Positions 1-64,000 of a DNA stretch of 64,000 bases are shown here, in pieces; position 1 is the stretch's first letter; every line of letters begins with the position of its first letter. The notes beneath the pieces are model-generated. The model was not told the DNA's origin, did not search any database, and worked only from the letters and a program-made list of their open reading frames with translations. The translations under genes and the position numbers were made by a program. The stretch is from an uncultured Muribaculaceae bacterium (GTDB taxonomy: Bacteria; Bacteroidota; Bacteroidia; Bacteroidales; Muribaculaceae), in contig CAJOFM010000001.1 in NCBI GenBank assembly GCA_905233915.1, positions 395,492-459,491 on the forward strand, given 5' to 3'.

Positions 1-2
1 TC

Positions 3-698
3 ATCAACGGCGAGAAGTTCCACGGCAAGGCCCTGCTGAAGCGCGCCGGCACCTTGATCCGTAATGCCTACTTCGGCTGCGAGGATCCCGAGGAGCGCGC
101 ATTTGCCCTCGACTACTTGTGGTACCTGTGGTGCGGCAAGGACTCGCCCGCGTTTGACAAGAGCAAGATGGCGACCTTTGAGCGCTACTTCATTGCTGAC
201 AAGGACACGCACAAGGAGGTGAAGGGTGCCTACTACACCATGCGGGATAATCCCGAGGTCGTTGACCGCATCCTTGATGAGTTTGAAGTGAAGGGCGAGC
301 ACCGCCACATCATCAACGGCCATGTGCCCGTTAAGACCATCAAGGGCGAGAATCCCATCAAGGCCGGCGGCAAGCTCATGGTGATTGACGGCGGATTCTC
401 CAAGGCTTATCAGCCCGAGACCGGTATTGCAGGCTACACGCTCGTTTATCACTCCCGCGGATTTGAGCTCGTTCAGCACGAACCCTTCTCATCGATTGAC
501 GAAGCCGTGCGTTTGGGCCAGGATATTAAGTCAAGGCGCAGTATTGTAGAGTTGACCAACCACCGCATGCACGTCAAGGACACAGACATAGGTGTCGAGC
601 TGCAGTCTCAGATTGAAGACTTGAAGGAACTGCTCGACGCTTACCGCTCGGGCGACCTGAAGGAACGTAACCTGCGGCCAATTACAAATAAACGATGA
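3..698 (+). CDS. fbp: Fructose-1,6-bisphosphatase class III, C-terminal part
   Basis: Gluconeogenic enzyme of the cytosol that hydrolyses fructose-1,6-bisphosphate. Only the last 231 codons are present; the frame is open to the window edge, so the gene starts upstream, and the in-frame TTG near base 54 is not its start. The piece contains the class III signature region GHVPVKTIKGENPIKAGGK, followed by the VIDGGFSKAYQ segment. Known class III enzymes are roughly 600-670 residues, so about a third is visible. A strong hairpin follows the stop. The next gene is on the opposite strand and converges on it. Family assignment is confident. Confidence 0.95.
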   Translation: MNGEKFHGKALLKRAGTLIRNAYFGCEDPEERAFALDYLWYLWCGKDSPAFDKSKMATFERYFIADKDTHKEVKGAYYTMRDNPEVVDRILDEFEVKGEHRHIINGHVPVKTIKGENPIKAGGKLMVIDGGFSKAYQPETGIAGYTLVYHSRGFELVQHEPFSSIDEAVRLGQDIKSRRSIVELTNHRMHVKDTDIGVELQSQIEDLKELLDAYRSGDLKERNLRPITNKR

Positions 699-702
699 TT
701 TA

Positions 703-740
703 TTCAAGTCCCTGAAGTGATAGCACTTCAGGGACTTGAA
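703..740 (+). terminator. Perfect 17-bp hairpin after fbp
   Basis: Arms 703-719 and 724-740 are exact inverted complements with a 4-base loop. It lies 5 bases after the fbp stop. No strong T run follows, so it may act as a processing or stability hairpin rather than a classical intrinsic terminator. Confidence 0.6.
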
Positions 741-754
741 GTTTAGAGTTTAGA
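741..754 (+). repeat. Heptamer dimer GTTTAGA x2
   Basis: Two exact copies of GTTTAGA directly follow the fbp hairpin. This is the shortest of the 7-bp periodic tracts in the window; unlike the others it is in a convergent intergenic region, not before a start codon. Confidence 0.4.
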
Positions 755-874
755 GGGGTATACGCACAGTAGGGCCTCGCCTTGGCGTGGCCGCTTGCCT
801 CACGCTAAGACGCTAAGGCGCAAAGTTTTTATTTGTGCCTATTGTTTTCTTTATGTTGCGTCGTCGTGTGGGGG

Positions 875-2128
875 TTACTCGAAGCGCATGGTGGCTGTGG
901 GCTTGATGGTCGAGATGATGTGGCTGGCGCCCAGCAGGGTGAGATAAGATACCACGATGATGCCCACATTAAGCAAGATTAAGGCGGGGATGCTCAGCGA
1001 GATAGGAACGTAGGGCATGTAGTAGGCCGACGGGTCGAGCCGCACGATGTGACCATACTTTTGCAACAAAGCCAGCCCAATGCCGATGATGTTGCCGATG
1101 ATGAGCGCCTTGAGGATGAGTTTGCCCGTCAGGTAGATGAAAATGCGGCGGATGGAGCCGTTGGTGGCGCCCATGGCCTTGAAGTTGCCGATGACACGGA
1201 TGCGTTCCAACACAATCATGAGCATAGCAGAGATGAGCGTGAAGGCCGCGACAATCATCATCAGCGTCAGGATGATGATGACGTTCATGTCGAGCATCTC
1301 CAGCCAGGCGAAAAACGGCAGGTTGTTCTGGTGGGTAGTGGTGACGAAAAACAAACTTTTGCTCTCGCGCTTCACAGTGTTTTCGGCGAGCAAGGCATAT
1401 AGTTTGTAACCGTCGGACTCCAGGCCGTCGGTGTTCTTCATGTTGATGGCAACTTGGGTGCCCGTGTCGCCGTTCCAGCCGTTCACGCCCTGCACGATGC
1501 CGATGCCACCCACGATATAAGCGTTGTCAAAGGCTTCCAAGTCGGTCTCGAACACACCGCTGATGGTAAGGTTCCTCACCTTGATGCTGTTATCGATGAA
1601 ATAGGTGAGCACTTTGTCGCCGGCATGCAGTTGCAGACGGTTGGCGACTGTCTTGGAAATGATAATCTGATTGCTTGACGCCGTGTCGCTCACCACAGGG
1701 ATGTCACCCTCGATGAGCTTGCTCTTCAGGTAGCGGAAATCATAGCCCTCGTCAACACCATGCATGATGATGCCCATGAAGTCCTCGTCGGTCTTGAGAA
1801 TGGCGCTCTTGTCGGCGATGAGGCTCATGCTCTCAATCAGTGGAGCGAAATCGCTGTTGTCTGCAATCGCTTCACGCACCTCGCGCCCATTGACGGTGAC
1901 ATAGTTCTCATCGATGCCCAGGGCGGCGTTGGTTACGCGCAGATGGGCATCCAAATGCATGATTTTGCCCGATATCTCGCCCTTGAATCCCATGACGATG
2001 GCTATGGAAAGAATCATCACGACCACGGCAAGCACAATGCCGACAAGGGCGACAGTCAGGCTGGGTGAGCCTTTCTCCCGCTCGTTGTTCAGCGTCATGC
2101 GCCGCGCTATGAACACTTCATGATTCAT
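875..2128 (-). CDS. ABC transporter permease, LolC/LolE (FtsX-like) family
   Basis: A 417-residue inner-membrane permease. The N-terminus has a conserved cytosolic stub followed by one hydrophobic helix (residues 25-48, VALVGIVLAVVVMILSI), then a long periplasmic region to about residue 275, and three hydrophobic helices at the C-terminal end. This one-plus-three topology is that of the LolC/LolE family, which with a LolD ATPase extracts lipoproteins from the inner membrane. No ATPase partner is in the window. In Bacteroidetes the family is often annotated only as FtsX-like permease. The start follows a -7 element by only 8 bases. Confidence 0.85.
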   Translation of the reverse strand: MNHEVFIARRMTLNNEREKGSPSLTVALVGIVLAVVVMILSIAIVMGFKGEISGKIMHLDAHLRVTNAALGIDENYVTVNGREVREAIADNSDFAPLIESMSLIADKSAILKTDEDFMGIIMHGVDEGYDFRYLKSKLIEGDIPVVSDTASSNQIIISKTVANRLQLHAGDKVLTYFIDNSIKVRNLTISGVFETDLEAFDNAYIVGGIGIVQGVNGWNGDTGTQVAINMKNTDGLESDGYKLYALLAENTVKRESKSLFFVTTTHQNNLPFFAWLEMLDMNVIIILTLMMIVAAFTLISAMLMIVLERIRVIGNFKAMGATNGSIRRIFIYLTGKLILKALIIGNIIGIGLALLQKYGHIVRLDPSAYYMPYVPISLSIPALILLNVGIIVVSYLTLLGASHIISTIKPTATMRFE

Positions 2129-2136
2129 TCTGACTG

Positions 2137-2144
2137 CAAAAGTA
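2137..2144 (-). promoter_or_regulatory. -7 element TACTTTTG before the LolC/E-type permease
   Basis: A match to the Bacteroidetes TAnnTTTG motif on the minus strand. The ATG lies 8 bases after it, implying a leaderless or nearly leaderless mRNA. Confidence 0.55.
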
Positions 2145-2166
2145 GTGCTTTTTCAATTATTTCTAT

Positions 2167-2174
2167 TATTTTTG
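2167..2174 (+). promoter_or_regulatory. -7 element TATTTTTG before the metallophosphoesterase
   Basis: Match to TAnnTTTG 31 bases before the start at 2206. It is divergent from the permease promoter. Confidence 0.45.
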
Positions 2175-2205
2175 TTGTCTCAAAACGAAAAAACAATCCA
2201 CAATC

Positions 2206-4053
2206 ATGAAACGGTTATACTCTATATTATTATGTGTATTGTTTGCATTGTCGATGGCAGTGCAGGGTGGGGTAGTCAAGTTGGCTATCCTGAGTGATGT
2301 GCATGTGACGCCCGGCAATGCCAACGAGGGAAAACTGCGGGAGGCGGTCGCCGAGATTAACGCGACCGACGTTGACGCCGTCATGCTTAACGGTGACCTT
2401 ACCAACGAGGGCAGCGACGAGCAGTTGAGCAACATCAAGGGCATCCTGGACGAAATCACCCATCCGTTCTATATCATCCCCGGCAACCACGAGAACAACT
2501 GGAGCCAGAGCGCCTGCAAGACCTTCAATGACCTGTGGGGCAGCGACCGCTTCGTCTTCACCATAGATAATCTGGTGGTTGTGGGTATGAATTGCGGCCC
2601 GTTCATGAAGATGGGCGACGGCCACATCAAGCAGGAGGACCTGTTGTGGCTCGACAGCACCCTCACGGCAATGGTCAAGCCTGGCATGCAGGTGCTGAGC
2701 GTCAACCACTATCCCATCCTTGATGATCTGGACAATTATCGCGCCTATGTCGATATCCTCAAGAAGTATCCTGTTGTGACTCACCAGTGCGGTCACTATC
2801 ACACTTGGCGACTCTATGAGACCGACGGCATCAACGGCGTGATGGTGCGAGCATTGGACATGGGCGGCGGCAACTACGGCTACACCCTCATGAACATTGA
2901 CCTTGACCGCCAGTGGATATATGTCTATAATAAGGTGATAGGCAAGGACCCTGAGGTGATGTTCTCTTACCGCATCAATACCGACTATTATACGCCTCAA
3001 GTCGCCGAAGAACACTACACGGTGCCTAAAGACATCGTCATCGAGCGCGTGGTGGCGGACAATGCTTCCATCTTCACCCGCGTGGGCATTGACGAGAAGA
3101 ATATCTACTTTGGGAACTCGCTGGGTTACTGCAAGGCAGTGGACAAGAAAACAGGTGAATTGCGCTGGCAGTATAAGACCGATGCCATGCTGTTCTCGCG
3201 TCCTGCAGTGAGCGGCAAATATGTCGTGCTCCCCACCAGCGACAAGCGACTCGTGTGGCTGGACAAGAAGACAGGCAAGCCGAGTTGGCAATATGAGGCT
3301 GCAGGACCCTATGTGGCCGACGGTGTTGTCAAGGACGGCATCCTCTATCAGGGCGGATTCAAGACCTTCCAGGCATGGGATGTGAAGCGCCATCGCCTGC
3401 TGTGGCAATATAATGACATCAACAACTATTGTCAGGCGGCTCCAGTCATTGACGGTAACGATGTCATCTTCGGCGCATGGGATACCTACCTGCGCTCGCT
3501 CAATCGGCGCACGGGAGCCCTGCAATGGCAATGGAACAACGGCAGGAATGTGAACCTGTATAGCCCAGGCAATGTGGTGCCTGTTGTGACGCCCGACCGC
3601 GTCGTCATCGTGGCACCCGACCGCTTTGCCACGGCCGTTGACCGCAAGAGCGGTGTTGAGGTATGGCGTGAGAAAAACGATAACAAGGTGCGTGAGAGCC
3701 TTGGCCACAGTGCCGACTGCGAGGTCGCTTATGCCAAGACCATGGACGGCGAACTGGTCGCCATGAGCACCGGTGAGCAATATCAATTCTTGGGAAAAGT
3801 CGATTTGGGATTTGGTTACGAGCACGCCCCGTGTATCGTCCTCGAGCACAACGGTTACATCTACTGCGGCTCCCGCCGTGGCATGCTGGCCGTTGTTGAC
3901 TCCTCTCTTAAACTCGTTTTCACCTACCGGCTCGGCTCGAGTGAGGTCAACGGATTTGAGGTGGATCCCGCGACGGGCGATATCTATTGTTCGCTCATTG
4001 AGGGCTCCATCTGGCGCATCTCCAATCCTAGGAAAACTATCTCCCGCGAGTAA
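2206..4053 (+). CDS. Secreted metallophosphoesterase with PQQ-like beta-propeller
   Basis: Residues 1-20 form a signal peptide. Residues about 25-260 are a calcineurin-like phosphoesterase domain with the metal-ligand motifs in order: SDVHV (D-x-H), NGDL, GNHE, NHYP and GHYH. From about residue 285 to the end there are repeated blades of the kind VDKKTGELRWQY and LDKKTGKPSWQY, typical of PQQ-like (Trp-docking) beta-propellers. The two halves suggest a periplasmic or surface hydrolase whose propeller docks a partner or substrate. The substrate cannot be told from sequence. The gene is followed by the convergent trmN6 gene with a 37-base gap. Confidence 0.85.
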   Translation: MKRLYSILLCVLFALSMAVQGGVVKLAILSDVHVTPGNANEGKLREAVAEINATDVDAVMLNGDLTNEGSDEQLSNIKGILDEITHPFYIIPGNHENNWSQSACKTFNDLWGSDRFVFTIDNLVVVGMNCGPFMKMGDGHIKQEDLLWLDSTLTAMVKPGMQVLSVNHYPILDDLDNYRAYVDILKKYPVVTHQCGHYHTWRLYETDGINGVMVRALDMGGGNYGYTLMNIDLDRQWIYVYNKVIGKDPEVMFSYRINTDYYTPQVAEEHYTVPKDIVIERVVADNASIFTRVGIDEKNIYFGNSLGYCKAVDKKTGELRWQYKTDAMLFSRPAVSGKYVVLPTSDKRLVWLDKKTGKPSWQYEAAGPYVADGVVKDGILYQGGFKTFQAWDVKRHRLLWQYNDINNYCQAAPVIDGNDVIFGAWDTYLRSLNRRTGALQWQWNNGRNVNLYSPGNVVPVVTPDRVVIVAPDRFATAVDRKSGVEVWREKNDNKVRESLGHSADCEVAYAKTMDGELVAMSTGEQYQFLGKVDLGFGYEHAPCIVLEHNGYIYCGSRRGMLAVVDSSLKLVFTYRLGSSEVNGFEVDPATGDIYCSLIEGSIWRISNPRKTISRE

Positions 4054-4090
4054 TTGCGGGAACATTGCCTGCTGTTACTCTACAACTTTA

Positions 4091-4801
4091 TTACATCTTG
4101 AGGTAAAAGGCTGAGGTAAGCTTGATGTATTCGCTTGTGAAAGAGCCGTCGCTTTTGGCGATGGTAAGGATGTCCTCGTGGTAGGGGATGTCTTGTCGGG
4201 AGAATTGCCACAGGGTGCGTTTTGGGGCGGCTCCCTCGACTGGGATGACACGGGTGAGCCGTCGCACGGGCAGCGAGGCAAAGGCTGCGGCCTCGATGAT
4301 GTCGCGCTCGGCGTCGGTGGGGGAAATCATGGCTAGGATGCCAACATCGCTCAACAGGCGGGCTGCACCATCGATGAGTTGCTGATAGGATAATGTCGTG
4401 GTGTGCCGTGCTAGGGTGCGGCTGTCGCCATCGGGCAAGACCCCGTTGGTGAAGAAGGGCGGGTTAGAGACTACCAAATCATAGCGCTTGCCGTCATCCA
4501 TGTCATTAAAATCCATCAGATGGGCGGTGAGGCGGTCGCTCCATGGCGATCGGGCGAAATTGAGAGCGGCTTCCTCGATGCTGGCGGCATCAATGTCGAT
4601 GCCATCGATGCAGGCGACAGTGTTACGCTGAGCAACCATCAAGGCAATGACACCGCAGCCAGTGCCCACGTCAAGCACGCGATTTGCCTCATTGACAGGG
4701 CACCAGGCACCCAGCAGAACACCATCGGTGCCCACCTTCATTGCGGTGCGGTCATTGACGACCTCGAATTGCTTAAATCGGAATATTTTCTCTCGAGCCA
4801 T
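4091..4801 (-). CDS. trmN6: tRNA1(Val) (adenine(37)-N6)-methyltransferase
   Basis: A 236-residue SAM-dependent methyltransferase. Motif I is VLDVGTGCGVIALMVAQR near residue 43 and the amino-methyltransferase signature is SNPPFF near residue 110. NPPF motifs mark N6-adenine or N5-glutamine methyltransferases. Length and overall sequence fit the YfiC/TrmN6 group, which methylates A37 of tRNA-Val. The start has a -7 element only 10 bases upstream. Other members of the NPPY/F class are possible but less likely. Confidence 0.85.
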   Translation of the reverse strand: MAREKIFRFKQFEVVNDRTAMKVGTDGVLLGAWCPVNEANRVLDVGTGCGVIALMVAQRNTVACIDGIDIDAASIEEAALNFARSPWSDRLTAHLMDFNDMDDGKRYDLVVSNPPFFTNGVLPDGDSRTLARHTTTLSYQQLIDGAARLLSDVGILAMISPTDAERDIIEAAAFASLPVRRLTRVIPVEGAAPKRTLWQFSRQDIPYHEDILTIAKSDGSFTSEYIKLTSAFYLKM

Positions 4802-4811
4802 ATTTTCGGTG

Positions 4812-4819
4812 CAAATGTA
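4812..4819 (-). promoter_or_regulatory. -7 element TACATTTG before trmN6
   Basis: Minus-strand TAnnTTTG match with the ATG 10 bases downstream, again implying an extremely short leader. Confidence 0.5.
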
Positions 4820-5088
4820 GTCAAAAAATGTCGATTCGTCGAATTCATACCAAATAACTCCATTTTGGGCTGTTTTATGGCATGATATTTGCCCTCATGG
4901 TGTGGCTATAAAGTTAAAAAATCAGGCATTTAGCATTTTTTCACGCATTAAAGCATTTGCTAATTCTTTTTACTTTATAACTTGCAACGCTTTTTATGGA
5001 CTTTTAAACAATCGTCTTAAACTTTTTTAAAAGGTTAAAGTCTAAATGACAGAAAAAGAATTATGAATTTTTTTAAACGTAATAAATT
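4820..5088. other. AT-rich divergent intergenic region
   Basis: About 270 bases rich in A and T runs between trmN6 and the Trp-rich protein gene. It contains several T-rich and A-rich stretches, but I found no clean TAnnTTTG element for the plus-strand gene, no open frame of interest and no convincing RNA fold. The promoter of the downstream pair probably lies here. Confidence 0.4.
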
Positions 5089-6291
5089 ATGAAGTACCGT
5101 TTTTATGCATTGATTGGTCTGCTGGCCTTGAGCGCCGGCGCGATTTTACAAGCACAGGACTACGATGACATCTATTACGATGCCTCGAAGTCGTCTGCCT
5201 CGACCAAGGCCAAGGTCGCTCAACCCGCCAAGACTGTTGCTGTCTATGGCGAAGTTCCCGAGAGGTACAAGGAGGCCGTCCAGGTCAACTACAGTACTAA
5301 TCGTGATGTTGACGAGTATAACCGCCGTGGGGCCTATGACCCCTCAAACATGCCCGCCTTTGAGGTGGACATCAATGGTGATACCATCTATTTTGACAAT
5401 GACTCCATCTATGATGACGAGGCATTTGCCAATACGCGTCGCATCGAACGTTTCTACAATCCTGACGTCGTGATCTTGAGTGATGATGACGATCTGGTGG
5501 AATTGTATTACAGTGAGACTCCCACCATCAACCTGATCGTGGGCAGCGACTGGGGATATGATTACTATGATTGGGGTTTCTATTCTTCCTATTACCCTTG
5601 GTACACTGGATGGTATGAGCCTTGGGGCTGGTATAGTCCTTGGCGCTGGCGTGCATCCTGGTATTACGGTTACCGTCCTTGGGGCTGGAGCTGGGGTTAT
5701 CATCCCTGGTACTATAGCTCATGGAGCTGGGGCTGGGGCCGCTCCTATTGGGATTGGGGTCATCGTCCCTATTGGGGCTGGAGTGATTGGAACTATGCTC
5801 CCAATCGTCATAACCACACCCGCTATGCGGACTATGGCGCTCGTCCTGGACTCGGACAACGTGCCGGATTGGCAACCAACCGTAACAACCGTGGCCGTGT
5901 GGATGCAATGGGCTCCAACCGCAACAACATTGGCGCACGCGGTGCCAGCAGCAACCGTGGCTCAAGCGTAGGCACTAGCACCCGCAGCCGTGGAGGCTAT
6001 GCAACCAGCCGTGGCGGTAACATGGGCTCACGCAGTAACAGTGGTGTTGTTTCCCGCAGCTCAGGCAGTGTATCACGCTCACCCTCGTCGAGCGGCAGCC
6101 GTAGCTACGGCGGCTCCTCCAGCAGCTCTCGCAGCAGTGGCAGTAGCTATAGCGGCTCACGCAGTAGCGGCTCGTACAGCAGCGGTAGCTCACGCAGCAG
6201 CGGCGGCTCCTACAGCAGCGGTGGCGGTAGCCGCGGCGGTGGCGGCGGTGGCGGCAGCACCGGAGGATCAAGTGGCAGTCGTCGTCACTAA
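5089..6291 (+). CDS. Secreted Trp/Tyr-rich and Gly/Ser/Arg-rich low-complexity protein
   Basis: 400 residues, function unknown. Residues 1-22 are a signal peptide (ending QAQ). Residues 23-150 are acidic and moderately ordered. Residues 155-234 hold 21 tryptophans within 80 residues, in W-G-W, P-W and W-S-W steps rich in Tyr. Residues about 255-400 are almost only Gly, Ser, Arg and Asn, ending in a run of glycines and SGSRRH. The aromatic block followed by a basic low-complexity tail suggests a surface, adhesive or matrix protein, but this is inference. It is 65 bases upstream of a FadL-like barrel gene and probably co-transcribed with it. Confidence 0.75.
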   Translation: MKYRFYALIGLLALSAGAILQAQDYDDIYYDASKSSASTKAKVAQPAKTVAVYGEVPERYKEAVQVNYSTNRDVDEYNRRGAYDPSNMPAFEVDINGDTIYFDNDSIYDDEAFANTRRIERFYNPDVVILSDDDDLVELYYSETPTINLIVGSDWGYDYYDWGFYSSYYPWYTGWYEPWGWYSPWRWRASWYYGYRPWGWSWGYHPWYYSSWSWGWGRSYWDWGHRPYWGWSDWNYAPNRHNHTRYADYGARPGLGQRAGLATNRNNRGRVDAMGSNRNNIGARGASSNRGSSVGTSTRSRGGYATSRGGNMGSRSNSGVVSRSSGSVSRSPSSSGSRSYGGSSSSSRSSGSSYSGSRSSGSYSSGSSRSSGGSYSSGGGSRGGGGGGGSTGGSSGSRRH

Positions 6292-6356
6292 TCCAAGCCG
6301 AGAAACAAGCGTTAATTTATGCCAATGTTACACACTATTATAATGTAATGACAATT

Positions 6357-8045
6357 ATGAAGAAGAAAGTTTTTGCCCTCTTGTTGTGCGGACTTCCTCT
6401 TATGCTCAACGCCCAGTATGCCTTTGATGCATTGCAGATGTCACAAACTGAACTCCGCGGCACCTCGCGCTTCCAGTCGATGGCAGGGGCCTTCGGAGCC
6501 CTCGGAGGCGATCTCTCGACGCTCACCCAGAATCCTGCTGGTATCGGTGTCTATCGTAACTCCGACCTGGGTCTTACCTTGAGTTTGGATTTCAATAGCA
6601 CTTCGTCAGGCGTCGATAAACTGAACGAGACCAAGTTCAACGTGAACAACGTGGGCTACGTGGGCGCTATCCGCCTCAACTCTGAGGTGGTTCCCAACCT
6701 CAACTTCGGTTTCACCTATAACCGTCTGCAGTCCTATAACCGCCACTACATTGGTGGCATCGCCAACATCCCCACCTCGATGAGCAATTATATCGCCGAC
6801 GAGTTTGTGAATGTTCCGGGTTACAGTGATGCCGACATGTATTGGACCGATGATTTCAATCCATATTTTGACGGTTATGCTCCCTGGATCGCCATCACGA
6901 CCTATGACATGCCAACAAATCAAGGTGGCTATTCGGGTATCATCAACCATATCCCTAATGTCAATGAGTATGGCAATGAAGTTCTTGATGAGGATGGAGT
7001 CTCTATGATAGGATCACATTTTCAGGGATTATATGGCCAGGGAACTGTAGGCAATGCTTATTATGAGATAGATGAGCGTGGTCACGCTGACGAATACAAT
7101 ATCGCTTTCGGCGGTAATGTGGCCAACAAGCTGTACTTCGGTCTCGATATCGGTATCCTCGATATGGATTTCAAGTCCTACCAGGCCTATGAGGAGGAAT
7201 TGGACGATGCTTATATCAAGGCCAATGATGAAGATGTGCTTTACGCTGACATCATCAATAGAAACACACGTGCTGACTGGGGCCTGTACAACTACAAGCA
7301 CACTGAAGGTACTGGTGTGAACTTCAAGCTTGGTCTCATCTGGCGTCCCACCCAAGCGTTGCGCCTCGGTGCCGCTTTCCACACGCCCACCTACTACGAT
7401 ATGCGTGACACCTACAGCGTGAGTGCGTCGATCAAAGCTTATGAGGACGGTAATATGCTCTACCGTGCCGATAAGCAGAGCAATGATGGCTATGATTACT
7501 CCAGTAGTTATACCATCTCCACTCCCTGGCGCTTTATGGGTAGTGTTGCCGGTGTGATCGGTACCAGCGGTATCATCAGCTTGGACTACGAGTATGTGGC
7601 TAACGAGACGATGCGCATTGGGGACGACCGTGGTAATAATTATCCCGATGCAACTGCCGACATGAAGACTTACTTCAAGCCTTCACACATCATCCGCGTT
7701 GGCGGTGAGTATCGCATCAACCCCAACTGGAGCTTGCGTGCTGGTTACAGTTACAAGACCACTCAGGTCGAGAAGGGTGTGGACAACTACGACTACAACA
7801 TCAACACATCCAAGGACGTCAGCCCCTCCTATCAGTACGACAACGCGGTTCATAACATCACCTGTGGCGTGGGTTACCGTTACAAGTCGATTTACACCGA
7901 CCTGGCCTATGTTCACAAGATGCGTGAGAGCGTGTATAACGCCTTCTCGCCCATCAACGACAATTTTGGCTATGAGCCTAATGTCAGCGCTGATGTGACT
8001 GACCATAACAACCGCATCTCGCTCACCCTCGGTGTGAGGTTCTGA
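6357..8045 (+). CDS. OmpP1/FadL-family outer-membrane barrel protein
   Basis: 562 residues from the ATG at 6357; an ATG at 6348 would add three residues before the signal peptide and is less likely. The signal peptide ends near NAQ. The mature N-terminus carries SRFQSMAGAFGALGGDLSTLTQNPAGIGVYRN, split here as the recognisable blocks SMAGAFGALGGDLS and NPAGIGVYRN, typical of the FadL/OmpP1 group that forms channels for hydrophobic compounds. The remainder alternates aromatic and polar residues as in beta strands and ends in RISLTLGVRF, a C-terminal aromatic residue expected for outer-membrane barrels. The substrate is unknown. A strong terminator follows. Confidence 0.8.
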   Translation: MKKKVFALLLCGLPLMLNAQYAFDALQMSQTELRGTSRFQSMAGAFGALGGDLSTLTQNPAGIGVYRNSDLGLTLSLDFNSTSSGVDKLNETKFNVNNVGYVGAIRLNSEVVPNLNFGFTYNRLQSYNRHYIGGIANIPTSMSNYIADEFVNVPGYSDADMYWTDDFNPYFDGYAPWIAITTYDMPTNQGGYSGIINHIPNVNEYGNEVLDEDGVSMIGSHFQGLYGQGTVGNAYYEIDERGHADEYNIAFGGNVANKLYFGLDIGILDMDFKSYQAYEEELDDAYIKANDEDVLYADIINRNTRADWGLYNYKHTEGTGVNFKLGLIWRPTQALRLGAAFHTPTYYDMRDTYSVSASIKAYEDGNMLYRADKQSNDGYDYSSSYTISTPWRFMGSVAGVIGTSGIISLDYEYVANETMRIGDDRGNNYPDATADMKTYFKPSHIIRVGGEYRINPNWSLRAGYSYKTTQVEKGVDNYDYNINTSKDVSPSYQYDNAVHNITCGVGYRYKSIYTDLAYVHKMRESVYNAFSPINDNFGYEPNVSADVTDHNNRISLTLGVRF

Positions 8046-8086
8046 GCAACGGAATGAAGTAACGAGATTACGTTTAAAAATCCTGT

Positions 8087-8126
8087 CTGGCAATGCGTGA
8101 TAGTCACGTGTTGCCAGTTTTTTTTT
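8087..8126 (+). terminator. Intrinsic terminator after the FadL-like gene
   Basis: A 14-bp stem (8087-8100 with 8104-8117, including two G-U wobbles), a 3-base loop and a run of nine T. Confidence 0.9.
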
Positions 8127-8283
8127 GTCTTATTTTGAAACAATATTCCGGGTATTTGATAGTTCTTTATAATTCAGAGACCGTGAAAATCAGGACACTA
8201 CGCTGTCACCCGTCTGGACTCCATTTGCTCAAGCAGTAAGGAAAAAATATGCAAGCCAGTAACACCAATTCTGAAAAATAATG

Positions 8284-8291
8284 TACTTTTG
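8284..8291 (+). promoter_or_regulatory. -7 element TACTTTTG before the deiminase gene
   Basis: TAnnTTTG match 26 bases before the start codon at 8318. I saw no clear -33 element. Confidence 0.5.
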
Positions 8292-8317
8292 CACTACGCT
8301 AATTAACTCATGTTATT

Positions 8318-9937
8318 ATGAAAAGAAAGAATTCATTTTTTGCTTTACTTGTGTTTGCTTCTATGATGTCGACATTGGGTTGCTTAAATGCCCAGGCACA
8401 GACACGGGAAGCTCCCGACTGGAGAAAACTTCATTACCTGTCTGCCGAAGAAATGCAGACCCCTTTGAGGAGTAGTATCAACCTCTCAGAAACCCCTGCG
8501 CCAACCGCCCCCCGCTTCGTGGCAGAATTTGAGCCCATGCAGGGTGTGATGATTCGCTATCCGCTGGGCATACCGGTTTCCCTGGTGAAATCGTTGGCCG
8601 AGAACTGCCAGGTGTACTGCATCGTGACGCAGGGCTACCAGTCCACGGCACGTTCGAGTTTCAGCAACGCGGGGGTGAACATGAATCGTGTTACCTTTGT
8701 GAATGCGAAAACAGATTCCTACTGGGTGCGTGACTACGGTCCCTGGTATATCTTTGCCGACAAGCAACCAGCCATCGTCGACAACGTGTATAATCGTCCT
8801 AGAGCGAACGACGATGTGATCCCCGGAGCTTTTGCCTCGTTCTTGGGTATTCCACTCTACGGCATGAACCTGACACACACTGGCGGCAACATGATGCAGG
8901 ACGGACGCGGACACGGCGTTAGCGACGAATTGGTCATTTCAGAGAACGACAATAACGAGGCCAACGTGCGCCAGAAGATGCTCGATTATCTGGGCATCGA
9001 CAACTACCACATCACTATCGACCCGCAGGGGGATTACATTGCCCATGTCGATTGCTGGGGAAAATACCTGGCCCCGGATAAGATCCTGATTGCGAAACTG
9101 CCGCAGACCAACAGCCGATATCAGTACTATGAGTCCGTGGCCGAATATTTCGCCACAACCAACTGCTGCTGGGGCTATCCCTACAAGGTGTACCGCGTCG
9201 AAGAACCCGGTGGCAATACCGTTGCTCCCTATACCAACAGCCTTATCCTCAACAATTGCGTCTACGTGCCGCTGGGCAGCAACAGCACTTACAATGAACG
9301 CGCACTCCAGGTCTACAGGGACGCCATGCCTGGCTATGAGGTGATTGGTGTGACCAACACATCCAGCAGCATCCAGTGGCTCAATACCGATGCCCTGCAT
9401 TGCCGCACACGCGGAATCATGGACTTCAACATGCTGTTTGTTGACCACAGGAACGTACTCTTCGGTACGCAGCAGTGTGGCAGAGATTCCATCGCAATCA
9501 CGAGCAAGTTCATCGCCTATAGCGGTAAGCCCCTGAAAGAGGACTCGCTGCTGGTTTACTATAGCATTGACAACGGCCCTTATCAGACTGCACACATGAC
9601 AGCCACCGGCAATCCCGATGAATATGTGGGTTACATCAAGGGCTATCACCAGGCTTCAGAGATTGACTACTACGTCTTCGGTGCCGATGAGTCAGGACAC
9701 CGCTATCAGCAACCCGTGTTCGGCGAGTTGGATCCCCACCACTTCACTGTCAACATTACAGTCATGCGAGGTGATGTGAATGGTGATGGCGAGGTCAATG
9801 TGGCCGATGTGACAGCGTTGATTGCTGCAATCCTCAACAGCACGCCTGTGGATCTTGCTGTGGCTGACCTTGACGACAGCGGCAACATTAATGTGGCCGA
9901 CGTAACAGCTCTGATCAATTTTATCCTTGCGAATTAA
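8318..9937 (+). CDS. Secreted peptidylarginine/agmatine deiminase-family protein with dockerin-like tail
   Basis: 539 residues. A signal peptide (1-27, ending QAQ) is followed by a PAD_porph-type catalytic domain at about 65-370. Visible active-site elements are D139 in WVRDYGPW, H243 and D245 in AHVDCWGKY, N307 in PYTNSL and C362 in ALHCRTRGI. Order and spacing match the Asp130, His236, Asp238, Asn297 and Cys351 I recall for Porphyromonas gingivalis PPAD. Residues about 370-480 resemble the Ig-like domain after the PPAD catalytic domain. Residues 485-539 are two dockerin-like repeats (GDVNGDGEVNVADVTALI and a divergent copy). An exported protein with this architecture is more likely to citrullinate proteins or peptides than to act on agmatine, though cytosolic agmatine deiminases share the fold. 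It has its own promoter, and a bidirectional terminator follows. Confidence 0.85.
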   Translation: MKRKNSFFALLVFASMMSTLGCLNAQAQTREAPDWRKLHYLSAEEMQTPLRSSINLSETPAPTAPRFVAEFEPMQGVMIRYPLGIPVSLVKSLAENCQVYCIVTQGYQSTARSSFSNAGVNMNRVTFVNAKTDSYWVRDYGPWYIFADKQPAIVDNVYNRPRANDDVIPGAFASFLGIPLYGMNLTHTGGNMMQDGRGHGVSDELVISENDNNEANVRQKMLDYLGIDNYHITIDPQGDYIAHVDCWGKYLAPDKILIAKLPQTNSRYQYYESVAEYFATTNCCWGYPYKVYRVEEPGGNTVAPYTNSLILNNCVYVPLGSNSTYNERALQVYRDAMPGYEVIGVTNTSSSIQWLNTDALHCRTRGIMDFNMLFVDHRNVLFGTQQCGRDSIAITSKFIAYSGKPLKEDSLLVYYSIDNGPYQTAHMTATGNPDEYVGYIKGYHQASEIDYYVFGADESGHRYQQPVFGELDPHHFTVNITVMRGDVNGDGEVNVADVTALIAAILNSTPVDLAVADLDDSGNINVADVTALINFILAN

Positions 9938-10025
9938 TCATGCCGTTTGGCAGAATTAAGCGAGCTGTATCTTTGGATATGCGTCATGCTATCACACTTG
10001 ATGTCTGATAGCGCTAAGCAATAAG

Positions 10026-10061
10026 AATAGGGCTGGTTCATCCATTTGAACCAGCCCTATT
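10026..10061. terminator. Bidirectional terminator between the deiminase and merR genes
   Basis: Perfect 15-bp stem (10026-10040 with 10047-10061) and 6-base loop, with A residues before and T residues after, so it can stop transcription from both converging genes. Confidence 0.85.
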
Positions 10062-10078
10062 TTGTTATGTTATATGCC

Positions 10079-10435
10079 CTATTTGGCAGCAGGGATATCA
10101 GGGTAAACCTTGTCCAGGGCCTGCTGTAATGCCACTAACTGAGCCTTGATGTTCTTGAGCTGGGCGATGGCGTCAAAACGCTTGTCCACACCATCACGGT
10201 TATGGCGAATCTGGGCCTGGGCGGCATCCAGTTTCAACCCTTTCTCCTTGACCAGATAATACACCCTGCTGATGATTTCGATGTCGTTGGGCGTGTAGTA
10301 GCGGATGTTCTTTTTGTTGCGCTTGGGCTTGATGATGGTAAATTGAGTTTCCCAGTAGCGCAGTGTGCTTTCGGGGATTCCAAGAATCTCCGAGACATCA
10401 CCGATTTTGTAGAATTTTTTATCCAGTTCTCGCAT
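10079..10435 (-). CDS. MerR-family transcriptional regulator
   Basis: 118 residues from the ATG at 10435; a longer reading would add 19 residues that cross the promoter and is unlikely. Residues 6-70 form the MerR winged-helix domain: FYKIGDVSEILGIPESTLRY, then the wing with RYYTPNDIEII. The C-terminal part (75-118) is a short coiled coil with no metal-binding cysteines, so it is not a metal sensor of the classic type. It is divergent from alaS, and the shared intergenic region holds a perfect 9-bp inverted repeat overlapping both -7 elements. This suggests autoregulation and possibly control of alaS. Confidence 0.9.
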   Translation of the reverse strand: MRELDKKFYKIGDVSEILGIPESTLRYWETQFTIIKPKRNKKNIRYYTPNDIEIISRVYYLVKEKGLKLDAAQAQIRHNRDGVDKRFDAIAQLKNIKAQLVALQQALDKVYPDIPAAK

Positions 10436-10439
10436 GGTG

Positions 10440-10520
10440 TTGCACAGATTAATAGAATTAACTAACTTTGCAGGTTGTTTATGACCCTGCAAAGATAAAC
10501 AAATAGTTTAGACGTTGCAA
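10440..10520. promoter_or_regulatory. Divergent merR/alaS promoters with symmetrical operator
   Basis: Plus strand: TTG at 10440-10442, 20-base spacer, TAACTTTG at 10463-10470 (for alaS). Minus strand: TTG at 10518-10520, 20-base spacer, TATCTTTG at 10490-10497 (for merR). The inverted repeat CTTTGCAGG (10466-10474) / CCTGCAAAG (10486-10494), spacer 11 bases, joins the two -7 elements. Promoter geometry is read directly; operator function is inferred from the neighbouring MerR gene. Confidence 0.75.
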
Positions 10521-10559
10521 CAAAAACAGAACATTTATAACATATTAAGATAAAGAATT

Positions 10560-13178
10560 ATGCTGACTGCAAAAGAAATCCGAGAGACCTTCAAGCGTTA
10601 CTTTGAGGAGCATGGCCACCACATTGTGCCCTCAGCTCCCATGGTGATAAAGGACGATCCAACCCTCATGTTTACCAACGCTGGTATGAACCAGTTCAAG
10701 GACATTATTCTGGGCAACAAAGAAGCGCAGTGGCGCCGCGCCGCCGACTCGCAGAAGTGCCTCCGCGTGAGCGGCAAGCACAATGACCTGGAGGAAGTGG
10801 GCCATGACACCTACCATCACACGATGTTTGAGATGTTGGGCAATTGGTCGTTTGGCGACTACTTCAAGCACGAGGCGATCGACTGGGCTTGGGATTTGCT
10901 GGTCAATGTGTACAAACTGGACCCCAAGAACCTGTACGCCACTGTCTTTGAGGGCGATGATACCATCGGAGTGAGCCGCGATGACGAGGCTGCCAAGTTC
11001 TGGGAGGCCCATCTGCCTAAGGATCACATCCTCAACGGCAATGCCCACGACAACTTCTGGGAAATGGGCGATACGGGTCCCTGTGGCCCGTGCAGTGAGA
11101 TTCACATCGACCTGCGCAGTGAAGAAGAAAAAGCCGCTATGCCTGGAGCTTCTCTTGTCAACAAGGATCATCCCCTGGTCATCGAGATTTGGAACCTCGT
11201 GTTCATGCAGTACAACCGCAAGGTTGACGGTAGCCTCGAACCCCTGCCCAACAAGGTGATTGACACCGGTATGGGACTGGAGCGCTTGTGCATGGCCCTG
11301 CAAGGCAAGAAATCCAACTATGATACCGACGTGTTCCAGCCTCTCATCGGCAAGTTGGGTGAGATGTGCGGCAAGAAATATGGCGACAACAAGGATGTGG
11401 ATGTCGCTATGCGCGTGGTGGCCGATCATGTGAGGACTATCGCTTTCTCGGTAGCCGATGGACAGCTGCCCAGCAATGCCAAGGCCGGTTATGTTATCCG
11501 CCGCATCCTGCGCCGCGCCGTGCGCTATGGCTACACCTTCCTCGGTTTCAAGGAGGCCTTCATGTACCGCCTCATCGACACGCTCATCGAGAGCATGGGC
11601 GAGGCTTACCCCGAGATCAAGGCCCAGGCCGACTTGATCAAGCATGTCACCAAGGAAGAGGAAGATGCCTTCCTGCGCACCCTGGAAACGGGAATGAAAC
11701 TCATCGAGAAGGTGATTGCCGACACCAAGGGCGCAGGCAAGACCGTTGTCGATGGCAAGGAAGCTTTCACCCTCTATGACACGTTTGGTTTCCCGCTTGA
11801 CTTAACCGAGTTGATCCTTCGTGAGAAGGGCATGACCGTCAATGAGGAGGAATTCAATGTCGAGATGCAGAAGCAGAAACAGCGCGCCCGCAACGCTGCC
11901 GCTGTCGAGGCAACTGATTGGGTGGAACTCAAGGACGGAGTCACCGAGTTTGTCGGTTATGACCTCACTGAATGTGACGTGAACATCTTGCGCTACCGCA
12001 AGGTGACCCAAAAGAATAAGTCATTCTATCAGATAGTGCTCGACCGCACTCCTTTCTATGCCGAGATGGGTGGTCAGGTGGGTGACCGCGGCACGCTCAC
12101 GCTGGGTGATGAGGTCATCGAGGTGACTGATACCAAACGCGAGAACAATCTGCCCGTGCACATCACCGCCAAGCTCCCCAGCGACGTGAATGCCACTCTC
12201 CATGCCACAATCGATCTGGAGGCACGCCGCGCAATCGAATGTAATCACACGGCAACCCACTTGCTGCATGCGGCACTGCGCCAGGTGCTGGGTAACCATG
12301 TGGAGCAGAAGGGCTCCTATGTGGATCCCGTGTCGCTTCGTTTTGACTTCTCACACTTCCGCAAGGTAACGCCCGAGGAAATACGCCAAGTCGAGCATTT
12401 GGCCAACCAGATGATTCGTGAGGCTATTGTCCGTGAGGAACACCGCGAAGTGCCCATCGATGAGGCCAAACAGATGGGAGCCATGGCCCTGTTCGGCGAG
12501 AAATATGGTGATAGGGTCCGTGTCATCAAATATGGCCCGTCGGTAGAACTATGCGGTGGTACCCATGTGCCCAACACGGGCAACATCGGCATGGTGCGCA
12601 TCGTCAGCGAGAGCAGTATTGCCGCCGGCATCCGTCGCATCGAGGCTATCACAGGTGCTAATGTGGAGAAGATGCTTGACAGCATTCAAGATAGCATGGG
12701 ACACATCAAAGAGTTGCTTAACAATGCCCCCGATGCTATCGTTGCCCTGCAAAAGTCTCTTGCCGAGAATGCCGAGCTCAAGAAACAGGTCGATGACTTC
12801 ATCAAGCAGCGCATATCCATCTTGACCAAGCAGCTCATCAACGAAGCCATCCCCGAGAACGGCATCAACATTGTCACCCTCACTGGTGTGCGTTTGCCCG
12901 ATGTGGTAAAGGGTGTGGCTTTGGCCATCAAGGCCGAGTGCCCGACGGCTACAGCATTCCTGGCTGCTACCGAGCATGAGGGTAAACCCATGCTGACGGT
13001 CATGCTCAGCGAGGACCTCGTCAAGGCCGGAAAGAAGGCTGGTGACATCGTGCGTGGTGCAGCCAAGGCCATCCAGGGTGGTGGCGGCGGCCAGCCTCAT
13101 TTCGCCCAGGCTGGCGGACGCAACCCTCAAGGCCTGAACGATGCCATGCAGGCTATGCGTGCCGCTTTGGGACTTTAA
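10560..13178 (+). CDS. alaS: Alanine-tRNA ligase
   Basis: 872 residues, the full length of the family. The N-terminal class II aminoacylation core begins [18 protein letters not shown] and includes [14 protein letters not shown]. The editing domain has the zinc motif H563-x3-H567 (HTATHLLH) and C665-GGT-H669. The C-terminal C-Ala part is short and ends with a Gly-rich [14 protein letters not shown] segment. It charges tRNA-Ala in the cytosol. It has a well-formed TTG-N20-TAACTTTG promoter about 90 bases upstream and is probably followed in the same transcript by the antiporter gene 23 bases downstream. Confidence 0.98.
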
Positions 13179-13201
13179 TAGACTGATAGATTGACAAGAA
13201 T

Positions 13202-14176
13202 ATGGATTATCTATTGCTTTTTGTTGGCTTGGGGCTTTTGTTGCTCGCTGCCAATTATCTGGTCGATTCGTCGGTTGCGATAGCCCAGCGTGCCAAGATC
13301 TCTAATTTCATCATCGGCCTCACCATTGTGGGCATTGGCACCAGTGCGCCCGAGTTGTTTGTCTCCGTTTCATCTGCTTTGAAGAATAGCGGTGACATTG
13401 CGATGGGCAATGTGATTGGCTCAAATATTGCTAACATCTTACTTATCTTGGGTGTCACGGCAATGATATTTCCATTTCCCATTGAGCGGTTGCAGCGTCG
13501 CCGTGACATCCCGTTCCTGATCTTAGCGACCCTATTCGTCACGATCATCGCCAATGACACGATTCTTCCGGGAATCTCCAAGAATTCGCTCATTCGACTG
13601 GATGGCATCGTTTTGCTCGTGTTGTTTGTTGCCTACATGGGTTGGGTGGTTGTGCAAAAGGGAAAGGATCCCAAGAAGGCATTGGAGGAAGCTGATGATG
13701 AAGCCAAGAGCTCTCTCACAGGCAAGGCTCCGTGGCTGTTATGGGCCATTGCTATAGTTTCGCTTGTGGCATTGATTTTCGGTGGTAACCTGTTCCTTGA
13801 CAGTGCCAAGAATTTGGCACGGGCCTGGGGCATGAGTGAGGCGGTGATTGCCATCACCATCGTAGCTGTGGGCACTTCGTTGCCCGAGTTGGTTACTGCC
13901 ATTATCGCAGCGACCAAGAAGAATCCCCAATTGGCGTTGGGTAATGTCATCGGTAGCAATCTGTTCAACCTGTTGTTCATTCTGGGTGCTGCCTCGACGG
14001 TTAAGTCCCTGCATTTTGTTGACATCAACATCTGGGACTATGCGGTGATGTTTGTCGCAACCATCATGCTCTATTTGGTGATTTTTACCTTTAAAAAGGA
14101 TAAGATGGACCGCATCGAGGGCGTGATATTCTTTGCGGCCTATGTGGGTTACGTCATCTACCTGCTGATGCGTTAA
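13202..14176 (+). CDS. Calcium/sodium antiporter, CaCA family (YrbG type)
   Basis: 324 residues with about ten hydrophobic segments arranged as two inverted halves. Each half has the alpha-repeat signature: GIGTSAPELFVSV with GNVIGSNIANILL, and AVGTSLPELVTAI with GNVIGSNLFNLLF. These acidic G(T/S)S-PE and GNxxGSN motifs form the ion site of Na/Ca exchangers. A short charged loop (about residues 155-180) separates the halves. It lies in the inner membrane. The ion is inferred from the family. Confidence 0.92.
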   Translation: MDYLLLFVGLGLLLLAANYLVDSSVAIAQRAKISNFIIGLTIVGIGTSAPELFVSVSSALKNSGDIAMGNVIGSNIANILLILGVTAMIFPFPIERLQRRRDIPFLILATLFVTIIANDTILPGISKNSLIRLDGIVLLVLFVAYMGWVVVQKGKDPKKALEEADDEAKSSLTGKAPWLLWAIAIVSLVALIFGGNLFLDSAKNLARAWGMSEAVIAITIVAVGTSLPELVTAIIAATKKNPQLALGNVIGSNLFNLLFILGAASTVKSLHFVDINIWDYAVMFVATIMLYLVIFTFKKDKMDRIEGVIFFAAYVGYVIYLLMR

Positions 14177-14222
14177 ACCAATGGGGCTCAAGATAGTCCA
14201 ATGTTCAAATCAAGATAGAATT

Positions 14223-15500
14223 ATGATGAAACATCGCAATTTCATATCGCTGATGTGCTGCGTTATCGTGACCCTTACCGCGGTAGCGCAGGGCAGGGTG
14301 GATACTCGTCCGCACATCTTTGACAGCAATGTGCGTTCACTCAAGGTGAGCCTGTTGAACAATATGTATGTTCCGCCGGTGTATATGCTGGGCAGTGACG
14401 ACCTCTTGCTGATTGACTTTGATTATTTGGACTATAATGTGCACTACTTGCGCTACAGTGTTACCCACTGCAATGCCGACTGGCAGCCCTCGCAACTGGT
14501 CGAGAGTGAATATGTGAGCGGCTTTAACTATGCCGACATTGATGACTACGAGCAGAGCGAAGCGACCTACGTTCATTATTACAATTATCAGTTCGTGTTG
14601 CCCAATGCCGACATGGAGTTTCTGGTGAGTGGTAATTACCTGCTCACGGTTTATGAGCAGTCCGACCCTGATGACATCCTTTTCCAAACGCGCCTCTCGG
14701 TCTGTGAGGGCAAGGTGGGAGTATATCCTCAAGTGACCTCCCGCACCGATGTCGAGTACAACAACCGCTTCCAGCAGGTGTCTTTTGACGTGCGCTTTAA
14801 GCCCAACCAGATTAAAGATCCCTATAGCGAATTCACCTGTGTCGTCACACAGAATTCCCGTGAGGACAATAGCGTGATCGTGACCCGTCCCACGATGGTG
14901 GCTGTGGACCATGTGACCTATGATCACAACCGTGACCTCATCTTCGCCGCAGGCAATGAGTTCCGCCGTTTTGAGACGGTCAATGCCCACAACATCAACA
15001 TGGGTGTGCAGTCCATACGCTATTATGAGCCGATGTATCACGCAATTCTCTTGACTGATGTGCCGCGCAATGAGACGCAGTACCTCTATGACCAGACGCA
15101 GTTTGGACGATTCACTATCCGCAATGCTGAGGCCTATAACGAGAATCCGCTGGAGGCAGACTACATGATCACTCATTTTACCCTCGACACCGATGGGAAA
15201 CTCAATGGCGGCAACGTTTGGCTCTATGGTGAGTTTCTTGAAGGTTATCCCGCATCGCAGGCGATGATGAAGTATGACGCCTCAACGGGTTTTTACACCG
15301 CCGATCTGCTTCTCAAGCAGGGCGCCTATAACTACATGTACTTGTGGGTTCCTGATGGTACCTCGGTCGGTCAGACCTCGCGCATCGAAGGCGACCACTA
15401 CGAGACCATCAACGAGTATCTCGTCAAGGTATATGACCGTCCCATGGGCGAGCGTTACGACCACCTGGTCGGCTACGGCGTCGCCTACTCCGGAAAATAA
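14223..15500 (+). CDS. Type IX secretion plug protein (DUF5103 family)
   Basis: 425 residues from the ATG at 14223 (14226 is an equal alternative); the upstream in-frame ATG at 14181 would put 14 extra residues ahead of the signal peptide. The signal peptide ends at VAQG. The segment RTDVEYNNRFQQVSFDVRF and the N-terminal HIFDSNVRSLKV..YVPPVYMLGSDD match the DUF5103 family. That family is now described as the plug that closes the SprA/Sov translocon channel on the periplasmic side when no cargo is bound. The end of this window encodes SprA itself. Lies 46 bases after the antiporter gene, probably in the alaS transcript. Confidence 0.8.
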   Translation: MMKHRNFISLMCCVIVTLTAVAQGRVDTRPHIFDSNVRSLKVSLLNNMYVPPVYMLGSDDLLLIDFDYLDYNVHYLRYSVTHCNADWQPSQLVESEYVSGFNYADIDDYEQSEATYVHYYNYQFVLPNADMEFLVSGNYLLTVYEQSDPDDILFQTRLSVCEGKVGVYPQVTSRTDVEYNNRFQQVSFDVRFKPNQIKDPYSEFTCVVTQNSREDNSVIVTRPTMVAVDHVTYDHNRDLIFAAGNEFRRFETVNAHNINMGVQSIRYYEPMYHAILLTDVPRNETQYLYDQTQFGRFTIRNAEAYNENPLEADYMITHFTLDTDGKLNGGNVWLYGEFLEGYPASQAMMKYDASTGFYTADLLLKQGAYNYMYLWVPDGTSVGQTSRIEGDHYETINEYLVKVYDRPMGERYDHLVGYGVAYSGK

Positions 15501-15531
15501 ATATCAAGAATCGTTATCTTTTATTGGAAGA

Positions 15532-16067
15532 ACACGAATGCTCACGAATGAATCATTAATATTTATTATTTTTGATTGTCATCGTCCTCATTGTTTTCAT
15601 CCATAACTTCGACAATACCCATGTTCTTGTCAAGAAGAACACATTCGTTTGTGGTTTGATCTAAACCATAACGCTCTCCTTGTAGTCTTGATTGACCAAA
15701 GTTAATGAGTAGCCCGATTGGTTTTCTTGTGATCCGCATGTAATTGAAAAGTTGAGCGCGATGGGCAGGAATAAGTTTTGCTGCGGATTTAAGTTCTACA
15801 ATCACGTCATTCTCAACTACGATATCCATCTGATAGTGTTTTTGCATTTTATGGTGCTTGTAGTAGCATGGTAGGCTTTTCAGGACTTCGTGAGCTATAC
15901 CGCGCTCCATTAGTTCTAGATGCATGGCCTCGTTATAAACGGGCTCAAGAAGTCCCCATTTCAATTCGCTGTGGACCTCCATGGCGGCACCAATGGTATT
16001 ATAAACAATACTTTTATATTGCTTGAAATCCATAATATTATTAATGAATATTCGCGGATATTCGTGT
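15532..16067. mobile_element. Candidate mini-element: GxxExxY gene flanked by imperfect inverted repeats
   Basis: The left end (15532-15561) and the right end (16039-16067, reverse complement) share three ordered blocks: ACACGAAT, CGAAT and TCATTAATA, spaced 5 and 2-3 bases apart. They enclose exactly one gene. I could not find a convincing target-site duplication. A mobile or shuffled unit is an inference from the symmetry. Confidence 0.5.
15566..16033 (-). CDS. GxxExxY protein (PD-(D/E)XK-like fold)
   Basis: 155 residues. The name-giving motif is GLLEPVYNEAM near residue 27. The core MDIVVENDVIVELKSA (about residues 70-85) looks like the D-x(n)-E-x-K site of PD-(D/E)XK nucleases, and is followed by AQLFNYMRI and GLLINFG. 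The family is widespread in Bacteroidetes and of unknown role; nuclease activity is inferred from the motif. The C-terminus is acidic (DENNEDDDNQK). The gene is between convergent housekeeping genes and bracketed by inverted repeats. Confidence 0.85.
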   Translation of the reverse strand: MDFKQYKSIVYNTIGAAMEVHSELKWGLLEPVYNEAMHLELMERGIAHEVLKSLPCYYKHHKMQKHYQMDIVVENDVIVELKSAAKLIPAHRAQLFNYMRITRKPIGLLINFGQSRLQGERYGLDQTTNECVLLDKNMGIVEVMDENNEDDDNQK

Positions 16068-16095
16068 CTATTATCCAGATGGAATTGATGATAAT

Positions 16096-17244
16096 TTAAC
16101 TCATCCGGGTCTTGTAGTCGATGTAATCGAACTCACGGAGCACCTCGATGGTGCCGTCGAGGCGCTTGAACAGGATTGATGGGTGCTGGATGCCGTTAAA
16201 CATGTTGGTCTTGACGGTCGTGTAGTGGTTCATGTCTTCAAAGGTGATGCGGTCGCCACGTTTCAGCGGTTTCTCGAAACTCCAATCTCCAACATAGTCT
16301 CCGCTCAAGCAAGAGTTGCCGCCCATGCGGTAAGTCGGTTTTGTCCTGTCCACTTCGTCAAGGGCTTGGGTGATTTTGGGCTGGTAAGGCATCTCCAGAC
16401 AGTCGGGCATGTGACAGGCGAACGATGCGTCGATGATCGCTGTGGTGATGCCGCTATTGGTTACCACATCAACCACACTCGCTTCCAGATCGCCAGTCTG
16501 CCAGCACCAGGCACTGCCAGGCTCGAGAATGAGCTGCAGGTTGGGGTAGGCACCCTGGAAGGCTCCCAGCACTTGTTCCAGATGTCCGATATTATATCCC
16601 TTGCGGGTCATCAGGTGGCCACCGCCCATGTTGAGCCACTTGAGACGAGGCAGGTATTGGCCGAACTGTTGTTTCAGGGCCAGCAGCACCTTCTCCAAGT
16701 CAAAACTTGTGCTCTCGCACAGGGCATGGAAATGGAAACCCTCAATGCCCTCGGGCAACTCCTTGAGATCGTTGGCTAACACGCCAAACCTCGAGCCCGG
16801 GCAGCAAGGGTTGTAGATGTCGGTTTCAATCACCGAGCACATCGGGTTAACCCTGAGTCCGCAACTCACCTGCTCTCCTGGCCAGTCGGCATTGTGCTGG
16901 TTCACTTTGTCGGCAAACCGCTGATACTGCTCAATGCTGTTGAACGTGATGTGTGAGCTGCCGGCGATGTAGGCGTCGATGGTCTCATCGGTATAGGCCG
17001 GGCAGTAGGTGTGCGTGCGGCATTTGAGCTCATCGATGGCAAGCAGCATCTCGTTGACCGAACTGGCAGTTGACTCGATGCCGTATTCGCGGAACACGTC
17101 GAACGTGCGCCACAACGCATTAGCCTTGAAGGCCATTATAATGTCCACTCCTGTGCGTTGGGCCACACCGGTGATCAGCTCGATGTTGCGGCGCAGTTTC
17201 TCCTCATACACGATATAATAAGGCGTCTTATACTCCATATCCAT
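16096..17244 (-). CDS. nspC: Carboxynorspermidine decarboxylase
   Basis: 382 residues. A PLP-dependent decarboxylase of the alanine-racemase fold that makes norspermidine/spermidine from the carboxylated precursors in the cytosol. K40 in IMAFKANAL is the PLP lysine. Other family marks are GSRFGV near 150, HFHALCES, GGGHLMTRKGYN, the EPGSAW segment, and the C-terminal CLSGD block with the catalytic Cys. It follows uvrD by 9 bases and is probably in the same operon. The partner dehydrogenase of the pathway is not in this window. Confidence 0.93.
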   Translation of the reverse strand: MDMEYKTPYYIVYEEKLRRNIELITGVAQRTGVDIIMAFKANALWRTFDVFREYGIESTASSVNEMLLAIDELKCRTHTYCPAYTDETIDAYIAGSSHITFNSIEQYQRFADKVNQHNADWPGEQVSCGLRVNPMCSVIETDIYNPCCPGSRFGVLANDLKELPEGIEGFHFHALCESTSFDLEKVLLALKQQFGQYLPRLKWLNMGGGHLMTRKGYNIGHLEQVLGAFQGAYPNLQLILEPGSAWCWQTGDLEASVVDVVTNSGITTAIIDASFACHMPDCLEMPYQPKITQALDEVDRTKPTYRMGGNSCLSGDYVGDWSFEKPLKRGDRITFEDMNHYTTVKTNMFNGIQHPSILFKRLDGTIEVLREFDYIDYKTRMS

Positions 17245-17253
17245 AGTGGTTGA

Positions 17254-19614
17254 TTATAGGATTTCAAATTTTGCGAATTTCAACAGCAGTTTGCGTGTCT
17301 GGCCGTCGTTAAACATGACGTCAATCTTGGCATCACTCCCGCTTGTGTCGATTTTAATCACCTCACCGCGACCGAAGCGGTGGTGCAGGATTTCCGTCCC
17401 CACGGTCAGCTCATCGGCCGTGTGGATGTTGAAATTGCCATTGGCGGCTGGTGGCGGGGTGGGCGAGACTGGCCTCGATGGTGCGACTGGCGGTGTCGGT
17501 CTTGAGGTCGTTGTCTTGGTGACGGTTTTCCTCGCGGGAGGCATTTGTGTGGAACGGGGCTTTGTCTCGGTATAACGCGACATCGTCCTTGAAGGTATAG
17601 GCGCAGAGTTGGTACTGCCTATCATCAGGTATTCGGCGTTGATGTCCCGCAGGAAACGGCTCATCACGCATGATTTGGTCTGCCCATTATGATAGCGCGA
17701 GGTGGCATAAGTGATCACGCAGTTCACCTCAGCACGTGTAATGGCTACATAAAGTAGCCGTCGTTCCTCCTCGATTTGTGACATTGAACCGGCACTCATC
17801 GCGCTGGGGAACAGGTCTTCCTCCACGCCCACAATGATGACGTTTCTGAACTCCAATCCCTTGGCGGCATGCACGGTCATCAGCGTTACCTTTTCGCCAT
17901 CGGGGTCGTTCATGTCCTGGTCGGTGAGCAATGAGGTCTCGGCTAGGAAATCGCCAATCTGACAATGCTCATCACCGCTCTCCTCTTTGTTCTGCTGGAA
18001 ATCGTTCACCGCATTGATCAGCTCGTCGAGGTTCTCGATACGGCTGATGTTCTCGGGCGTGTTATCTCCCATGAGCACGCTCTTGATGCGGGTCTGCTTG
18101 ACGGTTTCCTGTGCCACGGTCAGCGCATCGCTGCCACTTTGATTGAGTTCAATCAGGCCATTCATCAGGGTGGTAAAACCCTCCAGTTTGGACAGGGTGC
18201 CGCGGTTCACGTTCAGCCCGTACTGCTCGGCATGGTTCATCACCTGCCACATGCTCACGCCGTTCTCGGTGGCACAATGGGTAATCTTCCCGATGGTGGT
18301 GTCACCAATGCCACGGCTGGGATAATTGATGACGCGCCTCAAGGCCTCATCATCGTCGGGATTGATGACAAGCCTGAAGTAACAGATGGCGTCTTTCACC
18401 TCCTTGCGCTGGTAGAACGACAAGCCGCCGTAGATGCGGTAGGGGATGGCGTTGCGCATATTGCCATGTTTGTCTCGGCGCCCGCCATTGCTCAAGGCTT
18501 CCTCCAGCACACGCGACTGGGCATTGGTGCGGTAGAGCACGGCATAGTCCTCGTAGCTGTCACCTTGTCGCGCCTTTAATGCGGCAATCTGGTTGGCCAC
18601 GACATAAGCCTCCTCATAGTCGCTGTAGCATTGGATGACGGGAATCTTCTCGCCCAGATCATTCTTGCTGAACAGGTGCTTGGCAATCTGCCCCTTGTTT
18701 TTCTCGATGAGGCTGTTGGCGGCATCGGTGATGGTCTGGGTCGAACGGTAGTTGCGTTCAAGCTTAAAAGTCTGGATATCGGGATAGAACCGTTTCAGCT
18801 TCAAGATGTTGTCGATGTTGGCGCCGCGGAAGCTGTAGATGCTTTGCGCGTCATCACCCACCACGCACAGGCGGTTGTATTTCTTGCTCAGCTGATGCAC
18901 GATCAGGTGCTGGGAAAAGTTAGTGTCCTGGTACTCGTCAACGAGGATATAGCGGAAAAACTCCTGATACTGTTCCAAAACGTCCTCGTGGTCGCGCAGC
19001 AGGATGTTGGTATAAAGCAACAGGTCGTCAAAGTCCATCGCTCCAGCAATGCGGCAACGGCTCCAGTAGGCCTTGTAGATATTGGCAATCTCGGGTCGCA
19101 TGGCATCGCGGTCAGCATCGATCAGGTTCTGGTTGCGGGCATAATCATCGGGGGTGATCAATGCGTTCTTGGCATTACTGATCTGCGTCTGGATGCTGCT
19201 GGGCTTATAGAGTTTATCATCAAGACCCATGTCTTTGATAATGAGCTTAATGAGTGAGCGGGAGTCGCTTTGGTCATAGATTGTGAAATCGGGTTTGAAC
19301 CCGATGCGCTCGGCGTTGCGGCGCAACAGTCGTGAGAAGATAGAGTGGAACGTGCCCATCCACAGTTGGGCAGCCACCTCAGGACCTGCCAGCGGCTCGA
19401 TGCGTTCACGCATCTCTCGTGCGGCTTTGTTGGTGAACGTCAATGCCATGATGCGCCACGGCTCGTATCCCAGGTTGAGTAGATGCACTATTTTGTAGGT
19501 GAGTACACGCGTCTTGCCCGAGCCGGCGCCTGCAATCACCAGTTGCGGCCCGTCGCAATACTCGACTGCCGCGCGTTGTTGTTCGTTCAGTTTTTCCAGG
19601 TAATCCTCATTCAT
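17254..19614 (-). CDS. ATP-dependent DNA helicase, UvrD/PcrA family
   Basis: 786 residues from the ATG at 19614; a GTG at 19620 would overlap the upstream gene by 4 bases. Superfamily 1 motifs in order: Q motif LNEQQRAAVE, Walker A AGAGSGKT near residue 33, DEYQDT (motif II), VVGDDAQSIYSFRGA (motif III), RNYRSTQTI (IV), VTLMTVHAAKGLEF (V) and EERRLLYVAITRA (VI). The C-terminal 100 residues are Pro/Thr-rich and end with a tudor-like LHHRFGRGEVIKID segment, as in PcrA. It unwinds DNA in repair and replication-conflict resolution. Expressed from the promoter ahead of the HsdR_N-like gene. Confidence 0.95.
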   Translation of the reverse strand: MNEDYLEKLNEQQRAAVEYCDGPQLVIAGAGSGKTRVLTYKIVHLLNLGYEPWRIMALTFTNKAAREMRERIEPLAGPEVAAQLWMGTFHSIFSRLLRRNAERIGFKPDFTIYDQSDSRSLIKLIIKDMGLDDKLYKPSSIQTQISNAKNALITPDDYARNQNLIDADRDAMRPEIANIYKAYWSRCRIAGAMDFDDLLLYTNILLRDHEDVLEQYQEFFRYILVDEYQDTNFSQHLIVHQLSKKYNRLCVVGDDAQSIYSFRGANIDNILKLKRFYPDIQTFKLERNYRSTQTITDAANSLIEKNKGQIAKHLFSKNDLGEKIPVIQCYSDYEEAYVVANQIAALKARQGDSYEDYAVLYRTNAQSRVLEEALSNGGRRDKHGNMRNAIPYRIYGGLSFYQRKEVKDAICYFRLVINPDDDEALRRVINYPSRGIGDTTIGKITHCATENGVSMWQVMNHAEQYGLNVNRGTLSKLEGFTTLMNGLIELNQSGSDALTVAQETVKQTRIKSVLMGDNTPENISRIENLDELINAVNDFQQNKEESGDEHCQIGDFLAETSLLTDQDMNDPDGEKVTLMTVHAAKGLEFRNVIIVGVEEDLFPSAMSAGSMSQIEEERRLLYVAITRAEVNCVITYATSRYHNGQTKSCVMSRFLRDINAEYLMIGSTNSAPIPSRTMSRYTETKPRSTQMPPARKTVTKTTTSRPTPPVAPSRPVSPTPPPAANGNFNIHTADELTVGTEILHHRFGRGEVIKIDTSGSDAKIDVMFNDGQTRKLLLKFAKFEIL

Positions 19615-19616
19615 GG

Positions 19617-20069
19617 TCACAATTCGTTATAGCAGGGGATAGTTTCAAGAAATCGGTAGTTGTTGTTATCGTAGTCAATTTGGCAGCAATAGTGTTCAAG
19701 ACCATTGCTCACAATCAAGTAATGTGCCTTCAACACCATGTTGTAGCGCACAATCTGGTCAAAGGTCTTCTGCGTGATGTTGATGGTCGGGGCCTTGTAC
19801 TCAACAATGACCAGCGGATGGCCAGTGCGGTCGGCGACCACCGTGTCGCAGCGGCGGGCAATGCCGTTCTGCGTCAGCGACACCTCGTTGCCCATGAGCG
19901 CCGCGGGAAATGCCTTCTCGGTGATGAGCCATTCCACGAAGTGCTGACGCACCCATTCCTCGGGGGTCAACGCTACCCAGCGGTCACGCAGCCGGTCCCA
20001 GATGCTCCATGAATCATCCTCCCGCCGCTTCACCTTATACTCATATTCCGGCAAATTCAACTCCACCAT
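19617..20069 (-). CDS. HsdR N-terminal domain protein
   Basis: 150 residues. The conserved region VALTPEEWVRQHFVEWLI and RCDTVVADRTGHPLVIVEYKAP is the restriction-enzyme-like HSDR_N domain: D near residue 95 and E-x-K in VEYKAP form the putative nuclease site. There is no helicase portion and no HsdM or HsdS neighbour, so it is not a type I restriction system. Similar stand-alone proteins occur in most Bacteroidetes with unknown roles. Its stop lies within 6 bases of the uvrD start, so the two are translationally linked. Confidence 0.85.
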   Translation of the reverse strand: MVELNLPEYEYKVKRREDDSWSIWDRLRDRWVALTPEEWVRQHFVEWLITEKAFPAALMGNEVSLTQNGIARRCDTVVADRTGHPLVIVEYKAPTINITQKTFDQIVRYNMVLKAHYLIVSNGLEHYCCQIDYDNNNYRFLETIPCYNEL

Positions 20070-20091
20070 TGCTCATCGTGATTTCTTTCCA

Positions 20092-20122
20092 CAAAGGTAT
20101 AACATTTTCTCCACTTGTGCAA
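20092..20122 (-). promoter_or_regulatory. Promoter of HsdR_N-uvrD-nspC
   Basis: Minus strand TTG (20120-20122), 20-base spacer, TACCTTTG (20092-20099), 22 bases before the ATG. One of the best-formed promoters in the window. Confidence 0.75.
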
Positions 20123-20185
20123 GATAAAAAGTCGACCCAGTGGCGTCTATGCTTTGCGAGCGGTAGCTCGTACGAAAAAAATGCT

Positions 20186-20193
20186 TACCTTTG
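20186..20193 (+). promoter_or_regulatory. -7 element TACCTTTG before the M64 peptidase
   Basis: TAnnTTTG match 22 bases before the start at 20216. No TTG at the usual distance; a small GC hairpin (20157-20170) lies there instead. Confidence 0.6.
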
Positions 20194-20215
20194 CATCAAC
20201 TAAATCACAATTCCC

Positions 20216-21628
20216 ATGAATAGATTGCTCTTTTCACTCGTTTTAACCCTCATGGCCATCACTGCAATGGCCCAATCGTTTGATGACAATTTTGATGGCC
20301 GCACCCTGCGTCTCGATTACATCTTTGCCGGCAATCATGATGCCCAGCAGATCTACCTCGAGCAACTGTGCGTGACACCGCAGTGGGCGGGCCGCAAAAG
20401 CCGTCTAGCCGATGTCCCCCTCAAGGGCAATGGCCAAATACAAGTGCGTGACCACGCCACGGGCACGACCCTTTTTGTGCACACTTTTTCCACCCTTTTC
20501 CAGGAATGGCTGGCGACCGAGGAAGCGACAAAGGTGAGTCGGGCCTTCTCTACCAGTTACAATGTGCCCATGCCCAAACGTCCCGTTGACGTCACCGTGT
20601 CGCTCACCGACTTTCACGGCAACGTGGTGGCACAATTGACCCACACGGTAGATCCTGCCGACATACTCATCCGCCAGCTCGGCGAGAACGGAATCCCCTA
20701 TCATTACGTGTGGAAAGGCAAGACGCTTCCGGTTCAAGAGAAAGCAGCCGACCAACCTGGCAAGCGTGACTATAATCCTACCGAAGGCCCTCTCGACGGT
20801 GTCCCCGACATCACCGAGTGCATCGACCTGGCCATCGTGGCCGAGGGTTATACCCGTGCACAGATGGGTAAGTTCTACTCCGATTGCCAGCGGGTGGTCG
20901 ATGCCCTGTTTGCCCATGAGCCCTTCACCTCAATGAAGGACCGCTTCAACGTTGTCGCAGTGGCCGCCGAGTCGTTGACCAGCGGACCCAGTGTGCCCCA
21001 TTTGGGCCGGTGGAGTTCAACACCTGTGGGAACCCACTACGACACCTTCTACAGCGACCGTTATCTGATGACGCAAGATATCCACCGCCTCTACGACGTG
21101 CTCTCGGGCGTTCCCTTCGAGCACATCATTGTGCTGGTTAACAGCGACACCTATGGCGGCGGTGGCATCTACAATCAGATCACTGTTACCACGAGCGACC
21201 ATCCCACCTTCCATCAGGTGCTGGTCCATGAGTTCGGCCATGCCTATGCCGGACTGGGTGACGAATACTTCTATGATGACGGTTATGAGACGATGTACCC
21301 CGATGATACTGAACCCTGGGAGCCTAACCTCACCACATTGGTTGACTTCCAGAGCAAGTGGGCCGACATGCTCCCCAAGGGTACGCCCGTTCCCACACCG
21401 CCGGATCCCAAGGTGCCCAACTACCGCAAGATTACTAATGACAAGGAACAACGGTTGCTCGACGCTGCAACCCAGCGCGTCGGAGTGTTTGAGGGCGGGG
21501 GATACCAATCTAAGGGCGTTTACCGTCCTGCCCAGGAATGTCGCATGAAAATCAACGAGGTCGCAAATTTCTGCCCCGTCTGCTCTCGCGCTATCCAGCG
21601 CATTACCGACTTCTACACCAGCCACTAA
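20216..21628 (+). CDS. Secreted M64-family metallopeptidase (IgA-peptidase family)
   Basis: 470 residues. The signal peptide ends at AMAQ near residue 19. Residues 20-170 are the M64 N-terminal beta domain; residues about 195-465 the peptidase. The zinc site is H338-E339-F-G-H342, with a third ligand D349 (HEFGHAYAGLGDEY). The C-terminal half has a conserved CRMKINEVANFCPVCSRAI segment with three cysteines. The family was named for an IgA protease of a Clostridium, but most members are untested, so the IgA substrate is not implied. There is no sorting domain at the C-terminus. It converges on the GH92 gene with 20 bases between. Confidence 0.88.
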   Translation: MNRLLFSLVLTLMAITAMAQSFDDNFDGRTLRLDYIFAGNHDAQQIYLEQLCVTPQWAGRKSRLADVPLKGNGQIQVRDHATGTTLFVHTFSTLFQEWLATEEATKVSRAFSTSYNVPMPKRPVDVTVSLTDFHGNVVAQLTHTVDPADILIRQLGENGIPYHYVWKGKTLPVQEKAADQPGKRDYNPTEGPLDGVPDITECIDLAIVAEGYTRAQMGKFYSDCQRVVDALFAHEPFTSMKDRFNVVAVAAESLTSGPSVPHLGRWSSTPVGTHYDTFYSDRYLMTQDIHRLYDVLSGVPFEHIIVLVNSDTYGGGGIYNQITVTTSDHPTFHQVLVHEFGHAYAGLGDEYFYDDGYETMYPDDTEPWEPNLTTLVDFQSKWADMLPKGTPVPTPPDPKVPNYRKITNDKEQRLLDAATQRVGVFEGGGYQSKGVYRPAQECRMKINEVANFCPVCSRAIQRITDFYTSH

Positions 21629-21648
21629 TGAGTGGTTAGTGGATTAGG

Positions 21649-23808
21649 TCAGGGACGATTCTTTTTGGCGGTGCCCCATTTGCTGGGCTTGGGACCCATG
21701 ACGAGTTCCAAGGCGCCGCCGGCAATGATGTCACTGTAGTCGATGTAGCTTTTATCATAGCGCTTGCCATTGAGGCGGGCGCTTTGTATATAGATGTTTT
21801 GGTCGTTGTTGTTGATAGCCTTGACCGTGAACGTCTTGCCGTCGCCCACGTTGATGGCCACCTCGTTGAACAGCGGCGAGCCGATGATATATTTGCCACC
21901 AGCCGGCTCCTCCTGATACAGTCCGATGGATGACAGGACATACCATGCCGACATCTGGCCAACGTCCTCGTTGCCCGAGAGGCCGTCAAGGTCATTGTGG
22001 TAAAGCTCGCGCAGCACGCGGCGGATGAGCGATGCGGCCTTCCATGGCTGTCCCACATAGTGATACATATAGATGATGTGGTGACTGGGCTCATTACCAT
22101 GGGCATATTGGCCGATAAGGCCCGACACGTCGGGCGATGCATCTTCACCCAAGTCGCCCTCGATGATAAACAGCGAGTCAAGTTTGGCTATGAAGGCTTT
22201 TTCGCTGCCGAACAGGTCCACCAACCCATGCACATCGTGAGGTACCAGCCAGGTATATTGCCAGGCGTTGCCCTCACAGTAGTCGTCGTTGCGGTGCTTG
22301 GTCGATAGCGGGTCAAATTCCTTGGCATCACGGAAGTTGCCCTTCGAGTCCTTTCCACGCATGAACTTAAGGTTCTTGTCAAAGTAGTGCCTGTAGGACT
22401 TGCAGCGATCGTTGAAGTAATTGAAATTGTCCTGGTTGCCTGCAGCCTTGGCTACCTGGGCGATGCACCAATCGGCAAGTGCATACTCCAGGCCTCGCGC
22501 CACCGTCTCTTTGTCGGGCTCCAGGTCATAGGGGATGTAACCGTATTGTTTCAACAGACCCATAGAGCGCTCGTCAAGCATCGCACTGGTCACCATCGCT
22601 GTGAGGGCGGCTGCGGTATCCACATCAAAGCCTTTGAGCACAAGGTCGGCAAGCACCGGTACGCCAGGGTTGCCCACCATGCAGTCGGTCTCATTACCCA
22701 TCAGGTGCCACACGGGCAGCTTGCCTTGTTGCTCAAAGATGTGCAGGAACGTCTGGGCAATGTCTTGTTGCTTCTCGCGGTGGATCAGCGTCTGCAAGGG
22801 GTGGGCGGCGCGGTAGGTGTCCCATAGCGACAGGGTGGTGTAGTTGGTGAAATCACCCTGATGCACCTCGCCGTCAGCACCACGGTACTCGCCATTGACG
22901 TCACAGAACACCGACGGTGCTACCATCGTGTGGTACAGGGCGGTATAGAATACCGTGCGGTCATCCTCATTATCTGAAGAAACGGCTACTTTGCTTAATT
23001 CCCGGTTCCAGGCCTCGTTGGCAGCATCAGCGACTTTGTCGAAATTCCACTCGGGGTTCTCGCTGACAAGATTCAGCAAGGCATTTTCAGCACTGACGGC
23101 CGACAGGCCTGTCTTGACCAACAGCGGTTCGCCAATGTTGGGAACCATTATCAGCCCAAGAGTGTCCTGGTCCAGTTTCTCAAGCTTCACGTCACGGGAA
23201 AACTCCATGGCAAAGAAATCCCGTTGCCTGCGTGCCCAACCCATGGAATGGCGGTAACCGATGATGAGGCGGGGCGAGAGTTGACGCATCTGGACCTCTT
23301 TGGGCGAGTCCCAGCCGATGCCTTGCCCCAGGTCGAGCAACAATAGGGCCGTATCGATGCTGGAGGCAAAGGTGTAACGGTGCATCCCCGTGCGCTGGGT
23401 GGCGGTCAGCTCCACGTTTACGTAGTATCTGCCGGCATCATGTAGTTTCACGGCATAGTAGCCCGGCCTCACTGTCTCGTCATCGTGCTTGAAGACGACT
23501 TCACGCTGGTCACGGTTGGTCACTGGTAAAAGTGCCACGTCGCCCAGGTCGCCGATGCCTGTTCCGCTCAGGTGCTGATGGCCGAACCCTATCAGCACCG
23601 AGTCGCTCGTGTGGTACCCCGAGCACCAGTCCCAGCCGCGTGTGTGCTCGGTGGGTCCCAGCTGCACATATCCGAACGGCACATTGGCGCCCAGGAACAC
23701 ATGGCCGTGTCCGCCCGTGCCGATTGTCGGGTTGACATAATCGGTGTAATTGGCTGCGTTAATCGAGCAGCACAGTATCATGAAAACAGTAAAAAGCCAG
23801 TTTCTCAT
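21649..23808 (-). CDS. GH92 alpha-1,2-mannosidase-family glycosidase
   Basis: 719 residues. Signal peptide 1-19. Family blocks: YVNPTIGTGGHGHVFLGA at the mature N-terminus, GFGHQHLSGTG, GNETDCMVGNPGVPVLAD in the catalytic half, and SGNEDVGQMSAWYVLSSIGLY near the end. GH92 enzymes are calcium-dependent exo-mannosidases that trim alpha-mannosides, often from host N-glycans, in the periplasm of gut Bacteroidetes. There are no SusC/SusD genes nearby, so it is not in a classic utilisation locus. Linkage preference cannot be inferred. Confidence 0.93.
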   Translation of the reverse strand: MRNWLFTVFMILCCSINAANYTDYVNPTIGTGGHGHVFLGANVPFGYVQLGPTEHTRGWDWCSGYHTSDSVLIGFGHQHLSGTGIGDLGDVALLPVTNRDQREVVFKHDDETVRPGYYAVKLHDAGRYYVNVELTATQRTGMHRYTFASSIDTALLLLDLGQGIGWDSPKEVQMRQLSPRLIIGYRHSMGWARRQRDFFAMEFSRDVKLEKLDQDTLGLIMVPNIGEPLLVKTGLSAVSAENALLNLVSENPEWNFDKVADAANEAWNRELSKVAVSSDNEDDRTVFYTALYHTMVAPSVFCDVNGEYRGADGEVHQGDFTNYTTLSLWDTYRAAHPLQTLIHREKQQDIAQTFLHIFEQQGKLPVWHLMGNETDCMVGNPGVPVLADLVLKGFDVDTAAALTAMVTSAMLDERSMGLLKQYGYIPYDLEPDKETVARGLEYALADWCIAQVAKAAGNQDNFNYFNDRCKSYRHYFDKNLKFMRGKDSKGNFRDAKEFDPLSTKHRNDDYCEGNAWQYTWLVPHDVHGLVDLFGSEKAFIAKLDSLFIIEGDLGEDASPDVSGLIGQYAHGNEPSHHIIYMYHYVGQPWKAASLIRRVLRELYHNDLDGLSGNEDVGQMSAWYVLSSIGLYQEEPAGGKYIIGSPLFNEVAINVGDGKTFTVKAINNNDQNIYIQSARLNGKRYDKSYIDYSDIIAGGALELVMGPKPSKWGTAKKNRP

Positions 23809-23838
23809 TTTCTTGTCTTGTTGATGTGATTAGATTTG

Positions 23839-23846
23839 CAAATATA
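23839..23846 (-). promoter_or_regulatory. -7 element TATATTTG before the GH92 gene
   Basis: Minus-strand TAnnTTTG match 30 bases before the start at 23808. Confidence 0.5.
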
Positions 23847-23899
23847 GTAATTATTGAGAAAAATCCCGCTTCAAAAATAGTATATTCACGAGAATTAGT

Positions 23900-23907
23900 T
23901 AAATTTG
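23900..23907 (+). promoter_or_regulatory. -7 element TAAATTTG before the S9 peptidase
   Basis: Plus-strand TAnnTTTG match about 60 bases before the chosen start at 23969. Confidence 0.5.
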
Positions 23908-23968
23908 CAGGTTGAAACATACTAATGAAATTTTCAAAACTAATATACATCCATTAACAGTAAAAATT

Positions 23969-26173
23969 ATGAAATTACTCAAGTTAACAGCAATGTCGGT
24001 TGCGGCTTTGGCCCTGTTGTGCTCCTCGACCTGCTCCAAGCAGGAGACGGCTCCCGGTCAGGCTCCCGCTACCGAGAAATCTTCGGCGAAGATGGAAAAG
24101 AAAGAATTCACTCCCGAGTTCCTTAATCTGCTGGGCCGCGTGGGCGGACCGCAAGTGTCACCCGATGGTAAGAAGATCCTGTATGGTGTGACCTATTATG
24201 ACATCTCAACCAACAAGGGCAACTGCGACTTGTGGGTGATGGACGTGGACGGCAATAATGCTCGTCAGATCACCAACACGCCCAAGAGTGAGAGCAATGC
24301 CGTTTGGATTGATGGCGGTAAGAAAATCGCCTTCATCTACACCGAGGATGGTGAGGCCAAATGCCCCCAGTTGTGGGTAATGAATGCCGATGGCAGCAGC
24401 CGTAGCGTCGTGAGCAATCTGGAAGAGGGTATTGAGGGCTTCGTGTTCTCGCCCGACGAGAAGCGCGTGGTCATGATCGGCCAAGTGAAGTACGGCCAGA
24501 CAGCCCAGGACATCTATCCCGACCTGGACAAGACCACGGGTAAGATTTTTGACGACATGATGTACAAGCACTGGGACGAGTGGGTAAAGGTGATTCCTCA
24601 TCCCTTTGTGGCTGACTTTGACGGCAGCAAGGCCGGCAACGTCAAGGACGTTCTTGAGGGTGAGCCCTATGAGTCGCCGATGAGGCCTTGGGGCGGCATC
24701 GAGTCGCTGGCTTGGACGCCCGACAGCAAGAGCCTGGTTTACGTCTGCCGCAAGAAAACTGGTAAGGACTATGCTTTCTCGACCAACAGCGACCTGTACA
24801 AGTATGACTTGGAAACCGGCAAGACCGAGAACCTGACTCAGGGCATGATGGGTTACGACACCTATCCCATCATCAACAGCAAGGGTCAGATGGCATGGTT
24901 GTCGATGGAACATGACGGATACGAGGCCGACAAGAACCGCATCTTCTTCATGGATGAGAACGGCAACAAGAAAGACCTCACCGCCAATTGGGACTATAGC
25001 GTTGACGCTATCGCTTGGTCTCCCGACGAGAAATTCATTTACTTCATCTGCCCGTTCCAGGGTGTGCAGCCCATCTTCCGCATGGATGTCGCTACCCAGC
25101 AGGTTGACACGATAGCCATGGGCGTGTGTGACTACGACGGATTGGCATTTGCTGGCGACAAGGTGATTACCTGTCAGCACAGCTACCAGACGCCCAACGA
25201 GATTTATTCTGTGGAAATGGGTAAAGAGCCCGTTAAGCTCACCCACGTGAATGATGAAATGTTGGCTCAGGTTGACCCCATCGGCATCGAGAAGCGCATG
25301 ATTCCCACAACCGATGGCAAACTGATGACCACTTGGGTATGCTATCCGCCCAACTTCGACCCCAACAAGAAGTATCCCGCTATCCTCTTCTGTGAGGGTG
25401 GCCCGCAATCGCCTGTAAGCCAGTTCTGGAGCTATCGCTGGAACATGCGCATCATGGCCAGCAACGGCTATATCGTTATTCTGCCCAACCGTCGCGGTCT
25501 GCCGGGCTTCGGCACCGAGTGGAACGCTCAAATCAGCGGCGATTATGGTGGCCAGAACATGCGTGACTACCTGAGCGCAGTGGACTACATGAAGAAGGAG
25601 CCTTACATCGATGGTGACCACATCGGTGCCGTGGGTGCCAGCTACGGTGGCTACTCGGTTTACTTCCTTGCAGGTAACCACAACAAGCGCTTTGCCTGCT
25701 TCCTGGCTCATGCCGGTATCTTCAACCTCGAGGCCCAGTACCTGGAGACCGAGGAGATGTGGTTTGTGCAGTGGGATCTGGGCGGCGCATTCTGGGAGAA
25801 GAACAATGCCATTGCTCAGCGTTCCTACACTCAGGCCAATCCCAAGAACTATGTTCAGAATTGGGATACGCCTATCATGTGCACCGCTGGCGAACTTGAT
25901 TACCGCATCGTCTTCACTCAGGCTTGCCAGGCATTCAATGCTGCCAAGATCAAGGGACTGCCCGCACGTCTCTTGCTCTTCCCCGACGAGAACCACTGGA
26001 TTCTCAAGCCGCAGAACAGCATCCTGTGGCAGCGTGAGTTCTTCAACTGGCTTGACACTTGGTTGAAGCCCGACAGCGAGGCTGCCAAGAAATACAAAGC
26101 CCAGCAGGACTCCATCAACGCCGCCAAGGCTGCTGCAGCACCTGTAGCACCCGTTGAGGAGAAGAAAAACTGA
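23969..26173 (+). CDS. S9-family (prolyl oligopeptidase/DPP-like) peptidase, likely lipoprotein
   Basis: 734 residues from the ATG at 23969; an ATG at 23912 would overlap the promoter. The N-terminus is a lipoprotein-like signal (VAALALLCSSTC). Residues about 60-440 are WD40/PD40-type propeller repeats (SPDGKKILYGV, TPDSKSLVYVC, SPDEKFIYFIC). Residues 450-715 are the alpha/beta hydrolase with Ser558 in GASYGGYS, Asp644 in AGELDYRI and His676 in DENHW. The C-terminal 25 residues are Ala/Lys-rich. It probably releases di- or tripeptides at the cell envelope. A terminator follows. Confidence 0.92.
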   Translation: MKLLKLTAMSVAALALLCSSTCSKQETAPGQAPATEKSSAKMEKKEFTPEFLNLLGRVGGPQVSPDGKKILYGVTYYDISTNKGNCDLWVMDVDGNNARQITNTPKSESNAVWIDGGKKIAFIYTEDGEAKCPQLWVMNADGSSRSVVSNLEEGIEGFVFSPDEKRVVMIGQVKYGQTAQDIYPDLDKTTGKIFDDMMYKHWDEWVKVIPHPFVADFDGSKAGNVKDVLEGEPYESPMRPWGGIESLAWTPDSKSLVYVCRKKTGKDYAFSTNSDLYKYDLETGKTENLTQGMMGYDTYPIINSKGQMAWLSMEHDGYEADKNRIFFMDENGNKKDLTANWDYSVDAIAWSPDEKFIYFICPFQGVQPIFRMDVATQQVDTIAMGVCDYDGLAFAGDKVITCQHSYQTPNEIYSVEMGKEPVKLTHVNDEMLAQVDPIGIEKRMIPTTDGKLMTTWVCYPPNFDPNKKYPAILFCEGGPQSPVSQFWSYRWNMRIMASNGYIVILPNRRGLPGFGTEWNAQISGDYGGQNMRDYLSAVDYMKKEPYIDGDHIGAVGASYGGYSVYFLAGNHNKRFACFLAHAGIFNLEAQYLETEEMWFVQWDLGGAFWEKNNAIAQRSYTQANPKNYVQNWDTPIMCTAGELDYRIVFTQACQAFNAAKIKGLPARLLLFPDENHWILKPQNSILWQREFFNWLDTWLKPDSEAAKKYKAQQDSINAAKAAAAPVAPVEEKKN

Positions 26174-26188
26174 TAACCCGTCAATTTT

Positions 26189-26231
26189 GTCAAACGGAGA
26201 GGCCTATTTGGGTCCCTCCGTTTGATGTTTT
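26189..26231 (+). terminator. Intrinsic terminator after the S9 peptidase
   Basis: 10-bp perfect outer stem (26189-26198 with 26215-26224) followed by a T run. Confidence 0.8.
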
Positions 26232-26235
26232 TATA

Positions 26236-26243
26236 GTAACTTT
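26236..26243 (+). promoter_or_regulatory. -7 element TAACTTTG fused to a start codon
   Basis: The ATG of the DUF2284 gene begins 7 bases after the last G of the element, so the transcript is expected to be leaderless. Confidence 0.6.
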
Positions 26244-26249
26244 GCAACT

Positions 26250-26804
26250 ATGGAATATAAAGTAAGCACTAAGCAAGTGACCATCGGCGCCGAAGAATTC
26301 GTCAGCCGCTATCGTGACGTGGAGCGCATCAGGGTGTTCTGTACACAATGCCCTTCATTTGGTAAGGTGTGGTCCTGTCCTCCGTTTGACTTTGATGCCC
26401 GCACTGTCAGCGATGGCTTTGCCACCGTCACCGTGACGGGGACGACCATTGAGTTTGACGAGGAGACACGTGCCGCCTGCAAGACCACCGAGCAATCATC
26501 GGCCACAGGACGTGAGGCGATGGAACAGGTTTGGAAATCGTTGTTGCCAAGCTTGTATGAACAGGAACGCGCTATTCCCGGCAGCCGTTGTTTTACCTTT
26601 CGCTGCTCATTGTGTCCCGAGGGATGTACCCGCCCGTCGGGAAAGCCTTGCCGCCATCCCGGGAAGATGCGCCACTCATTGGAGTCGGTGGGCTTTGATG
26701 TTGTTGCAATAACGCGTGACTTGCTGGGAATTGAGTTGGCGTGGAGCACCGACGGCTCCTTACCCAAGCATCTCACGCTCGTCACCGCCCTCTTTCAGCA
26801 CTGA
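26250..26804 (+). CDS. DUF2284-family cysteine-rich metal-binding protein
   Basis: 184 residues, cytosolic. Conserved cysteines: CTQCPSFGKVWSCPP near residue 31, then FRCSLCPEGCTRPSGKPCRHP near residue 118 (given as CSLCPEGC and PCRHP). This pattern marks DUF2284, a family of predicted iron-sulphur or metal-binding proteins with no settled function. The spacing of C-x2-C and C-x2-C-x3-C suggests at least one cluster. The start is unambiguous because the -7 element lies immediately upstream. Confidence 0.85.
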   Translation: MEYKVSTKQVTIGAEEFVSRYRDVERIRVFCTQCPSFGKVWSCPPFDFDARTVSDGFATVTVTGTTIEFDEETRAACKTTEQSSATGREAMEQVWKSLLPSLYEQERAIPGSRCFTFRCSLCPEGCTRPSGKPCRHPGKMRHSLESVGFDVVAITRDLLGIELAWSTDGSLPKHLTLVTALFQH

Positions 26805-26830
26805 TTAACAGGCGGTGTTAGTCCTTGTAT

Positions 26831-27202
26831 TTACTTATAGAAAATGAAATAAACGGCGAGGACGAGACAGAGGAAAGCCGCCAGATGGTTCCAGCGCAGT
26901 GTCTCGCCGTTAAAGAATATCGTGACAAATATCGTGAATACCGTGAGCGAGATAACTTCCTGAATCACCTTGAGTTGCATGATGGTGTAAGGGCCGCCAT
27001 TGCCTTCAAAACCAATGCGGTTGGCCGGAATCTGGCAACAGTACTCCGGTAACGCAAGAAACCACGACATCAAGATGATGAAGTAAAGCGGCGTGTTATC
27101 GGAAATGACATTGATCTGTTGCAGTTTCAGGTGCCCATACCAGGCAAATGTCATGAAAATGTTGGCGATGACAAGAAGTCCGATGGTGTAGAATTGTTGC
27201 AT
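26831..27202 (-). CDS. DMT-superfamily small membrane protein (DUF486)
   Basis: 123 residues with four hydrophobic segments (about 5-24, 40-55, 72-95, 103-122). The central block SWFLALPEYCCQIPANRIG and QLKVIQEVISLTVF is characteristic of DUF486, a relative of small drug/metabolite transporters. The substrate is unknown. It is 45 bases downstream of the unknown gene on the same strand and may be the last gene of that transcript. Confidence 0.85.
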   Translation of the reverse strand: MQQFYTIGLLVIANIFMTFAWYGHLKLQQINVISDNTPLYFIILMSWFLALPEYCCQIPANRIGFEGNGGPYTIMQLKVIQEVISLTVFTIFVTIFFNGETLRWNHLAAFLCLVLAVYFIFYK

Positions 27203-27247
27203 TTGTCTATTTGTGTATCAGTGCTTGTCGGATTTTCTAAGTGATTG

Positions 27248-27679
27248 TTATTCTGTGATGGCGTGATGGCCTGTCTTGCTCTCAATTTCTTGGATCATCA
27301 GATTGGGAATTGGACTTTCGGCGCCACACCAGGCGGCCACGTCACGATAGAGCAGTGCGATGGCCACCGAACCAAATTGGCTGTCGAGCGGTGTCTCGGG
27401 GGCCGTCTGCAAGTAAGCGTTGTCACATTCCAGCATGATGAGGAATGATTTGGGAAGGCCTTCGAACATAGCCGGCTCGGCGTCGGGAATCAGCACATCG
27501 ATGATGGATGCTTTAGCCGTGGCTTGTGTGTCGGGCAGTTTAAAAATGAACCCCAGCAGTTCATTGGCTGACAACTGGACTGTATTGTCGGTGCCGTTGC
27601 TCTCATTGTTGGAGTCGATATAGGTAAATCCGCCCTGGATGTAGTTCCATCGGTCGGTGATTTGTTCAATAGTGGTCAT
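27248..27679 (-). CDS. Hypothetical protein, unrecognised
   Basis: 143 residues with no signal peptide and no membrane segment. It is acidic, with an alternating hydrophobic pattern (LLGFIFKLPD, SIIDVLIPDAEPAMFEG, SFLIMLECDNAYL, SVAIALLYRDVAAW) that suggests a compact alpha/beta domain. I recognise no motif. It starts 22 bases after the PorT-like gene stop and may be co-transcribed with it. Coding status is supported by its position in a same-strand run and the absence of an overlapping alternative. Confidence 0.6.
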   Translation of the reverse strand: MTTIEQITDRWNYIQGGFTYIDSNNESNGTDNTVQLSANELLGFIFKLPDTQATAKASIIDVLIPDAEPAMFEGLPKSFLIMLECDNAYLQTAPETPLDSQFGSVAIALLYRDVAAWCGAESPIPNLMIQEIESKTGHHAITE

Positions 27680-27701
27680 ATAAAGTCGTAAGCTAAATTT
27701 T

Positions 27702-28379
27702 TTACTTGATTTTGTAAAAATAACCCAGTGTCACCATGACGGTCATGGAATTGGAACTGGAAAAGACGTCGGTCTTATGATTGGCAAACACATCAGTCAA
27801 ACCATAATAGAAACGTCCCTCGAGTAGCAGCGACTGCTTGGTGTTGAGGTTGAGCTCCATGCCGGCCCCAGCACAGATGCCATAGTCAAACCGATTCTCA
27901 ATGTCCAACCTGTATTGCTCGATGTGGCGTGTATTTTGAACAAAATAGTCCAGTGTTTCAGCTTTCTGATGGTCAAAGTTTGAGGATACCCCGTCGCCAA
28001 TCATGACATTGAGTTCGGGCCCCAGGTTGAAAAAGCCCTTAATGCGATTGTTGCCAAAGAAAATGTGCGTCATGATGGGCAACTCCAGATAGGTGAAGCG
28101 ATGGCTGAAATTGTAGTCTGCATCATCAAACTGCTCTTTCCAGCCACGTTGGGTCAGGTTGAGCTCGGCAATCAGACCAAAGTTCTTCTCCTCGATGTAA
28201 CGGAACATGGCACCCGCAGTAAATCCGGGTGACATCGTCTGCTGCACGGTGGGGTTGAAGTTGACGCGGGAGAAGGTGGCGCCGCCCTTGCCGCCAACGG
28301 AAATAGAACCCTCGTAATGGGTCTGGGCCGTGGCCGCTAGAGCCATGAGCAACATCAGTGCGATGACGATGTGTCTCAT
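27702..28379 (-). CDS. PorT-family outer-membrane beta-barrel protein
   Basis: 225 residues from the ATG at 28379. That ATG overlaps the stop of the LysM gene in an ATGA, which fixes the start; a longer reading would run into LysM coding sequence. The signal peptide ends at ATAQ. The body is an 8-10 strand barrel of the OMP_b-brl_2 type (GGKGGATFSRVNF, FGLIAELNLTQRGW, YLELPIMTHIFFG, FFNLGPELNVMIG) ending in VTLGYFYKIK. PorT of P. gingivalis belongs to this family and acts in type IX secretion, but many relatives are unrelated to secretion; the role here is open. Confidence 0.75.
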   Translation of the reverse strand: MRHIVIALMLLMALAATAQTHYEGSISVGGKGGATFSRVNFNPTVQQTMSPGFTAGAMFRYIEEKNFGLIAELNLTQRGWKEQFDDADYNFSHRFTYLELPIMTHIFFGNNRIKGFFNLGPELNVMIGDGVSSNFDHQKAETLDYFVQNTRHIEQYRLDIENRFDYGICAGAGMELNLNTKQSLLLEGRFYYGLTDVFANHKTDVFSSSNSMTVMVTLGYFYKIK

Positions 28380-30394
28380 TGCACGTAGACGGTGATTTGG
28401 TGGTCGGTCGAGAAGTGGACAATCTCGATAGCCTGGTTGGTCATGCCGCGCCAGTTGTCGCCGCGCTCCCAACGGAAACTCGTCTGGATGCCCTTGTAGG
28501 TGGGAGTGTCCTCGGTGATGATACCGTCAACCCCCAGCGACTTGAGCAGGTACATGCCGGTGTCATAGCCGTAAATCGCCATGTTGGGCACCGCTTGCAG
28601 CGGCTCGCCGTTGAAGTTGGACTTGTAAGCGGCTTCAAGGTCACGGGTGCGGAAACCCTTGGCGTTGAAGAAGCGCGTGAACATATAGGTGTCGATGTCC
28701 TGCAGGTCGGTCTGGTAATCCTTGAGATACAGCACGTACTCGGGATAAGCGATCAAGCCCAGGTCACAGTCAAAGCGCTCTTTCTTCACTTCTTTCAATG
28801 CGCTGATATAACGCTTGATGAGGTTCTTGTCACCCGAGGAGGGGATAAAGACATACTTGGAACCGGGATTCATCTGGTTGGAGATGTCGTTATAACTCAG
28901 GTCGCTGTTCACGTTGATGGTGGTCGTGTTGTATTTCTTGCGGGTGATGTGTTTGCGCATGTGCTCAAACATTTCCTTGTCGTTGTCACCCTGGGCGACC
29001 AAGAAGATAACATCATAACCGTTGTAATGCTTGTCAAACCACGCCATCACGTCATGCATCATTTCGTTGGTGGGCGTGTTCACCTGATAAACGTAAGGGT
29101 TATCGAGATAATCCTCGTTTTTGGTGGTGAAGCAGTTCATCACGGGAACGCTATTGGCCTTACCGAATGCGTTAATTCTTGCCAACTGCTGGGGCTCGCT
29201 CGGTGCGATGATCATGTTCATCATCTTCAATTCGGGCAAGGCCAGAATGCTGTCGGTGACATTCAGGTTATGTTGAGTGTCATAGACCTTGATGTTGAAG
29301 TGCTTGTTGCTCACGTTGCTTGCGCTGTCCATCGCCAGCAGGAAGCCCTTGTAAAAGTCGGTATAGAGATAGGCCTGCTTGGGCGGTGCGCTCTTGTGCA
29401 GCTGGAAGGGGAGTACCAGAGCGATGTTCACCTCGTTCTCGAGTCGCTTGGTCACAAGGTTGTCATACAAGTCGAAGATGCGCGGCTCGTAGTATTCGCG
29501 CAGCTCATCGATGGGTATGGTCGCCATCTCGCCGTTAACGCGCTCAACAAAGGGCTTGGGCAGGACAATGGTTTTGCCTTTCTTGGCCTTTTTCATGTCG
29601 GGGTTGGCATCCTTGAGCTCTTTCTCGGTGATGCCATTGGCCGCAGCAATCGAGGCGAATGACTCGCCGCGCTGCACTTCATACTTGTAGTTGCGTCGCC
29701 CGGTTCGCTCGTAAATGAAGGGCAGGGCGCTGTTAGGCACAACCTTGACGGTTGCACCGGTGGTATATTCGTCGGGCTTCAGTCCAGGGTTGCCTGAAAT
29801 GATGCCCTCGATGGTGGCGTTGTATTGCTTGGCGATGGTATAAATGCTCTCACCGCTTTGCAGGGTGTGATACACCGGGCTTGAGCTTTGGGGTGCAGCC
29901 ATCGAGACTGTGCTGTTACTGAAAGCGTCCTTCACCTGTTGGTTGGCGTTGACAGAGGTTGCAGGCGGAATATTCAGCTTTTGGCCTATCTTAATGCCGT
30001 TTTCCGAGCCGGGGTTGGCCGCGATGAGTTCATCAACGGTCACGCCATACTTCTTGGCCAGGCCATAAAGGGTTTGACCTTGTTCAACCACGTGGACCTG
30101 TGCTGACGGCGTGTGAGAAATGGCTGCTGCAACAGCGGTTTCACCATTTTCAACAGGGAAGTATAAGGTCATGCCGGCCTCGATGCCGTCGGCGGCATCG
30201 GGATTGTTGCTGACAATGTAGTCCTTGGTCACACCCAGTTTGGCGGCAATGTCATAGATACTCTCGTTAGCACCAGTTTCATAATAATAGAACTGATGAC
30301 CGCCAATCGTGGTTTTTGGCAAGTTGTTTTGGGCTTGTGAAGTGGCATTGGCAAGAACGAATAGAGCCAATGCAAATATTTGCTTGATATTCAT
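28376..30394 (-). CDS. LysM-repeat protein with periplasmic-binding-like C-terminal domain
   Basis: 672 residues. Signal peptide 1-21. Four LysM-like repeats at about 35-80, 99-142, 172-218 and 234-278, each with a YDIAAKLGVTKDYIVSNNP / LYGLAKKYGVTVDELIAANP type core that binds peptidoglycan. Residues about 320-660 have a type I periplasmic-binding-protein fold (VNIALVLPFQLHKS, YKGFLLAMDS, IIAPSEPQQLARINAF, VFIPSSGDKNL). Similar Bacteroidales proteins are annotated as LysM/ABC substrate-binding proteins; the ligand is unknown. The four-base stop/start overlap couples it to the PorT-like barrel, suggesting joint envelope function. Confidence 0.85.
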   Translation of the reverse strand: MNIKQIFALALFVLANATSQAQNNLPKTTIGGHQFYYYETGANESIYDIAAKLGVTKDYIVSNNPDAADGIEAGMTLYFPVENGETAVAAAISHTPSAQVHVVEQGQTLYGLAKKYGVTVDELIAANPGSENGIKIGQKLNIPPATSVNANQQVKDAFSNSTVSMAAPQSSSPVYHTLQSGESIYTIAKQYNATIEGIISGNPGLKPDEYTTGATVKVVPNSALPFIYERTGRRNYKYEVQRGESFASIAAANGITEKELKDANPDMKKAKKGKTIVLPKPFVERVNGEMATIPIDELREYYEPRIFDLYDNLVTKRLENEVNIALVLPFQLHKSAPPKQAYLYTDFYKGFLLAMDSASNVSNKHFNIKVYDTQHNLNVTDSILALPELKMMNMIIAPSEPQQLARINAFGKANSVPVMNCFTTKNEDYLDNPYVYQVNTPTNEMMHDVMAWFDKHYNGYDVIFLVAQGDNDKEMFEHMRKHITRKKYNTTTINVNSDLSYNDISNQMNPGSKYVFIPSSGDKNLIKRYISALKEVKKERFDCDLGLIAYPEYVLYLKDYQTDLQDIDTYMFTRFFNAKGFRTRDLEAAYKSNFNGEPLQAVPNMAIYGYDTGMYLLKSLGVDGIITEDTPTYKGIQTSFRWERGDNWRGMTNQAIEIVHFSTDHQITVYVQ

Positions 30395-30468
30395 AAATCA
30401 ATAAGTTATATTCTTCTGCTTAAAGTAATGGTTTAAAATTTTGCACATCCGATGCACAAAATATGTCA

Positions 30469-30476
30469 CAAAAATA
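30469..30476 (-). promoter_or_regulatory. -7 element TATTTTTG before the LysM gene
   Basis: Minus-strand TAnnTTTG match about 75 bases before the start at 30394, in the gap after dnaG. Confidence 0.4.
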
Positions 30477-30567
30477 ATAATATTTGTTGAATTACTCATG
30501 CGATTTGTCCCTAAAAAATAGCATGAGTGCTGAAATGCTGCCTTTAGGCAGAAGCTAAATATCCGTA

Positions 30568-32796
30568 TCAGTTGGGGTTGACCACCCGGTCGCCAATGAC
30601 TTGGGCAAGCTGGTGGCGCATCTCGTAGAGTTCCTGCAGGTATTCCATCAGGCGAGGCTGATCCTCGGCAGGCGCTACGGCTATCTGCGATTTGGTCTCA
30701 TTGATGCGTTGAGTGACAATCGCGTTTTTCCAATTGAAGATCATCTGAGGAACCAGCGTCATGAGCCTGTCTTTTTCTTCAAGAATTACTGCAAACTGTG
30801 TGTGTATTTTACTGAGCTGCGGCAAGTTGTCTGCAGCAAGTTCAAAAGCAAGTTCGCGCACGTTATCATCGTCAATGGAACATAAAATCTTCATTAGATA
30901 ATTGCAGTTGAACTCTTGACGTTCACTATTGGCTTTGGCGATGGCTAGAGCATTGACGGCTTTATCGATGCGCACCTGGGCATTGATGAGTGCAGTGCTG
31001 TCAAGGCCGTCGGGTTCCTCCTCTTGCAACCTGGCGGTTTCCTCCTGCATGAACTGAGCAATGCGTTCATCAAGTCCGGCATTAAAACGCTTGAAATCTT
31101 CTTGATAGGCATCGCGGTATTGTTTTGCTATCTCAAAGCAATGGCGATACAATGGATTGGTGAAATCCATCTGGTCCATCGACAATTCGTTTTGGATGTA
31201 CTCTAGCACTGTTGTGGGCTGGAGGGATCCGTCCTCAAGCTCAGTGTCTCCCCAATAGCACATTCCATAATTCACAATCAGCCTGATCACTTCACGCTCT
31301 TGCACCTCAATCCCATTTTGTGACGTTGTGGCGGAGGGTGTTCCTTGATGTGGAGTTATGGGAATGACATCTGCTTCGGGCAGGTCGTTGAGTGATGGCG
31401 GTGGAACCTCGTCCTGTGACTGGTTGTTGGCTTGGCTCAAACGACGTTCGCGCTCTTGTTGCTGCTGGCGTTCTTTGTGCCATTGCTCGATATACTTGTT
31501 GCGGTGATGCTTGATTTGGCGCAGGATGGTCTGCTCGTCGATGGCAAACAGGTTGCTGCATTCCTTGGCATAAACCATGCGCGCGATCTCGTCGGGGATA
31601 ATGGCAATGGACTTGACGACATCGGTGATGGCAGCGGTGCGCTTGATGGGGTCATTCTTGGCATCCTTCAGCACCACGTTAGCCTTGAAGTGGATAAAGT
31701 CCTCCTCGTTCTGCTCGATGTATTCCTCAACTTCGCTGAAACTGTGGGCGCGCACAAAGGTGTCGGGGTCGTCCTCGGGAGGTAAAGGTAAGACCTTGAT
31801 ATTCAGTCCCTCCTTGAGCAGCATGTCCACGCCGCGGATGGCGGCTTTCACACCTGCAGCGTCACCGTCGAACATCTCGGTCGCATTCTTGGTGTAACGG
31901 CTGATGTTGTGGATGTGTCCCTCGGTCAGTGCGGTGCCCGAGGAAGCGATAACGTTCTTGAAACCAGCCTGATGCATTGAGATGACATCGGCATACCCCT
32001 CAACAATAAAGCATTTGTCTTGCTTGCTGATCTCGCGTTTGGCCTGATACAGGCCATAAATCACGTCGCGCTTGAGATAGATGGCCGATTCTGGAGAGTT
32101 CACATACTTGGCCACCTCCTTATCCTTCTTGAGGGTCCTGCCACCGAAGGCGATGACCTTTCCGGCAATATTCATGATGGGGAACATCACGCGACCACGG
32201 AAACGGTCATATCCGCCTCCACGCTCGTTGGGTATGCAAAGTCCCACATCAAATAATAGTTTGGGATTGAATCCCTGGGCAACTGCCGCCTTGTAGAAAT
32301 CATCGTAACTATCACTTGAATATCCGAGTCGGAACTCCTTGATAGTCGCATCGTTGAATCCGCGCTCATTAAAATAGGACAAACCTATTTCTCGGCCTGC
32401 TTGTGTCTCGTGCAGTTGTTTCTCAAAGTAGTCGCATGCCCACTCGTTAAGCATGAGCATGGCCTCACGCTCGCTTTGAGCCTGCTTCTCCTCATCGGTG
32501 AGTTCTTTCTCTTGAATCTCGATGTGATACTTGCGGGCCAGGTAACGCAATGCCTCGGGATAACTGAGTTGCTCGTGCTTCATGATGAATCCCACAGCAC
32601 TGCCGCCCTCGCCACAGGCGAAGCACTTGCATAGTCCTTTGGCGCGTGAGACGTAGAATGATGGCCGGCGGTCGTTGTGGAACGGGCACAAGCCAATCCA
32701 GTTAGCGCCACGCTTCTTAAGGCTCACGAAATCGCTCACCACGTCAACGATGTCGGCGGTGTCAAGAATCTGCTGTACAGTATTGTGGTCAATCAT
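30568..32796 (-). CDS. dnaG: DNA primase
   Basis: 742 residues. The zinc-binding domain has C37-x2-H40 and C58-x2-C61 (LCPFH and CKCFACGEGG). The primase core includes the TOPRIM signature FIVEGYADVISMHQAG and SSGTALT, and the DGDAAGVKA segment. A linker rich in Gln and Pro (about residues 430-480) precedes the C-terminal helicase-interaction domain. It makes RNA primers at replication forks. It is 20 bases downstream of the TPR gene on the same strand. A small hairpin (30538-30551) lies after the stop. Confidence 0.97.
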   Translation of the reverse strand: MIDHNTVQQILDTADIVDVVSDFVSLKKRGANWIGLCPFHNDRRPSFYVSRAKGLCKCFACGEGGSAVGFIMKHEQLSYPEALRYLARKYHIEIQEKELTDEEKQAQSEREAMLMLNEWACDYFEKQLHETQAGREIGLSYFNERGFNDATIKEFRLGYSSDSYDDFYKAAVAQGFNPKLLFDVGLCIPNERGGGYDRFRGRVMFPIMNIAGKVIAFGGRTLKKDKEVAKYVNSPESAIYLKRDVIYGLYQAKREISKQDKCFIVEGYADVISMHQAGFKNVIASSGTALTEGHIHNISRYTKNATEMFDGDAAGVKAAIRGVDMLLKEGLNIKVLPLPPEDDPDTFVRAHSFSEVEEYIEQNEEDFIHFKANVVLKDAKNDPIKRTAAITDVVKSIAIIPDEIARMVYAKECSNLFAIDEQTILRQIKHHRNKYIEQWHKERQQQQERERRLSQANNQSQDEVPPPSLNDLPEADVIPITPHQGTPSATTSQNGIEVQEREVIRLIVNYGMCYWGDTELEDGSLQPTTVLEYIQNELSMDQMDFTNPLYRHCFEIAKQYRDAYQEDFKRFNAGLDERIAQFMQEETARLQEEEPDGLDSTALINAQVRIDKAVNALAIAKANSERQEFNCNYLMKILCSIDDDNVRELAFELAADNLPQLSKIHTQFAVILEEKDRLMTLVPQMIFNWKNAIVTQRINETKSQIAVAPAEDQPRLMEYLQELYEMRHQLAQVIGDRVVNPN

Positions 32797-32816
32797 CTTA
32801 TTGTGCTAATATATAA

Positions 32817-35039
32817 TCAGTTGTCATGCTTAGTGCTGCACACGGCATCGGGAATCAGCGCCTGATCAACGGCCGAGATGCCATGCAGCCTCAATTCCAT
32901 GCCGTCGTCCTTGAAGGCAGCCCTGAACTTGCTGGTGTCGCCGTTCATGCCCTTCAGGGATTCACGATAGGTCTCAATCGCTTCTTGGGTTTTGCCTTGA
33001 CATAGCAGGACGTGGCCGCGGTTGAGCAGGTCTTGGGGCGAGGGCTTGTCGTCGAGCGCGATGCGGTCATAGTAATCGATGGCGCGGTCATAGTCGCTCA
33101 ACAGGAACGAGCACCAGGCGATGGGGCGCCATGCACGGTGCTTGGCATTATCCATCAAGTCGGCCTTAAAATACTGCTGTAGCGCCTCCCGGGTGCGGTT
33201 TTGTTCCAACAGCACATGCCCGATGGTGAGGACGAGTGAGATGTTATCGGGGCATAAAGCCTCGGCGCGACGATAATAGTCCAGCGCCAGCTCTGCCTTG
33301 CCGATGGCCCGGTAGCAGGCGGCTATGTGCCGCAGGTTCCACGCATCATTCTCGTGGAGCAGCTCATATCTACTATAGTAGGTGAGTGCCTGTTCAGGCT
33401 TGCCCGCATTCTGGTAGGCAAAGCCAATCTTCTGGTAAATGTGGTCGTCATTGACCTGTTCCATTCCCTCAAGACGGGTGTAACACTTGATGGCGTCGTC
33501 ATAGAACGCATTCTTGAAATACAACGCTCCCAGTAGCTCCAGCACGTGGGAGTCGCGGGTTATCTGTGCCAGTGGCAGGCAGTCGGTCATGTCAAGGCCG
33601 GGGTTGTCCATCACCGCGATGAACTCGCGGCGGCGCGAGAAGAGCTTGAAAAAGCGGTAAAGGTCCTGGACGAAGGCATTGATGATGCTGATGCGTGATT
33701 TGCGCTCATCGGGAAGTTCACCTTGTTGTGCCTCGTTCAGTGCGGCGTTCTGCTCCTCGAGTTGGGCCGACATCATGCTGCGCTGTGACTCAGGCAGGGC
33801 GCCCAATGAGAGGCAGAATGAGTATTTGTCGCTATTGCACAGGTATGGGGCGTGCTGCACCACTTCGGCTAGGGCGAGCTTGCCGGCCCCCAGGTTCTCC
33901 AGCACGGTGGAGTGGGCGGGATAGAAGGGGAGGAACCAGTTGCTCAGTGTCTTGAAGAACGGGAAGGTCTTCAAGTGGGCAAAGGTGGCGATAAACACGT
34001 CGCTGCCCTCGAGCTGCATGGCGTTGAATTCCTCGATTTTGCGGGTGATGCCGCTCTGGTCCAACCAATACTGCCAGTCGGGATTGGCCTCGATATCGCT
34101 CAGGTCAATGACCTGTGAGTCCTTGTCTTTGAGTTTGTCGATGATGTCCGGGCGCATCTTCATAATGTTGGGAATCAAGTCGTTGCGCACTCGTTGCTTG
34201 ATATTCTCGGTGTTGCGGGAGCGTGCCAGCTGAGCCTGGATGCTCCACACGTCGTGATTGAAGTCGGGTGTCTCGAGCATGGCGGCGAGCCGGTCCTGGA
34301 TGGCTTGTGAACCTGAGGTACGCTTCCTGTGGGCGAGCATGGCAAGCATGGCACACGTCAACGCGCGCAACTGAACCTGAGCCTCATCGCTCAGTGAGTA
34401 AGCCTCCAGCAAGATGAGCAGTTTGTTTTCATCATAAAATTTCATCAGCCCAAGCATCAATGCTGCCACCAGCAGACATCGGGTGTGAACGGGCAGGATG
34501 TCGCCGGTAATGCAAAGCTTGATACTCTCGGCATCATCGGTCGTCATGGGGAAAGAGGACCACACGCGGTTGAAAAGCTTGGTCTCAAGAGCCTCGGCAT
34601 GCTGCAGGCGTGACAAAATGGCATGATTGTCACCCTGCTCGTGGGGAGCGGACTGTGCCAATGACAATTCCTTGAGCGCCTCGCGGTATTCATCCACTGT
34701 GCCGACGATTGAGTCCCGGCCCAGTTCGCGGCGGCGCGCATAGATCACCTCGGGGCTGATGGGTTCCATCAAGCCGATATAGCATTGGTCATTAAGGGTA
34801 TAAAGGGACTGGAGAATACCGTTCAGAATATTGTCCCGTTGGGGGTCCATCACGCCTTGTGTCAAGTACTTAAGCATCAGTTCATAGGACATGCGCAACC
34901 TGACCATCTCGTCACTCATGTTGGCGTTGCCCAACTGGGATACGAGCTGATCGATGTGCTCAAATGCCTCATTCACCATGGCATCGTCGATACATTGTGA
35001 TGCAAGCTGATGGGTTTTCTCTATTTCTTGTATGGTCAT
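32817..35039 (-). CDS. TPR-repeat protein upstream of dnaG
   Basis: 740 residues, no signal peptide, mostly helical. The N-terminal 440 residues lack obvious repeats. From about residue 520 to 700 there are six tetratricopeptide-like units (LELLGALYFKNAFYDDAIKCY, IGFAYQNAGKPEQALTYYSR, IAACYRAIGKAELALDYYRR, LLNRGHVLLCQGKTQEAIETY, given as fragments: NAFYDDAIKCY, KPEQALTYY, KAELALDYY, KTQEAIETY). Such proteins scaffold complexes; partners are unknown. Co-transcription with dnaG is likely. Function is not assigned. Confidence 0.8.
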   Translation of the reverse strand: MTIQEIEKTHQLASQCIDDAMVNEAFEHIDQLVSQLGNANMSDEMVRLRMSYELMLKYLTQGVMDPQRDNILNGILQSLYTLNDQCYIGLMEPISPEVIYARRRELGRDSIVGTVDEYREALKELSLAQSAPHEQGDNHAILSRLQHAEALETKLFNRVWSSFPMTTDDAESIKLCITGDILPVHTRCLLVAALMLGLMKFYDENKLLILLEAYSLSDEAQVQLRALTCAMLAMLAHRKRTSGSQAIQDRLAAMLETPDFNHDVWSIQAQLARSRNTENIKQRVRNDLIPNIMKMRPDIIDKLKDKDSQVIDLSDIEANPDWQYWLDQSGITRKIEEFNAMQLEGSDVFIATFAHLKTFPFFKTLSNWFLPFYPAHSTVLENLGAGKLALAEVVQHAPYLCNSDKYSFCLSLGALPESQRSMMSAQLEEQNAALNEAQQGELPDERKSRISIINAFVQDLYRFFKLFSRRREFIAVMDNPGLDMTDCLPLAQITRDSHVLELLGALYFKNAFYDDAIKCYTRLEGMEQVNDDHIYQKIGFAYQNAGKPEQALTYYSRYELLHENDAWNLRHIAACYRAIGKAELALDYYRRAEALCPDNISLVLTIGHVLLEQNRTREALQQYFKADLMDNAKHRAWRPIAWCSFLLSDYDRAIDYYDRIALDDKPSPQDLLNRGHVLLCQGKTQEAIETYRESLKGMNGDTSKFRAAFKDDGMELRLHGISAVDQALIPDAVCSTKHDN

Positions 35040-35087
35040 GAGTCTTCTTGTAGTGATATTTTACCGTTACAAACAGCAAATACTATG

Positions 35088-35095
35088 CAAAAGTA
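35088..35095 (-). promoter_or_regulatory. -7 element TACTTTTG before the TPR-dnaG operon
   Basis: Minus-strand TAnnTTTG match about 48 bases before the start at 35039. Confidence 0.5.
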
Positions 35096-35158
35096 ACAAT
35101 AATTACACTTAATGACGAATTTTCTTGGTGATTTATGTTGATTATAGAAATTTTTCCG

Positions 35159-35166
35159 TATTTTTG
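35159..35166 (+). promoter_or_regulatory. -7 element TATTTTTG before the DUF4293 gene
   Basis: Plus-strand TAnnTTTG match 36 bases before the start at 35203; a TTG lies 18 bases upstream of it. Confidence 0.5.
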
Positions 35167-35202
35167 CCGTCAAATTAATCACAATTAAAACCTAGAGCTA
35201 TT

Positions 35203-35652
35203 ATGGTACTTCAACGCATTCAATCTGTATATCTGCTGATTGCAGTTATTTTGATGGTAGTGTTCGCTTTCTTCCCTGCTCTCACTTTCCAGCTGGGTGA
35301 TAGGGAATTTGTCTATGGCGCCCTCGAGGCAGGCAAGGTGGGTGTCACCCATATTGACCCCCTGATGCTGATGCTCGTCATTCTTATTTCGCTGCTCGCC
35401 TTTATAGACATCTTCCTGTACAAGAACCTGCAACGACAGATGACCGTATGCTTTGTGGACATCATCATCGGCTTGGCCATGCTGGTTGCTATCGGCATTC
35501 AGGCCTATGTGATTGGTAATAGGGAAGGCGTGATTGTCAACTGGCAGTACTATCTTGCAATGCCCGTATTGGCGATTATCTTCCTCATGCTTGCCCATCA
35601 CGCCATGTCAAAAGACAAGAAGACGCTGCGTGATGCCGACAGGCTCAGATAA
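35203..35652 (+). CDS. DUF4293-family membrane protein
   Basis: 149 residues with four hydrophobic helices (about 8-28, 50-70, 80-104, 115-132). The N-terminus QRIQSVYLLIA is the family signature. DUF4293 proteins are confined to Bacteroidetes and have no known function. The inner-membrane location is inferred from the helices. The C-terminus is charged (KDKKTLRDADRLR) and probably cytosolic. Confidence 0.88.
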   Translation: MVLQRIQSVYLLIAVILMVVFAFFPALTFQLGDREFVYGALEAGKVGVTHIDPLMLMLVILISLLAFIDIFLYKNLQRQMTVCFVDIIIGLAMLVAIGIQAYVIGNREGVIVNWQYYLAMPVLAIIFLMLAHHAMSKDKKTLRDADRLR

Positions 35653-35675
35653 GTAGCTTACTACTCAAGAAGTCC

Positions 35676-35683
35676 TATTTTTG
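35676..35683 (+). promoter_or_regulatory. -7 element TATTTTTG before the antiporter gene
   Basis: TAnnTTTG match 32 bases before the ATG at 35716. Confidence 0.45.
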
Positions 35684-35715
35684 ATACTTAAACACTATAA
35701 TACCTTCGTTTGCTG

Positions 35716-37053
35716 ATGATTATAGCAATGATAATCATCTTTGTGATGGGCTATGTGCTGATCACATTGGAACATCCTCTCCACATCAACAAGGCTACTT
35801 TCGCGTTGCTCACGTGTAGTATCCTCTGGTCGGTGTATGCCATTTGGGGCAATGATCCCCACATGCACGAAGCTATTGTCACCCAGTTGGGTGATGCATG
35901 TGAGATTGTCGTCTTCCTGATTGGCGCTATGACCATTGTGGAAATCATTGACCGCTATGGCGGCTTCTCATTCATCACCGAGAACATCAATGCCAAGAAC
36001 AAGCGTCACTTGCTGTGGATCATGTGCTCTTTGTCATTTGTCATGTCGGCAGTGCTCGATAACATGACAACGACCATCATCATGGTGATGATGTTGCGCC
36101 GTCTGCTCAGTGACCAGAAGGATCGATGGCTCTTCGCCGGACTCATTGTCATTGCGGCCAATGCGGGTGGTGCGTTCTCACCGATTGGTGACGTGACCAC
36201 CATCATGTTGTGGATGGACGAGAAGGTGTCATCGTTTGGTCTTATTGTCAATCTGCTCATTCCCAGCATTGTGGCAATGGCTGTTCCCGTGCTCATCGCG
36301 CAGTACTATATCAAGGAGGGCAAGATGCAGACCCTGACCAAAATGGCTGACAAGAACCCGGGCTTGCATGACCGTCACCCCCACTTGAGTAAGGCCATGC
36401 TCATTATCGGTGTATCGGGCTTGCTGTTCGTGCCGATTTTCAAGACCGTTACGGGGCTGCCTCCTTTCATGGGCATCCTGTTGTCGCTGGGTGTGATTTG
36501 GTGCGTTACCGAGATTTGGGTGAAGCGTTTCAAGATTGACTCCAAGATGGGTGGCCGTGTGTCTTCGGCTTTGCACACCATCGATATGCCCACGATTCTC
36601 TTCTTCCTGGGTATCCTGATGGCAGTGTCGGCACTTAGCGAGGTGGGCGTGCTCAACGAACTTGCCAACGAGATGAACACCAAAATCCATCAGCCTGTGC
36701 TGATGACCTCCATTATCGGTATGCTGTCCTCTATTGTGGATAACGTGCCCCTGGTTTCGGCATGTATCAAGATGTTTGAGAATATGGCGCCTGCGGGAAC
36801 GGTCGATCCCTATTTGCTTACCTTCGTCGAGGACGGCTTGTTCTGGCATCTGCTGACATTCTGTGCTGGTGTGGGCGGCTCGTTGCTCATCATTGGTTCG
36901 GCTGCTGGTGTGGTTGCTATGGGTATCGAGAAAATCCCGTTCTTCTGGTACATGAAGCGTATCACCCTGCTTGCTCTGGCCGGTTATGTGGCAGGTATAG
37001 CCATCATCTGCTTGGAAAGCCTGTTCCCGTTCTTCCTGCAGACCGGAGGCTAA
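35716..37053 (+). CDS. nhaD: NhaD-type sodium/proton antiporter
   Basis: 445 residues from the ATG at 35716; a TTG at 35710 is also in frame. About 12 membrane helices of the ion-transporter superfamily. Diagnostic segments are EIIDRYGGFSFI, LDNMTTTIIMVMMLRRLL, NAGGAFSPIGDVTTIMLW and SSIVDNVPLVSACIKMF; the paired D-N motifs form the ion path in NhaD proteins. It exports Na+ (or Li+) in exchange for protons. A bidirectional terminator follows. Confidence 0.9.
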   Translation: MIIAMIIIFVMGYVLITLEHPLHINKATFALLTCSILWSVYAIWGNDPHMHEAIVTQLGDACEIVVFLIGAMTIVEIIDRYGGFSFITENINAKNKRHLLWIMCSLSFVMSAVLDNMTTTIIMVMMLRRLLSDQKDRWLFAGLIVIAANAGGAFSPIGDVTTIMLWMDEKVSSFGLIVNLLIPSIVAMAVPVLIAQYYIKEGKMQTLTKMADKNPGLHDRHPHLSKAMLIIGVSGLLFVPIFKTVTGLPPFMGILLSLGVIWCVTEIWVKRFKIDSKMGGRVSSALHTIDMPTILFFLGILMAVSALSEVGVLNELANEMNTKIHQPVLMTSIIGMLSSIVDNVPLVSACIKMFENMAPAGTVDPYLLTFVEDGLFWHLLTFCAGVGGSLLIIGSAAGVVAMGIEKIPFFWYMKRITLLALAGYVAGIAIICLESLFPFFLQTGG

Positions 37054-37075
37054 AGCAGTTATAAAACCTATAAAC

Positions 37076-37111
37076 AAATCCCCGATGCGTTTTCGTATCG
37101 GGGATTTTGTT
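37076..37111. terminator. Bidirectional terminator between nhaD and the beta-propeller gene
   Basis: A 14-bp stem (37076-37089 with 37094-37107, one G-U pair), a TTTT loop, A residues before and T residues after. Confidence 0.9.
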
Positions 37112-37131
37112 ATGGAATCTCTATTGCCGCT

Positions 37132-38043
37132 TTATTCAACGGTAATGAGATAGATTTTGCCATCGGGTGTCGAGAAGGCGATCTTGCCCGACTGGGAAGA
37201 GGGCAGGGGATAGGTGGCAATGACATCATCGCCCGTAAGCGTCTGCTCTGCTCCGTCGAGGGTGCGCGCCACGATTGATGAGGCCGTGACATTGTACTCG
37301 TTGCCGGTTTCGTGCATGCCCACAATGGTGTTGTTGTCCCACCACTTGGGAGCAGTGAGGTCGCCCATCGGGATGACATGGCTGCCGTCGATATCACACA
37401 CGAAGGCGCCGTGGCCGCTCACATAATACAACACGTGTTTCCCGTCAGGTGAGAGCGAGGCCCAGATGTAGCGCTCGTCAACCCCGTTGGGAGCCAGCAG
37501 GGTAGTCTCTCCGTTGCGCGTGATGTAAAGCTTGAGGTGGTTGTGTGACAGCACAGGCTGATTCATCGCCTTAGTCGCTCCTTTCTTGATACCGTGCAGC
37601 TTCATCTTGCCATCGGTGACGGTCGCAACGGTGCCGCCTTCTATGGCAAAGCCTTGCTGGTGACGCGAGGCTTTGACAAGCGTTTGCTGCTTGCCTGTTG
37701 CCAAATCCAATGCTTTGACTGCCTGATGACGGCGCTTCCCCTTGTAGGACACCTCATTATAAACGATTTGCTGTCCGTCGCCGGTGATGCGCACATCGCT
37801 GCCAGCCCCTGGGTCGGTGGTCACGGTCGATGCTGTGCCCGACGCAAGGTCCCACTTGACAAGCCCCTGCTTGGTATCGGTCGATAGCAGCAGGTAGTCG
37901 CCTTGAGGGCTGATGGCCACCGCCTGCACAACCTGATTCTTATCCTGATTCACGTTTAATGGCTCCACCGAGGACACTTTCATGATTTGTGCCTGTCCTG
38001 CCATTGCGGTGATTAACGCTAATGCAAATAATATCTTTTTCAT
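37132..38043 (-). CDS. Secreted TolB/PD40-like beta-propeller protein
   Basis: 303 residues. Signal peptide 1-18 (ending GQAQ). The rest is a run of PD40-like blades: AISPQGDYLLLSTD, RITGDGQQIVYNEVS, SLSPDGKHVLYYVS, SSQSGKIAFSTPDGKIYLI. There is no enzymatic motif. It starts 20 bases after the amidase stop and is probably in the same transcript, so it may bind a product or partner of the amidase, or simply sense the envelope. Function is not assigned. Confidence 0.75.
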   Translation of the reverse strand: MKKILFALALITAMAGQAQIMKVSSVEPLNVNQDKNQVVQAVAISPQGDYLLLSTDTKQGLVKWDLASGTASTVTTDPGAGSDVRITGDGQQIVYNEVSYKGKRRHQAVKALDLATGKQQTLVKASRHQQGFAIEGGTVATVTDGKMKLHGIKKGATKAMNQPVLSHNHLKLYITRNGETTLLAPNGVDERYIWASLSPDGKHVLYYVSGHGAFVCDIDGSHVIPMGDLTAPKWWDNNTIVGMHETGNEYNVTASSIVARTLDGAEQTLTGDDVIATYPLPSSQSGKIAFSTPDGKIYLITVE

Positions 38044-38063
38044 AGCTGTTTTCAGTTAATGCA

Positions 38064-41000
38064 TTAAATATTAAGAATATAGGTAATCAGGGCGGTTACA
38101 TCTGCCACGTTGATGCTGCCATCTCCATTGAAGTTGGCGGCCTGAACATTGACAGGCTGCGGGTCATTGCCCAAGATATAGCTGATCAAAGTGGTCACGT
38201 CACCCACGTTAACAATTCCGTCACAGTTCACATCGCCCTTCATGAAGGCTGCACCCTTGGTGATGGTGAGCGAAGACTTGGCCGGTGTGGTGCTCTGGTT
38301 GTCGTTGGTGGGCATGGAGTAGATACCGATGTTGCCACCGGCACACACGAGGTTGCCACCCCAGTCAAATGCCATCTGGTAAATGGCGTTGACGCCAGAG
38401 CGGGCATCGGCGACATAGCTTGTGCCGTTATGGGTGAGCGTCGGGGTAGAGCCCTCCCACGTGATGTCGAAGAACTGCAGCACGCCGTCGCCATCGTTGA
38501 TGACCATCACATCGTTGGAGTTGTTGATGGCGAAGCCCGACATGAGTGAGCCGTTGAGCGTCTCCAGGTCGCCGCCGTTGTAAACGATGTTGCCATCGTT
38601 GTCCACAAACAGGAAGGTGGGCACTCCATGAGAGCTGTTGCCCTTGCTGCGGTACTGCATAACCCAGGTGCCGCGCCCACCTGCATCGGCGATGATGTTG
38701 CCGTTGCCGTTGATCATGTAGGTACCCACGTCAAGCAGCTGGTCAGGAGCGTGATCCCAGGTGGTGAGCAGGCTACCATCGGGCTGACCGATGTTGTAAA
38801 TGCCCACGTTGTTGCCCTTGCCCGAGTGTGCGATGACATCCTCGAGGAAGGCATACAGCTTGGTGTCGGCCCCGGTGCCTTGGATCCAGACACCTGGTAC
38901 CGAACCGCCAACGCTCTCGCCATTATTGGTGATCAAGCCAGCCGAATTGCGTGTTCCGATGAAGAATTGGCTGTAAGTGCCCTCCAGGTTGTCGGGATCG
39001 GCAATGTAGATGCCCGAGGTGGCGTCTCCCCACTCGGGGATATAAATCTTGCCCTCGCCATCCACAGCCAGGCGCATGTCGTTGGCCCAGGTGATACCAC
39101 CGTTGTAAACCGTCGAGTTGAGGGGACGTCCATTGATGTCGCAAGCATAGATACCGTTACCGGGATCGTTCTTGCCCACGCGCTCGCCCACATAGATGGT
39201 GCCGAAGTGGGCACTCTCGGGGCTGCGGTCGATGGCCACGGCGGCACGGGTGTAGTTGGCATAGTGGTCGTTCAGTCGGGTGATGCGGGTAATGGCGTCT
39301 CCCTTCACATTCACTGCCCAGTTCATCACCTGGCCGTTGTCGCCGGGCAACTGGTCGGTGGTCAGCGTCACGGTGTTTTCACCCTCAACCACGTTGTCCA
39401 GGGCCACGCGTCCCACCTCGGCGCCAGTCTCATTGTCGGTGAAGACAAGGTATGCCTCGCGGGCATTGGAGTTGGAGTTGAAGGTAAAGGTGTAGCTGTC
39501 GCCATCACCCTTTGCACTGTTCAGGCCGTAGGCATAGATGCCCTTGACAAACGAGGTGTCCACGGCGAGTTCCTTCTTCACTACACTCAGGGCTGACCGT
39601 GCGGGTGTGGTGCTCTGGTTATCGCTGGTGGGCATCGAGTAGATGCCGATGTTCTTGCCGGCTACCACGAGGTTGCCGCCCCAGTCAAATGCCATCTGCG
39701 GGATCCAGTTGCTGTTGGTGCGGGCATCGGCGATGAAGGTTGTGCCGTTGGGCGTCAGTGATGGGGTGTTGCCGTTCCAGGTGATGTCATAGAACTGCAG
39801 TACACCGTCGCCGTCGTTGATGACCAGCAAGTTGTTGGCATTATTGATGGCAAAGCCAGCATAAACCGAGCCGTTCAGCGAGGGCAGGTCGATGCCTGAG
39901 TTGAACAGCACGTTGCTGTTGTAGTCGGTAAACACCAGCGCAGGCACAGCGGCAGTGCTCTGACCCTTGGCACGGTTCTGTACCACCCACACGCCACGGC
40001 CTTGCGGGTCGGCGATGATGTTACCATTGGTGCTGACTTGCAGGGCGCCGATGTCCAGATAGCTGCTGGGTGCCTGGTCCCACGTCGTGAGTAGGCTGCC
40101 GTCGCTCTGGCCGATGTTGTAGATGGCGACGCCGTTCTTGTTGCCCGAAGGTCCGGCAAGGTCCTCTAGGTAGGCATATACCTTGGTGTCGGCACCCGTG
40201 CCTTGAACCCAAACGCTGGGGCATGAGCTGCCCACGCCCTCTCCATTGCTGTTGGTGATCAGGCCATTGCTTGCGCGCGTGCCTTCAAAGAACGGAGTGA
40301 AGGTGCCGCTCAGGTTGTCGGGATTGGCGACATACACGCCCGACGAGCCGTCGGCCCAGTCGGGGATATAAACCTTACCCTCGCCGTCAATGCCCATGCG
40401 GAAGCAGTTGCTCAGCGCCTGCCCTCCGCGATAGGGCGAGCTGTTGATGCGCTTGCCGTTCACGTCGCAGACGTACAAGCCGTTGCCTGAATTATTACTG
40501 CCGACGCGCTCGCCCACATAGATGCTGCCGAAGTGGGCGCTCTCGGGGCTGCGGTCGATGACCACAGTGGCGCGGGTGTAGGTGGAGTTGACCTCGTTTA
40601 GGCGGTCAATGCTCGTGATGGCATCACCCGTGACATTCACGGCCCATGACAGCACTTGTCCGTCACTGCCGGGCAGGTCTTCGGGATTCAAGGCGATGCT
40701 GTTGTCGCCCTCAACGACGTTTGACAGCTCGATGCGTCCCACTTCATCGCCGCTCACGCTGTCACACAGGATCAGGTAGCCCTGGTTGGCGTCGCTGTTG
40801 CACTTGAACGAGAAGACATATTTGCCCTCATCGCTGGTGTTGAGGTTGAGGTCGTAGGCAAAGATGCCCTTGACGGGACCGCCGAAGTAGGGAGCGCCAC
40901 CCGTCATGTAGAGCACCATATAGGTCGTTTCGTTGGCGCTCACGGTGTAGCTGCCCTGATTGGGCAGGTCGTCATAATCGTCGCTCGTGACACTGATGGT

Positions 41001-42020
41001 GTAGTCATTGCCCGGTGCCAGGCCGCTGAACACAAAGATGCCGTTGTAATTGTCGTCGGTCACATAGGTATCGACCAGCGTGCCCCCCTTGTAAAGTTTC
41101 ACAGTGGCACCGTTGATGGGCTGATGGGCATCGACGCTGCCCTCACGGTAGGTGTAAAGGCTGTGGTTCAGGCTATACTCGGCATGCTTCACGCTGCCCA
41201 TGATGTAGCCCGTGTTCTCGCCCCCGATGCCGAAGTAGTCGGCCGCGCCACGTGCCAGGCGAATGCCCTCTTGGGCGCAGTAATCCCGGTTGAGCGCGCG
41301 GTGACGTGCGGGCTGATAGGTGTGGAACCACCCCTCGACCAGGAAGCCCGGCACACCATGTTTCAAGGCACCCAGATAGCCGTAATAGGTGATTCCCGAC
41401 GCGCTGTTGGTGGTGTTGTCGCCGTCGCCGTACAGGGTGACGTCACCCGTGATGTTCATGCTCGACGCGCTGTAGTGGCTGTTGGGATCCAGCTCGTTCA
41501 TCCAGTGGCGTGGCCAGCTCGCCTCGCCCATGGTGCGGCTGCCGCTCACCGCCTCGGTTTCATAGGTGCCGCGGTAGATGTACAACGGATAATTGGTTTT
41601 GACGTCATTGCTCGCGTTGGAGTGGATTGAAACGAACATGTCATAATCACCCTCCTCGACTTCGGCGGCAATCACGCTCGGCCACTTGCTGTAAGCCCCA
41701 TAGGTGTTACCATCGGCAGGGTATGGTCCGTTCTGGGTTCTTGACATGGTGATGTTTTCACCTTTAACACCCATTCGCATGAGGGCCTGGCGCATCTCGA
41801 GCCCTTTCCACAGATTGGTGTTGCTCTCATAGAAACCGCAGGTGTCGGGACGCCCTGTTGAGGGCAGGTTGGGATAGGAGATAGTGGCCATCGGGCGGTC
41901 ATTATCCCCCCAGCCTCCATGTCCCGGGTTGATGTAGATGCGTACATCATCGGCTGTCACTGCCAGCGCTGTGCCGACAGTGCCTGCAACAATGAGCAGA
42001 AGTAATAGGATTTTTTTCAT
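38064..42020 (-). CDS. Secreted N-acetylmuramoyl-L-alanine amidase with duplicated propeller-like region and dockerin-like tail
   Basis: 1318 residues. Signal peptide 1-20. Residues 25-265 are an Amidase_3 domain with zinc ligands H34 (NPGHGG), E65 (FYESN) and H133 (SIHSNAS) and catalytic E229 (LVEGWF), so it should cut the amide between MurNAc and the stem peptide. Residues about 270-375 are a carboxypeptidase-regulatory-like beta domain. Residues about 383-824 and 825-1262 are two copies of one 440-residue unit with NDGDGVLQF(Y/F)DI, AFDWGGNLV and SPESAHFG in each. Residues 1263-1318 are a dockerin-like pair. It is much larger than housekeeping amidases (250-450 residues), so a role in attacking other bacteria or remodelling the surface is plausible. 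Confidence 0.85.
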   Translation of the reverse strand: MKKILLLLLIVAGTVGTALAVTADDVRIYINPGHGGWGDNDRPMATISYPNLPSTGRPDTCGFYESNTNLWKGLEMRQALMRMGVKGENITMSRTQNGPYPADGNTYGAYSKWPSVIAAEVEEGDYDMFVSIHSNASNDVKTNYPLYIYRGTYETEAVSGSRTMGEASWPRHWMNELDPNSHYSASSMNITGDVTLYGDGDNTTNSASGITYYGYLGALKHGVPGFLVEGWFHTYQPARHRALNRDYCAQEGIRLARGAADYFGIGGENTGYIMGSVKHAEYSLNHSLYTYREGSVDAHQPINGATVKLYKGGTLVDTYVTDDNYNGIFVFSGLAPGNDYTISVTSDDYDDLPNQGSYTVSANETTYMVLYMTGGAPYFGGPVKGIFAYDLNLNTSDEGKYVFSFKCNSDANQGYLILCDSVSGDEVGRIELSNVVEGDNSIALNPEDLPGSDGQVLSWAVNVTGDAITSIDRLNEVNSTYTRATVVIDRSPESAHFGSIYVGERVGSNNSGNGLYVCDVNGKRINSSPYRGGQALSNCFRMGIDGEGKVYIPDWADGSSGVYVANPDNLSGTFTPFFEGTRASNGLITNSNGEGVGSSCPSVWVQGTGADTKVYAYLEDLAGPSGNKNGVAIYNIGQSDGSLLTTWDQAPSSYLDIGALQVSTNGNIIADPQGRGVWVVQNRAKGQSTAAVPALVFTDYNSNVLFNSGIDLPSLNGSVYAGFAINNANNLLVINDGDGVLQFYDITWNGNTPSLTPNGTTFIADARTNSNWIPQMAFDWGGNLVVAGKNIGIYSMPTSDNQSTTPARSALSVVKKELAVDTSFVKGIYAYGLNSAKGDGDSYTFTFNSNSNAREAYLVFTDNETGAEVGRVALDNVVEGENTVTLTTDQLPGDNGQVMNWAVNVKGDAITRITRLNDHYANYTRAAVAIDRSPESAHFGTIYVGERVGKNDPGNGIYACDINGRPLNSTVYNGGITWANDMRLAVDGEGKIYIPEWGDATSGIYIADPDNLEGTYSQFFIGTRNSAGLITNNGESVGGSVPGVWIQGTGADTKLYAFLEDVIAHSGKGNNVGIYNIGQPDGSLLTTWDHAPDQLLDVGTYMINGNGNIIADAGGRGTWVMQYRSKGNSSHGVPTFLFVDNDGNIVYNGGDLETLNGSLMSGFAINNSNDVMVINDGDGVLQFFDITWEGSTPTLTHNGTSYVADARSGVNAIYQMAFDWGGNLVCAGGNIGIYSMPTNDNQSTTPAKSSLTITKGAAFMKGDVNCDGIVNVGDVTTLISYILGNDPQPVNVQAANFNGDGSINVADVTALITYILNI
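38270..40875 (-). repeat. Tandem 1.32-kb direct repeat within the amidase gene
   Basis: Corresponding DNA blocks recur about 1320-1326 bases apart, e.g. near 39205 and 40526 (encoding SPESAHFG) and near 38283 and 39603 (encoding NQSTTPA). Conservation at nucleotide level is high in patches, indicating recent duplication or gene conversion. Confidence 0.8.
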
Positions 42021-42080
42021 TTCAAATGGTTTTTAAAGTTTTACAAAAAAAGGATACAACACATTCGGCATAAAAAACAG

Positions 42081-42108
42081 AAAAACCCATCACATGGTGT
42101 GGGTTTTT
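42081..42108. terminator. Hairpin between GH20 and amidase genes
   Basis: Outer stem AAAAACCCA (42081-42089) with TGGGTTTTT (42100-42108), plus a 3-bp inner stem. T residues follow on both strands. On the minus strand it sits between a possible promoter (42132-42139) and the amidase start. Confidence 0.65.
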
Positions 42109-42131
42109 CGGGCATTAACGATAATGCCTTG

Positions 42132-42139
42132 CAAATTTA
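42132..42139 (-). promoter_or_regulatory. -7 element TAAATTTG upstream of the leader hairpin
   Basis: A minus-strand TAnnTTTG match. A transcript from here would meet the hairpin at 42081-42108 before the amidase start at 42020, which is the layout of an attenuator; this is inference. Confidence 0.35.
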
Positions 42140-42200
42140 TGGGTTTTCGCCGAAAAACGAAAATATTTTGTCGATTATTTTTAAAAATGCTTACATTCCG

Positions 42201-43865
42201 TTAGTCTTTGGGTTTGTCTTCGTCCTCAAGGACAAGACTTTTGGCGCGGTATGTCCAGCCGTAATGCTTGTAGATGTCCACCAAATGCGTCAGTCGGGTT
42301 TTGAAATCGGCATAGTTCTTTTCCTCGGGCTGCATCCACTGCACCTCGGCCAGCGCAGCCATGCGGGGCAGCACCTGATACTGGATTTGGGGCTCACAGG
42401 TGACATATTCGGTCCACAGGTTGGCCTGCACGCCGATGATGTGTTGTTTGGCTTCGGCTGTCAAACCGTCGGCCACGGGTTCGAAGTCATACACCTTCTT
42501 GAGCGTGTTGCAGCCGCCAAAAGCCGTCGGTTCGTTCCATGTACTGCTTGTCTGGTAGTAGTCGAAGTAGAGCGGCCCCACTGGCGTCATGATCACATCG
42601 TGACCCGCCATGGCGCCCTGTGCTCCGGGCTCGGCCCCACGCCACGACATGATGGTGGCCGAAGCATCCACGTCGCAGCCCAGCAGCTCGTCCCAGCCGA
42701 TGATGCGCTTGCCGCGCTGGGCAAGGTAATGCTGCACCTGGGTGGTGAACCAGCCTTGCAGCAATGCTTCGGCGCTCTGGTTGCCTTGTGTCTTCAAGCC
42801 GATGTCATTGATGCGTTGCTGGCACAAGGGACACTCCTGCCAGCGCACCCGCGGCGACTCGTCACCGCCGATGTGGATGTACTCGCTGGGGAAGAGTTGC
42901 ATCACCTCGTCGAGCACGTCCTTGACAAACTGCAGCGTGTGGTCCTTGCCCACGCACAGGATGTCGTCGGCCACGCCCCAGCGGCCCCATACCTCATAAG
43001 GTCCACCTGTGCATCCCAGCTCGGGATAGGCCGTGAGGGCCGCCACCATGTGGCCCGGCATGTCAATCTCGGGGATGATGGTGATGTAGCGGTCGGCGGC
43101 ATAGCGCACGATGTCGCGGATCTGGTCCTGGGTGAAGTAGCCGCCGTAGCGGATGCCGTCGTTCACGGGCGAGTTGTGGCCCAGGGTGGTGCCGTTGCGC
43201 CATCCGCCCACCTCGGTCAGGCGGGGATATTTTTTGATTTCGATGCGCCAGCCCTGGTCGTCGGTGAGATGCCAGTGCAGGCGATTCATGCCGTGCAGCG
43301 CCATGATGTCGATGTAGCGTTTCACCGTCTCGACACCGAAGAAGTGGCGCACGCAGTCCAGGTGCATGCCACGGTAGCCGAACCGTGGCGACGCTTGAAC
43401 CTGGGCGGCGGGCAGCAAAACCGTGGCGTAAGCGCCAACGGGCAGCGACTTGCGCAGGGTCTGAATGCCTTGGAAAACGCCCGCCGGAGTCTTGCCGCTG
43501 ATTTCCACGCCACGGGCCGTCACCAGGATGCTGTAGCCCTCATCGCTTCCCGTCTTGGGGTCGAGCAGCAGCGTGATATTGCCCGCATTATCCTTGGCGT
43601 TCACCGAGGGCCTGGTACTCAGATGGATACCCGTCACTTCCTCGACATATTGGCTCAACATCATGGCATTACGCTCCATGTCGCGGTTGCCGGTGGGGTA
43701 GTTGATGAGGCACTGTTCATTGAGCTTGAAATCAGCGCTCTTGATGCCGTTGATGCTTCCGGGTAGGGGCACAACGCGATAATCGGCACGTACATTTTGG
43801 CCCAATGCCATGACACTGACTAGTGCCATCAACAGCGTGGCTATGAAATGACTTGGTCTATTCAT
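42201..43865 (-). CDS. GH20 beta-N-acetylhexosaminidase
   Basis: 554 residues. Signal peptide 1-22. Residues about 30-155 are the GH20b N-terminal domain; 160-520 the catalytic barrel. D335-E336 in HIGGDESPR are the catalytic pair, with supporting HWHLTDDQGWR, PEIDMPGHM and ANLWTEYV blocks. It removes terminal GlcNAc or GalNAc from glycans or chitobiose in the periplasm. It is 21 bases downstream of the GH13 gene and probably transcribed with it. Mucin or N-glycan degradation is the likely context. Confidence 0.94.
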   Translation of the reverse strand: MNRPSHFIATLLMALVSVMALGQNVRADYRVVPLPGSINGIKSADFKLNEQCLINYPTGNRDMERNAMMLSQYVEEVTGIHLSTRPSVNAKDNAGNITLLLDPKTGSDEGYSILVTARGVEISGKTPAGVFQGIQTLRKSLPVGAYATVLLPAAQVQASPRFGYRGMHLDCVRHFFGVETVKRYIDIMALHGMNRLHWHLTDDQGWRIEIKKYPRLTEVGGWRNGTTLGHNSPVNDGIRYGGYFTQDQIRDIVRYAADRYITIIPEIDMPGHMVAALTAYPELGCTGGPYEVWGRWGVADDILCVGKDHTLQFVKDVLDEVMQLFPSEYIHIGGDESPRVRWQECPLCQQRINDIGLKTQGNQSAEALLQGWFTTQVQHYLAQRGKRIIGWDELLGCDVDASATIMSWRGAEPGAQGAMAGHDVIMTPVGPLYFDYYQTSSTWNEPTAFGGCNTLKKVYDFEPVADGLTAEAKQHIIGVQANLWTEYVTCEPQIQYQVLPRMAALAEVQWMQPEEKNYADFKTRLTHLVDIYKHYGWTYRAKSLVLEDEDKPKD

Positions 43866-43886
43866 TATAATAATATATTGTTTTGA

Positions 43887-45539
43887 TTATTTGAACTTGA
43901 GGATTGTGGCGGCATGGGCATCGATGTGGATGGGGATGCACGTGTCCCCATTTAATCTGACAGTGCAGCTACCATCATTAAGACAATCGGTCATTTGATA
44001 CATGCCCTCGCTCATCTTGGCACAATCCAACGCATGTTGCGGGATACGCACAGTGGTGTCCACCGCCTGGCCGCTGAAGTTGGCCACAATCAGTGTCATC
44101 TCGCCATCGCAGTGGCGCAGATAGGCATACTGCTGACTGGGGTCGAGGGTGTCCTGATTGACATACATCAGGTCAAAGAACTGCCCATGGGCCAACGTCT
44201 TCTCGCTGTTGCACAGGCGCAGCACCTTGCGGTAGATGGCCCGCAAGCGGCGTTCATCGGCTGTGGGTTTGCCCTGGTGCCAGCGGCGCAAGGCGGGAAC
44301 ACTCCAGTAGTCGAAGATGGTCGTGCGGCCGTCCAAGCCGCTGTAGCCCTCGGCATCGGCTGCGGGTTCTCCCAACTCCTGTCCGGCATAGACCATAAAC
44401 GGGCATCGTGACATCGTAGCGCTTACCACCAGCGCCGGCAAGGCCTTGAACGGGTCGCCGCAGAATTGCCGTGAGGCAATGCGCTGCTCGTCGTGGTTCT
44501 CGAGGAAGTTGAGCATGTGGCCGCCGATGCCCTCGACCGTCTGCCAGCAACGGGTGAGGTCGCTGGCTGGCCAGCCGTTGCACAGAATACCACGCAGGGT
44601 GTCGTATAGGGTCACTTTGTCATACAGGTAGTCAAAGCCGCCGTCAAAGATATAACTATGGTATAGTGACACGTCATAGATCTCGGCGATGAAGATGATG
44701 CCGGGGTGGATTTCCTTGATTTGCCCGATGGCCCATTGCCAGAACTCTACCGGCACCATGTGGGCCATGTCGCAACGGAAACCGTCAACCCCCTTGCCAG
44801 CCCAGAACTTGAGAATGTCGAGCATCTTGATCCAAGTGGGTGGGATAGGGGAGAAATGGCGGCTGCCGTTCCAGGGGTCAATGCCGTAGTTGAGTTTCAC
44901 GGTCTCATACCAATCGTCACGGTTGGGCGATGCGGTGTAGCAGTCGTTGCCCGTGGCCCGTGCGGGAAACTCGCGGTAATCGCCCAAGTCAACACCATGG
45001 GGCGCAAATTCCTGGCCGGTAATATAGTAGAAGTTGTTACTCGGGTCGAAGAACATCATGGGATTGTCGCCCTCGCCCAAGTCCTCAACCCCGGCGGGCT
45101 TGGCGTCGCTCTCGTATTCGCGTGCCACGTGGTTGGGTACGAAATCGATGATGACCTTGAGACCCATGCGGTGAGTGCGCTGGACCAGCGCTTCAAACTC
45201 GGCCATGCGGTTTTTCACCTTCACAGCCAGGTCGGGGCACACGTCATAGTAGTCGCGGATGGCATAGGGGGATCCCGCCTTGCCCTTCACCACATGGGGA
45301 TTGCAGGGGGCAATGCCTTGCCGTGAATAGTTGGTTGCGGTGGCATGCTCGATGACACCGGTGTACCACACGTGGGTCGCTCCCAACGACTTGATGGAGC
45401 GCAGCTTGCTCTCGTCGATGTCATTGAACTTTCCCACACCGTTTTGCTTGATGCTGCCGTTGGGCACACAGCCCTCGTTGCAATTGGTGAACCACCTGGG
45501 CATCAACTGGTAGATAATCGCCTTTTTCTTCTCTTTCAT
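43887..45539 (-). CDS. Alpha-amylase family (GH13) glycosidase, cytosolic
   Basis: 550 residues without a signal peptide. GH13 regions: DFVPNH (region I), GFRCDMAH with nucleophile D257 (II), FIAEIYD with acid/base E286 (III) and FLENHDEQR with D350 (IV). The C-terminal 80 residues are a beta-sandwich domain. It probably acts on intracellular maltodextrins or glycogen; the exact reaction (hydrolysis or transfer) is not clear. The start lies 4 bases after a -7 element, in a well-formed promoter with TTG 20 bases upstream. Confidence 0.92.
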   Translation of the reverse strand: MKEKKKAIIYQLMPRWFTNCNEGCVPNGSIKQNGVGKFNDIDESKLRSIKSLGATHVWYTGVIEHATATNYSRQGIAPCNPHVVKGKAGSPYAIRDYYDVCPDLAVKVKNRMAEFEALVQRTHRMGLKVIIDFVPNHVAREYESDAKPAGVEDLGEGDNPMMFFDPSNNFYYITGQEFAPHGVDLGDYREFPARATGNDCYTASPNRDDWYETVKLNYGIDPWNGSRHFSPIPPTWIKMLDILKFWAGKGVDGFRCDMAHMVPVEFWQWAIGQIKEIHPGIIFIAEIYDVSLYHSYIFDGGFDYLYDKVTLYDTLRGILCNGWPASDLTRCWQTVEGIGGHMLNFLENHDEQRIASRQFCGDPFKALPALVVSATMSRCPFMVYAGQELGEPAADAEGYSGLDGRTTIFDYWSVPALRRWHQGKPTADERRLRAIYRKVLRLCNSEKTLAHGQFFDLMYVNQDTLDPSQQYAYLRHCDGEMTLIVANFSGQAVDTTVRIPQHALDCAKMSEGMYQMTDCLNDGSCTVRLNGDTCIPIHIDAHAATILKFK

Positions 45540-45543
45540 GCCA

Positions 45544-45574
45544 CAAAAATAGTGCTTTTTAATTACCTTTGCAA
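45544..45574 (-). promoter_or_regulatory. Promoter of the GH13-GH20 operon
   Basis: Minus strand TTG (45572-45574), 20-base spacer, TATTTTTG (45544-45551). The ATG is 4 bases further on, so the mRNA should be leaderless. Confidence 0.7.
45564..45571 (+). promoter_or_regulatory. -7 element TACCTTTG before the threonine aldolase gene
   Basis: Plus-strand TAnnTTTG match 64 bases before the start at 45636; it lies in the spacer of the divergent GH13 promoter. Confidence 0.6.
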
Positions 45575-45596
45575 AATAAAATCAACTTACAACCAA

Positions 45597-45631
45597 AACT
45601 AGTGACTAAGGACTAGAAACTAAAAACTAAA
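45597..45631 (+). repeat. Heptamer tract, 5 units, before the threonine aldolase start
   Basis: Five consecutive 7-bp units of consensus RACTARN (for example GACTAAG, AACTAAA). Every unit has C at position 3. The last unit ends 4 bases before the ATG. Confidence 0.75.
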
Positions 45632-45635
45632 CAAC

Positions 45636-46658
45636 ATGATTTCATTTGAAAGCGATTACAATAACGGCTGCCACCCCGCCATCCTTGACCGGTTGACCGA
45701 AACCAACGACGTGCGTGCCACCGGCTACGGCCTTGACGACTTCTGCAACGCGGCCCGAGACAAGGTGCGTGCGGCCTGTGAGATGCCCGATGCCGACGTC
45801 TTTTTCCTCGTTGGCGGCACCCAGACCAATGCCACGGTCATCGATGCCGTGCTGCGCGGCTACCAGGGGGTGCTGTCGGTAGAGACCGGCCACATCAATG
45901 TGCATGAGTCGGGAGCTATCGAGTTCGGCGGCCACAAGGTGCTGGCATTGCCCTCACATGACGGCAAGATGGATGCCGGCGAGTTGCGCGAGTGGCTCGA
46001 GACCTTCTGGGGCGACATCGCCTATGAGCACATGGTGTTCCCTGGCATGGTCTATATCACCTTTGCCACCGAGATGGGCACCATCTACACCCGTGCCGAA
46101 CTCGAGGCCATTTATGCTGTGTGCAAGCAATATGAATTGCCCCTCTTCATTGACGGGGCTCGCTTGGGCTACGGCCTGATGGCCGAGGGCTGTGACGTTA
46201 CCCTGTCGCAGCTGGCGCGATTGTGCGATGTGTTTTACCTGGGAGGCACCAAGTGCGGCGCATTGTGCGGCGAGGCTGTGGTATTCTCGGGCATGAAGGC
46301 ACCCGCCCATTTCTTCACCACCGTCAAGCAGCACGGGGCTCTCATGGCCAAGGGCCGCTTGCTGGGTATCCAGTTTGATGTGCTCATGCAGGATGGACTC
46401 TACTTCAAGATTGCCCGTCACGCCGTTGAGCAGGCCATGCGCCTGCGTGACGCCTTTATCGCCAAGGGCTACAAGATGTACTCCAATTCGCCCACCAACC
46501 AGCAGTTTGTGCTGTTTGACAAGGAGACGATCCAGCGCTTGGAGAAAGACTTCGTTTTTGAGCAGTGGTTCCCTGTTGGTGACAAGATGAATTGCCGCTT
46601 CGTCACCAGTTGGGCCACCCGCCCCGAGGACGTTGATGCCCTCATTGCCGCCCTGTAA
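45636..46658 (+). CDS. Low-specificity L-threonine aldolase (beta-eliminating lyase family)
   Basis: 340 residues, cytosolic, PLP-dependent. The N-terminus FESDYNNGCHPAIL, the glycine-rich VGGTQTNAT, FIDGARLGYG (D173 contacts PLP) and K206 in YLGGTKCGALCG (the Schiff-base lysine) place it in the threonine aldolase branch. It splits L-threonine or allo-threonine into glycine and acetaldehyde. Related lyases share the fold, so specificity is inferred. It has its own promoter and a heptamer tract immediately before the start. Confidence 0.9.
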   Translation: MISFESDYNNGCHPAILDRLTETNDVRATGYGLDDFCNAARDKVRAACEMPDADVFFLVGGTQTNATVIDAVLRGYQGVLSVETGHINVHESGAIEFGGHKVLALPSHDGKMDAGELREWLETFWGDIAYEHMVFPGMVYITFATEMGTIYTRAELEAIYAVCKQYELPLFIDGARLGYGLMAEGCDVTLSQLARLCDVFYLGGTKCGALCGEAVVFSGMKAPAHFFTTVKQHGALMAKGRLLGIQFDVLMQDGLYFKIARHAVEQAMRLRDAFIAKGYKMYSNSPTNQQFVLFDKETIQRLEKDFVFEQWFPVGDKMNCRFVTSWATRPEDVDALIAAL

Positions 46659-46708
46659 TTCACACAGATTAGTTATTCTAAAGCCTAAAAGACTATAAAA
46701 AAACAAAC

Positions 46709-48703
46709 ATGAAAAAATGTACAATTCTGATTGCGGTTTTAATTGCAATCAGCATTTCTATTACCACTCAAGCCGAAGTGATTAATGAGGAAAATGCACG
46801 TGGCATTGCGATGGATTTCCTTTCACAGCGACAAGACGGACGCCGAATGAACGCCAACCCCGTTGATCTGACTTTGACACAAACCCGTTTCTCGTCATCC
46901 AACCAGACGACACCGGTTTATTATGTGTTCGCCGATGCAACTCATGGCGGGTGGGTAATGGTAGCTGCCGACGACCGTGCCCATCAGGTGCTTGGGTATA
47001 GCGAGAATGGCCAGTTCAATAGCGATGACATGCCCTGCAATATGCGTTCGTGGATTGATGGTTACAGCGAGCAGATTGAGTTTCTGCAAAATCATCCTGG
47101 TATCAAGAGCGTAGCCCAAGCCCCTCGGCAGGAACAGTCTATGAGCGAAATCGCCCCGATGCTCACGACGGCATGGGGCCAGTCAAAACCGTTTAATAAC
47201 CAGTGCCCCAAGGTGGGCTATTATCCGACTTATACGGGCTGTGTGGCCACCGCAATGGCCCAGGTCATGTTCTATCACCGTTACCCGAGTGGTGAGTGCC
47301 GCGGCATTCCCGCCTATACTTCCAAGCACGGCATCAGTCTGCCGGCATTGCCTCCAGTGGCATTTGACTGGAACAACATGGCTGACGATTATAACTACAG
47401 CTATTCCACCGCTCAAGCCACTGCGGTGTCGCAACTGATGCGCTATTGCGGCCAGTCGGTCGAGATGGATTATGGGACAAGCAGCAGTGATGGCAGTGTA
47501 CCCGCCATACCGTTTGCCTTGAATTACTATTTCGGTTTCAGCCAAACGGCCATGGTCGTCATGAAAGATGCTTCCAACGAAGCCGACTGGGAGCAGATGA
47601 TGTATGATGAGTTGGCTTGCGGCTTGCCTGTTATCTATTCGGGCCATGATTCCAGTCACGGCAGCCATGCCTTTGTGCTGGATGGCTATCGTAACGGCAT
47701 GTTTCACATCAATTGGGGCTGGAGTGGGGACGAAAACACTTATTGGCAGTTGTCGGCCTTGACTCCCAAAGGGTATAACTACTCGACCCGCCATTATGCG
47801 ATATTGGGCGTGAGCCTTTCGGCTGCCGACGTGAATGCCGACGGCCAGGTTAATGTCGCTGATGTCACAGCATTAATCAGCATGGTGCTTAACAGCGTTC
47901 CAGCACATGGCCGCATCGGTGACTTGAACCATGACAATAGTATCAATGTTTCGGATGTCACCGCATTGATTAACATGATATTGACCAGTTCAGGAGGCAC
48001 CGAACCCGAGGGTGAGTCCTTCACTGTCAACGGTGAAACGTTCAGGATGGTCAAGGTCGAGGGTGGCACGTTTGAAATGGGTGCCACTGACGCGCAGGCT
48101 GGAGATGCGTTATCCAATGAATATCCCGCTCATCAGGTCACCTTGTCACCTTATTACATCGGGAAAACCGAAGTGACCCAAGGGCTTTGGAAGGCAGTCA
48201 TGGGGACCAATCCCAGTGCTGTGCATGGCGTTGAACTACCAGCAGGAGGCATCAGCTGGAATGACTGCATGGCATTCATCGAACGCTTGAATGCGTTGAC
48301 GGGGCGCTCGTTCCGCTTGCCCACCGAGGCCGAGTGGGAATTTGCCGCTCGTGGCGGAAACCGTAGCCGTGGTTATATCTATGCCGGTAGCGACGACATC
48401 GACGCAGTGGCCTGGTATTTTGACAACGCGCAGTATTCCTACGGGCGCCGTGTTGCCACCAAGCAGGCCAACGAATTGGGCCTTTATGACATGTGCGGCA
48501 ACAACTACGAGTGGTGCGCCGACTACTATGGCGAATACTCATCAGAAGCCCAAACCGACCCTCAGGGTCCTGCAAGCGGCACTGAAAGGGTAGTGCGCAG
48601 CGGCAGTTGGTACACTCCTGCCGATGAATGCCGCAGCACATCCCGTTCGGCAGCAGCCCCCAGCGATGCTTTTGTCCACCTCGGTTTCAGGTTAGCCCTG
48701 TAA
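46709..48703 (+). CDS. C10-family cysteine protease fused to dockerin-like repeats and an FGE-like domain
   Basis: 664 residues. Signal peptide 1-22. Residues about 23-145 are the Spi/SpeB-type prodomain. Residues 146-370 are the protease with C178 (TGCVATAMAQVM), H320 (GSHAFVLDGY) and W336 (INWGWSG), spaced as in streptopain. Residues 373-428 are two dockerin-like repeats (DVNADGQVNVADVTALI and GDLNHDNSINVSDVTALI). Residues 445-664 are a formylglycine-generating-enzyme-like domain (VEGGTFEMG, KTEVTQGLWKAVMG, RLPTEAEWEFAARGG, GNNYEWCADYY, GFRLAL). Only one of the two catalytic cysteines of true FGE (equivalent to C641) is present, so this domain probably binds rather than oxidises. I do not know of this three-part architecture. 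Confidence 0.85.
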   Translation: MKKCTILIAVLIAISISITTQAEVINEENARGIAMDFLSQRQDGRRMNANPVDLTLTQTRFSSSNQTTPVYYVFADATHGGWVMVAADDRAHQVLGYSENGQFNSDDMPCNMRSWIDGYSEQIEFLQNHPGIKSVAQAPRQEQSMSEIAPMLTTAWGQSKPFNNQCPKVGYYPTYTGCVATAMAQVMFYHRYPSGECRGIPAYTSKHGISLPALPPVAFDWNNMADDYNYSYSTAQATAVSQLMRYCGQSVEMDYGTSSSDGSVPAIPFALNYYFGFSQTAMVVMKDASNEADWEQMMYDELACGLPVIYSGHDSSHGSHAFVLDGYRNGMFHINWGWSGDENTYWQLSALTPKGYNYSTRHYAILGVSLSAADVNADGQVNVADVTALISMVLNSVPAHGRIGDLNHDNSINVSDVTALINMILTSSGGTEPEGESFTVNGETFRMVKVEGGTFEMGATDAQAGDALSNEYPAHQVTLSPYYIGKTEVTQGLWKAVMGTNPSAVHGVELPAGGISWNDCMAFIERLNALTGRSFRLPTEAEWEFAARGGNRSRGYIYAGSDDIDAVAWYFDNAQYSYGRRVATKQANELGLYDMCGNNYEWCADYYGEYSSEAQTDPQGPASGTERVVRSGSWYTPADECRSTSRSAAAPSDAFVHLGFRLAL

Positions 48704-48763
48704 TCTAGTAATTGTGGCCCCTGTTTCTTAAAAAACTGTTAATGGCAAACTTGATACGCGAGA

Positions 48764-48798
48764 TTTTGCGTTTCTACAAATACTTTTTTGTAACTTTG
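48764..48798 (+). promoter_or_regulatory. Promoter of the tsaB gene cluster
   Basis: TTTTG (48764-48768), 22-base spacer, TAACTTTG (48791-48798). The GTG start lies 21 bases after the element. Confidence 0.6.
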
Positions 48799-48819
48799 CA
48801 CGTTTTTTAGATAGAGGAA

Positions 48820-49533
48820 GTGGCAAATATCCTGAACATAGAGACTTCGACCGAGGTGTGCTCGGTGGCATTGACCAGCGAAGGGCAGGTGCTTGACCAT
48901 CGTGAGAATTACGAGGGCCAGACGCATGCCACGCTCTTGAGTCAGTATGTGAAAGAGATGCTGGATTATGCCAGGTCGCGAGAGTTGAAACTCGATGCGA
49001 TTGCCGTGAGCATCGGGCCTGGTTCTTACACAGGACTGCGCATCGGCCTGAGCGAGGCCAAGGGGTTGGCCTTCGGCCTGCAGGTGCCCCTGATTGGGGT
49101 GAACACGCTGCAGCTGCTCACCGTGAGCACAATGTTTAACCACTTTATTGAGGAAGACAACGTGCTGTATGTCCCCATGATTGATGCCCGCCGCATGGAG
49201 GTCTATACCGCGGTTTACAACCCCGCGCTTGACGACGTGCTAGAGCCACAGGCGATGATTCTCGACGAGCACTCGTTTGAGAATCTGCTCGAGCAAGGTT
49301 ATACCCTGGTGGCGATGGGCAATGGCAGCGATAAGGCGCGCGAGGTGCTCACGCATGAGCGCATGCGTTTCATTGGCGGCGTGAAGCCTGTTGCAGTGGA
49401 TATGATGGCCCTGGCCGAGAAAGCCTACCGTGAGCAGCAATTCATCGATGTGGCTTACAGTACGCCACTCTATCTCAAAGAGTTCCAAGCTACTAAGCCC
49501 AAGAACCCTTTATTACAGACATTAGAAAACTGA
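48820..49533 (+). CDS. tsaB: tRNA threonylcarbamoyladenosine biosynthesis protein TsaB
   Basis: 237 residues. The N-terminus ILNIETSTEVCSVAL is the ASKHA-fold phosphate-1 motif; the SIGPGSYTGLRIGLSEAKGLA block is the TsaB signature. It partners TsaD in making the universal t6A37 modification of ANN-decoding tRNAs. The start is a GTG at 48820: an in-frame stop lies 4 codons upstream and there is no ATG between. First gene of a same-strand run through proS. Confidence 0.93.
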   Translation: MANILNIETSTEVCSVALTSEGQVLDHRENYEGQTHATLLSQYVKEMLDYARSRELKLDAIAVSIGPGSYTGLRIGLSEAKGLAFGLQVPLIGVNTLQLLTVSTMFNHFIEEDNVLYVPMIDARRMEVYTAVYNPALDDVLEPQAMILDEHSFENLLEQGYTLVAMGNGSDKAREVLTHERMRFIGGVKPVAVDMMALAEKAYREQQFIDVAYSTPLYLKEFQATKPKNPLLQTLEN

Positions 49534-49546
49534 GAACTGAAAACAG
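49526..49546 (+). repeat. Heptamer tract, 3 units, at the tsaB/DUF4290 junction
   Basis: Units AAAACTG, AGAACTG, AAAACAG, all with C at position 5. The tract overlaps the tsaB stop and ends 6 bases before the next ATG. Confidence 0.65.
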
Positions 49547-49552
49547 AATAAT

Positions 49553-50149
49553 ATGTTAACTTATAACTCACTTCTCAAGAAACTGGTGCTGCCGGAGTAT
49601 GGCCGCAACATCCAGCAGATGGTGGATCACTGCCTCACTATTGAGGACAGGAACGAGCGCACACGCTGCGCCTTTACCATCGTGCAGAACATGGCCAACA
49701 TGTTCCCCCAGTTGCGCTCCGAGACCGACTACCAGCACAAGTTGTGGGACCACCTCATGATCATGAGCGGTTTCCAGCTCGATGTGGACTTCCCCTTTGA
49801 CGACATCATCAGGGAGGAGAATCTGGACACTAGACCCGAGCCGATACAGTATCAGCTGGAACCGATTAAATACCGTCACTACGGTAAGAACATAGAACAC
49901 ATGATAGCCCGTGCGGCCGAGTACCCCGAGGGTGAGGAACGTGATGCCCTGGTGATGCTGCTGGCTAACCACATGAAGAAACTCATCTTCCAAATCAACA
50001 ACGAGGATGTGGAGGATGCCAAGATTTTCAAGGACCTGGCCTACTACAGCCATGGTGTCATCAAGCTCGACCCTGCTACTCACCACCTGCATGAGTACCA
50101 GGTCGTGAAACCCGCCCAGCCCACAGGCAAGAAAAAGAAGAAAAGATAA
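49553..50149 (+). CDS. DUF4290-family protein
   Basis: 198 residues, cytosolic. The N-terminal LPEYGRNIQQMVDHCLTIEDR and the central KYRHYGKNIEHMIARAAEYPEG are duplicated family motifs (YGRNIQ/YGKNIE), with RDALVMLLANHMKK between. The C-terminus is a lysine-rich tail (TGKKKKKR), as in RNA- or ribosome-associated proteins. The family is restricted to Bacteroidetes and of unknown function; its placement among tRNA and ribosome maturation genes suggests a translation role. Confidence 0.9.
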   Translation: MLTYNSLLKKLVLPEYGRNIQQMVDHCLTIEDRNERTRCAFTIVQNMANMFPQLRSETDYQHKLWDHLMIMSGFQLDVDFPFDDIIREENLDTRPEPIQYQLEPIKYRHYGKNIEHMIARAAEYPEGEERDALVMLLANHMKKLIFQINNEDVEDAKIFKDLAYYSHGVIKLDPATHHLHEYQVVKPAQPTGKKKKKR

Positions 50150-50152
50150 CTT

Positions 50153-50194
50153 TTAGGCTTTAGGCATTAGACATTAGGCTTTAGGCATTAGGTA
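50153..50194 (+). repeat. Heptamer tract, 6 units, at the DUF4290/rimM junction
   Basis: Six consecutive units of consensus TTAGGCN (TTAGGCT, TTAGGCA, TTAGACA, then the first two again and TTAGGTA). An exact 18-base direct repeat at 50153 and 50174 is part of it. It starts 3 bases after the DUF4290 stop. A purine-rich AGGAGAAGG follows before the rimM start. Confidence 0.85.
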
Positions 50195-50219
50195 ATTAAA
50201 CAAAAGAAGGAGAAGGCAG

Positions 50220-50756
50220 ATGATTGTACGAGAGGAGCTCATAGCCATAGGGCGCTACAATAAGCCACACGGTGTCGCCGGCGAAATATCGGCAACCATC
50301 GATGTGGACATTGAGGTGCTGCAGGCGTTGTCGTGCCTGATCAGTGACGTGGATGGCATCTACGTCCCCTTCTTTGTCAATGCCTGCCGCCCCAAGACTG
50401 CCGAAACGGTGCTGCTCACGATCGACGGCATAGGCAATGAGCGTGAGGCCGCAAGACTTGTCAACCACGACATTTACGCCCTCAAGAGTGAGTTTAGCGA
50501 TGAGAGTGAGGACGCCGAAGCCGATGGTTACCCTCTCGACTATTTCATCGGATTCACATTAAGCGATGCCGACGGACAGGTCGTGGGCGAGATTGTGGAC
50601 GTTGACGAGCAGACCGAGAACGCGATTTTCATCATCGACCGAGACGGTGACGAACTCATGGTGCCCGCAACCGATGACTTGATTGTTGAGTTTGACATGG
50701 AAAAGAAACTGATGGTCATGGACCTGCCTCAAGGACTCCTCGACCTGAATGATTAA
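50220..50756 (+). CDS. rimM: Ribosome maturation factor RimM
   Basis: 178 residues. The N-terminal RimM barrel begins EELIAIGRYNKPHGVAGEI, the family motif (G-x-I-x-K-P-H-G-V-x-G-E). The C-terminal PRC-barrel half includes YPLDYFIGFTLSDADGQVVGEI and ENAIFIIDRDGDELMVPA. It assists 30S head assembly by binding S19. An unusually good Shine-Dalgarno-like AGGAG lies 11 bases upstream of the ATG, in contrast to most genes here. Confidence 0.95.
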   Translation: MIVREELIAIGRYNKPHGVAGEISATIDVDIEVLQALSCLISDVDGIYVPFFVNACRPKTAETVLLTIDGIGNEREAARLVNHDIYALKSEFSDESEDAEADGYPLDYFIGFTLSDADGQVVGEIVDVDEQTENAIFIIDRDGDELMVPATDDLIVEFDMEKKLMVMDLPQGLLDLND

Positions 50757-50768
50757 TGAATAATGAAC
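50748..50768 (+). repeat. Heptamer tract, 3 units, at the rimM/OmpA-like junction
   Basis: Units AATGATT, AATGAAT, AATGAAC run directly into the ATG at 50769. Each unit contains an ATG, so the tract places start codons in all three frames. It overlaps the rimM stop. Confidence 0.7.
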
Positions 50769-51410
50769 ATGCAACGAGGTTTATCACATATCTTAACGCT
50801 GTTGATGTTGACCATGGTCCTGGCGTGGCCGTTGTCGCTTGATGCAAAGGACGAGGATATCTATGAACTCTCGCTTGACGAGAACCTGGAAACGCCCGAA
50901 ATCAAGAGCGATAAGCAGGCAGACAGGATTCAGGATTTCCAGTATGACATGGCGGTGGCGTTCAAGAAGTCGAACTATGATGTGGAGCTCATGCGCGATA
51001 ACGAGGTGATTATCGTCACGATTCCCGCTAGCGAGTTGTTTGAGGCCAATGACACGGTGCTGACCGCCATCGGCCAGGAACGTCTCAAACCCTTCCTGCG
51101 CATGATCAAGAATCCGGGTTTCTACAAGATGCTGCTGGTCATGCACAGCGACAACACGGGCAGCGAGGCTTATACGCTCAACCTTACCCGCCAACGCGTG
51201 AATGCCGTCTTTGACTGGATTGACGAGAACGGCAGTGTGGACTATGTGGTGCCTTATGCTTTGGGCGAGACCGACCCCATCGCCGATAACAACTCGGTCG
51301 AGAACCGCAAGCGCAACCGTCGCCTGGAGATTTATCTGGTGCCCGAGAAGACGATGCTGCAGCAGGCTAAAAAAGGCGCCCCCAATATCACCCACATCGC
51401 TAAAAACTAA
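50763..51410 (+). CDS. OmpA-family outer-membrane/peptidoglycan-binding protein
   Basis: 215 residues (213 if the ATG at 50769 is used, which the heptamer tract favours). Signal peptide to about residue 28. Residues about 65-195 are an OmpA-like domain: FEANDTVLTAIGQERLKPFL, MHSDNTGSEAYTLNLTRQRVNAV and NRKRNRRLEIYL, shown here as its hallmark N-x2-L-x2-x-R and NR..NRR-E segments, which bind meso-DAP in peptidoglycan. There is no barrel, so it is a periplasmic or lipid-free envelope linker. Confidence 0.85.
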   Translation: MNMQRGLSHILTLLMLTMVLAWPLSLDAKDEDIYELSLDENLETPEIKSDKQADRIQDFQYDMAVAFKKSNYDVELMRDNEVIIVTIPASELFEANDTVLTAIGQERLKPFLRMIKNPGFYKMLLVMHSDNTGSEAYTLNLTRQRVNAVFDWIDENGSVDYVVPYALGETDPIADNNSVENRKRNRRLEIYLVPEKTMLQQAKKGAPNITHIAKN

Positions 51411-51437
51411 AGACAAACAACTAACGACAATAATAAA
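51403..51437 (+). repeat. Heptamer tract, 5 units, at the OmpA-like/proS junction
   Basis: Units such as AAAACTA, AAGACAA, ACAACTA, ACGACAA: C recurs at 51407, 51414, 51421 and 51428. The last unit (TAATAAA) ends immediately before the proS ATG, and the first overlaps the upstream stop. Confidence 0.6.
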
Positions 51438-52919
51438 ATGGCAAAAGAATTAAAGGATTTAACGAAGAGAGCCGATAATTACTCTCAATGGTATAATGAA
51501 CTGGTAGTGAAAGCCGACCTCGCCGAGCAGTCGGCAGTGCGTGGCTGTATGGTCATCAAGCCCTATGGCTATGCCATCTGGGAAAAGATGCAGCGCCAGC
51601 TGGATGACATGTTCAAGGCAACGGGTGTTCAAAACGCCTATTTCCCCCTGCTCATCCCCAAGTCGTTCCTCAGCCGTGAGGCCGACCACGTGGAGGGCTT
51701 TGCCAAGGAATGTGCCGTGGTAACCCACTATCGTCTGATGAATGATCCCAACGGCAAGGGTGTCGTTGTTGACCCCTCGGCCCGCCTGGAGGAGGAGCTG
51801 GTCATCCGTCCCACCAGCGAGACCATCATCTGGAACACCTACCGCAACTGGATCAACAGCTACCGCGACCTGCCCCTGCTGATTAACCAGTGGGCTAACG
51901 TGTTCCGTTGGGAGATGCGCACCCGCATGTTCTTGCGTACGGCCGAGTTCCTGTGGCAAGAGGGTCACACTGCTCATGCCACCAAGGAGGAAGCCGAGGC
52001 CAAGGCCGTTGAGATGCTGAACGTTTATGCCGACTTCGCTGAGAAATATATGGCGCTGCCCGTTGTCAAGGGTATCAAGACTGCCAACGAGCGCTTTGCC
52101 GGCGCTCTCGAGACCTATACCATCGAGGCGATGATGCAGGACGGTAAGGCCCTGCAGTCGGGTACCAGCCACTTCCTGGGCCAGAACTTTGCCAAGGCAT
52201 TTGACGTGAAGTTCATTGACAAGGAGAACAAGCTGCAGGACGTGTGGGCTACCTCGTGGGGTGTATCTACCCGCTTGATGGGGGCCCTGATCATGACCCA
52301 CAGCGACGACAACGGACTGGTGCTGCCTCCTCACTTGGCTCCCATCCAGGTTGTCATCGTTCCCGTTTACAAGACCAACGAACAGCTTGACGAGATCAAT
52401 AAGGTTGTCGATCCCATCGTCAACAACCTGCGCGGTATGGGCATCTCGGTGAAGTATGACAACGCCGATAACAAGCGTCCTGGCTTCAAGTTTGCCGATT
52501 ATGAGCTTAAGGGTGTGCCCGTGCGTCTCGTGCTGGGTGCCCGCGACATCGAGGCCGGCACCGTTGAGGTCATGCGCCGCGACACGCTCGAGAAATCCAG
52601 CGAGCAACTGGCCGGTATTGAGAACCGCGTTAAGGAACTGCTCGAGGAAATCCAGCAGAACATCTTTGACAAGGCCCTGCGTCACCGTGAGGAGATGACC
52701 TTCAAGGTAGATACTTGGGACGAGTTCAAGGAGCAGATCGAAAAGGGCGGTTTCATCCTGGCTCACTGGGATGGCACCACCGAGACCGAGGAGAAGATCA
52801 AGGAAGAGACCAAGGCCACCATCCGCTGCATCCCTCTGGATGCTGTTGAGGAGGAAGGCAAGTGCATCTACACCGGCAAGCCCAGCAAGCGCCGCGTGAT
52901 CTTCGCTCGAAACTATTAA
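51438..52919 (+). CDS. proS: Proline-tRNA ligase (class II, short archaeal/eukaryote-like type)
   Basis: 493 residues. Class II motifs: [17 protein letters not shown] (motif 1 region), [12 protein letters not shown] and [29 protein letters not shown] (motif 2), [14 protein letters not shown] and [17 protein letters not shown] (motif 3). The editing insertion of the long bacterial form is absent, and a zinc-like C-terminal extension ends in RRVIFARNY, so it is the ProS type 3 common in Bacteroidetes. It charges tRNA-Pro. A strong terminator ends the cluster. Confidence 0.97.
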
Positions 52920-52976
52920 AGGAATTTTCGTAGTAGAACCTTGAAAGAAGTAAAGGTTTTCTTTTTTATAGACTTG

Positions 52977-53013
52977 GGTTACGGGAGTCGTGAGATTCCC
53001 GTAATCTTTTTTT
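52977..53013 (+). terminator. Intrinsic terminator after proS
   Basis: 10-bp stem (52977-52986 with 52997-53006, one G-U pair) and 10-base loop followed by seven T (53007-53013). Confidence 0.9.
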
Positions 53014-53033
53014 GTCATGTATTAACAGGGTAT

Positions 53034-53102
53034 AAAAAAAGCACTTCGTTTCACAACGAAGGTGCCCTAGGAAAAAATAGTATGAATAAAGTTTGATTTA
53101 AG
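53034..53102 (-). ncRNA. Candidate small RNA, about 70 nt
   Basis: Minus strand: TTG (53137-53139), 20-base spacer, TACCTTCG (53109-53116, one mismatch to TAnnTTTG), then an AT-rich stretch and a terminator hairpin (arms 53041-53050 and 53055-53065, one bulge, loop TCAC) followed by U7. No minus-strand gene explains this terminator. Existence and function are inferred. Confidence 0.35.
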
Positions 53103-53272
53103 GTACTGCGAAGGTAGTACAAATAATTGGATTGTGCAACTTTTTGCACAAAAATGTGCATTTTTGCAGAAGTTGGATATTTTTTTTGCATTTTACCATC
53201 CTGATTTGAGGATAAATGGTTAATTTTGCCTTCGGCGAAAGTGTGCTGTGTGTCGTAAAAACTCAAATAAAA

Positions 53273-53305
53273 TTTGGTATTTCGCTCGGCTTACACTAAT
53301 TTTGC
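53273..53305 (+). promoter_or_regulatory. Promoter of the small membrane protein/PstS-like operon
   Basis: TTTG (53273-53276), 21-base spacer, TAATTTTG (53298-53305), 78 bases before the start at 53384. Confidence 0.7.
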
Positions 53306-53383
53306 CTTTTAATAGTTATAAACCCTTTGGCTTTATGATAGTCTAATGGCAGAATTGAGTGCCGTTTTTATACGATAGCTATT

Positions 53384-53692
53384 ATGAGTAATAATAAATC
53401 AAGCGTGAATCAGGGACTGAAGATGTTGTTTGGCATCTTCATGGTTCTTGTGTATCTCGGAGTGGCTGTGCTCATGGCCATTAATTTCTTTGATTGGTCA
53501 AACACTCCACTGTGGAATGCTGTCAGGTGGTTCTTCGTGGTGCTCTTTGCCGCTTATGGTATCTATCGTGGCTACCGTGAGGTCAAGGGCGAGCACACCT
53601 ACGGCATGAGGGTGCAAGATGACCAAGAAGAGGAATACTCGACCTATAAACGCAATATATTAGAGACCAAAAGTGATGATGAGAAGGAGTAA
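53384..53692 (+). CDS. Small two-helix membrane protein
   Basis: 102 residues, unrecognised. Two hydrophobic helices (about 13-35 and 45-62) are joined by a short loop (NFFDWSNTPLWNAV) and followed by an acidic cytosolic tail ending KSDDEKE. Its stop overlaps the start of the PstS-like gene by about 15 bases, so the two are translationally coupled. In other Bacteroidales, small proteins of this kind sit beside PstS-like and TPR genes near ExbB/ExbD/TonB clusters; those are not seen here. Confidence 0.7.
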   Translation: MSNNKSSVNQGLKMLFGIFMVLVYLGVAVLMAINFFDWSNTPLWNAVRWFFVVLFAAYGIYRGYREVKGEHTYGMRVQDDQEEEYSTYKRNILETKSDDEKE

Positions 53693-54659
53693 CCTGTTGC
53701 TTGTGGCGACACTATTATTGTCGCTTGTGCTGTGTGCCTGTGGCGACCGTCGTCCCAAGAGCACCAGCACCCGTGGGCTGGCTCGCATCATGTGCGAGGA
53801 GTCATTCCAGAGCGTGCTCGAACAGGAAATTGCCGTGTTTGAGTATCAGTACCCCGAGGCCAGTATCATGCCGGAATATATCAATGAGCATGATGCCCTC
53901 GATTCACTATTTAACAATAAGGTGGATCTGATCATTATCTCGCATGACCTGACTCCTGAGCAAAAGAAGAGTCTCAAGAAGATAGGCCGCGGCTACCGCA
54001 CCAAGATGATTGCCGTGGATGCCATCGCAATTATCGTCAACAAGCAGAACGATATTGACGAATTGTCGATGGACGATTTGCGTGACATTTTCACCGGCAA
54101 GGTGAAGCGCTGGGGAGAGGTGTTCCCCACGAAACTGAAGAACGATACCATCAAGGTGATGTTCGACGGTTCGGGTACGGGTGTCGTGCATTATATGAAG
54201 GAGAAGTTCCTCAATGGCGGTCAGTTCGGCCCCAATGTTTATGCCAGGCAGTCGAGCCAGGATGTGTTCGCCGCAGTGGAAGAGTACAAGAACGTTATCG
54301 GCTTTATTGGCGTGAGCTGGATCACAAGCGACCTCAAGTCGGCCGAGATTCCTATTGCGCAAAAATATGAGGAACTCAAAACCAAGAACGAGGTGAGTGT
54401 CATTGACTTCACCGACCGCATCAAAGTGATGCCGGTGCGTGGCGATGACCAGGTACAGGGCGTGAAACCTTATCAGGCCCACATCAACAGCGGCGACTAT
54501 CCGCTGGTGCGCACTATCTGGGCTATCGACGCCTCCTACAACGGGATGCTCGACCATGGGTTCTTCACCTTCCTGACAGGTGTTATTGGCCAAAAGATAA
54601 TTCTGCAAACGGGTATTTTACCCGCTGCCGAGCCAGTTAGATATGTTGAAGTAGAGTGA
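53676..54659 (+). CDS. PstS-like phosphate-binding lipoprotein
   Basis: 327 residues from the ATG at 53676 (GTG 53673 and ATG 53679 are alternatives). Lipoprotein signal with LCAC box near residue 20. It has the type II periplasmic-binding fold of PstS: IMCEESFQSVLEQEIAVFE, VDLIIISHDLTPEQ, VDAIAIIVNKQNDIDELSMDDLRDIFTGKVKRWGE (family hallmark LRDIFTGK), and FDGSGTGVVHYM, matching the phosphate-contact SGT. No PstCAB genes follow, so it may serve in sensing or scavenging rather than as a standard importer. Confidence 0.85.
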   Translation: MMRRSNLLLVATLLLSLVLCACGDRRPKSTSTRGLARIMCEESFQSVLEQEIAVFEYQYPEASIMPEYINEHDALDSLFNNKVDLIIISHDLTPEQKKSLKKIGRGYRTKMIAVDAIAIIVNKQNDIDELSMDDLRDIFTGKVKRWGEVFPTKLKNDTIKVMFDGSGTGVVHYMKEKFLNGGQFGPNVYARQSSQDVFAAVEEYKNVIGFIGVSWITSDLKSAEIPIAQKYEELKTKNEVSVIDFTDRIKVMPVRGDDQVQGVKPYQAHINSGDYPLVRTIWAIDASYNGMLDHGFFTFLTGVIGQKIILQTGILPAAEPVRYVEVE

Positions 54660-54741
54660 TTTAATGGTTTGGCACGGAATTTGCAAAACGGATAATCAAA
54701 CAAAACTAACTCATAAATATTAACATTAAATTGTTACTGCA

Positions 54742-56367
54742 ATGAAACGTAAATTCTTTTTTGCATCACTCATGTTGATGGGTGCATCCCTGGTAGCTAA
54801 CGCACAGGGTTACAAGGACGGTATTGAGTACTACAAGGTTGACAAACTTGACAATGCCAAGGAACTGCTGGAGCGCAACCTGAATGCTCCCGCAACCGAC
54901 AAGGCCGAGGCATTCTACTATCTGGGTCAGATTGCTCTGCACCAGGGTAAGTTACCCGAGGCTGCCTCCAACTTTGACAAGGGTATCGCTGCTAACGCCG
55001 CCAATCCTTACAACTACGTTGGACAAGCCGCGCTCGCTCTCAAGAACGGTGGCGACGCCAAGGCGCTCCTTGAGAAGGCACGCAAACTGGTCAAGAAGGA
55101 CGCCAAGCTCGAGATGGAAATCGCACGCGCTTTCTATGATGCCAATCCCGTGACCTATGCCAAGGACATTGAGAAGTGCATCAAGAATGCCCGCAAGTGG
55201 AACGCCGACGACCCTGACAGCTATATCTTTGAGGCCGACACCAAGGCCGACAAGAAGGACTGGGGTAACGCAGCCGGTATCTATGAGCTGGCCTTTGACA
55301 AGGATCCTAACAATATTGAGGCTTATGTGAAGTATGCCAACACGTACTTCAATGTGAACCCCGGGATGGCAATCTCCCGCTTGGAGGAGCTGCAGGCCAA
55401 GGTGCCCAACTCGGCACTGGTTCAGCGCGAGCTCGCCGAGAAGTACTATGCCGACAACCTCGGTGCTAAGGCTGCCGAGCAGTATGGCAAGTATATCAAG
55501 AACCCCAACCACTTTGCTCAGGACGAGGTTCGTTACGTGCAGCTGCTGTTCTTCGGTGAGAAGTACAAGGAGTCTTATGACCTGGCTACCAGCCTTGTCA
55601 ACAAGCTCAATCCCGCCGACAGTAAGGTGTTCTACATGAAGCGTATGCAGCTATATAACCTCGTGCAGCTGCAGCAGTGGCAGGAGGCCGTCGAGGCAGG
55701 CCGCTCGTTCTTTGCCAACGCTATTCCCCAGGGTTCAAACTATGAGGTTCGCGACTACACCGACTTCGGTCAGGCATTGCAGACCGCAGGATTCCCCGAG
55801 GAGGCCATCGACGCCTATAACAAGGCCATCGACCTCAATCCCAAGAATACTGACCTGATCCGTAACTTGGGTGACTCCTATGCCGATGCTGAGAACTTTG
55901 TGAAGGCTGCCGAGTACTACCAGCGCCTGGTCGATGACGGCAACCACAAGTCCAATGACCTCTTCACCCTGTCCAACTACTACCTGGGTATCGCTAGCAC
56001 CGAGAGCCTCGATGCCACAACCAAGGCTGACGCACTCGCTAAGTCCCAGAAGTACATCGACGAGGTTGACAAGCTGGTTCCCGGAAATGTGCAGATCGTA
56101 AACCAGAAGGCCAAGATCGCCAAGTTCCGCGAGGGTGACAACAACAATGGCGCAGCCCTGGCTGCTTACAATGAGCTGCTGTCGATTCTCGAGACTAAGG
56201 AGAACAAGGCCGATTACGCTCGCTACTTCAAGTATGCCTACAACTACCTGGCTACTTACTACTTCACCAAGGGCGACAAGAACACGGCCAAGACCTACTA
56301 CCAGAAGTGGCTGGAGTATGATCCTGAAAACGAGTCCCTGCGCAATTACGTGAACAGCCTGAAGTAA
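54742..56367 (+). CDS. Secreted TPR-repeat protein
   Basis: 541 residues. Signal peptide 1-21 (ending NAQ). There are many tetratricopeptide units, such as AFYYLGQIALHQGKLPEAAS near 55, AAGIYELAFDKDPNNIEAY near 175, EEAIDAYNKAIDLNPKNTDL near 350 and YYFTKGDKNTAKTYYQKWLE near 505. It is probably a periplasmic or outer-membrane-facing scaffold. It lies 82 bases downstream of the PstS-like gene and forms a three-gene set with it. A GC-rich terminator follows. Confidence 0.85.
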   Translation: MKRKFFFASLMLMGASLVANAQGYKDGIEYYKVDKLDNAKELLERNLNAPATDKAEAFYYLGQIALHQGKLPEAASNFDKGIAANAANPYNYVGQAALALKNGGDAKALLEKARKLVKKDAKLEMEIARAFYDANPVTYAKDIEKCIKNARKWNADDPDSYIFEADTKADKKDWGNAAGIYELAFDKDPNNIEAYVKYANTYFNVNPGMAISRLEELQAKVPNSALVQRELAEKYYADNLGAKAAEQYGKYIKNPNHFAQDEVRYVQLLFFGEKYKESYDLATSLVNKLNPADSKVFYMKRMQLYNLVQLQQWQEAVEAGRSFFANAIPQGSNYEVRDYTDFGQALQTAGFPEEAIDAYNKAIDLNPKNTDLIRNLGDSYADAENFVKAAEYYQRLVDDGNHKSNDLFTLSNYYLGIASTESLDATTKADALAKSQKYIDEVDKLVPGNVQIVNQKAKIAKFREGDNNNGAALAAYNELLSILETKENKADYARYFKYAYNYLATYYFTKGDKNTAKTYYQKWLEYDPENESLRNYVNSLK

Positions 56368-56399
56368 GGATCTACAGGTAATTATCTAACCCCAACACT

Positions 56400-56431
56400 G
56401 CGGGCGGCTTTCTACAATGAAGGCCGCCCGC
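56400..56431 (+). terminator. GC-rich hairpin after the TPR gene
   Basis: Stem GCGGGCGGC (56400-56408) with GCCGCCCGC (56423-56431), extended by three weaker pairs. No long T run follows. Confidence 0.75.
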
Positions 56432-56529
56432 TTGACGTGTATTCCTGGTGCTATTCATCTTATTCAGTGTTAAATTCCCGCTATTTGTAATTTTTTTTAA
56501 ATAATGTGTAAAATCAAGAAAATATTTTT

Positions 56530-56537
56530 TACCTTTG
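56530..56537 (+). promoter_or_regulatory. -7 element TACCTTTG before the S8 protease
   Basis: TAnnTTTG match 47 bases before the start at 56585; a TGTG lies 21 bases upstream. Confidence 0.6.
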
Positions 56538-56584
56538 TAGGTTAAAAATAATGTGGCAAAAGTAATAAAATCAAGTCTAGTAAT

Positions 56585-58612
56585 ATGAAACGAGTATTAT
56601 GCCTGTTCACGGCCATGGTTTCACTCATGGCGGCGATAACTCCTATATTGGCTCAAGATGCCAATGACTACTATGATGCGTTTCTCGCAGTGAATGACGA
56701 TGTGAGTCTCAACGAGCTGCGCGACGCCGGCATGGTGATCACAGCCCGTTATGATGGCATTATCACTGCACGAGTGCCGAGTGACATGCGCCCCTCGGCA
56801 ATCAGGAGTTATAGTGGTGTGGAGTATGCCACCCCAGCAATTCAGTTAGTTACCTATAGTGACAGCGCCCGCTATTATTCGCATGTTGACCCTGTGCATG
56901 AGGGAATAGGACTGGATATGCCCTACACTGGCGAGGGTGTGATCGTGGGTGTGATTGACTGTGGTTTTGACTTCAATCACATCAACCTGTGGGATGCTGA
57001 TGGCCAGCCGCGTGTTAAGGCCGTTTATCTGCCCTTTGACAACACAGGCAAGCAGAACATGATCAACCGAATTGTGTTGCCGGGCAGCAGTTTCGAGACT
57101 CCTGATAAGATTAAGGCTCTGACCACCGACGATCCTCTCACCACCCATGGTACACAGACGGCGGGCATCGCTGCCGGCAGTTATAAAGGCAACAATTGGC
57201 ATGGTGTGGCTCCCGGTGCTGACATTGTGCTGTGTGGAATGCCTGAAACCGAGCTTAACGATGTCCGGGTGGCTCACTGCATCAGTTATATCGATGATTA
57301 TGCCCGCAGGGTAAACAAACCTTATGTGATCAATATCAGCCTTGGTTGTAATGCTGGCCCTCACGATGGCACCTCGTTCTTAACACGCATTTTCAAGCAA
57401 TTCTCGTCTCCAGGCCATGTGATTGTCGTGGCTGCCGGCAATGATGGTAATAGTCCCGTTTCAATCCATCGCTCCATTGAGAGCAAGCAGGATACCGTTG
57501 TCACCCTGTTGAGCGGTTATGGTGGAGGCTCACTGCGTACGGGTTACCTGTGTGCTCAGAGCAAGGAAGGCAAGGCGTTCAATACCAAGCTGATCGTTGT
57601 CGATACCCACTCGGGTAGAATCGTGTATCGCTCACGCGCAGTCGGTGCCACCGCCAGTGGTGTTGAGACCACTTTTTCCAGCGAGGAAGACCCCGCGTTG
57701 GCGCAGTACTACACCGGTAGCGTGGTCATCAAGGGTTCGATTGAGGCTAACTCCAATCCGACAGCATTGTGTTCCATCAACATGAAGTCCGTCCTTGGCC
57801 GTTATGTCATGGGATTTCAGTTCTATGCACCCTCGGCGGCCGACCTGGCCATTTGGACATCACAATATGCTTATTTCAGCAACTTTGGCTACAATTGGGC
57901 TGAAAGTGGTTCGTCAATCGGTTCCATCAGTGACTTGGCCACCACCGACAGTGTCATTTCAGTCGGCTCCTATAACAGCAAGCAGTATGTGACATTGCGG
58001 GATGGCTCACAATACTTCCGCGTCAATAGCACGCCGCTCATGCTGTCTTATTATTCTTCATACGGTCCCGATGAGAACGGTATCACCCGTCCCGATGTGT
58101 GTGCCCCGGGCAGTGTTGTCGTGGCCTCGGCCAACCGTTATGATACTGGCGCGCCCAACATCGCCTATTGGCAGCCCTCGGTCTACTTCAACTCTGTGGA
58201 GTATCCATATTGCCCTGACTTGGGAACATCTATGTCGGCCCCTGTGGTCACTGGCGCAATCGCGTTGTGGCTACAGGCCAATCCCTCATTGAGCACTGCC
58301 GACGTGCGCGACATCATCAAAAATACTTCCTATCACGACGGCTATATGACAGGTGATAACCGCAATCGCTGGGGTTACGGAAAGCTGGATGTGAATGCGG
58401 GTATGCGTTATGTCCTGCACCTTGGAGCAGAGTGGGTCAAGGGAGACGTCAATGGTGACTCCGAGGTGAACATCAGTGATATCAATGCATTGATTGATAT
58501 TATTTTAAGTGGCTCCGCAGCCGAGGATATGATGCGTCGTGCCGATGTCAACACTGACAGTGAGGTGAACATCAGTGACATCAACTCACTCATTGACATA
58601 ATTTTGAGTTAA
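56585..58612 (+). CDS. Secreted S8 (subtilisin-like) serine protease with dockerin-like tail
   Basis: 675 residues. Signal peptide 1-23. Catalytic triad D125 (VIDCGFDFNH), H188 (THGTQTAGIAAG) and S549 (LGTSMSAPVVTGAIAL), with the oxyanion Asn region AAGNDG near 285. An insertion of about 200 residues between His and Ser blocks contains a beta-rich domain (about 300-480). The C-terminal 60 residues are two dockerin-like repeats of a different subtype (GDVNGDSEVNISDINALIDIIL and a close copy), with NISDIN in place of the NVADVT seen in the other proteins. It has its own promoter. Confidence 0.92.
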   Translation: MKRVLCLFTAMVSLMAAITPILAQDANDYYDAFLAVNDDVSLNELRDAGMVITARYDGIITARVPSDMRPSAIRSYSGVEYATPAIQLVTYSDSARYYSHVDPVHEGIGLDMPYTGEGVIVGVIDCGFDFNHINLWDADGQPRVKAVYLPFDNTGKQNMINRIVLPGSSFETPDKIKALTTDDPLTTHGTQTAGIAAGSYKGNNWHGVAPGADIVLCGMPETELNDVRVAHCISYIDDYARRVNKPYVINISLGCNAGPHDGTSFLTRIFKQFSSPGHVIVVAAGNDGNSPVSIHRSIESKQDTVVTLLSGYGGGSLRTGYLCAQSKEGKAFNTKLIVVDTHSGRIVYRSRAVGATASGVETTFSSEEDPALAQYYTGSVVIKGSIEANSNPTALCSINMKSVLGRYVMGFQFYAPSAADLAIWTSQYAYFSNFGYNWAESGSSIGSISDLATTDSVISVGSYNSKQYVTLRDGSQYFRVNSTPLMLSYYSSYGPDENGITRPDVCAPGSVVVASANRYDTGAPNIAYWQPSVYFNSVEYPYCPDLGTSMSAPVVTGAIALWLQANPSLSTADVRDIIKNTSYHDGYMTGDNRNRWGYGKLDVNAGMRYVLHLGAEWVKGDVNGDSEVNISDINALIDIILSGSAAEDMMRRADVNTDSEVNISDINSLIDIILS

Positions 58613-58651
58613 CACTTTCAGGGTTGCCCATACGCCGAAAACTGAAAATCT

Positions 58652-59245
58652 ATGATTGATTACATAAAAGGTTCCATAGCTGAATTGAATCCCGCCTATG
58701 CCGTGCTTGATAACCATGGCATCGGTTATATGATGAATATCTCGTTGTCAACCTATGACACTCTGGCAAGGGTGGGGCAGGGGGAGTCGGCCTTGCTGTA
58801 TGCCTATGAGGCTATCAGGGAGGACGCCCATCTCCTCTACGGGTTCGCAACCAAGAAGGAGCGCGAGGCGTTCCTGTTGCTCATTTCGGTATCAGGTGTG
58901 GGACCCAACACGGCCCGAATGATTCTCTCATCGATGAGTGTCGAGGAGTTCTCTCAGGCTATCGCCGGCAACAACGTGGCAATGTTCAAATCTGTCAAGG
59001 GGGTAGGGGCAAAAACAGCCCAAAGAATAATAGTTGACCTCAAGGATAAAATAAAAGTGGCAGATGATACGTTATTAATACAAAAGGGTCAGCCCGCTGG
59101 CGAAACTTTTGACGAGGCACTTGCTGCACTCGTCATGCTCGGTTTCTCGCAACAGGCGTCCCAGAAAGCCCTCAAGTCGCTGTTTTCCAGCAATCCGTCC
59201 TTGAGCGTTGAGCAGGCAATCAAGCAGGCTCTCAAGATGATGTGA
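58652..59245 (+). CDS. ruvA: Holliday junction branch migration protein RuvA
   Basis: 197 residues. Domain I OB-fold begins MIDYIKGSIAELNPAYAVLDNHGIGYMMNI; the helix-hairpin-helix motifs are LISVSGVGPNTARMIL and FKSVKGVGAKTAQRIIVDLKDK; domain III (about 150-197) binds RuvB. It tetramerises on Holliday junctions. It sits 51 bases upstream of sprA, a gene order seen in other Bacteroidetes. A 7-bp periodic dimer (58635-58648) lies just before the start. Confidence 0.95.
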   Translation: MIDYIKGSIAELNPAYAVLDNHGIGYMMNISLSTYDTLARVGQGESALLYAYEAIREDAHLLYGFATKKEREAFLLLISVSGVGPNTARMILSSMSVEEFSQAIAGNNVAMFKSVKGVGAKTAQRIIVDLKDKIKVADDTLLIQKGQPAGETFDEALAALVMLGFSQQASQKALKSLFSSNPSLSVEQAIKQALKMM

Positions 59246-59296
59246 TGTGCTGTTAACGGCCTTGACGTAGTATTGATAGACGAATCTTGATTGTTC

Positions 59297-62200
59297 ATGC
59301 TGAACCGTAAAAAAATATTTGTTGCAATTCTCATTGGCGCTCTCATCGGATGGTGGGCAGGCAATGACACAATGTTGGCTCAATATGTGACGAGCACTTT
59401 GCCGCCTCCTCCACCGCCACCCGACACGCGTCCGTCAGCCCGACAATTGCAAACGCCAACGCTTGACTTGCACTATGATGTCAAGCCCACGATACCCCGC
59501 AATTATGATGATGTCAGCGGCTTAAATGAGTATGCTGCCGACTTGAAGACCCCATCCAACATTACAAGCGAGGTGGAGTTTGACCCTGAAACGGGTTGCT
59601 ATGTCATCCACACCCGCCTGGGTGACCATGACATTGTCACGCCCTACATCATGTCGTCAGACGAATACAGCAATTCGGCATTCAGGCAGTCCATGATGGA
59701 GTATTACCGCCAAAAGAATGCCGAGAGTGCTCAGGACAAAGACAAGGATCCGTTTAATTTCCTGGATATGCAGTTCGGCATGGGCCCGCTCGAAACCGTG
59801 TTCGGACCCGGTGGCGTCCAGCTCAAGACAACCGGTTCGGTAGTCATCAATATGGGCGTGAAGAGCAACTCGACCGACAACCCCGCTCTGTCGGTGTCGC
59901 AGCGCCGCAAGACCTACTTCGACTTTGACCAGAAGATTCAAGCTAATATCGCGGCTACCGTGGGTGACAAGATGCGATTTAACATGTCTTACAACACGGG
60001 CGCCACGTTTGACTTCGACAGCAAGAACCTGAAGTTGGCCTACGAAGGCAAGGAAGACGAAATCATCAAGAACATCGAGGCCGGTAATGTGAGCATGACC
60101 ACTGGATCATCGCTCATTCATGGTAGTGCGGCCCTGTTCGGTATCAAGACCAAACTGCAGTTCGGTAAACTCACTGCCACTGCTCTCGTGTCGCAGCAGA
60201 ACAGTGAGACACAGACGGTGAGCAGCAAGGGTGGATCGCAGACGACCGAGTTCTATATCTCGGCCGACAAATATGATCAGAACCGCAACTTCTTCCTCTC
60301 TCATTTTTTCCGGGATAATTACGACCAGTGGTGCTCAAAACTTCCTCTGGTATCTTCGGGACTGCAAATCAAGCGCATCGAGGTATGGATTACTAACAAG
60401 CGCAACAACTATAACGAGTCCCGCCACATCATGTCCTTCATGGACCTGGGTGAGGGCGACCCCAAGAATATCAGCAATAGCCACTGGGTGGGTACAGGAC
60501 CAAATGTCCTTCCATCCAACTCCGCAAACAACATGCTCAGCGAGATCAAGGATAATTATCCTGATGCCCGCTACATGAGCAAGGCCTCTTCTGCTCTGCT
60601 GCCTTTGAAGGATTATGACTTTGAGGGCGGAAAGGACTACGAGAAAATTGAGAGTGCCCGCCTGTTGTCATCGTCGGAATACACGTTGAATGCCAGTTTG
60701 GGTTATATCATGCTCAAGACCGCCTTGTCGAGCGATGAAATTCTGGCTGTAGCCTATGAGTACACCTATGGAGGACGCACTTATCAGGTCGGCGAGTTTT
60801 CTGGAGACATCACCTCGACCGAGCAGTCATTGTACGTCAAGATGCTCAAGGGAACGACCTCATCGCCCTATTTCCCCATGTGGGACCTGGCGATGAAGAA
60901 TGTGTATGCCCTTGGCGCTTACCAGATTCAGAAAAACAACTTTAAGCTCAATATCAAGTACCTGAGTGATACTACAGGTAATGAGCTTACTTATATCCCC
61001 GCTGGCAAGATCAATGGCAAGCCGTTGTTGCAAGTGATGAACCTCGACCGCTTGGACGCCAACCAGGAGACCAATATCGATGGTAAGTTTGACTACCTCG
61101 AGGGATACACGGTTCAGTCCTCGACGGGCAAAATCATTTTCCCGGTTGTTGAGCCTTTCGGCGAGCATCTGGGCAAAGCATTTGACGATGACATGATTGC
61201 CAAGGATTATGTCTATACCGAGCTCTATGACTCGACACTGACTGTAGCACAACAATTCAGCGACAAGAACAAGTTTGTGCTTGCTGGTGAGTACCAGTCC
61301 AGTTCGGGAAGCGTCATCAGGCTTAATGCGACTAATGTGGCGCGTGGTTCGGTTGTGGTAACAGCTGGAGGTGTGACCCTTACCGAGAATAGCGACTATA
61401 CCGTTGACTACACGATGGGTACGGTAACCATCACCAACCAGAGCATCATCGATGCCGGTACCAACATCAGTGTCTCTCTTGAGAACCAGTCCACTTTCTC
61501 CATGCAGCGCAAGACGCTGTTAGGACTGGATCTTGACTATGCCTTCAACAAGAACTTCCATATCGGGGCTACGGTCATGCACTATGGTGAAAAGGCCATC
61601 GGTGACAAGGTGGCGATTGGTAGCGAGCTCGTGAACAACACCATCTGGGGTGTGAATATGTCTTATAACACCCAGTTCATGTGGCTTACCAACCTGTTGA
61701 ACAAGATTCCTACCGTCAATGCTACAGCGCCGTCAAGCGTGAGCTTCCTCGGTGAATTTGCCCAACTCGTCCCCCATCAGGCTAAGACGGGTTCAAACTC
61801 TGGTAGTTCCTATATTGACGACTTCGAGTCCACCCAGTCGGGTATTGACGTGAGGTCGCCATACTCGTGGTTCTTGTCATCCACACCTTATGACCCGTCA
61901 GCCAGTGCTTTGTTCCCCGAGGCTGCCCTGAACAACGATGTGGCTTATGGCAAGAATCGCGCCCTGTTGTCGTGGTACTATGTGGACCGACTGTTCACCC
62001 AGCGCAACTCTTCCTTTGCTCCCGGTTATATCAAGAATGACTTGAATGAGTTGTCCTATCCCTATGCGCGTGAGGTGGCATTCAGTGAGGTGTTCCCCGG
62101 ACGTGAGCTCAACTATGGTGAGTCGTCTGTAATCCAGACTCTGAACCTCTCGTTCTATCCTCGTGAACGTGGCCCGTACAATCTTGACGGTACCAATGTC

Positions 62201-64000
62201 GACCAGGATGGCTACTTGCTCCACCCCGAGAAGCGATGGGGTGGTATCATGCGCAAAATTGAAAATACCAACTTTGAGCAATCCAACATCGAGTACATCC
62301 AATTCTGGATGCTTGACCCGTTCATGGATCCCGATTTGGACAACAAAGATGGTGGCTCACTTTATTTCAACTTGGGTGAGGTGAGCGAGGATATCCTTAA
62401 GGATGGACTCAAGAGTTATGAGAATGGTCTTCCCATCAATAACGATTCCACTTATATCTCCACTACAGTATGGGGCAAGGTGTCTTCCCAGTCATCGTTG
62501 ACCTATGCCTTTGACAATACCAATGGCGCCCGTATCCTTCAGGATGTGGGTCTTGACGGATTGTCAACTACCGAGGAGTACCAGCATCCTGCATATGCCA
62601 ATTTCCTTAACGAGTTGCGTGCCGTATTGCCCGAGAGCACACTTGCAGCGATGTCCGAGGATCCTTTCTCGCCTGTCAATGACCCGGCCACTGACAATTT
62701 TGCCTTCTACCGTCATAATTACTATGACAACACTAGGGCTAGGATCAATGACAGATACAAGCACTATAATGGTACTGACGGCAACTCCTTGTCACAGACC
62801 GATGCCAGCGACTCCCAGTACCAGACTTCGCGTTCCACGCCCGATGTCGAGGACATTAACCAGGATAACACCCTGAATGAGTACGAGCGTTATTTCCAGT
62901 ACCATGTAGCCATTCATCCCGACTCGATGAATGTGGGTATGAACTATATTACCGATAAGCAGGTGGCTAATGTCCACACCCGCAATGGTGAGACTCAGGT
63001 CGCAACATGGTATCAGTTTACCATACCACTCTCATCCTATGATAAGAAAGTCGGTACCATCCAGGATTTCTCGACCATACGTTTCCTGCGCATGTTCATG
63101 ACTGGCTTCACCCACACGACCCACCTGCGATTTGCTTCGCTTGAACTGGTGCGTGGTGAGTGGCGCAACTACAAGTACAACCTCAACATGCGAGGTGAGC
63201 AGCCGGCCAATGGTACCATCAGCATCAACACGGTCAACATCGAGGAGAATGCTTCGCGTGAGCCTGTCAACTATGTGCTCCCGCCGGGTGTTTCACGTAT
63301 CATTGACAGCGGACAATCACAGATTACCCAGCTCAATGAGCAATCCATGCAGCTCACGGTCGATGACCTTGGGGCTGGCGATGCACGCGGTGTGTACCGT
63401 AACACCGACCTTGACCTGCGCACCTACAAGCGCTTGCAGATGTTCGTGCACAACGAGGCCATGATTGGGAATGAGACCAACCTGCGTAATGGGGATGTTT
63501 CACTGTTCATCCGTTTGGGCTCTGATGTGAAGAATAACTACTACGAGTATGAGATTCCATTGTCAGTGACACCTGCGGGTCATTATAGCACCAACAGCTC
63601 CAGTGACCGCCTCAAGGTGTGGCCCGAGGAGAACATGCTTGACATCAACCTTGATGTGCTCGTCAATGCCAAGAAGCACCGCAATGCCGATAAGATGGCC
63701 GGTGCAGCCGACGTTGGTTATTCGATACGTTATATGGATGTCGATGATGACCATCCCAACAACAAGGTCTATGTCATGGGTAATCCCTCCTTGAGCAAGG
63801 TGAGGGTAATGCTCATCGGTGTGCGCAACAACTCGCCCACGACCAAGAGTTGTGTGGTTTGGGTGGATGAGTTGCGTGTTACCGACTTTGACAGCGAGGG
63901 CGGTTGGGCAGCCAAGGCGTCCATGACACTCAACATGAGTGATATCGCAACCTTGAATATGGGCTTCCACAAGGAGACTGAGGGCTTCGGTTCGGTTAAT
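59297..64000 (+). CDS. sprA: SprA/Sov type IX secretion translocon, N-terminal 1568 residues
   Basis: An open frame of 1568 codons that continues past the window edge. The family is usually about 2300-2500 residues. The N-terminus is a signal-like helix (FVAILIGALIGWWAG) followed by a proline run (LPPPPPPPD). Recognisable SprA segments include FGMGPLETVFGPGGVQLKTTG, RRKTYFDFDQKIQANIAATVGDKM and SYIDDFESTQSGIDVRSPYSW. SprA is the giant outer-membrane barrel through which type IX cargo leaves the cell. Assignment rests on recall of these conserved blocks. It is probably co-transcribed with ruvA. Confidence 0.9.
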   Translation, partial: MLNRKKIFVAILIGALIGWWAGNDTMLAQYVTSTLPPPPPPPDTRPSARQLQTPTLDLHYDVKPTIPRNYDDVSGLNEYAADLKTPSNITSEVEFDPETGCYVIHTRLGDHDIVTPYIMSSDEYSNSAFRQSMMEYYRQKNAESAQDKDKDPFNFLDMQFGMGPLETVFGPGGVQLKTTGSVVINMGVKSNSTDNPALSVSQRRKTYFDFDQKIQANIAATVGDKMRFNMSYNTGATFDFDSKNLKLAYEGKEDEIIKNIEAGNVSMTTGSSLIHGSAALFGIKTKLQFGKLTATALVSQQNSETQTVSSKGGSQTTEFYISADKYDQNRNFFLSHFFRDNYDQWCSKLPLVSSGLQIKRIEVWITNKRNNYNESRHIMSFMDLGEGDPKNISNSHWVGTGPNVLPSNSANNMLSEIKDNYPDARYMSKASSALLPLKDYDFEGGKDYEKIESARLLSSSEYTLNASLGYIMLKTALSSDEILAVAYEYTYGGRTYQVGEFSGDITSTEQSLYVKMLKGTTSSPYFPMWDLAMKNVYALGAYQIQKNNFKLNIKYLSDTTGNELTYIPAGKINGKPLLQVMNLDRLDANQETNIDGKFDYLEGYTVQSSTGKIIFPVVEPFGEHLGKAFDDDMIAKDYVYTELYDSTLTVAQQFSDKNKFVLAGEYQSSSGSVIRLNATNVARGSVVVTAGGVTLTENSDYTVDYTMGTVTITNQSIIDAGTNISVSLENQSTFSMQRKTLLGLDLDYAFNKNFHIGATVMHYGEKAIGDKVAIGSELVNNTIWGVNMSYNTQFMWLTNLLNKIPTVNATAPSSVSFLGEFAQLVPHQAKTGSNSGSSYIDDFESTQSGIDVRSPYSWFLSSTPYDPSASALFPEAALNNDVAYGKNRALLSWYYVDRLFTQRNSSFAPGYIKNDLNELSYPYAREVAFSEVFPGRELNYGESSVIQTLNLSFYPRERGPYNLDGTNVDQDGYLLHPEKRWGGIMRKIENTNFEQSNIEYIQFWMLDPFMDPDLDNKDGGSLYFNLGEVSEDILKDGLKSYENGLPINNDSTYISTTVWGKVSSQSSLTYAFDNTNGARILQDVGLDGLSTTEEYQHPAYANFLNELRAVLPESTLAAMSEDPFSPVNDPATDNFAFYRHNYYDNTRARINDRYKHYNGTDGNSLSQTDASDSQYQTSRSTPDVEDINQDNTLNEYERYFQYHVAIHPDSMNVGMNYITDKQVANVHTRNGETQVATWYQFTIPLSSYDKKVGTIQDFSTIRFLRMFMTGFTHTTHLRFASLELVRGEWRNYKYNLNMRGEQPANGTISINTVNIEENASREPVNYVLPPGVSRIIDSGQSQITQLNEQSMQLTVDDLGAGDARGVYRNTDLDLRTYKRLQMFVHNEAMIGNETNLRNGDVSLFIRLGSDVKNNYYEYEIPLSVTPAGHYSTNSSSDRLKVWPEENMLDINLDVLVNAKKHRNADKMAGAADVGYSIRYMDVDDDHPNNKVYVMGNPSLSKVRVMLIGVRNNSPTTKSCVVWVDELRVTDFDSEGGWAAKASMTLNMSDIATLNMGFHKETEGFGSVN

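Follow-up and report, generated by a model that had tools for sequence, protein, structure and literature searches.

Short intergenic heptad arrays with a near-constant core and a variable spacer at gene borders of an uncultured Muribaculaceae bacterium

The heptamer tracts found in a 64,000-nucleotide stretch of DNA from an uncultured Muribaculaceae bacterium (the window) may be instances of a class of short heptad arrays, spread between genes throughout the genome, that are turned over under a putative core-specific factor. We hold this reading tentatively, at somewhat less than even confidence. A sequence-only reading of the window had proposed consecutive heptamers at all four junctions of tsaB-DUF4290-rimM-ompA-proS, a five-unit tract before a threonine aldolase gene, and three dimers elsewhere. 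We scored these tracts by lag-7 matches and compared each with the best window in its shuffled neighbourhood over 2,000 shuffles (Table 1). Three of the four junctions are clear, whereas the ompA-proS tract is not significant (P=0.0745). The five-unit tract is well supported, as none of the 2,000 shuffles reached 21/28. The dimer at 741-754 also stands (P=0.0015), whereas the other two are borderline (P=0.05 each). The six-unit array between DUF4290 and rimM is matched at no fewer than 35 other places of the same genome, with 40 of 107 candidates scored.

Table 1. Heptamer tracts proposed in the window and the genes that flank them. The analysis called genes with a home-made codon-usage ORF caller, which gives approximate starts (50805 for ompA, for example) and firmer stops. 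P, from 2,000 shuffles, is given as a fraction where no shuffle reached the score.
Feature	Positions	Strand	Units or Pfam match	Lag-7 matches; P	Tandem Repeats Finder	Placement or remark
CTAA-family array, 2 units	741..754	-	GTTTAGA GTTTAGA on +	7/7; 0.0015	740-755	convergent gap
Proposed dimer	21631..21644	.	AGTGGTT AGTGGAT	6/7; 0.05		close to chance
5-unit array	45597..45631	+	AACTAGT GACTAAG GACTAGA AACTAAA AACTAAA	21/28; 0/2000	45612-45631	divergent gap, 4 bases 5' of ATG at 45636
Beta-eliminating lyase family gene	45636..46658	+	PF01212 (E 3e-24)			threonine aldolase of the sequence-only reading
tsaB-like gene	48820..49533	+	PF00814 (E 1.4e-24)			Pfam family is TsaD; tsaB is the sequence-only reading's name
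CTGA-family array, 3 units	49526..49546	+	AAAACTG AGAACTG AAAACAG	11/14; 0.0055	score 34	overlaps tsaB stop
DUF4290 gene	49553..50149	+	PF14123 (E 2.3e-71)			
CTAA-family array, 6 units	50153..50194	+	TTAGGCT TTAGGCA TTAGACA TTAGGCT TTAGGCA TTAGGTA (TTAG in sense)	29/35; 0/2000	period 7, score 59	between DUF4290 and rimM, 3 bases past DUF4290 stop
rimM	50220..50756	+	PF24986 (E 2.4e-17), PF01782 (E 1.1e-5)			
3-unit array, not CTRA type	50748..50768	+	AATGATT AATGAAT AATGAAC	12/14; 0/2000	score 33	overlaps rimM stop, runs up to ompA ATG
OmpA-family gene	50769..51410	+	PF00691 (E 8.3e-8)			
Degenerate 7-bp tract	51403..51437	+	CTAA in alternate units only	16/28; 0.0745 (not significant)	absent from list	ompA-proS gap
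proS	51438..52919	+	PF09180, PF00587, PF03129			
Proposed dimer	58635..58648	.	CCGAAAA CTGAAAA	6/7; 0.05		close to chance

The exact seven-base beat is real and genome-wide in the gaps between genes. Across 460 kb of the genome that holds the window, noncoding tracts scoring at least 10 numbered 43 at period 7 (a count that depends on the rule: 43 strictly inside gaps, 48 with up to 25 nt of gene allowed, 53 at score 9), 41 at period 14 and 13 at period 9, and all remaining periods gave 0-2. The period-14 tracts, at a multiple of 7, are largely the period-7 arrays again. Order-3 Markov controls (10 runs) gave 0.0-0.3 tracts per period, and the coding sequence of the same 460 kb held a single period-7 tract. 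Another 400 kb of this genome yielded 50 noncoding tracts at period 7 and 7 at period 9, with 3 period-7 tracts in coding sequence. Period 9 was rejected as a gap-specific beat, with 13 and 7 noncoding tracts against 9 and 12 coding ones in the two sets. The period of exactly seven noted in the window is thus beyond chance: shuffled and Markov sequence are not equally periodic, and other periods are not equally common. Copies of the 50153 tract occur in 15 of the 40 sampled stretches (9/20 in the first set, 6/20 in the second), some of which were chosen for that reason. Tract and gap densities may therefore be high, and we repeated the main tests with the 25 stretches free of such copies (500 kb, window excluded). 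These held 43 period-7 and 13 period-9 tracts, with 2 in coding sequence, a density of about 86 period-7 tracts per Mb.

Most units fall into families composed of a tetramer, CTAA or CTGA (together "CTRA"), and a 3-nt spacer. The commonest are AAACTGA, AGCCTAA, CTCCTAA, ACTCTAA and AACCTAA, with CTAA units the most frequent. The unit had been said to differ at each site; many units do exist, but an identical circular unit is common to 11% of tract pairs, compared with 0.15% for random intergenic heptamers. Within arrays the core is far more constant than the spacer: adjacent units mismatch at 1-6% in the core versus 9-38% in the spacer, or 4-7% versus 10-24% in the copy-free stretches. In the first sample (41 of 48 tracts, seven without a CTRA consensus being left out), mismatches were 6/191 at C, 6/191 at T, 7/187 at R and 7/184 at A, against 59/177, 34/177 and 25/189 at the spacer positions, and 0/2000 random rotations reached this contrast. 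A second sample from the same genome (37/50 tracts) gave 2/148, 2/150, 8/143 and 4/141 for the core and 49/128, 43/132 and 13/141 for the spacer. The corresponding values in nine other species (33/47 tracts), a set that covers part of each genome and is not fully independent, as several stretches overlap loci of the earlier junction survey, were 6/184, 2/187, 10/183 and 14/180 against 49/175, 41/174 and 26/176. For each of these two samples, 0/1000 rotations matched the contrast. The copy-free stretches (31/43 tracts) gave 6/108, 4/109, 7/102 and 6/101 against 24/98, 15/103 and 10/103. Tracts without a CTRA consensus made up 7/53, 13/50, 14/47 (nine other species) and 12/43 (copy-free stretches). 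A de novo search for the best-conserved tetramer, for which only 10 own-genome arrays were usable, returned CTAA in 3, AACT in 3 and four others. Runs with strongly different spacers showed a modest excess of CTAA (25 runs, with ACTA and CCTA at 20 each). The pattern (CTRANNN)3CTRA has 325 overlapping matches in this genome, compared with 2 for the reversed pattern.

The arrays are anchored at stops more than at starts, are rarest between divergent genes, and are polar with respect to gene ends. In co-directional gaps, 51 of 80 tracts overlap the upstream stop or lie within 10 nt of it, whereas tracts ending within 6 nt of a start number 17/80 by called starts or 21/80 by first in-frame ATG; start-codon placement, as proposed from the window, is therefore not the rule. 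Both anchors apply to 10 of the 80 and the start alone to 11. Gaps with a tract amount to 1.10 per kb between co-directional, 0.49 between convergent and 0.17 between divergent genes, and arrays occur in 9 of 72 convergent gaps. Of the asymmetric arrays in three sets, 29/32, 25/31 and 29/36 have the CTRA strand directed into the gene closest to them, and where a gap holds two arrays their arms diverge (4/4, 4/4 and 6/9). Among own-genome co-directional gaps with one array, the CTAA type reads TTAG in sense in 31/36 cases and the CTGA type reads CTGA in sense in 13/15. A stop trinucleotide is present in the sense-strand unit of 133/148 co-directional tracts (some loci counted twice), compared with 41% of random intergenic heptamers. 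TAG is the stop of 25/56 genes beside TYAG-sense arrays versus 143/1113 genes of the sampled genomes. Of 69 gene stops beside arrays, 25 share the phase of the array and 13 are one base off. Seeding of arrays by the stop codon was rejected, and we are of the opinion that the arrays bring the stop, because genes at TYAG arrays end mainly in TAG, whereas the stop used most often is TAA.

We found (CTRANNN)3CTRA in 85 of 101 genomes of the genus, which are drafts of 57-100% completeness. The pattern had no match in the other 16, among them the 98%-complete, single-contig G004, and the arrays are thus dispensable. At the four window junctions, relatives carry a tract at 5/56, 4/65, 1/39 and 3/70 orthologous positions. 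One congener, G069, has an AGAT core in 8 of 10 tracts; mismatches at its last three positions are 1/50 (G), 1/49 (A) and 0/49 (T), and those of the spacers 14/45, 4/43 and 15/47. Between the sister species G015 and G047, one array-bearing gap differs by 70 bp, in line with the suggestion that unit number varies in steps of 7 bp, and two gaps hold arrays of another unit or orientation. In alignments of these sisters, differences were 27/186 in the core versus 16/95 in the spacer and 323/3155 in the background with replaced arrays included, and 9/148 versus 10/71 for core and spacer without the two gaps (80 and 107) in which arrays were replaced.

Under the reading we prefer, arrays would gain and lose units 7 bp at a time, through slippage or misaligned copying, and a putative trans-acting, core-specific factor would decide which units are propagated or kept. 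This factor may be a protein that binds DNA, or else an enzyme for which the core is the site of starting or nicking, and its specificity could switch between species. DnaG primase, which initiates at CTR trinucleotides, might be considered as a candidate for such a reader. We favour recognition of DNA over that of a single-stranded RNA motif, because either strand can lie in sense, yet the polarity to the gene border is preferred. Some results speak against this reading: in the sister-species alignments the core is not clearly better conserved than the spacer, part of the tracts lack a CTRA consensus, the de novo tetramer search gave a split outcome, and 16 genomes of the genus go without the pattern.

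Slippage by itself, without such a factor, is a possible but doubtful alternative. Here polymerase geometry favours 7-bp slips, and whichever heptamer happens to stand in a short gap that tolerates it is multiplied, its sequence being accidental. The 70-bp difference between sister species, the patchiness of arrays between species at the same junction and the sister-species alignments, which show no clear protection of the core, all agree with this, and heptamers are reported to outnumber other long simple repeats in the majority of genomes (Mrazek 2007, via the account in part of PMC4679880). However, mutation after slippage should strike all seven positions alike, and the core is nearly fixed and the spacer variable in every sample tested, which argues against slippage, as do unit families that are few and shared, the polarity to gene borders and the different fixed core of G069. 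Neutral slippage in its plain form is contradicted. What survives of the proposal that a slippage product spreads through short gaps is the copy change in 7-bp steps; the constant tetramer, the polarity and the congener's other core go unexplained by it. We consider improbable an RNA element in intercistronic mRNA or 3' UTRs, acting through UUAG or CUGA protein sites or through hairpin arms around a GGCATCCGC tip, even though the location of arrays after stops and between co-directional genes, their rarity in divergent gaps, the diverging arms and the sense bias point that way. A hairpin between the two arms was rejected by permutation: spacer likeness is 0.356 for arms of one gap versus 0.343 for arms of different gaps (P=0.40, 14 gaps), and both arms have the same core type in 9/14 gaps (P=0.68). 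When five window tracts were folded, two beat shuffles (z about -2.5) and three did not. Rfam gave no match at E<=1 within 45000-53000, so a known structured RNA was set aside for that interval. The RRM protein RbpB of Bacteroides was also discarded as a binder, since the motif of its sRNA ligands is 41 nt long and a heptamer goes unmentioned in the part of PMC11697453 at hand.

The remaining alternatives concern what the arrays do for neighbouring genes or how they travel. As 7 is 1 modulo 3, three stop-bearing units close every reading frame after a gene, a property noted also for TAACTGA in the available part of PMC4679880, and both the excess of stop trinucleotides and the prevalence of TAG at TYAG-sense arrays are consistent with selection for all-frame stops. 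We rejected these as the selected feature, and regard this explanation as very unlikely, because conservation extends beyond the stop bases: the fourth core base of TTAG-sense arrays, unneeded for a stop, is just as fixed (2/236 mismatches), as are the C and preceding A of CTGA-sense arrays (5/143 and 3/136), and the AGAT core of G069 by itself encodes no stop. All-frame stops are probably incidental, a side effect that allows arrays to be tolerated where genes end. That the tracts act as translation leaders at start codons, in a bacterium that does without Shine-Dalgarno pairing, is highly improbable. Shine-Dalgarno motifs are indeed weakly used, in that GGAG, GAGG or AGGA precede 49/635 genes at -20..-4 versus 67/635 at -60..-44, and about a quarter of the co-directional tracts (the 21/80 above) end close to an in-frame ATG. 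Anchoring at stops outweighs that at starts, however, arrays also occupy convergent gaps, and few relatives carry the tract at orthologous junctions, so that a general leader does not fit. REP elements with RAYT transposases are dispersed, intergenic and short, with inverted arms. The arrays share these traits, and the dispersed copies of the 50153 tract, the modular two-arm layout with a GC-rich middle and two Y1 transposases in the genome would suit spreading by a Y1/RAYT transposase. This explanation was rejected and has hardly any claim on our belief. Transposase presence does not follow arrays across the genus: Y1 transposases occur in genomes without array matches (one in G004, twelve in G042) and were not found in the array-bearing G013, G064 (99% complete) and G089. 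Target duplication was not visible by eye in eight sister-species gap alignments, and the arms, unlike those of REP, consist of heptads in tandem, each arm independent of the other in type.

Several groups of bacteria are known to carry heptamers between their genes, for which no function has been established. The combination of a fixed core, a free spacer, polarity and a species-dependent core turns this into a testable question, namely what reads the core. We further suggest that a survey by a single heptamer, as for TAACTGA, undercounts in this genus, because many units share the core. A wider extension of our preferred reading, which we think unlikely, is that heptad arrays across bacteria form one widespread kind of gene-border DNA. 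In it, a species-specific factor acting in trans would read a core of 4 nt in an exact register of 7 bp, drive or maintain the arrays and set their polarity. The core would then be a dialect (CTRA in most of the genus, AGAT in one congener) that could be switched genome-wide, much as the repeats of telomeres follow a template or the proteins that bind them.

This kind of repeat is already known, from the TAACTGA repeats and from the Xanthomonas and Nostoc heptamers with the same polarity, as far as the parts of the two reports at hand describe them. TAACTGA direct repeats occur in marine Beggiatoaceae, some Cyanobacteria and five Bacteroidetes (MacGregor 2015, PMC4679880). According to the sections of that paper available to us, they are intergenic tandem heptamers that run toward the start codon after them, in some cases overlapping the stop of the gene before, with stops in all frames, neighbouring genes without a functional theme and a patchy distribution among relatives, and in these respects our arrays are alike. 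The tandem 7-nt units here are likewise intergenic (43 noncoding versus 1 coding, 50 versus 3), and the polarity itself agrees, but they do not lie mostly just 5' of starts. The heptamer TAACTGA fits the unit form NNACTGA, and its exact dimer is present in 32 of the 101 genomes of the genus, but not in G000. The same sections describe the TAACTGA system as dominated by one heptamer, whose single-base variants seldom form repeats; in our arrays many units have a common core and a varying spacer, CTAA is commonest and arrays lie mainly at stops. The likeness to cyanobacterial heptamers drawn from the window is apt. For GGGAATC and GGGGA(C/T)T heptamers in Xanthomonas and Nostoc, the part of Rehm 2015 (PMC4692102) at hand describes a G-rich strand that is coding just after stops (including overlaps) and non-coding just before starts, scarcity between divergent genes and length differences between close species. 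Our arrays share all three, including the polarity, with the CTRA strand directed toward the gene as counted above. The same text reports G-tracts and quadruplexes in vitro for those units, whereas runs of G in the commonest units here do not exceed two bases; because these units lack tracts of three or more, a quadruplex is unlikely as the shared cause. The minority unit ACCCTAA (5/226 units) has GGG on its complement. Mrazek 2007, as described in parts of PMC4679880 and PMC4692102, found heptamers likewise favoured among long simple repeats of many genomes, with polymerase contact length proposed as the cause of the excess (PMC4679880); a fixed core, a variable spacer and polarity are unmentioned in those descriptions. 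As in a neutral microsatellite, whole-unit copy change was seen in one gap (70 bp, G015 versus G047), but substitutions are not even over the unit positions in the own genome, the nine species or G069. The fixed core, the variable spacer and the change of core are new features of a known kind of repeat.

We counted tandem tracts with a score of 10 or more in a first sample of 460 kb (the window plus 20 stretches) from G000, the 2.8-Mb draft genome that contains the window. Noncoding tracts fell at period 7 (43), at its multiple 14 (41) and at period 9 (13), with 0-2 at any other period; order-3 Markov controls gave 0.0-0.3 tracts, and coding sequence held one period-7 tract. Period-7 tracts numbered 50 noncoding and 3 coding in a further 400 kb of G000, and 47 noncoding and 1 coding in nine congeners (724 kb). 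Known copies of the six-unit array between DUF4290 and rimM are present in 15 of 40 own-genome stretches; the remaining 25 (500 kb), recounted separately, gave 43 period-7 tracts in noncoding and 2 in coding sequence, and 13 noncoding tracts of period 9. Heptad arrays (tandem 7-bp units) are a real, genome-wide, ordered feature of a known kind. The sequence-only reading had named the five genes of the tsaB-DUF4290-rimM-ompA-proS run, in agreement with Pfam, and eight heptamer sites. Five of these stood out from neighbourhood shuffles; two lay on the borderline at P about 0.05, and P at the proS junction was 0.0745, not significant.

Units had been supposed to be independent between sites, which was not borne out: heptad tracts in G000 group into few unit families with a common core. 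Among noncoding tracts scoring at least 9, 46 of 53 had a consensus unit with CTAA or CTGA (CTRA, the core) on one strand, versus 10.6% for intergenic heptamers picked at random; of the 226 units in these tracts, 187 fit NNNCTRA. Neighbouring units mismatched at 3-4% per core position versus 13-33% per spacer position in the first sample (41 of 48 tracts used), on which the split was discovered. It then held in later G000 stretches (1-6% versus 9-38%) and in the nine congeners (1-8% versus 15-28%), with the difference matched by 0 of 1,000 random rotations in each, as well as in the 25 stretches free of known copies (4-7% versus 10-24%). The CTRA-consensus share was lower in these later samples (37/50, 33/47 and 31/43, respectively); tracts without it include GGTTAA, AGATAA and AATTATG types.

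The proposed anchoring at start codons was a misreading. Of the 80 tracts in gaps between co-directional genes, 51 overlapped the stop codon or had it at most 10 nt upstream, and 21 ended no more than 6 nt from the first in-frame ATG; 10 did both. Tracts occurred in 70/483 co-directional, 9/72 convergent and 4/67 divergent gaps (1.10, 0.49 and 0.17 per kb). Across three samples, the CTRA strand was directed into the nearest gene in 29/32, 25/31 and 29/36 asymmetric arrays, and where a gap held at least two arrays, these diverged in 4/4, 4/4 and 6/9 cases. Genes adjoining arrays that read TYAG (the complement of CTRA) in the sense direction ended in TAG in 25 of 56 cases, versus 143 of 1,113 in sampled genomes; stop codons are probably supplied by the arrays. 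Bases dispensable for the stop codon were as fixed as the stop-codon bases.

In the genome collection, G000's nearest named relatives are metagenome assemblies filed under uncultured Prevotellaceae, Bacteroidales or Muribaculaceae, and several have titles pointing to ruminants. The pattern (CTRANNN)3CTRA gave 325 overlapping matches in G000 versus 2 for the reversed pattern, and was present in 85 of 101 genus genomes; order and phylum samples had it in 100 of 198 and 166 of 296 genomes, respectively. Because the reversed pattern was equally frequent in many order- and phylum-sample genomes, these likely use other cores; 14 stretches from 14 phylum-sample genomes held just 3 noncoding period-7 tracts. 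The congener G069 had 2 CTRA matches but 10 tracts of period 7 across 120 kb; in 8 of these the core was AGAT and the spacers varied. Two other congeners, G004 and G056, had zero period-7 tracts in 80 and 40 kb, respectively. Array pairs shared an identical unit in 800/2867 cases within one genome versus 521/3445 between genomes, and without G000 in 23/100 versus 66/595, a modest effect overall.

Relatives' loci were counted if both genes were present less than 200 bases apart; at the four junctions of the run, 5/56, 4/65, 1/39 and 3/70 such loci held a period-7 tract (score 10 or more), with units that differed among the matches listed. Of 74 collinear gaps compared between sister species G015 and G047, 9 had a tract in one or both species; one array-bearing gap pair differed by 70 bp in length, and in two gaps an array stood opposite one of different unit or orientation. 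Stretches L073 and L079, from a pair of sister species, have a four-base overlap between the DUF4290 stop and the start of rimM, leaving no gap for an array.

In 14 two-array gaps, the arms were no more alike than arms from different gaps. The presence of Y1 transposases did not track the arrays across genus genomes, and no Rfam family matched region 45000-53000 at E<=1. We infer, at slightly less than an even chance, that a core-specific trans-acting factor acts on 7-bp copy-number turnover of the arrays.

A short GC-rich motif, GGCATCCGC, or its complement often lies in the middle of two-arm gaps, and it recurs next to other repeats as well as between heptad arms (15 copies in 112 kb noncoding versus 21 in 748 kb coding). 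Heptads adjoined 9 of 20 printed noncoding GCATCCGC contexts, judged by eye in the own-genome sample. Composite repeats in the gaps around DUF4290 of stretches L067 and L069 run from a GCTCGC-rich motif directly into GTTTAGA-type arrays, and also include a GGCATCCGC-like middle and CTGA arrays. Intergenic arrays in 64 kb read from G466, a genome of another family, have period 10, not 7. Period-9 arrays in congeners or near relatives are of CTATTAATG and CTATTGCTC types.

Positions of arrays and other tandem repeats
Stretch	Positions	Feature
Window	6151-6255	Overlapping tandem arrays with 6-, 9-, 12-, 15- and 18-bp units, near end of ORF 5089-6291
Window	49526-51437	Four junctions, tsaB to proS
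Window	50153-50194	Six-unit array, DUF4290-rimM
L219 (G069)	11453-11543	Period-9 array
L220 (G069)	16526-16548	Period-9 array
L100, L101		Period-9 arrays, ompA-proS gap
L229 (G466)	16598-16773	176-bp period-10 array, CCACTACCAG type; further period-10 tracts close by

At the level of titles and abstract openings, the open-licence literature on heptamer and tandem repeats in Bacteroidetes and bacterial genomes held no description of core-plus-spacer heptad arrays. What is new is the division of units into core and spacer, and a core that changes from one congener to another. The closest relatives found are the TAACTGA repeats (PMC4679880) and the heptamers of Xanthomonas and Nostoc (PMC4692102), the latter with the same polarity as the G000 arrays.
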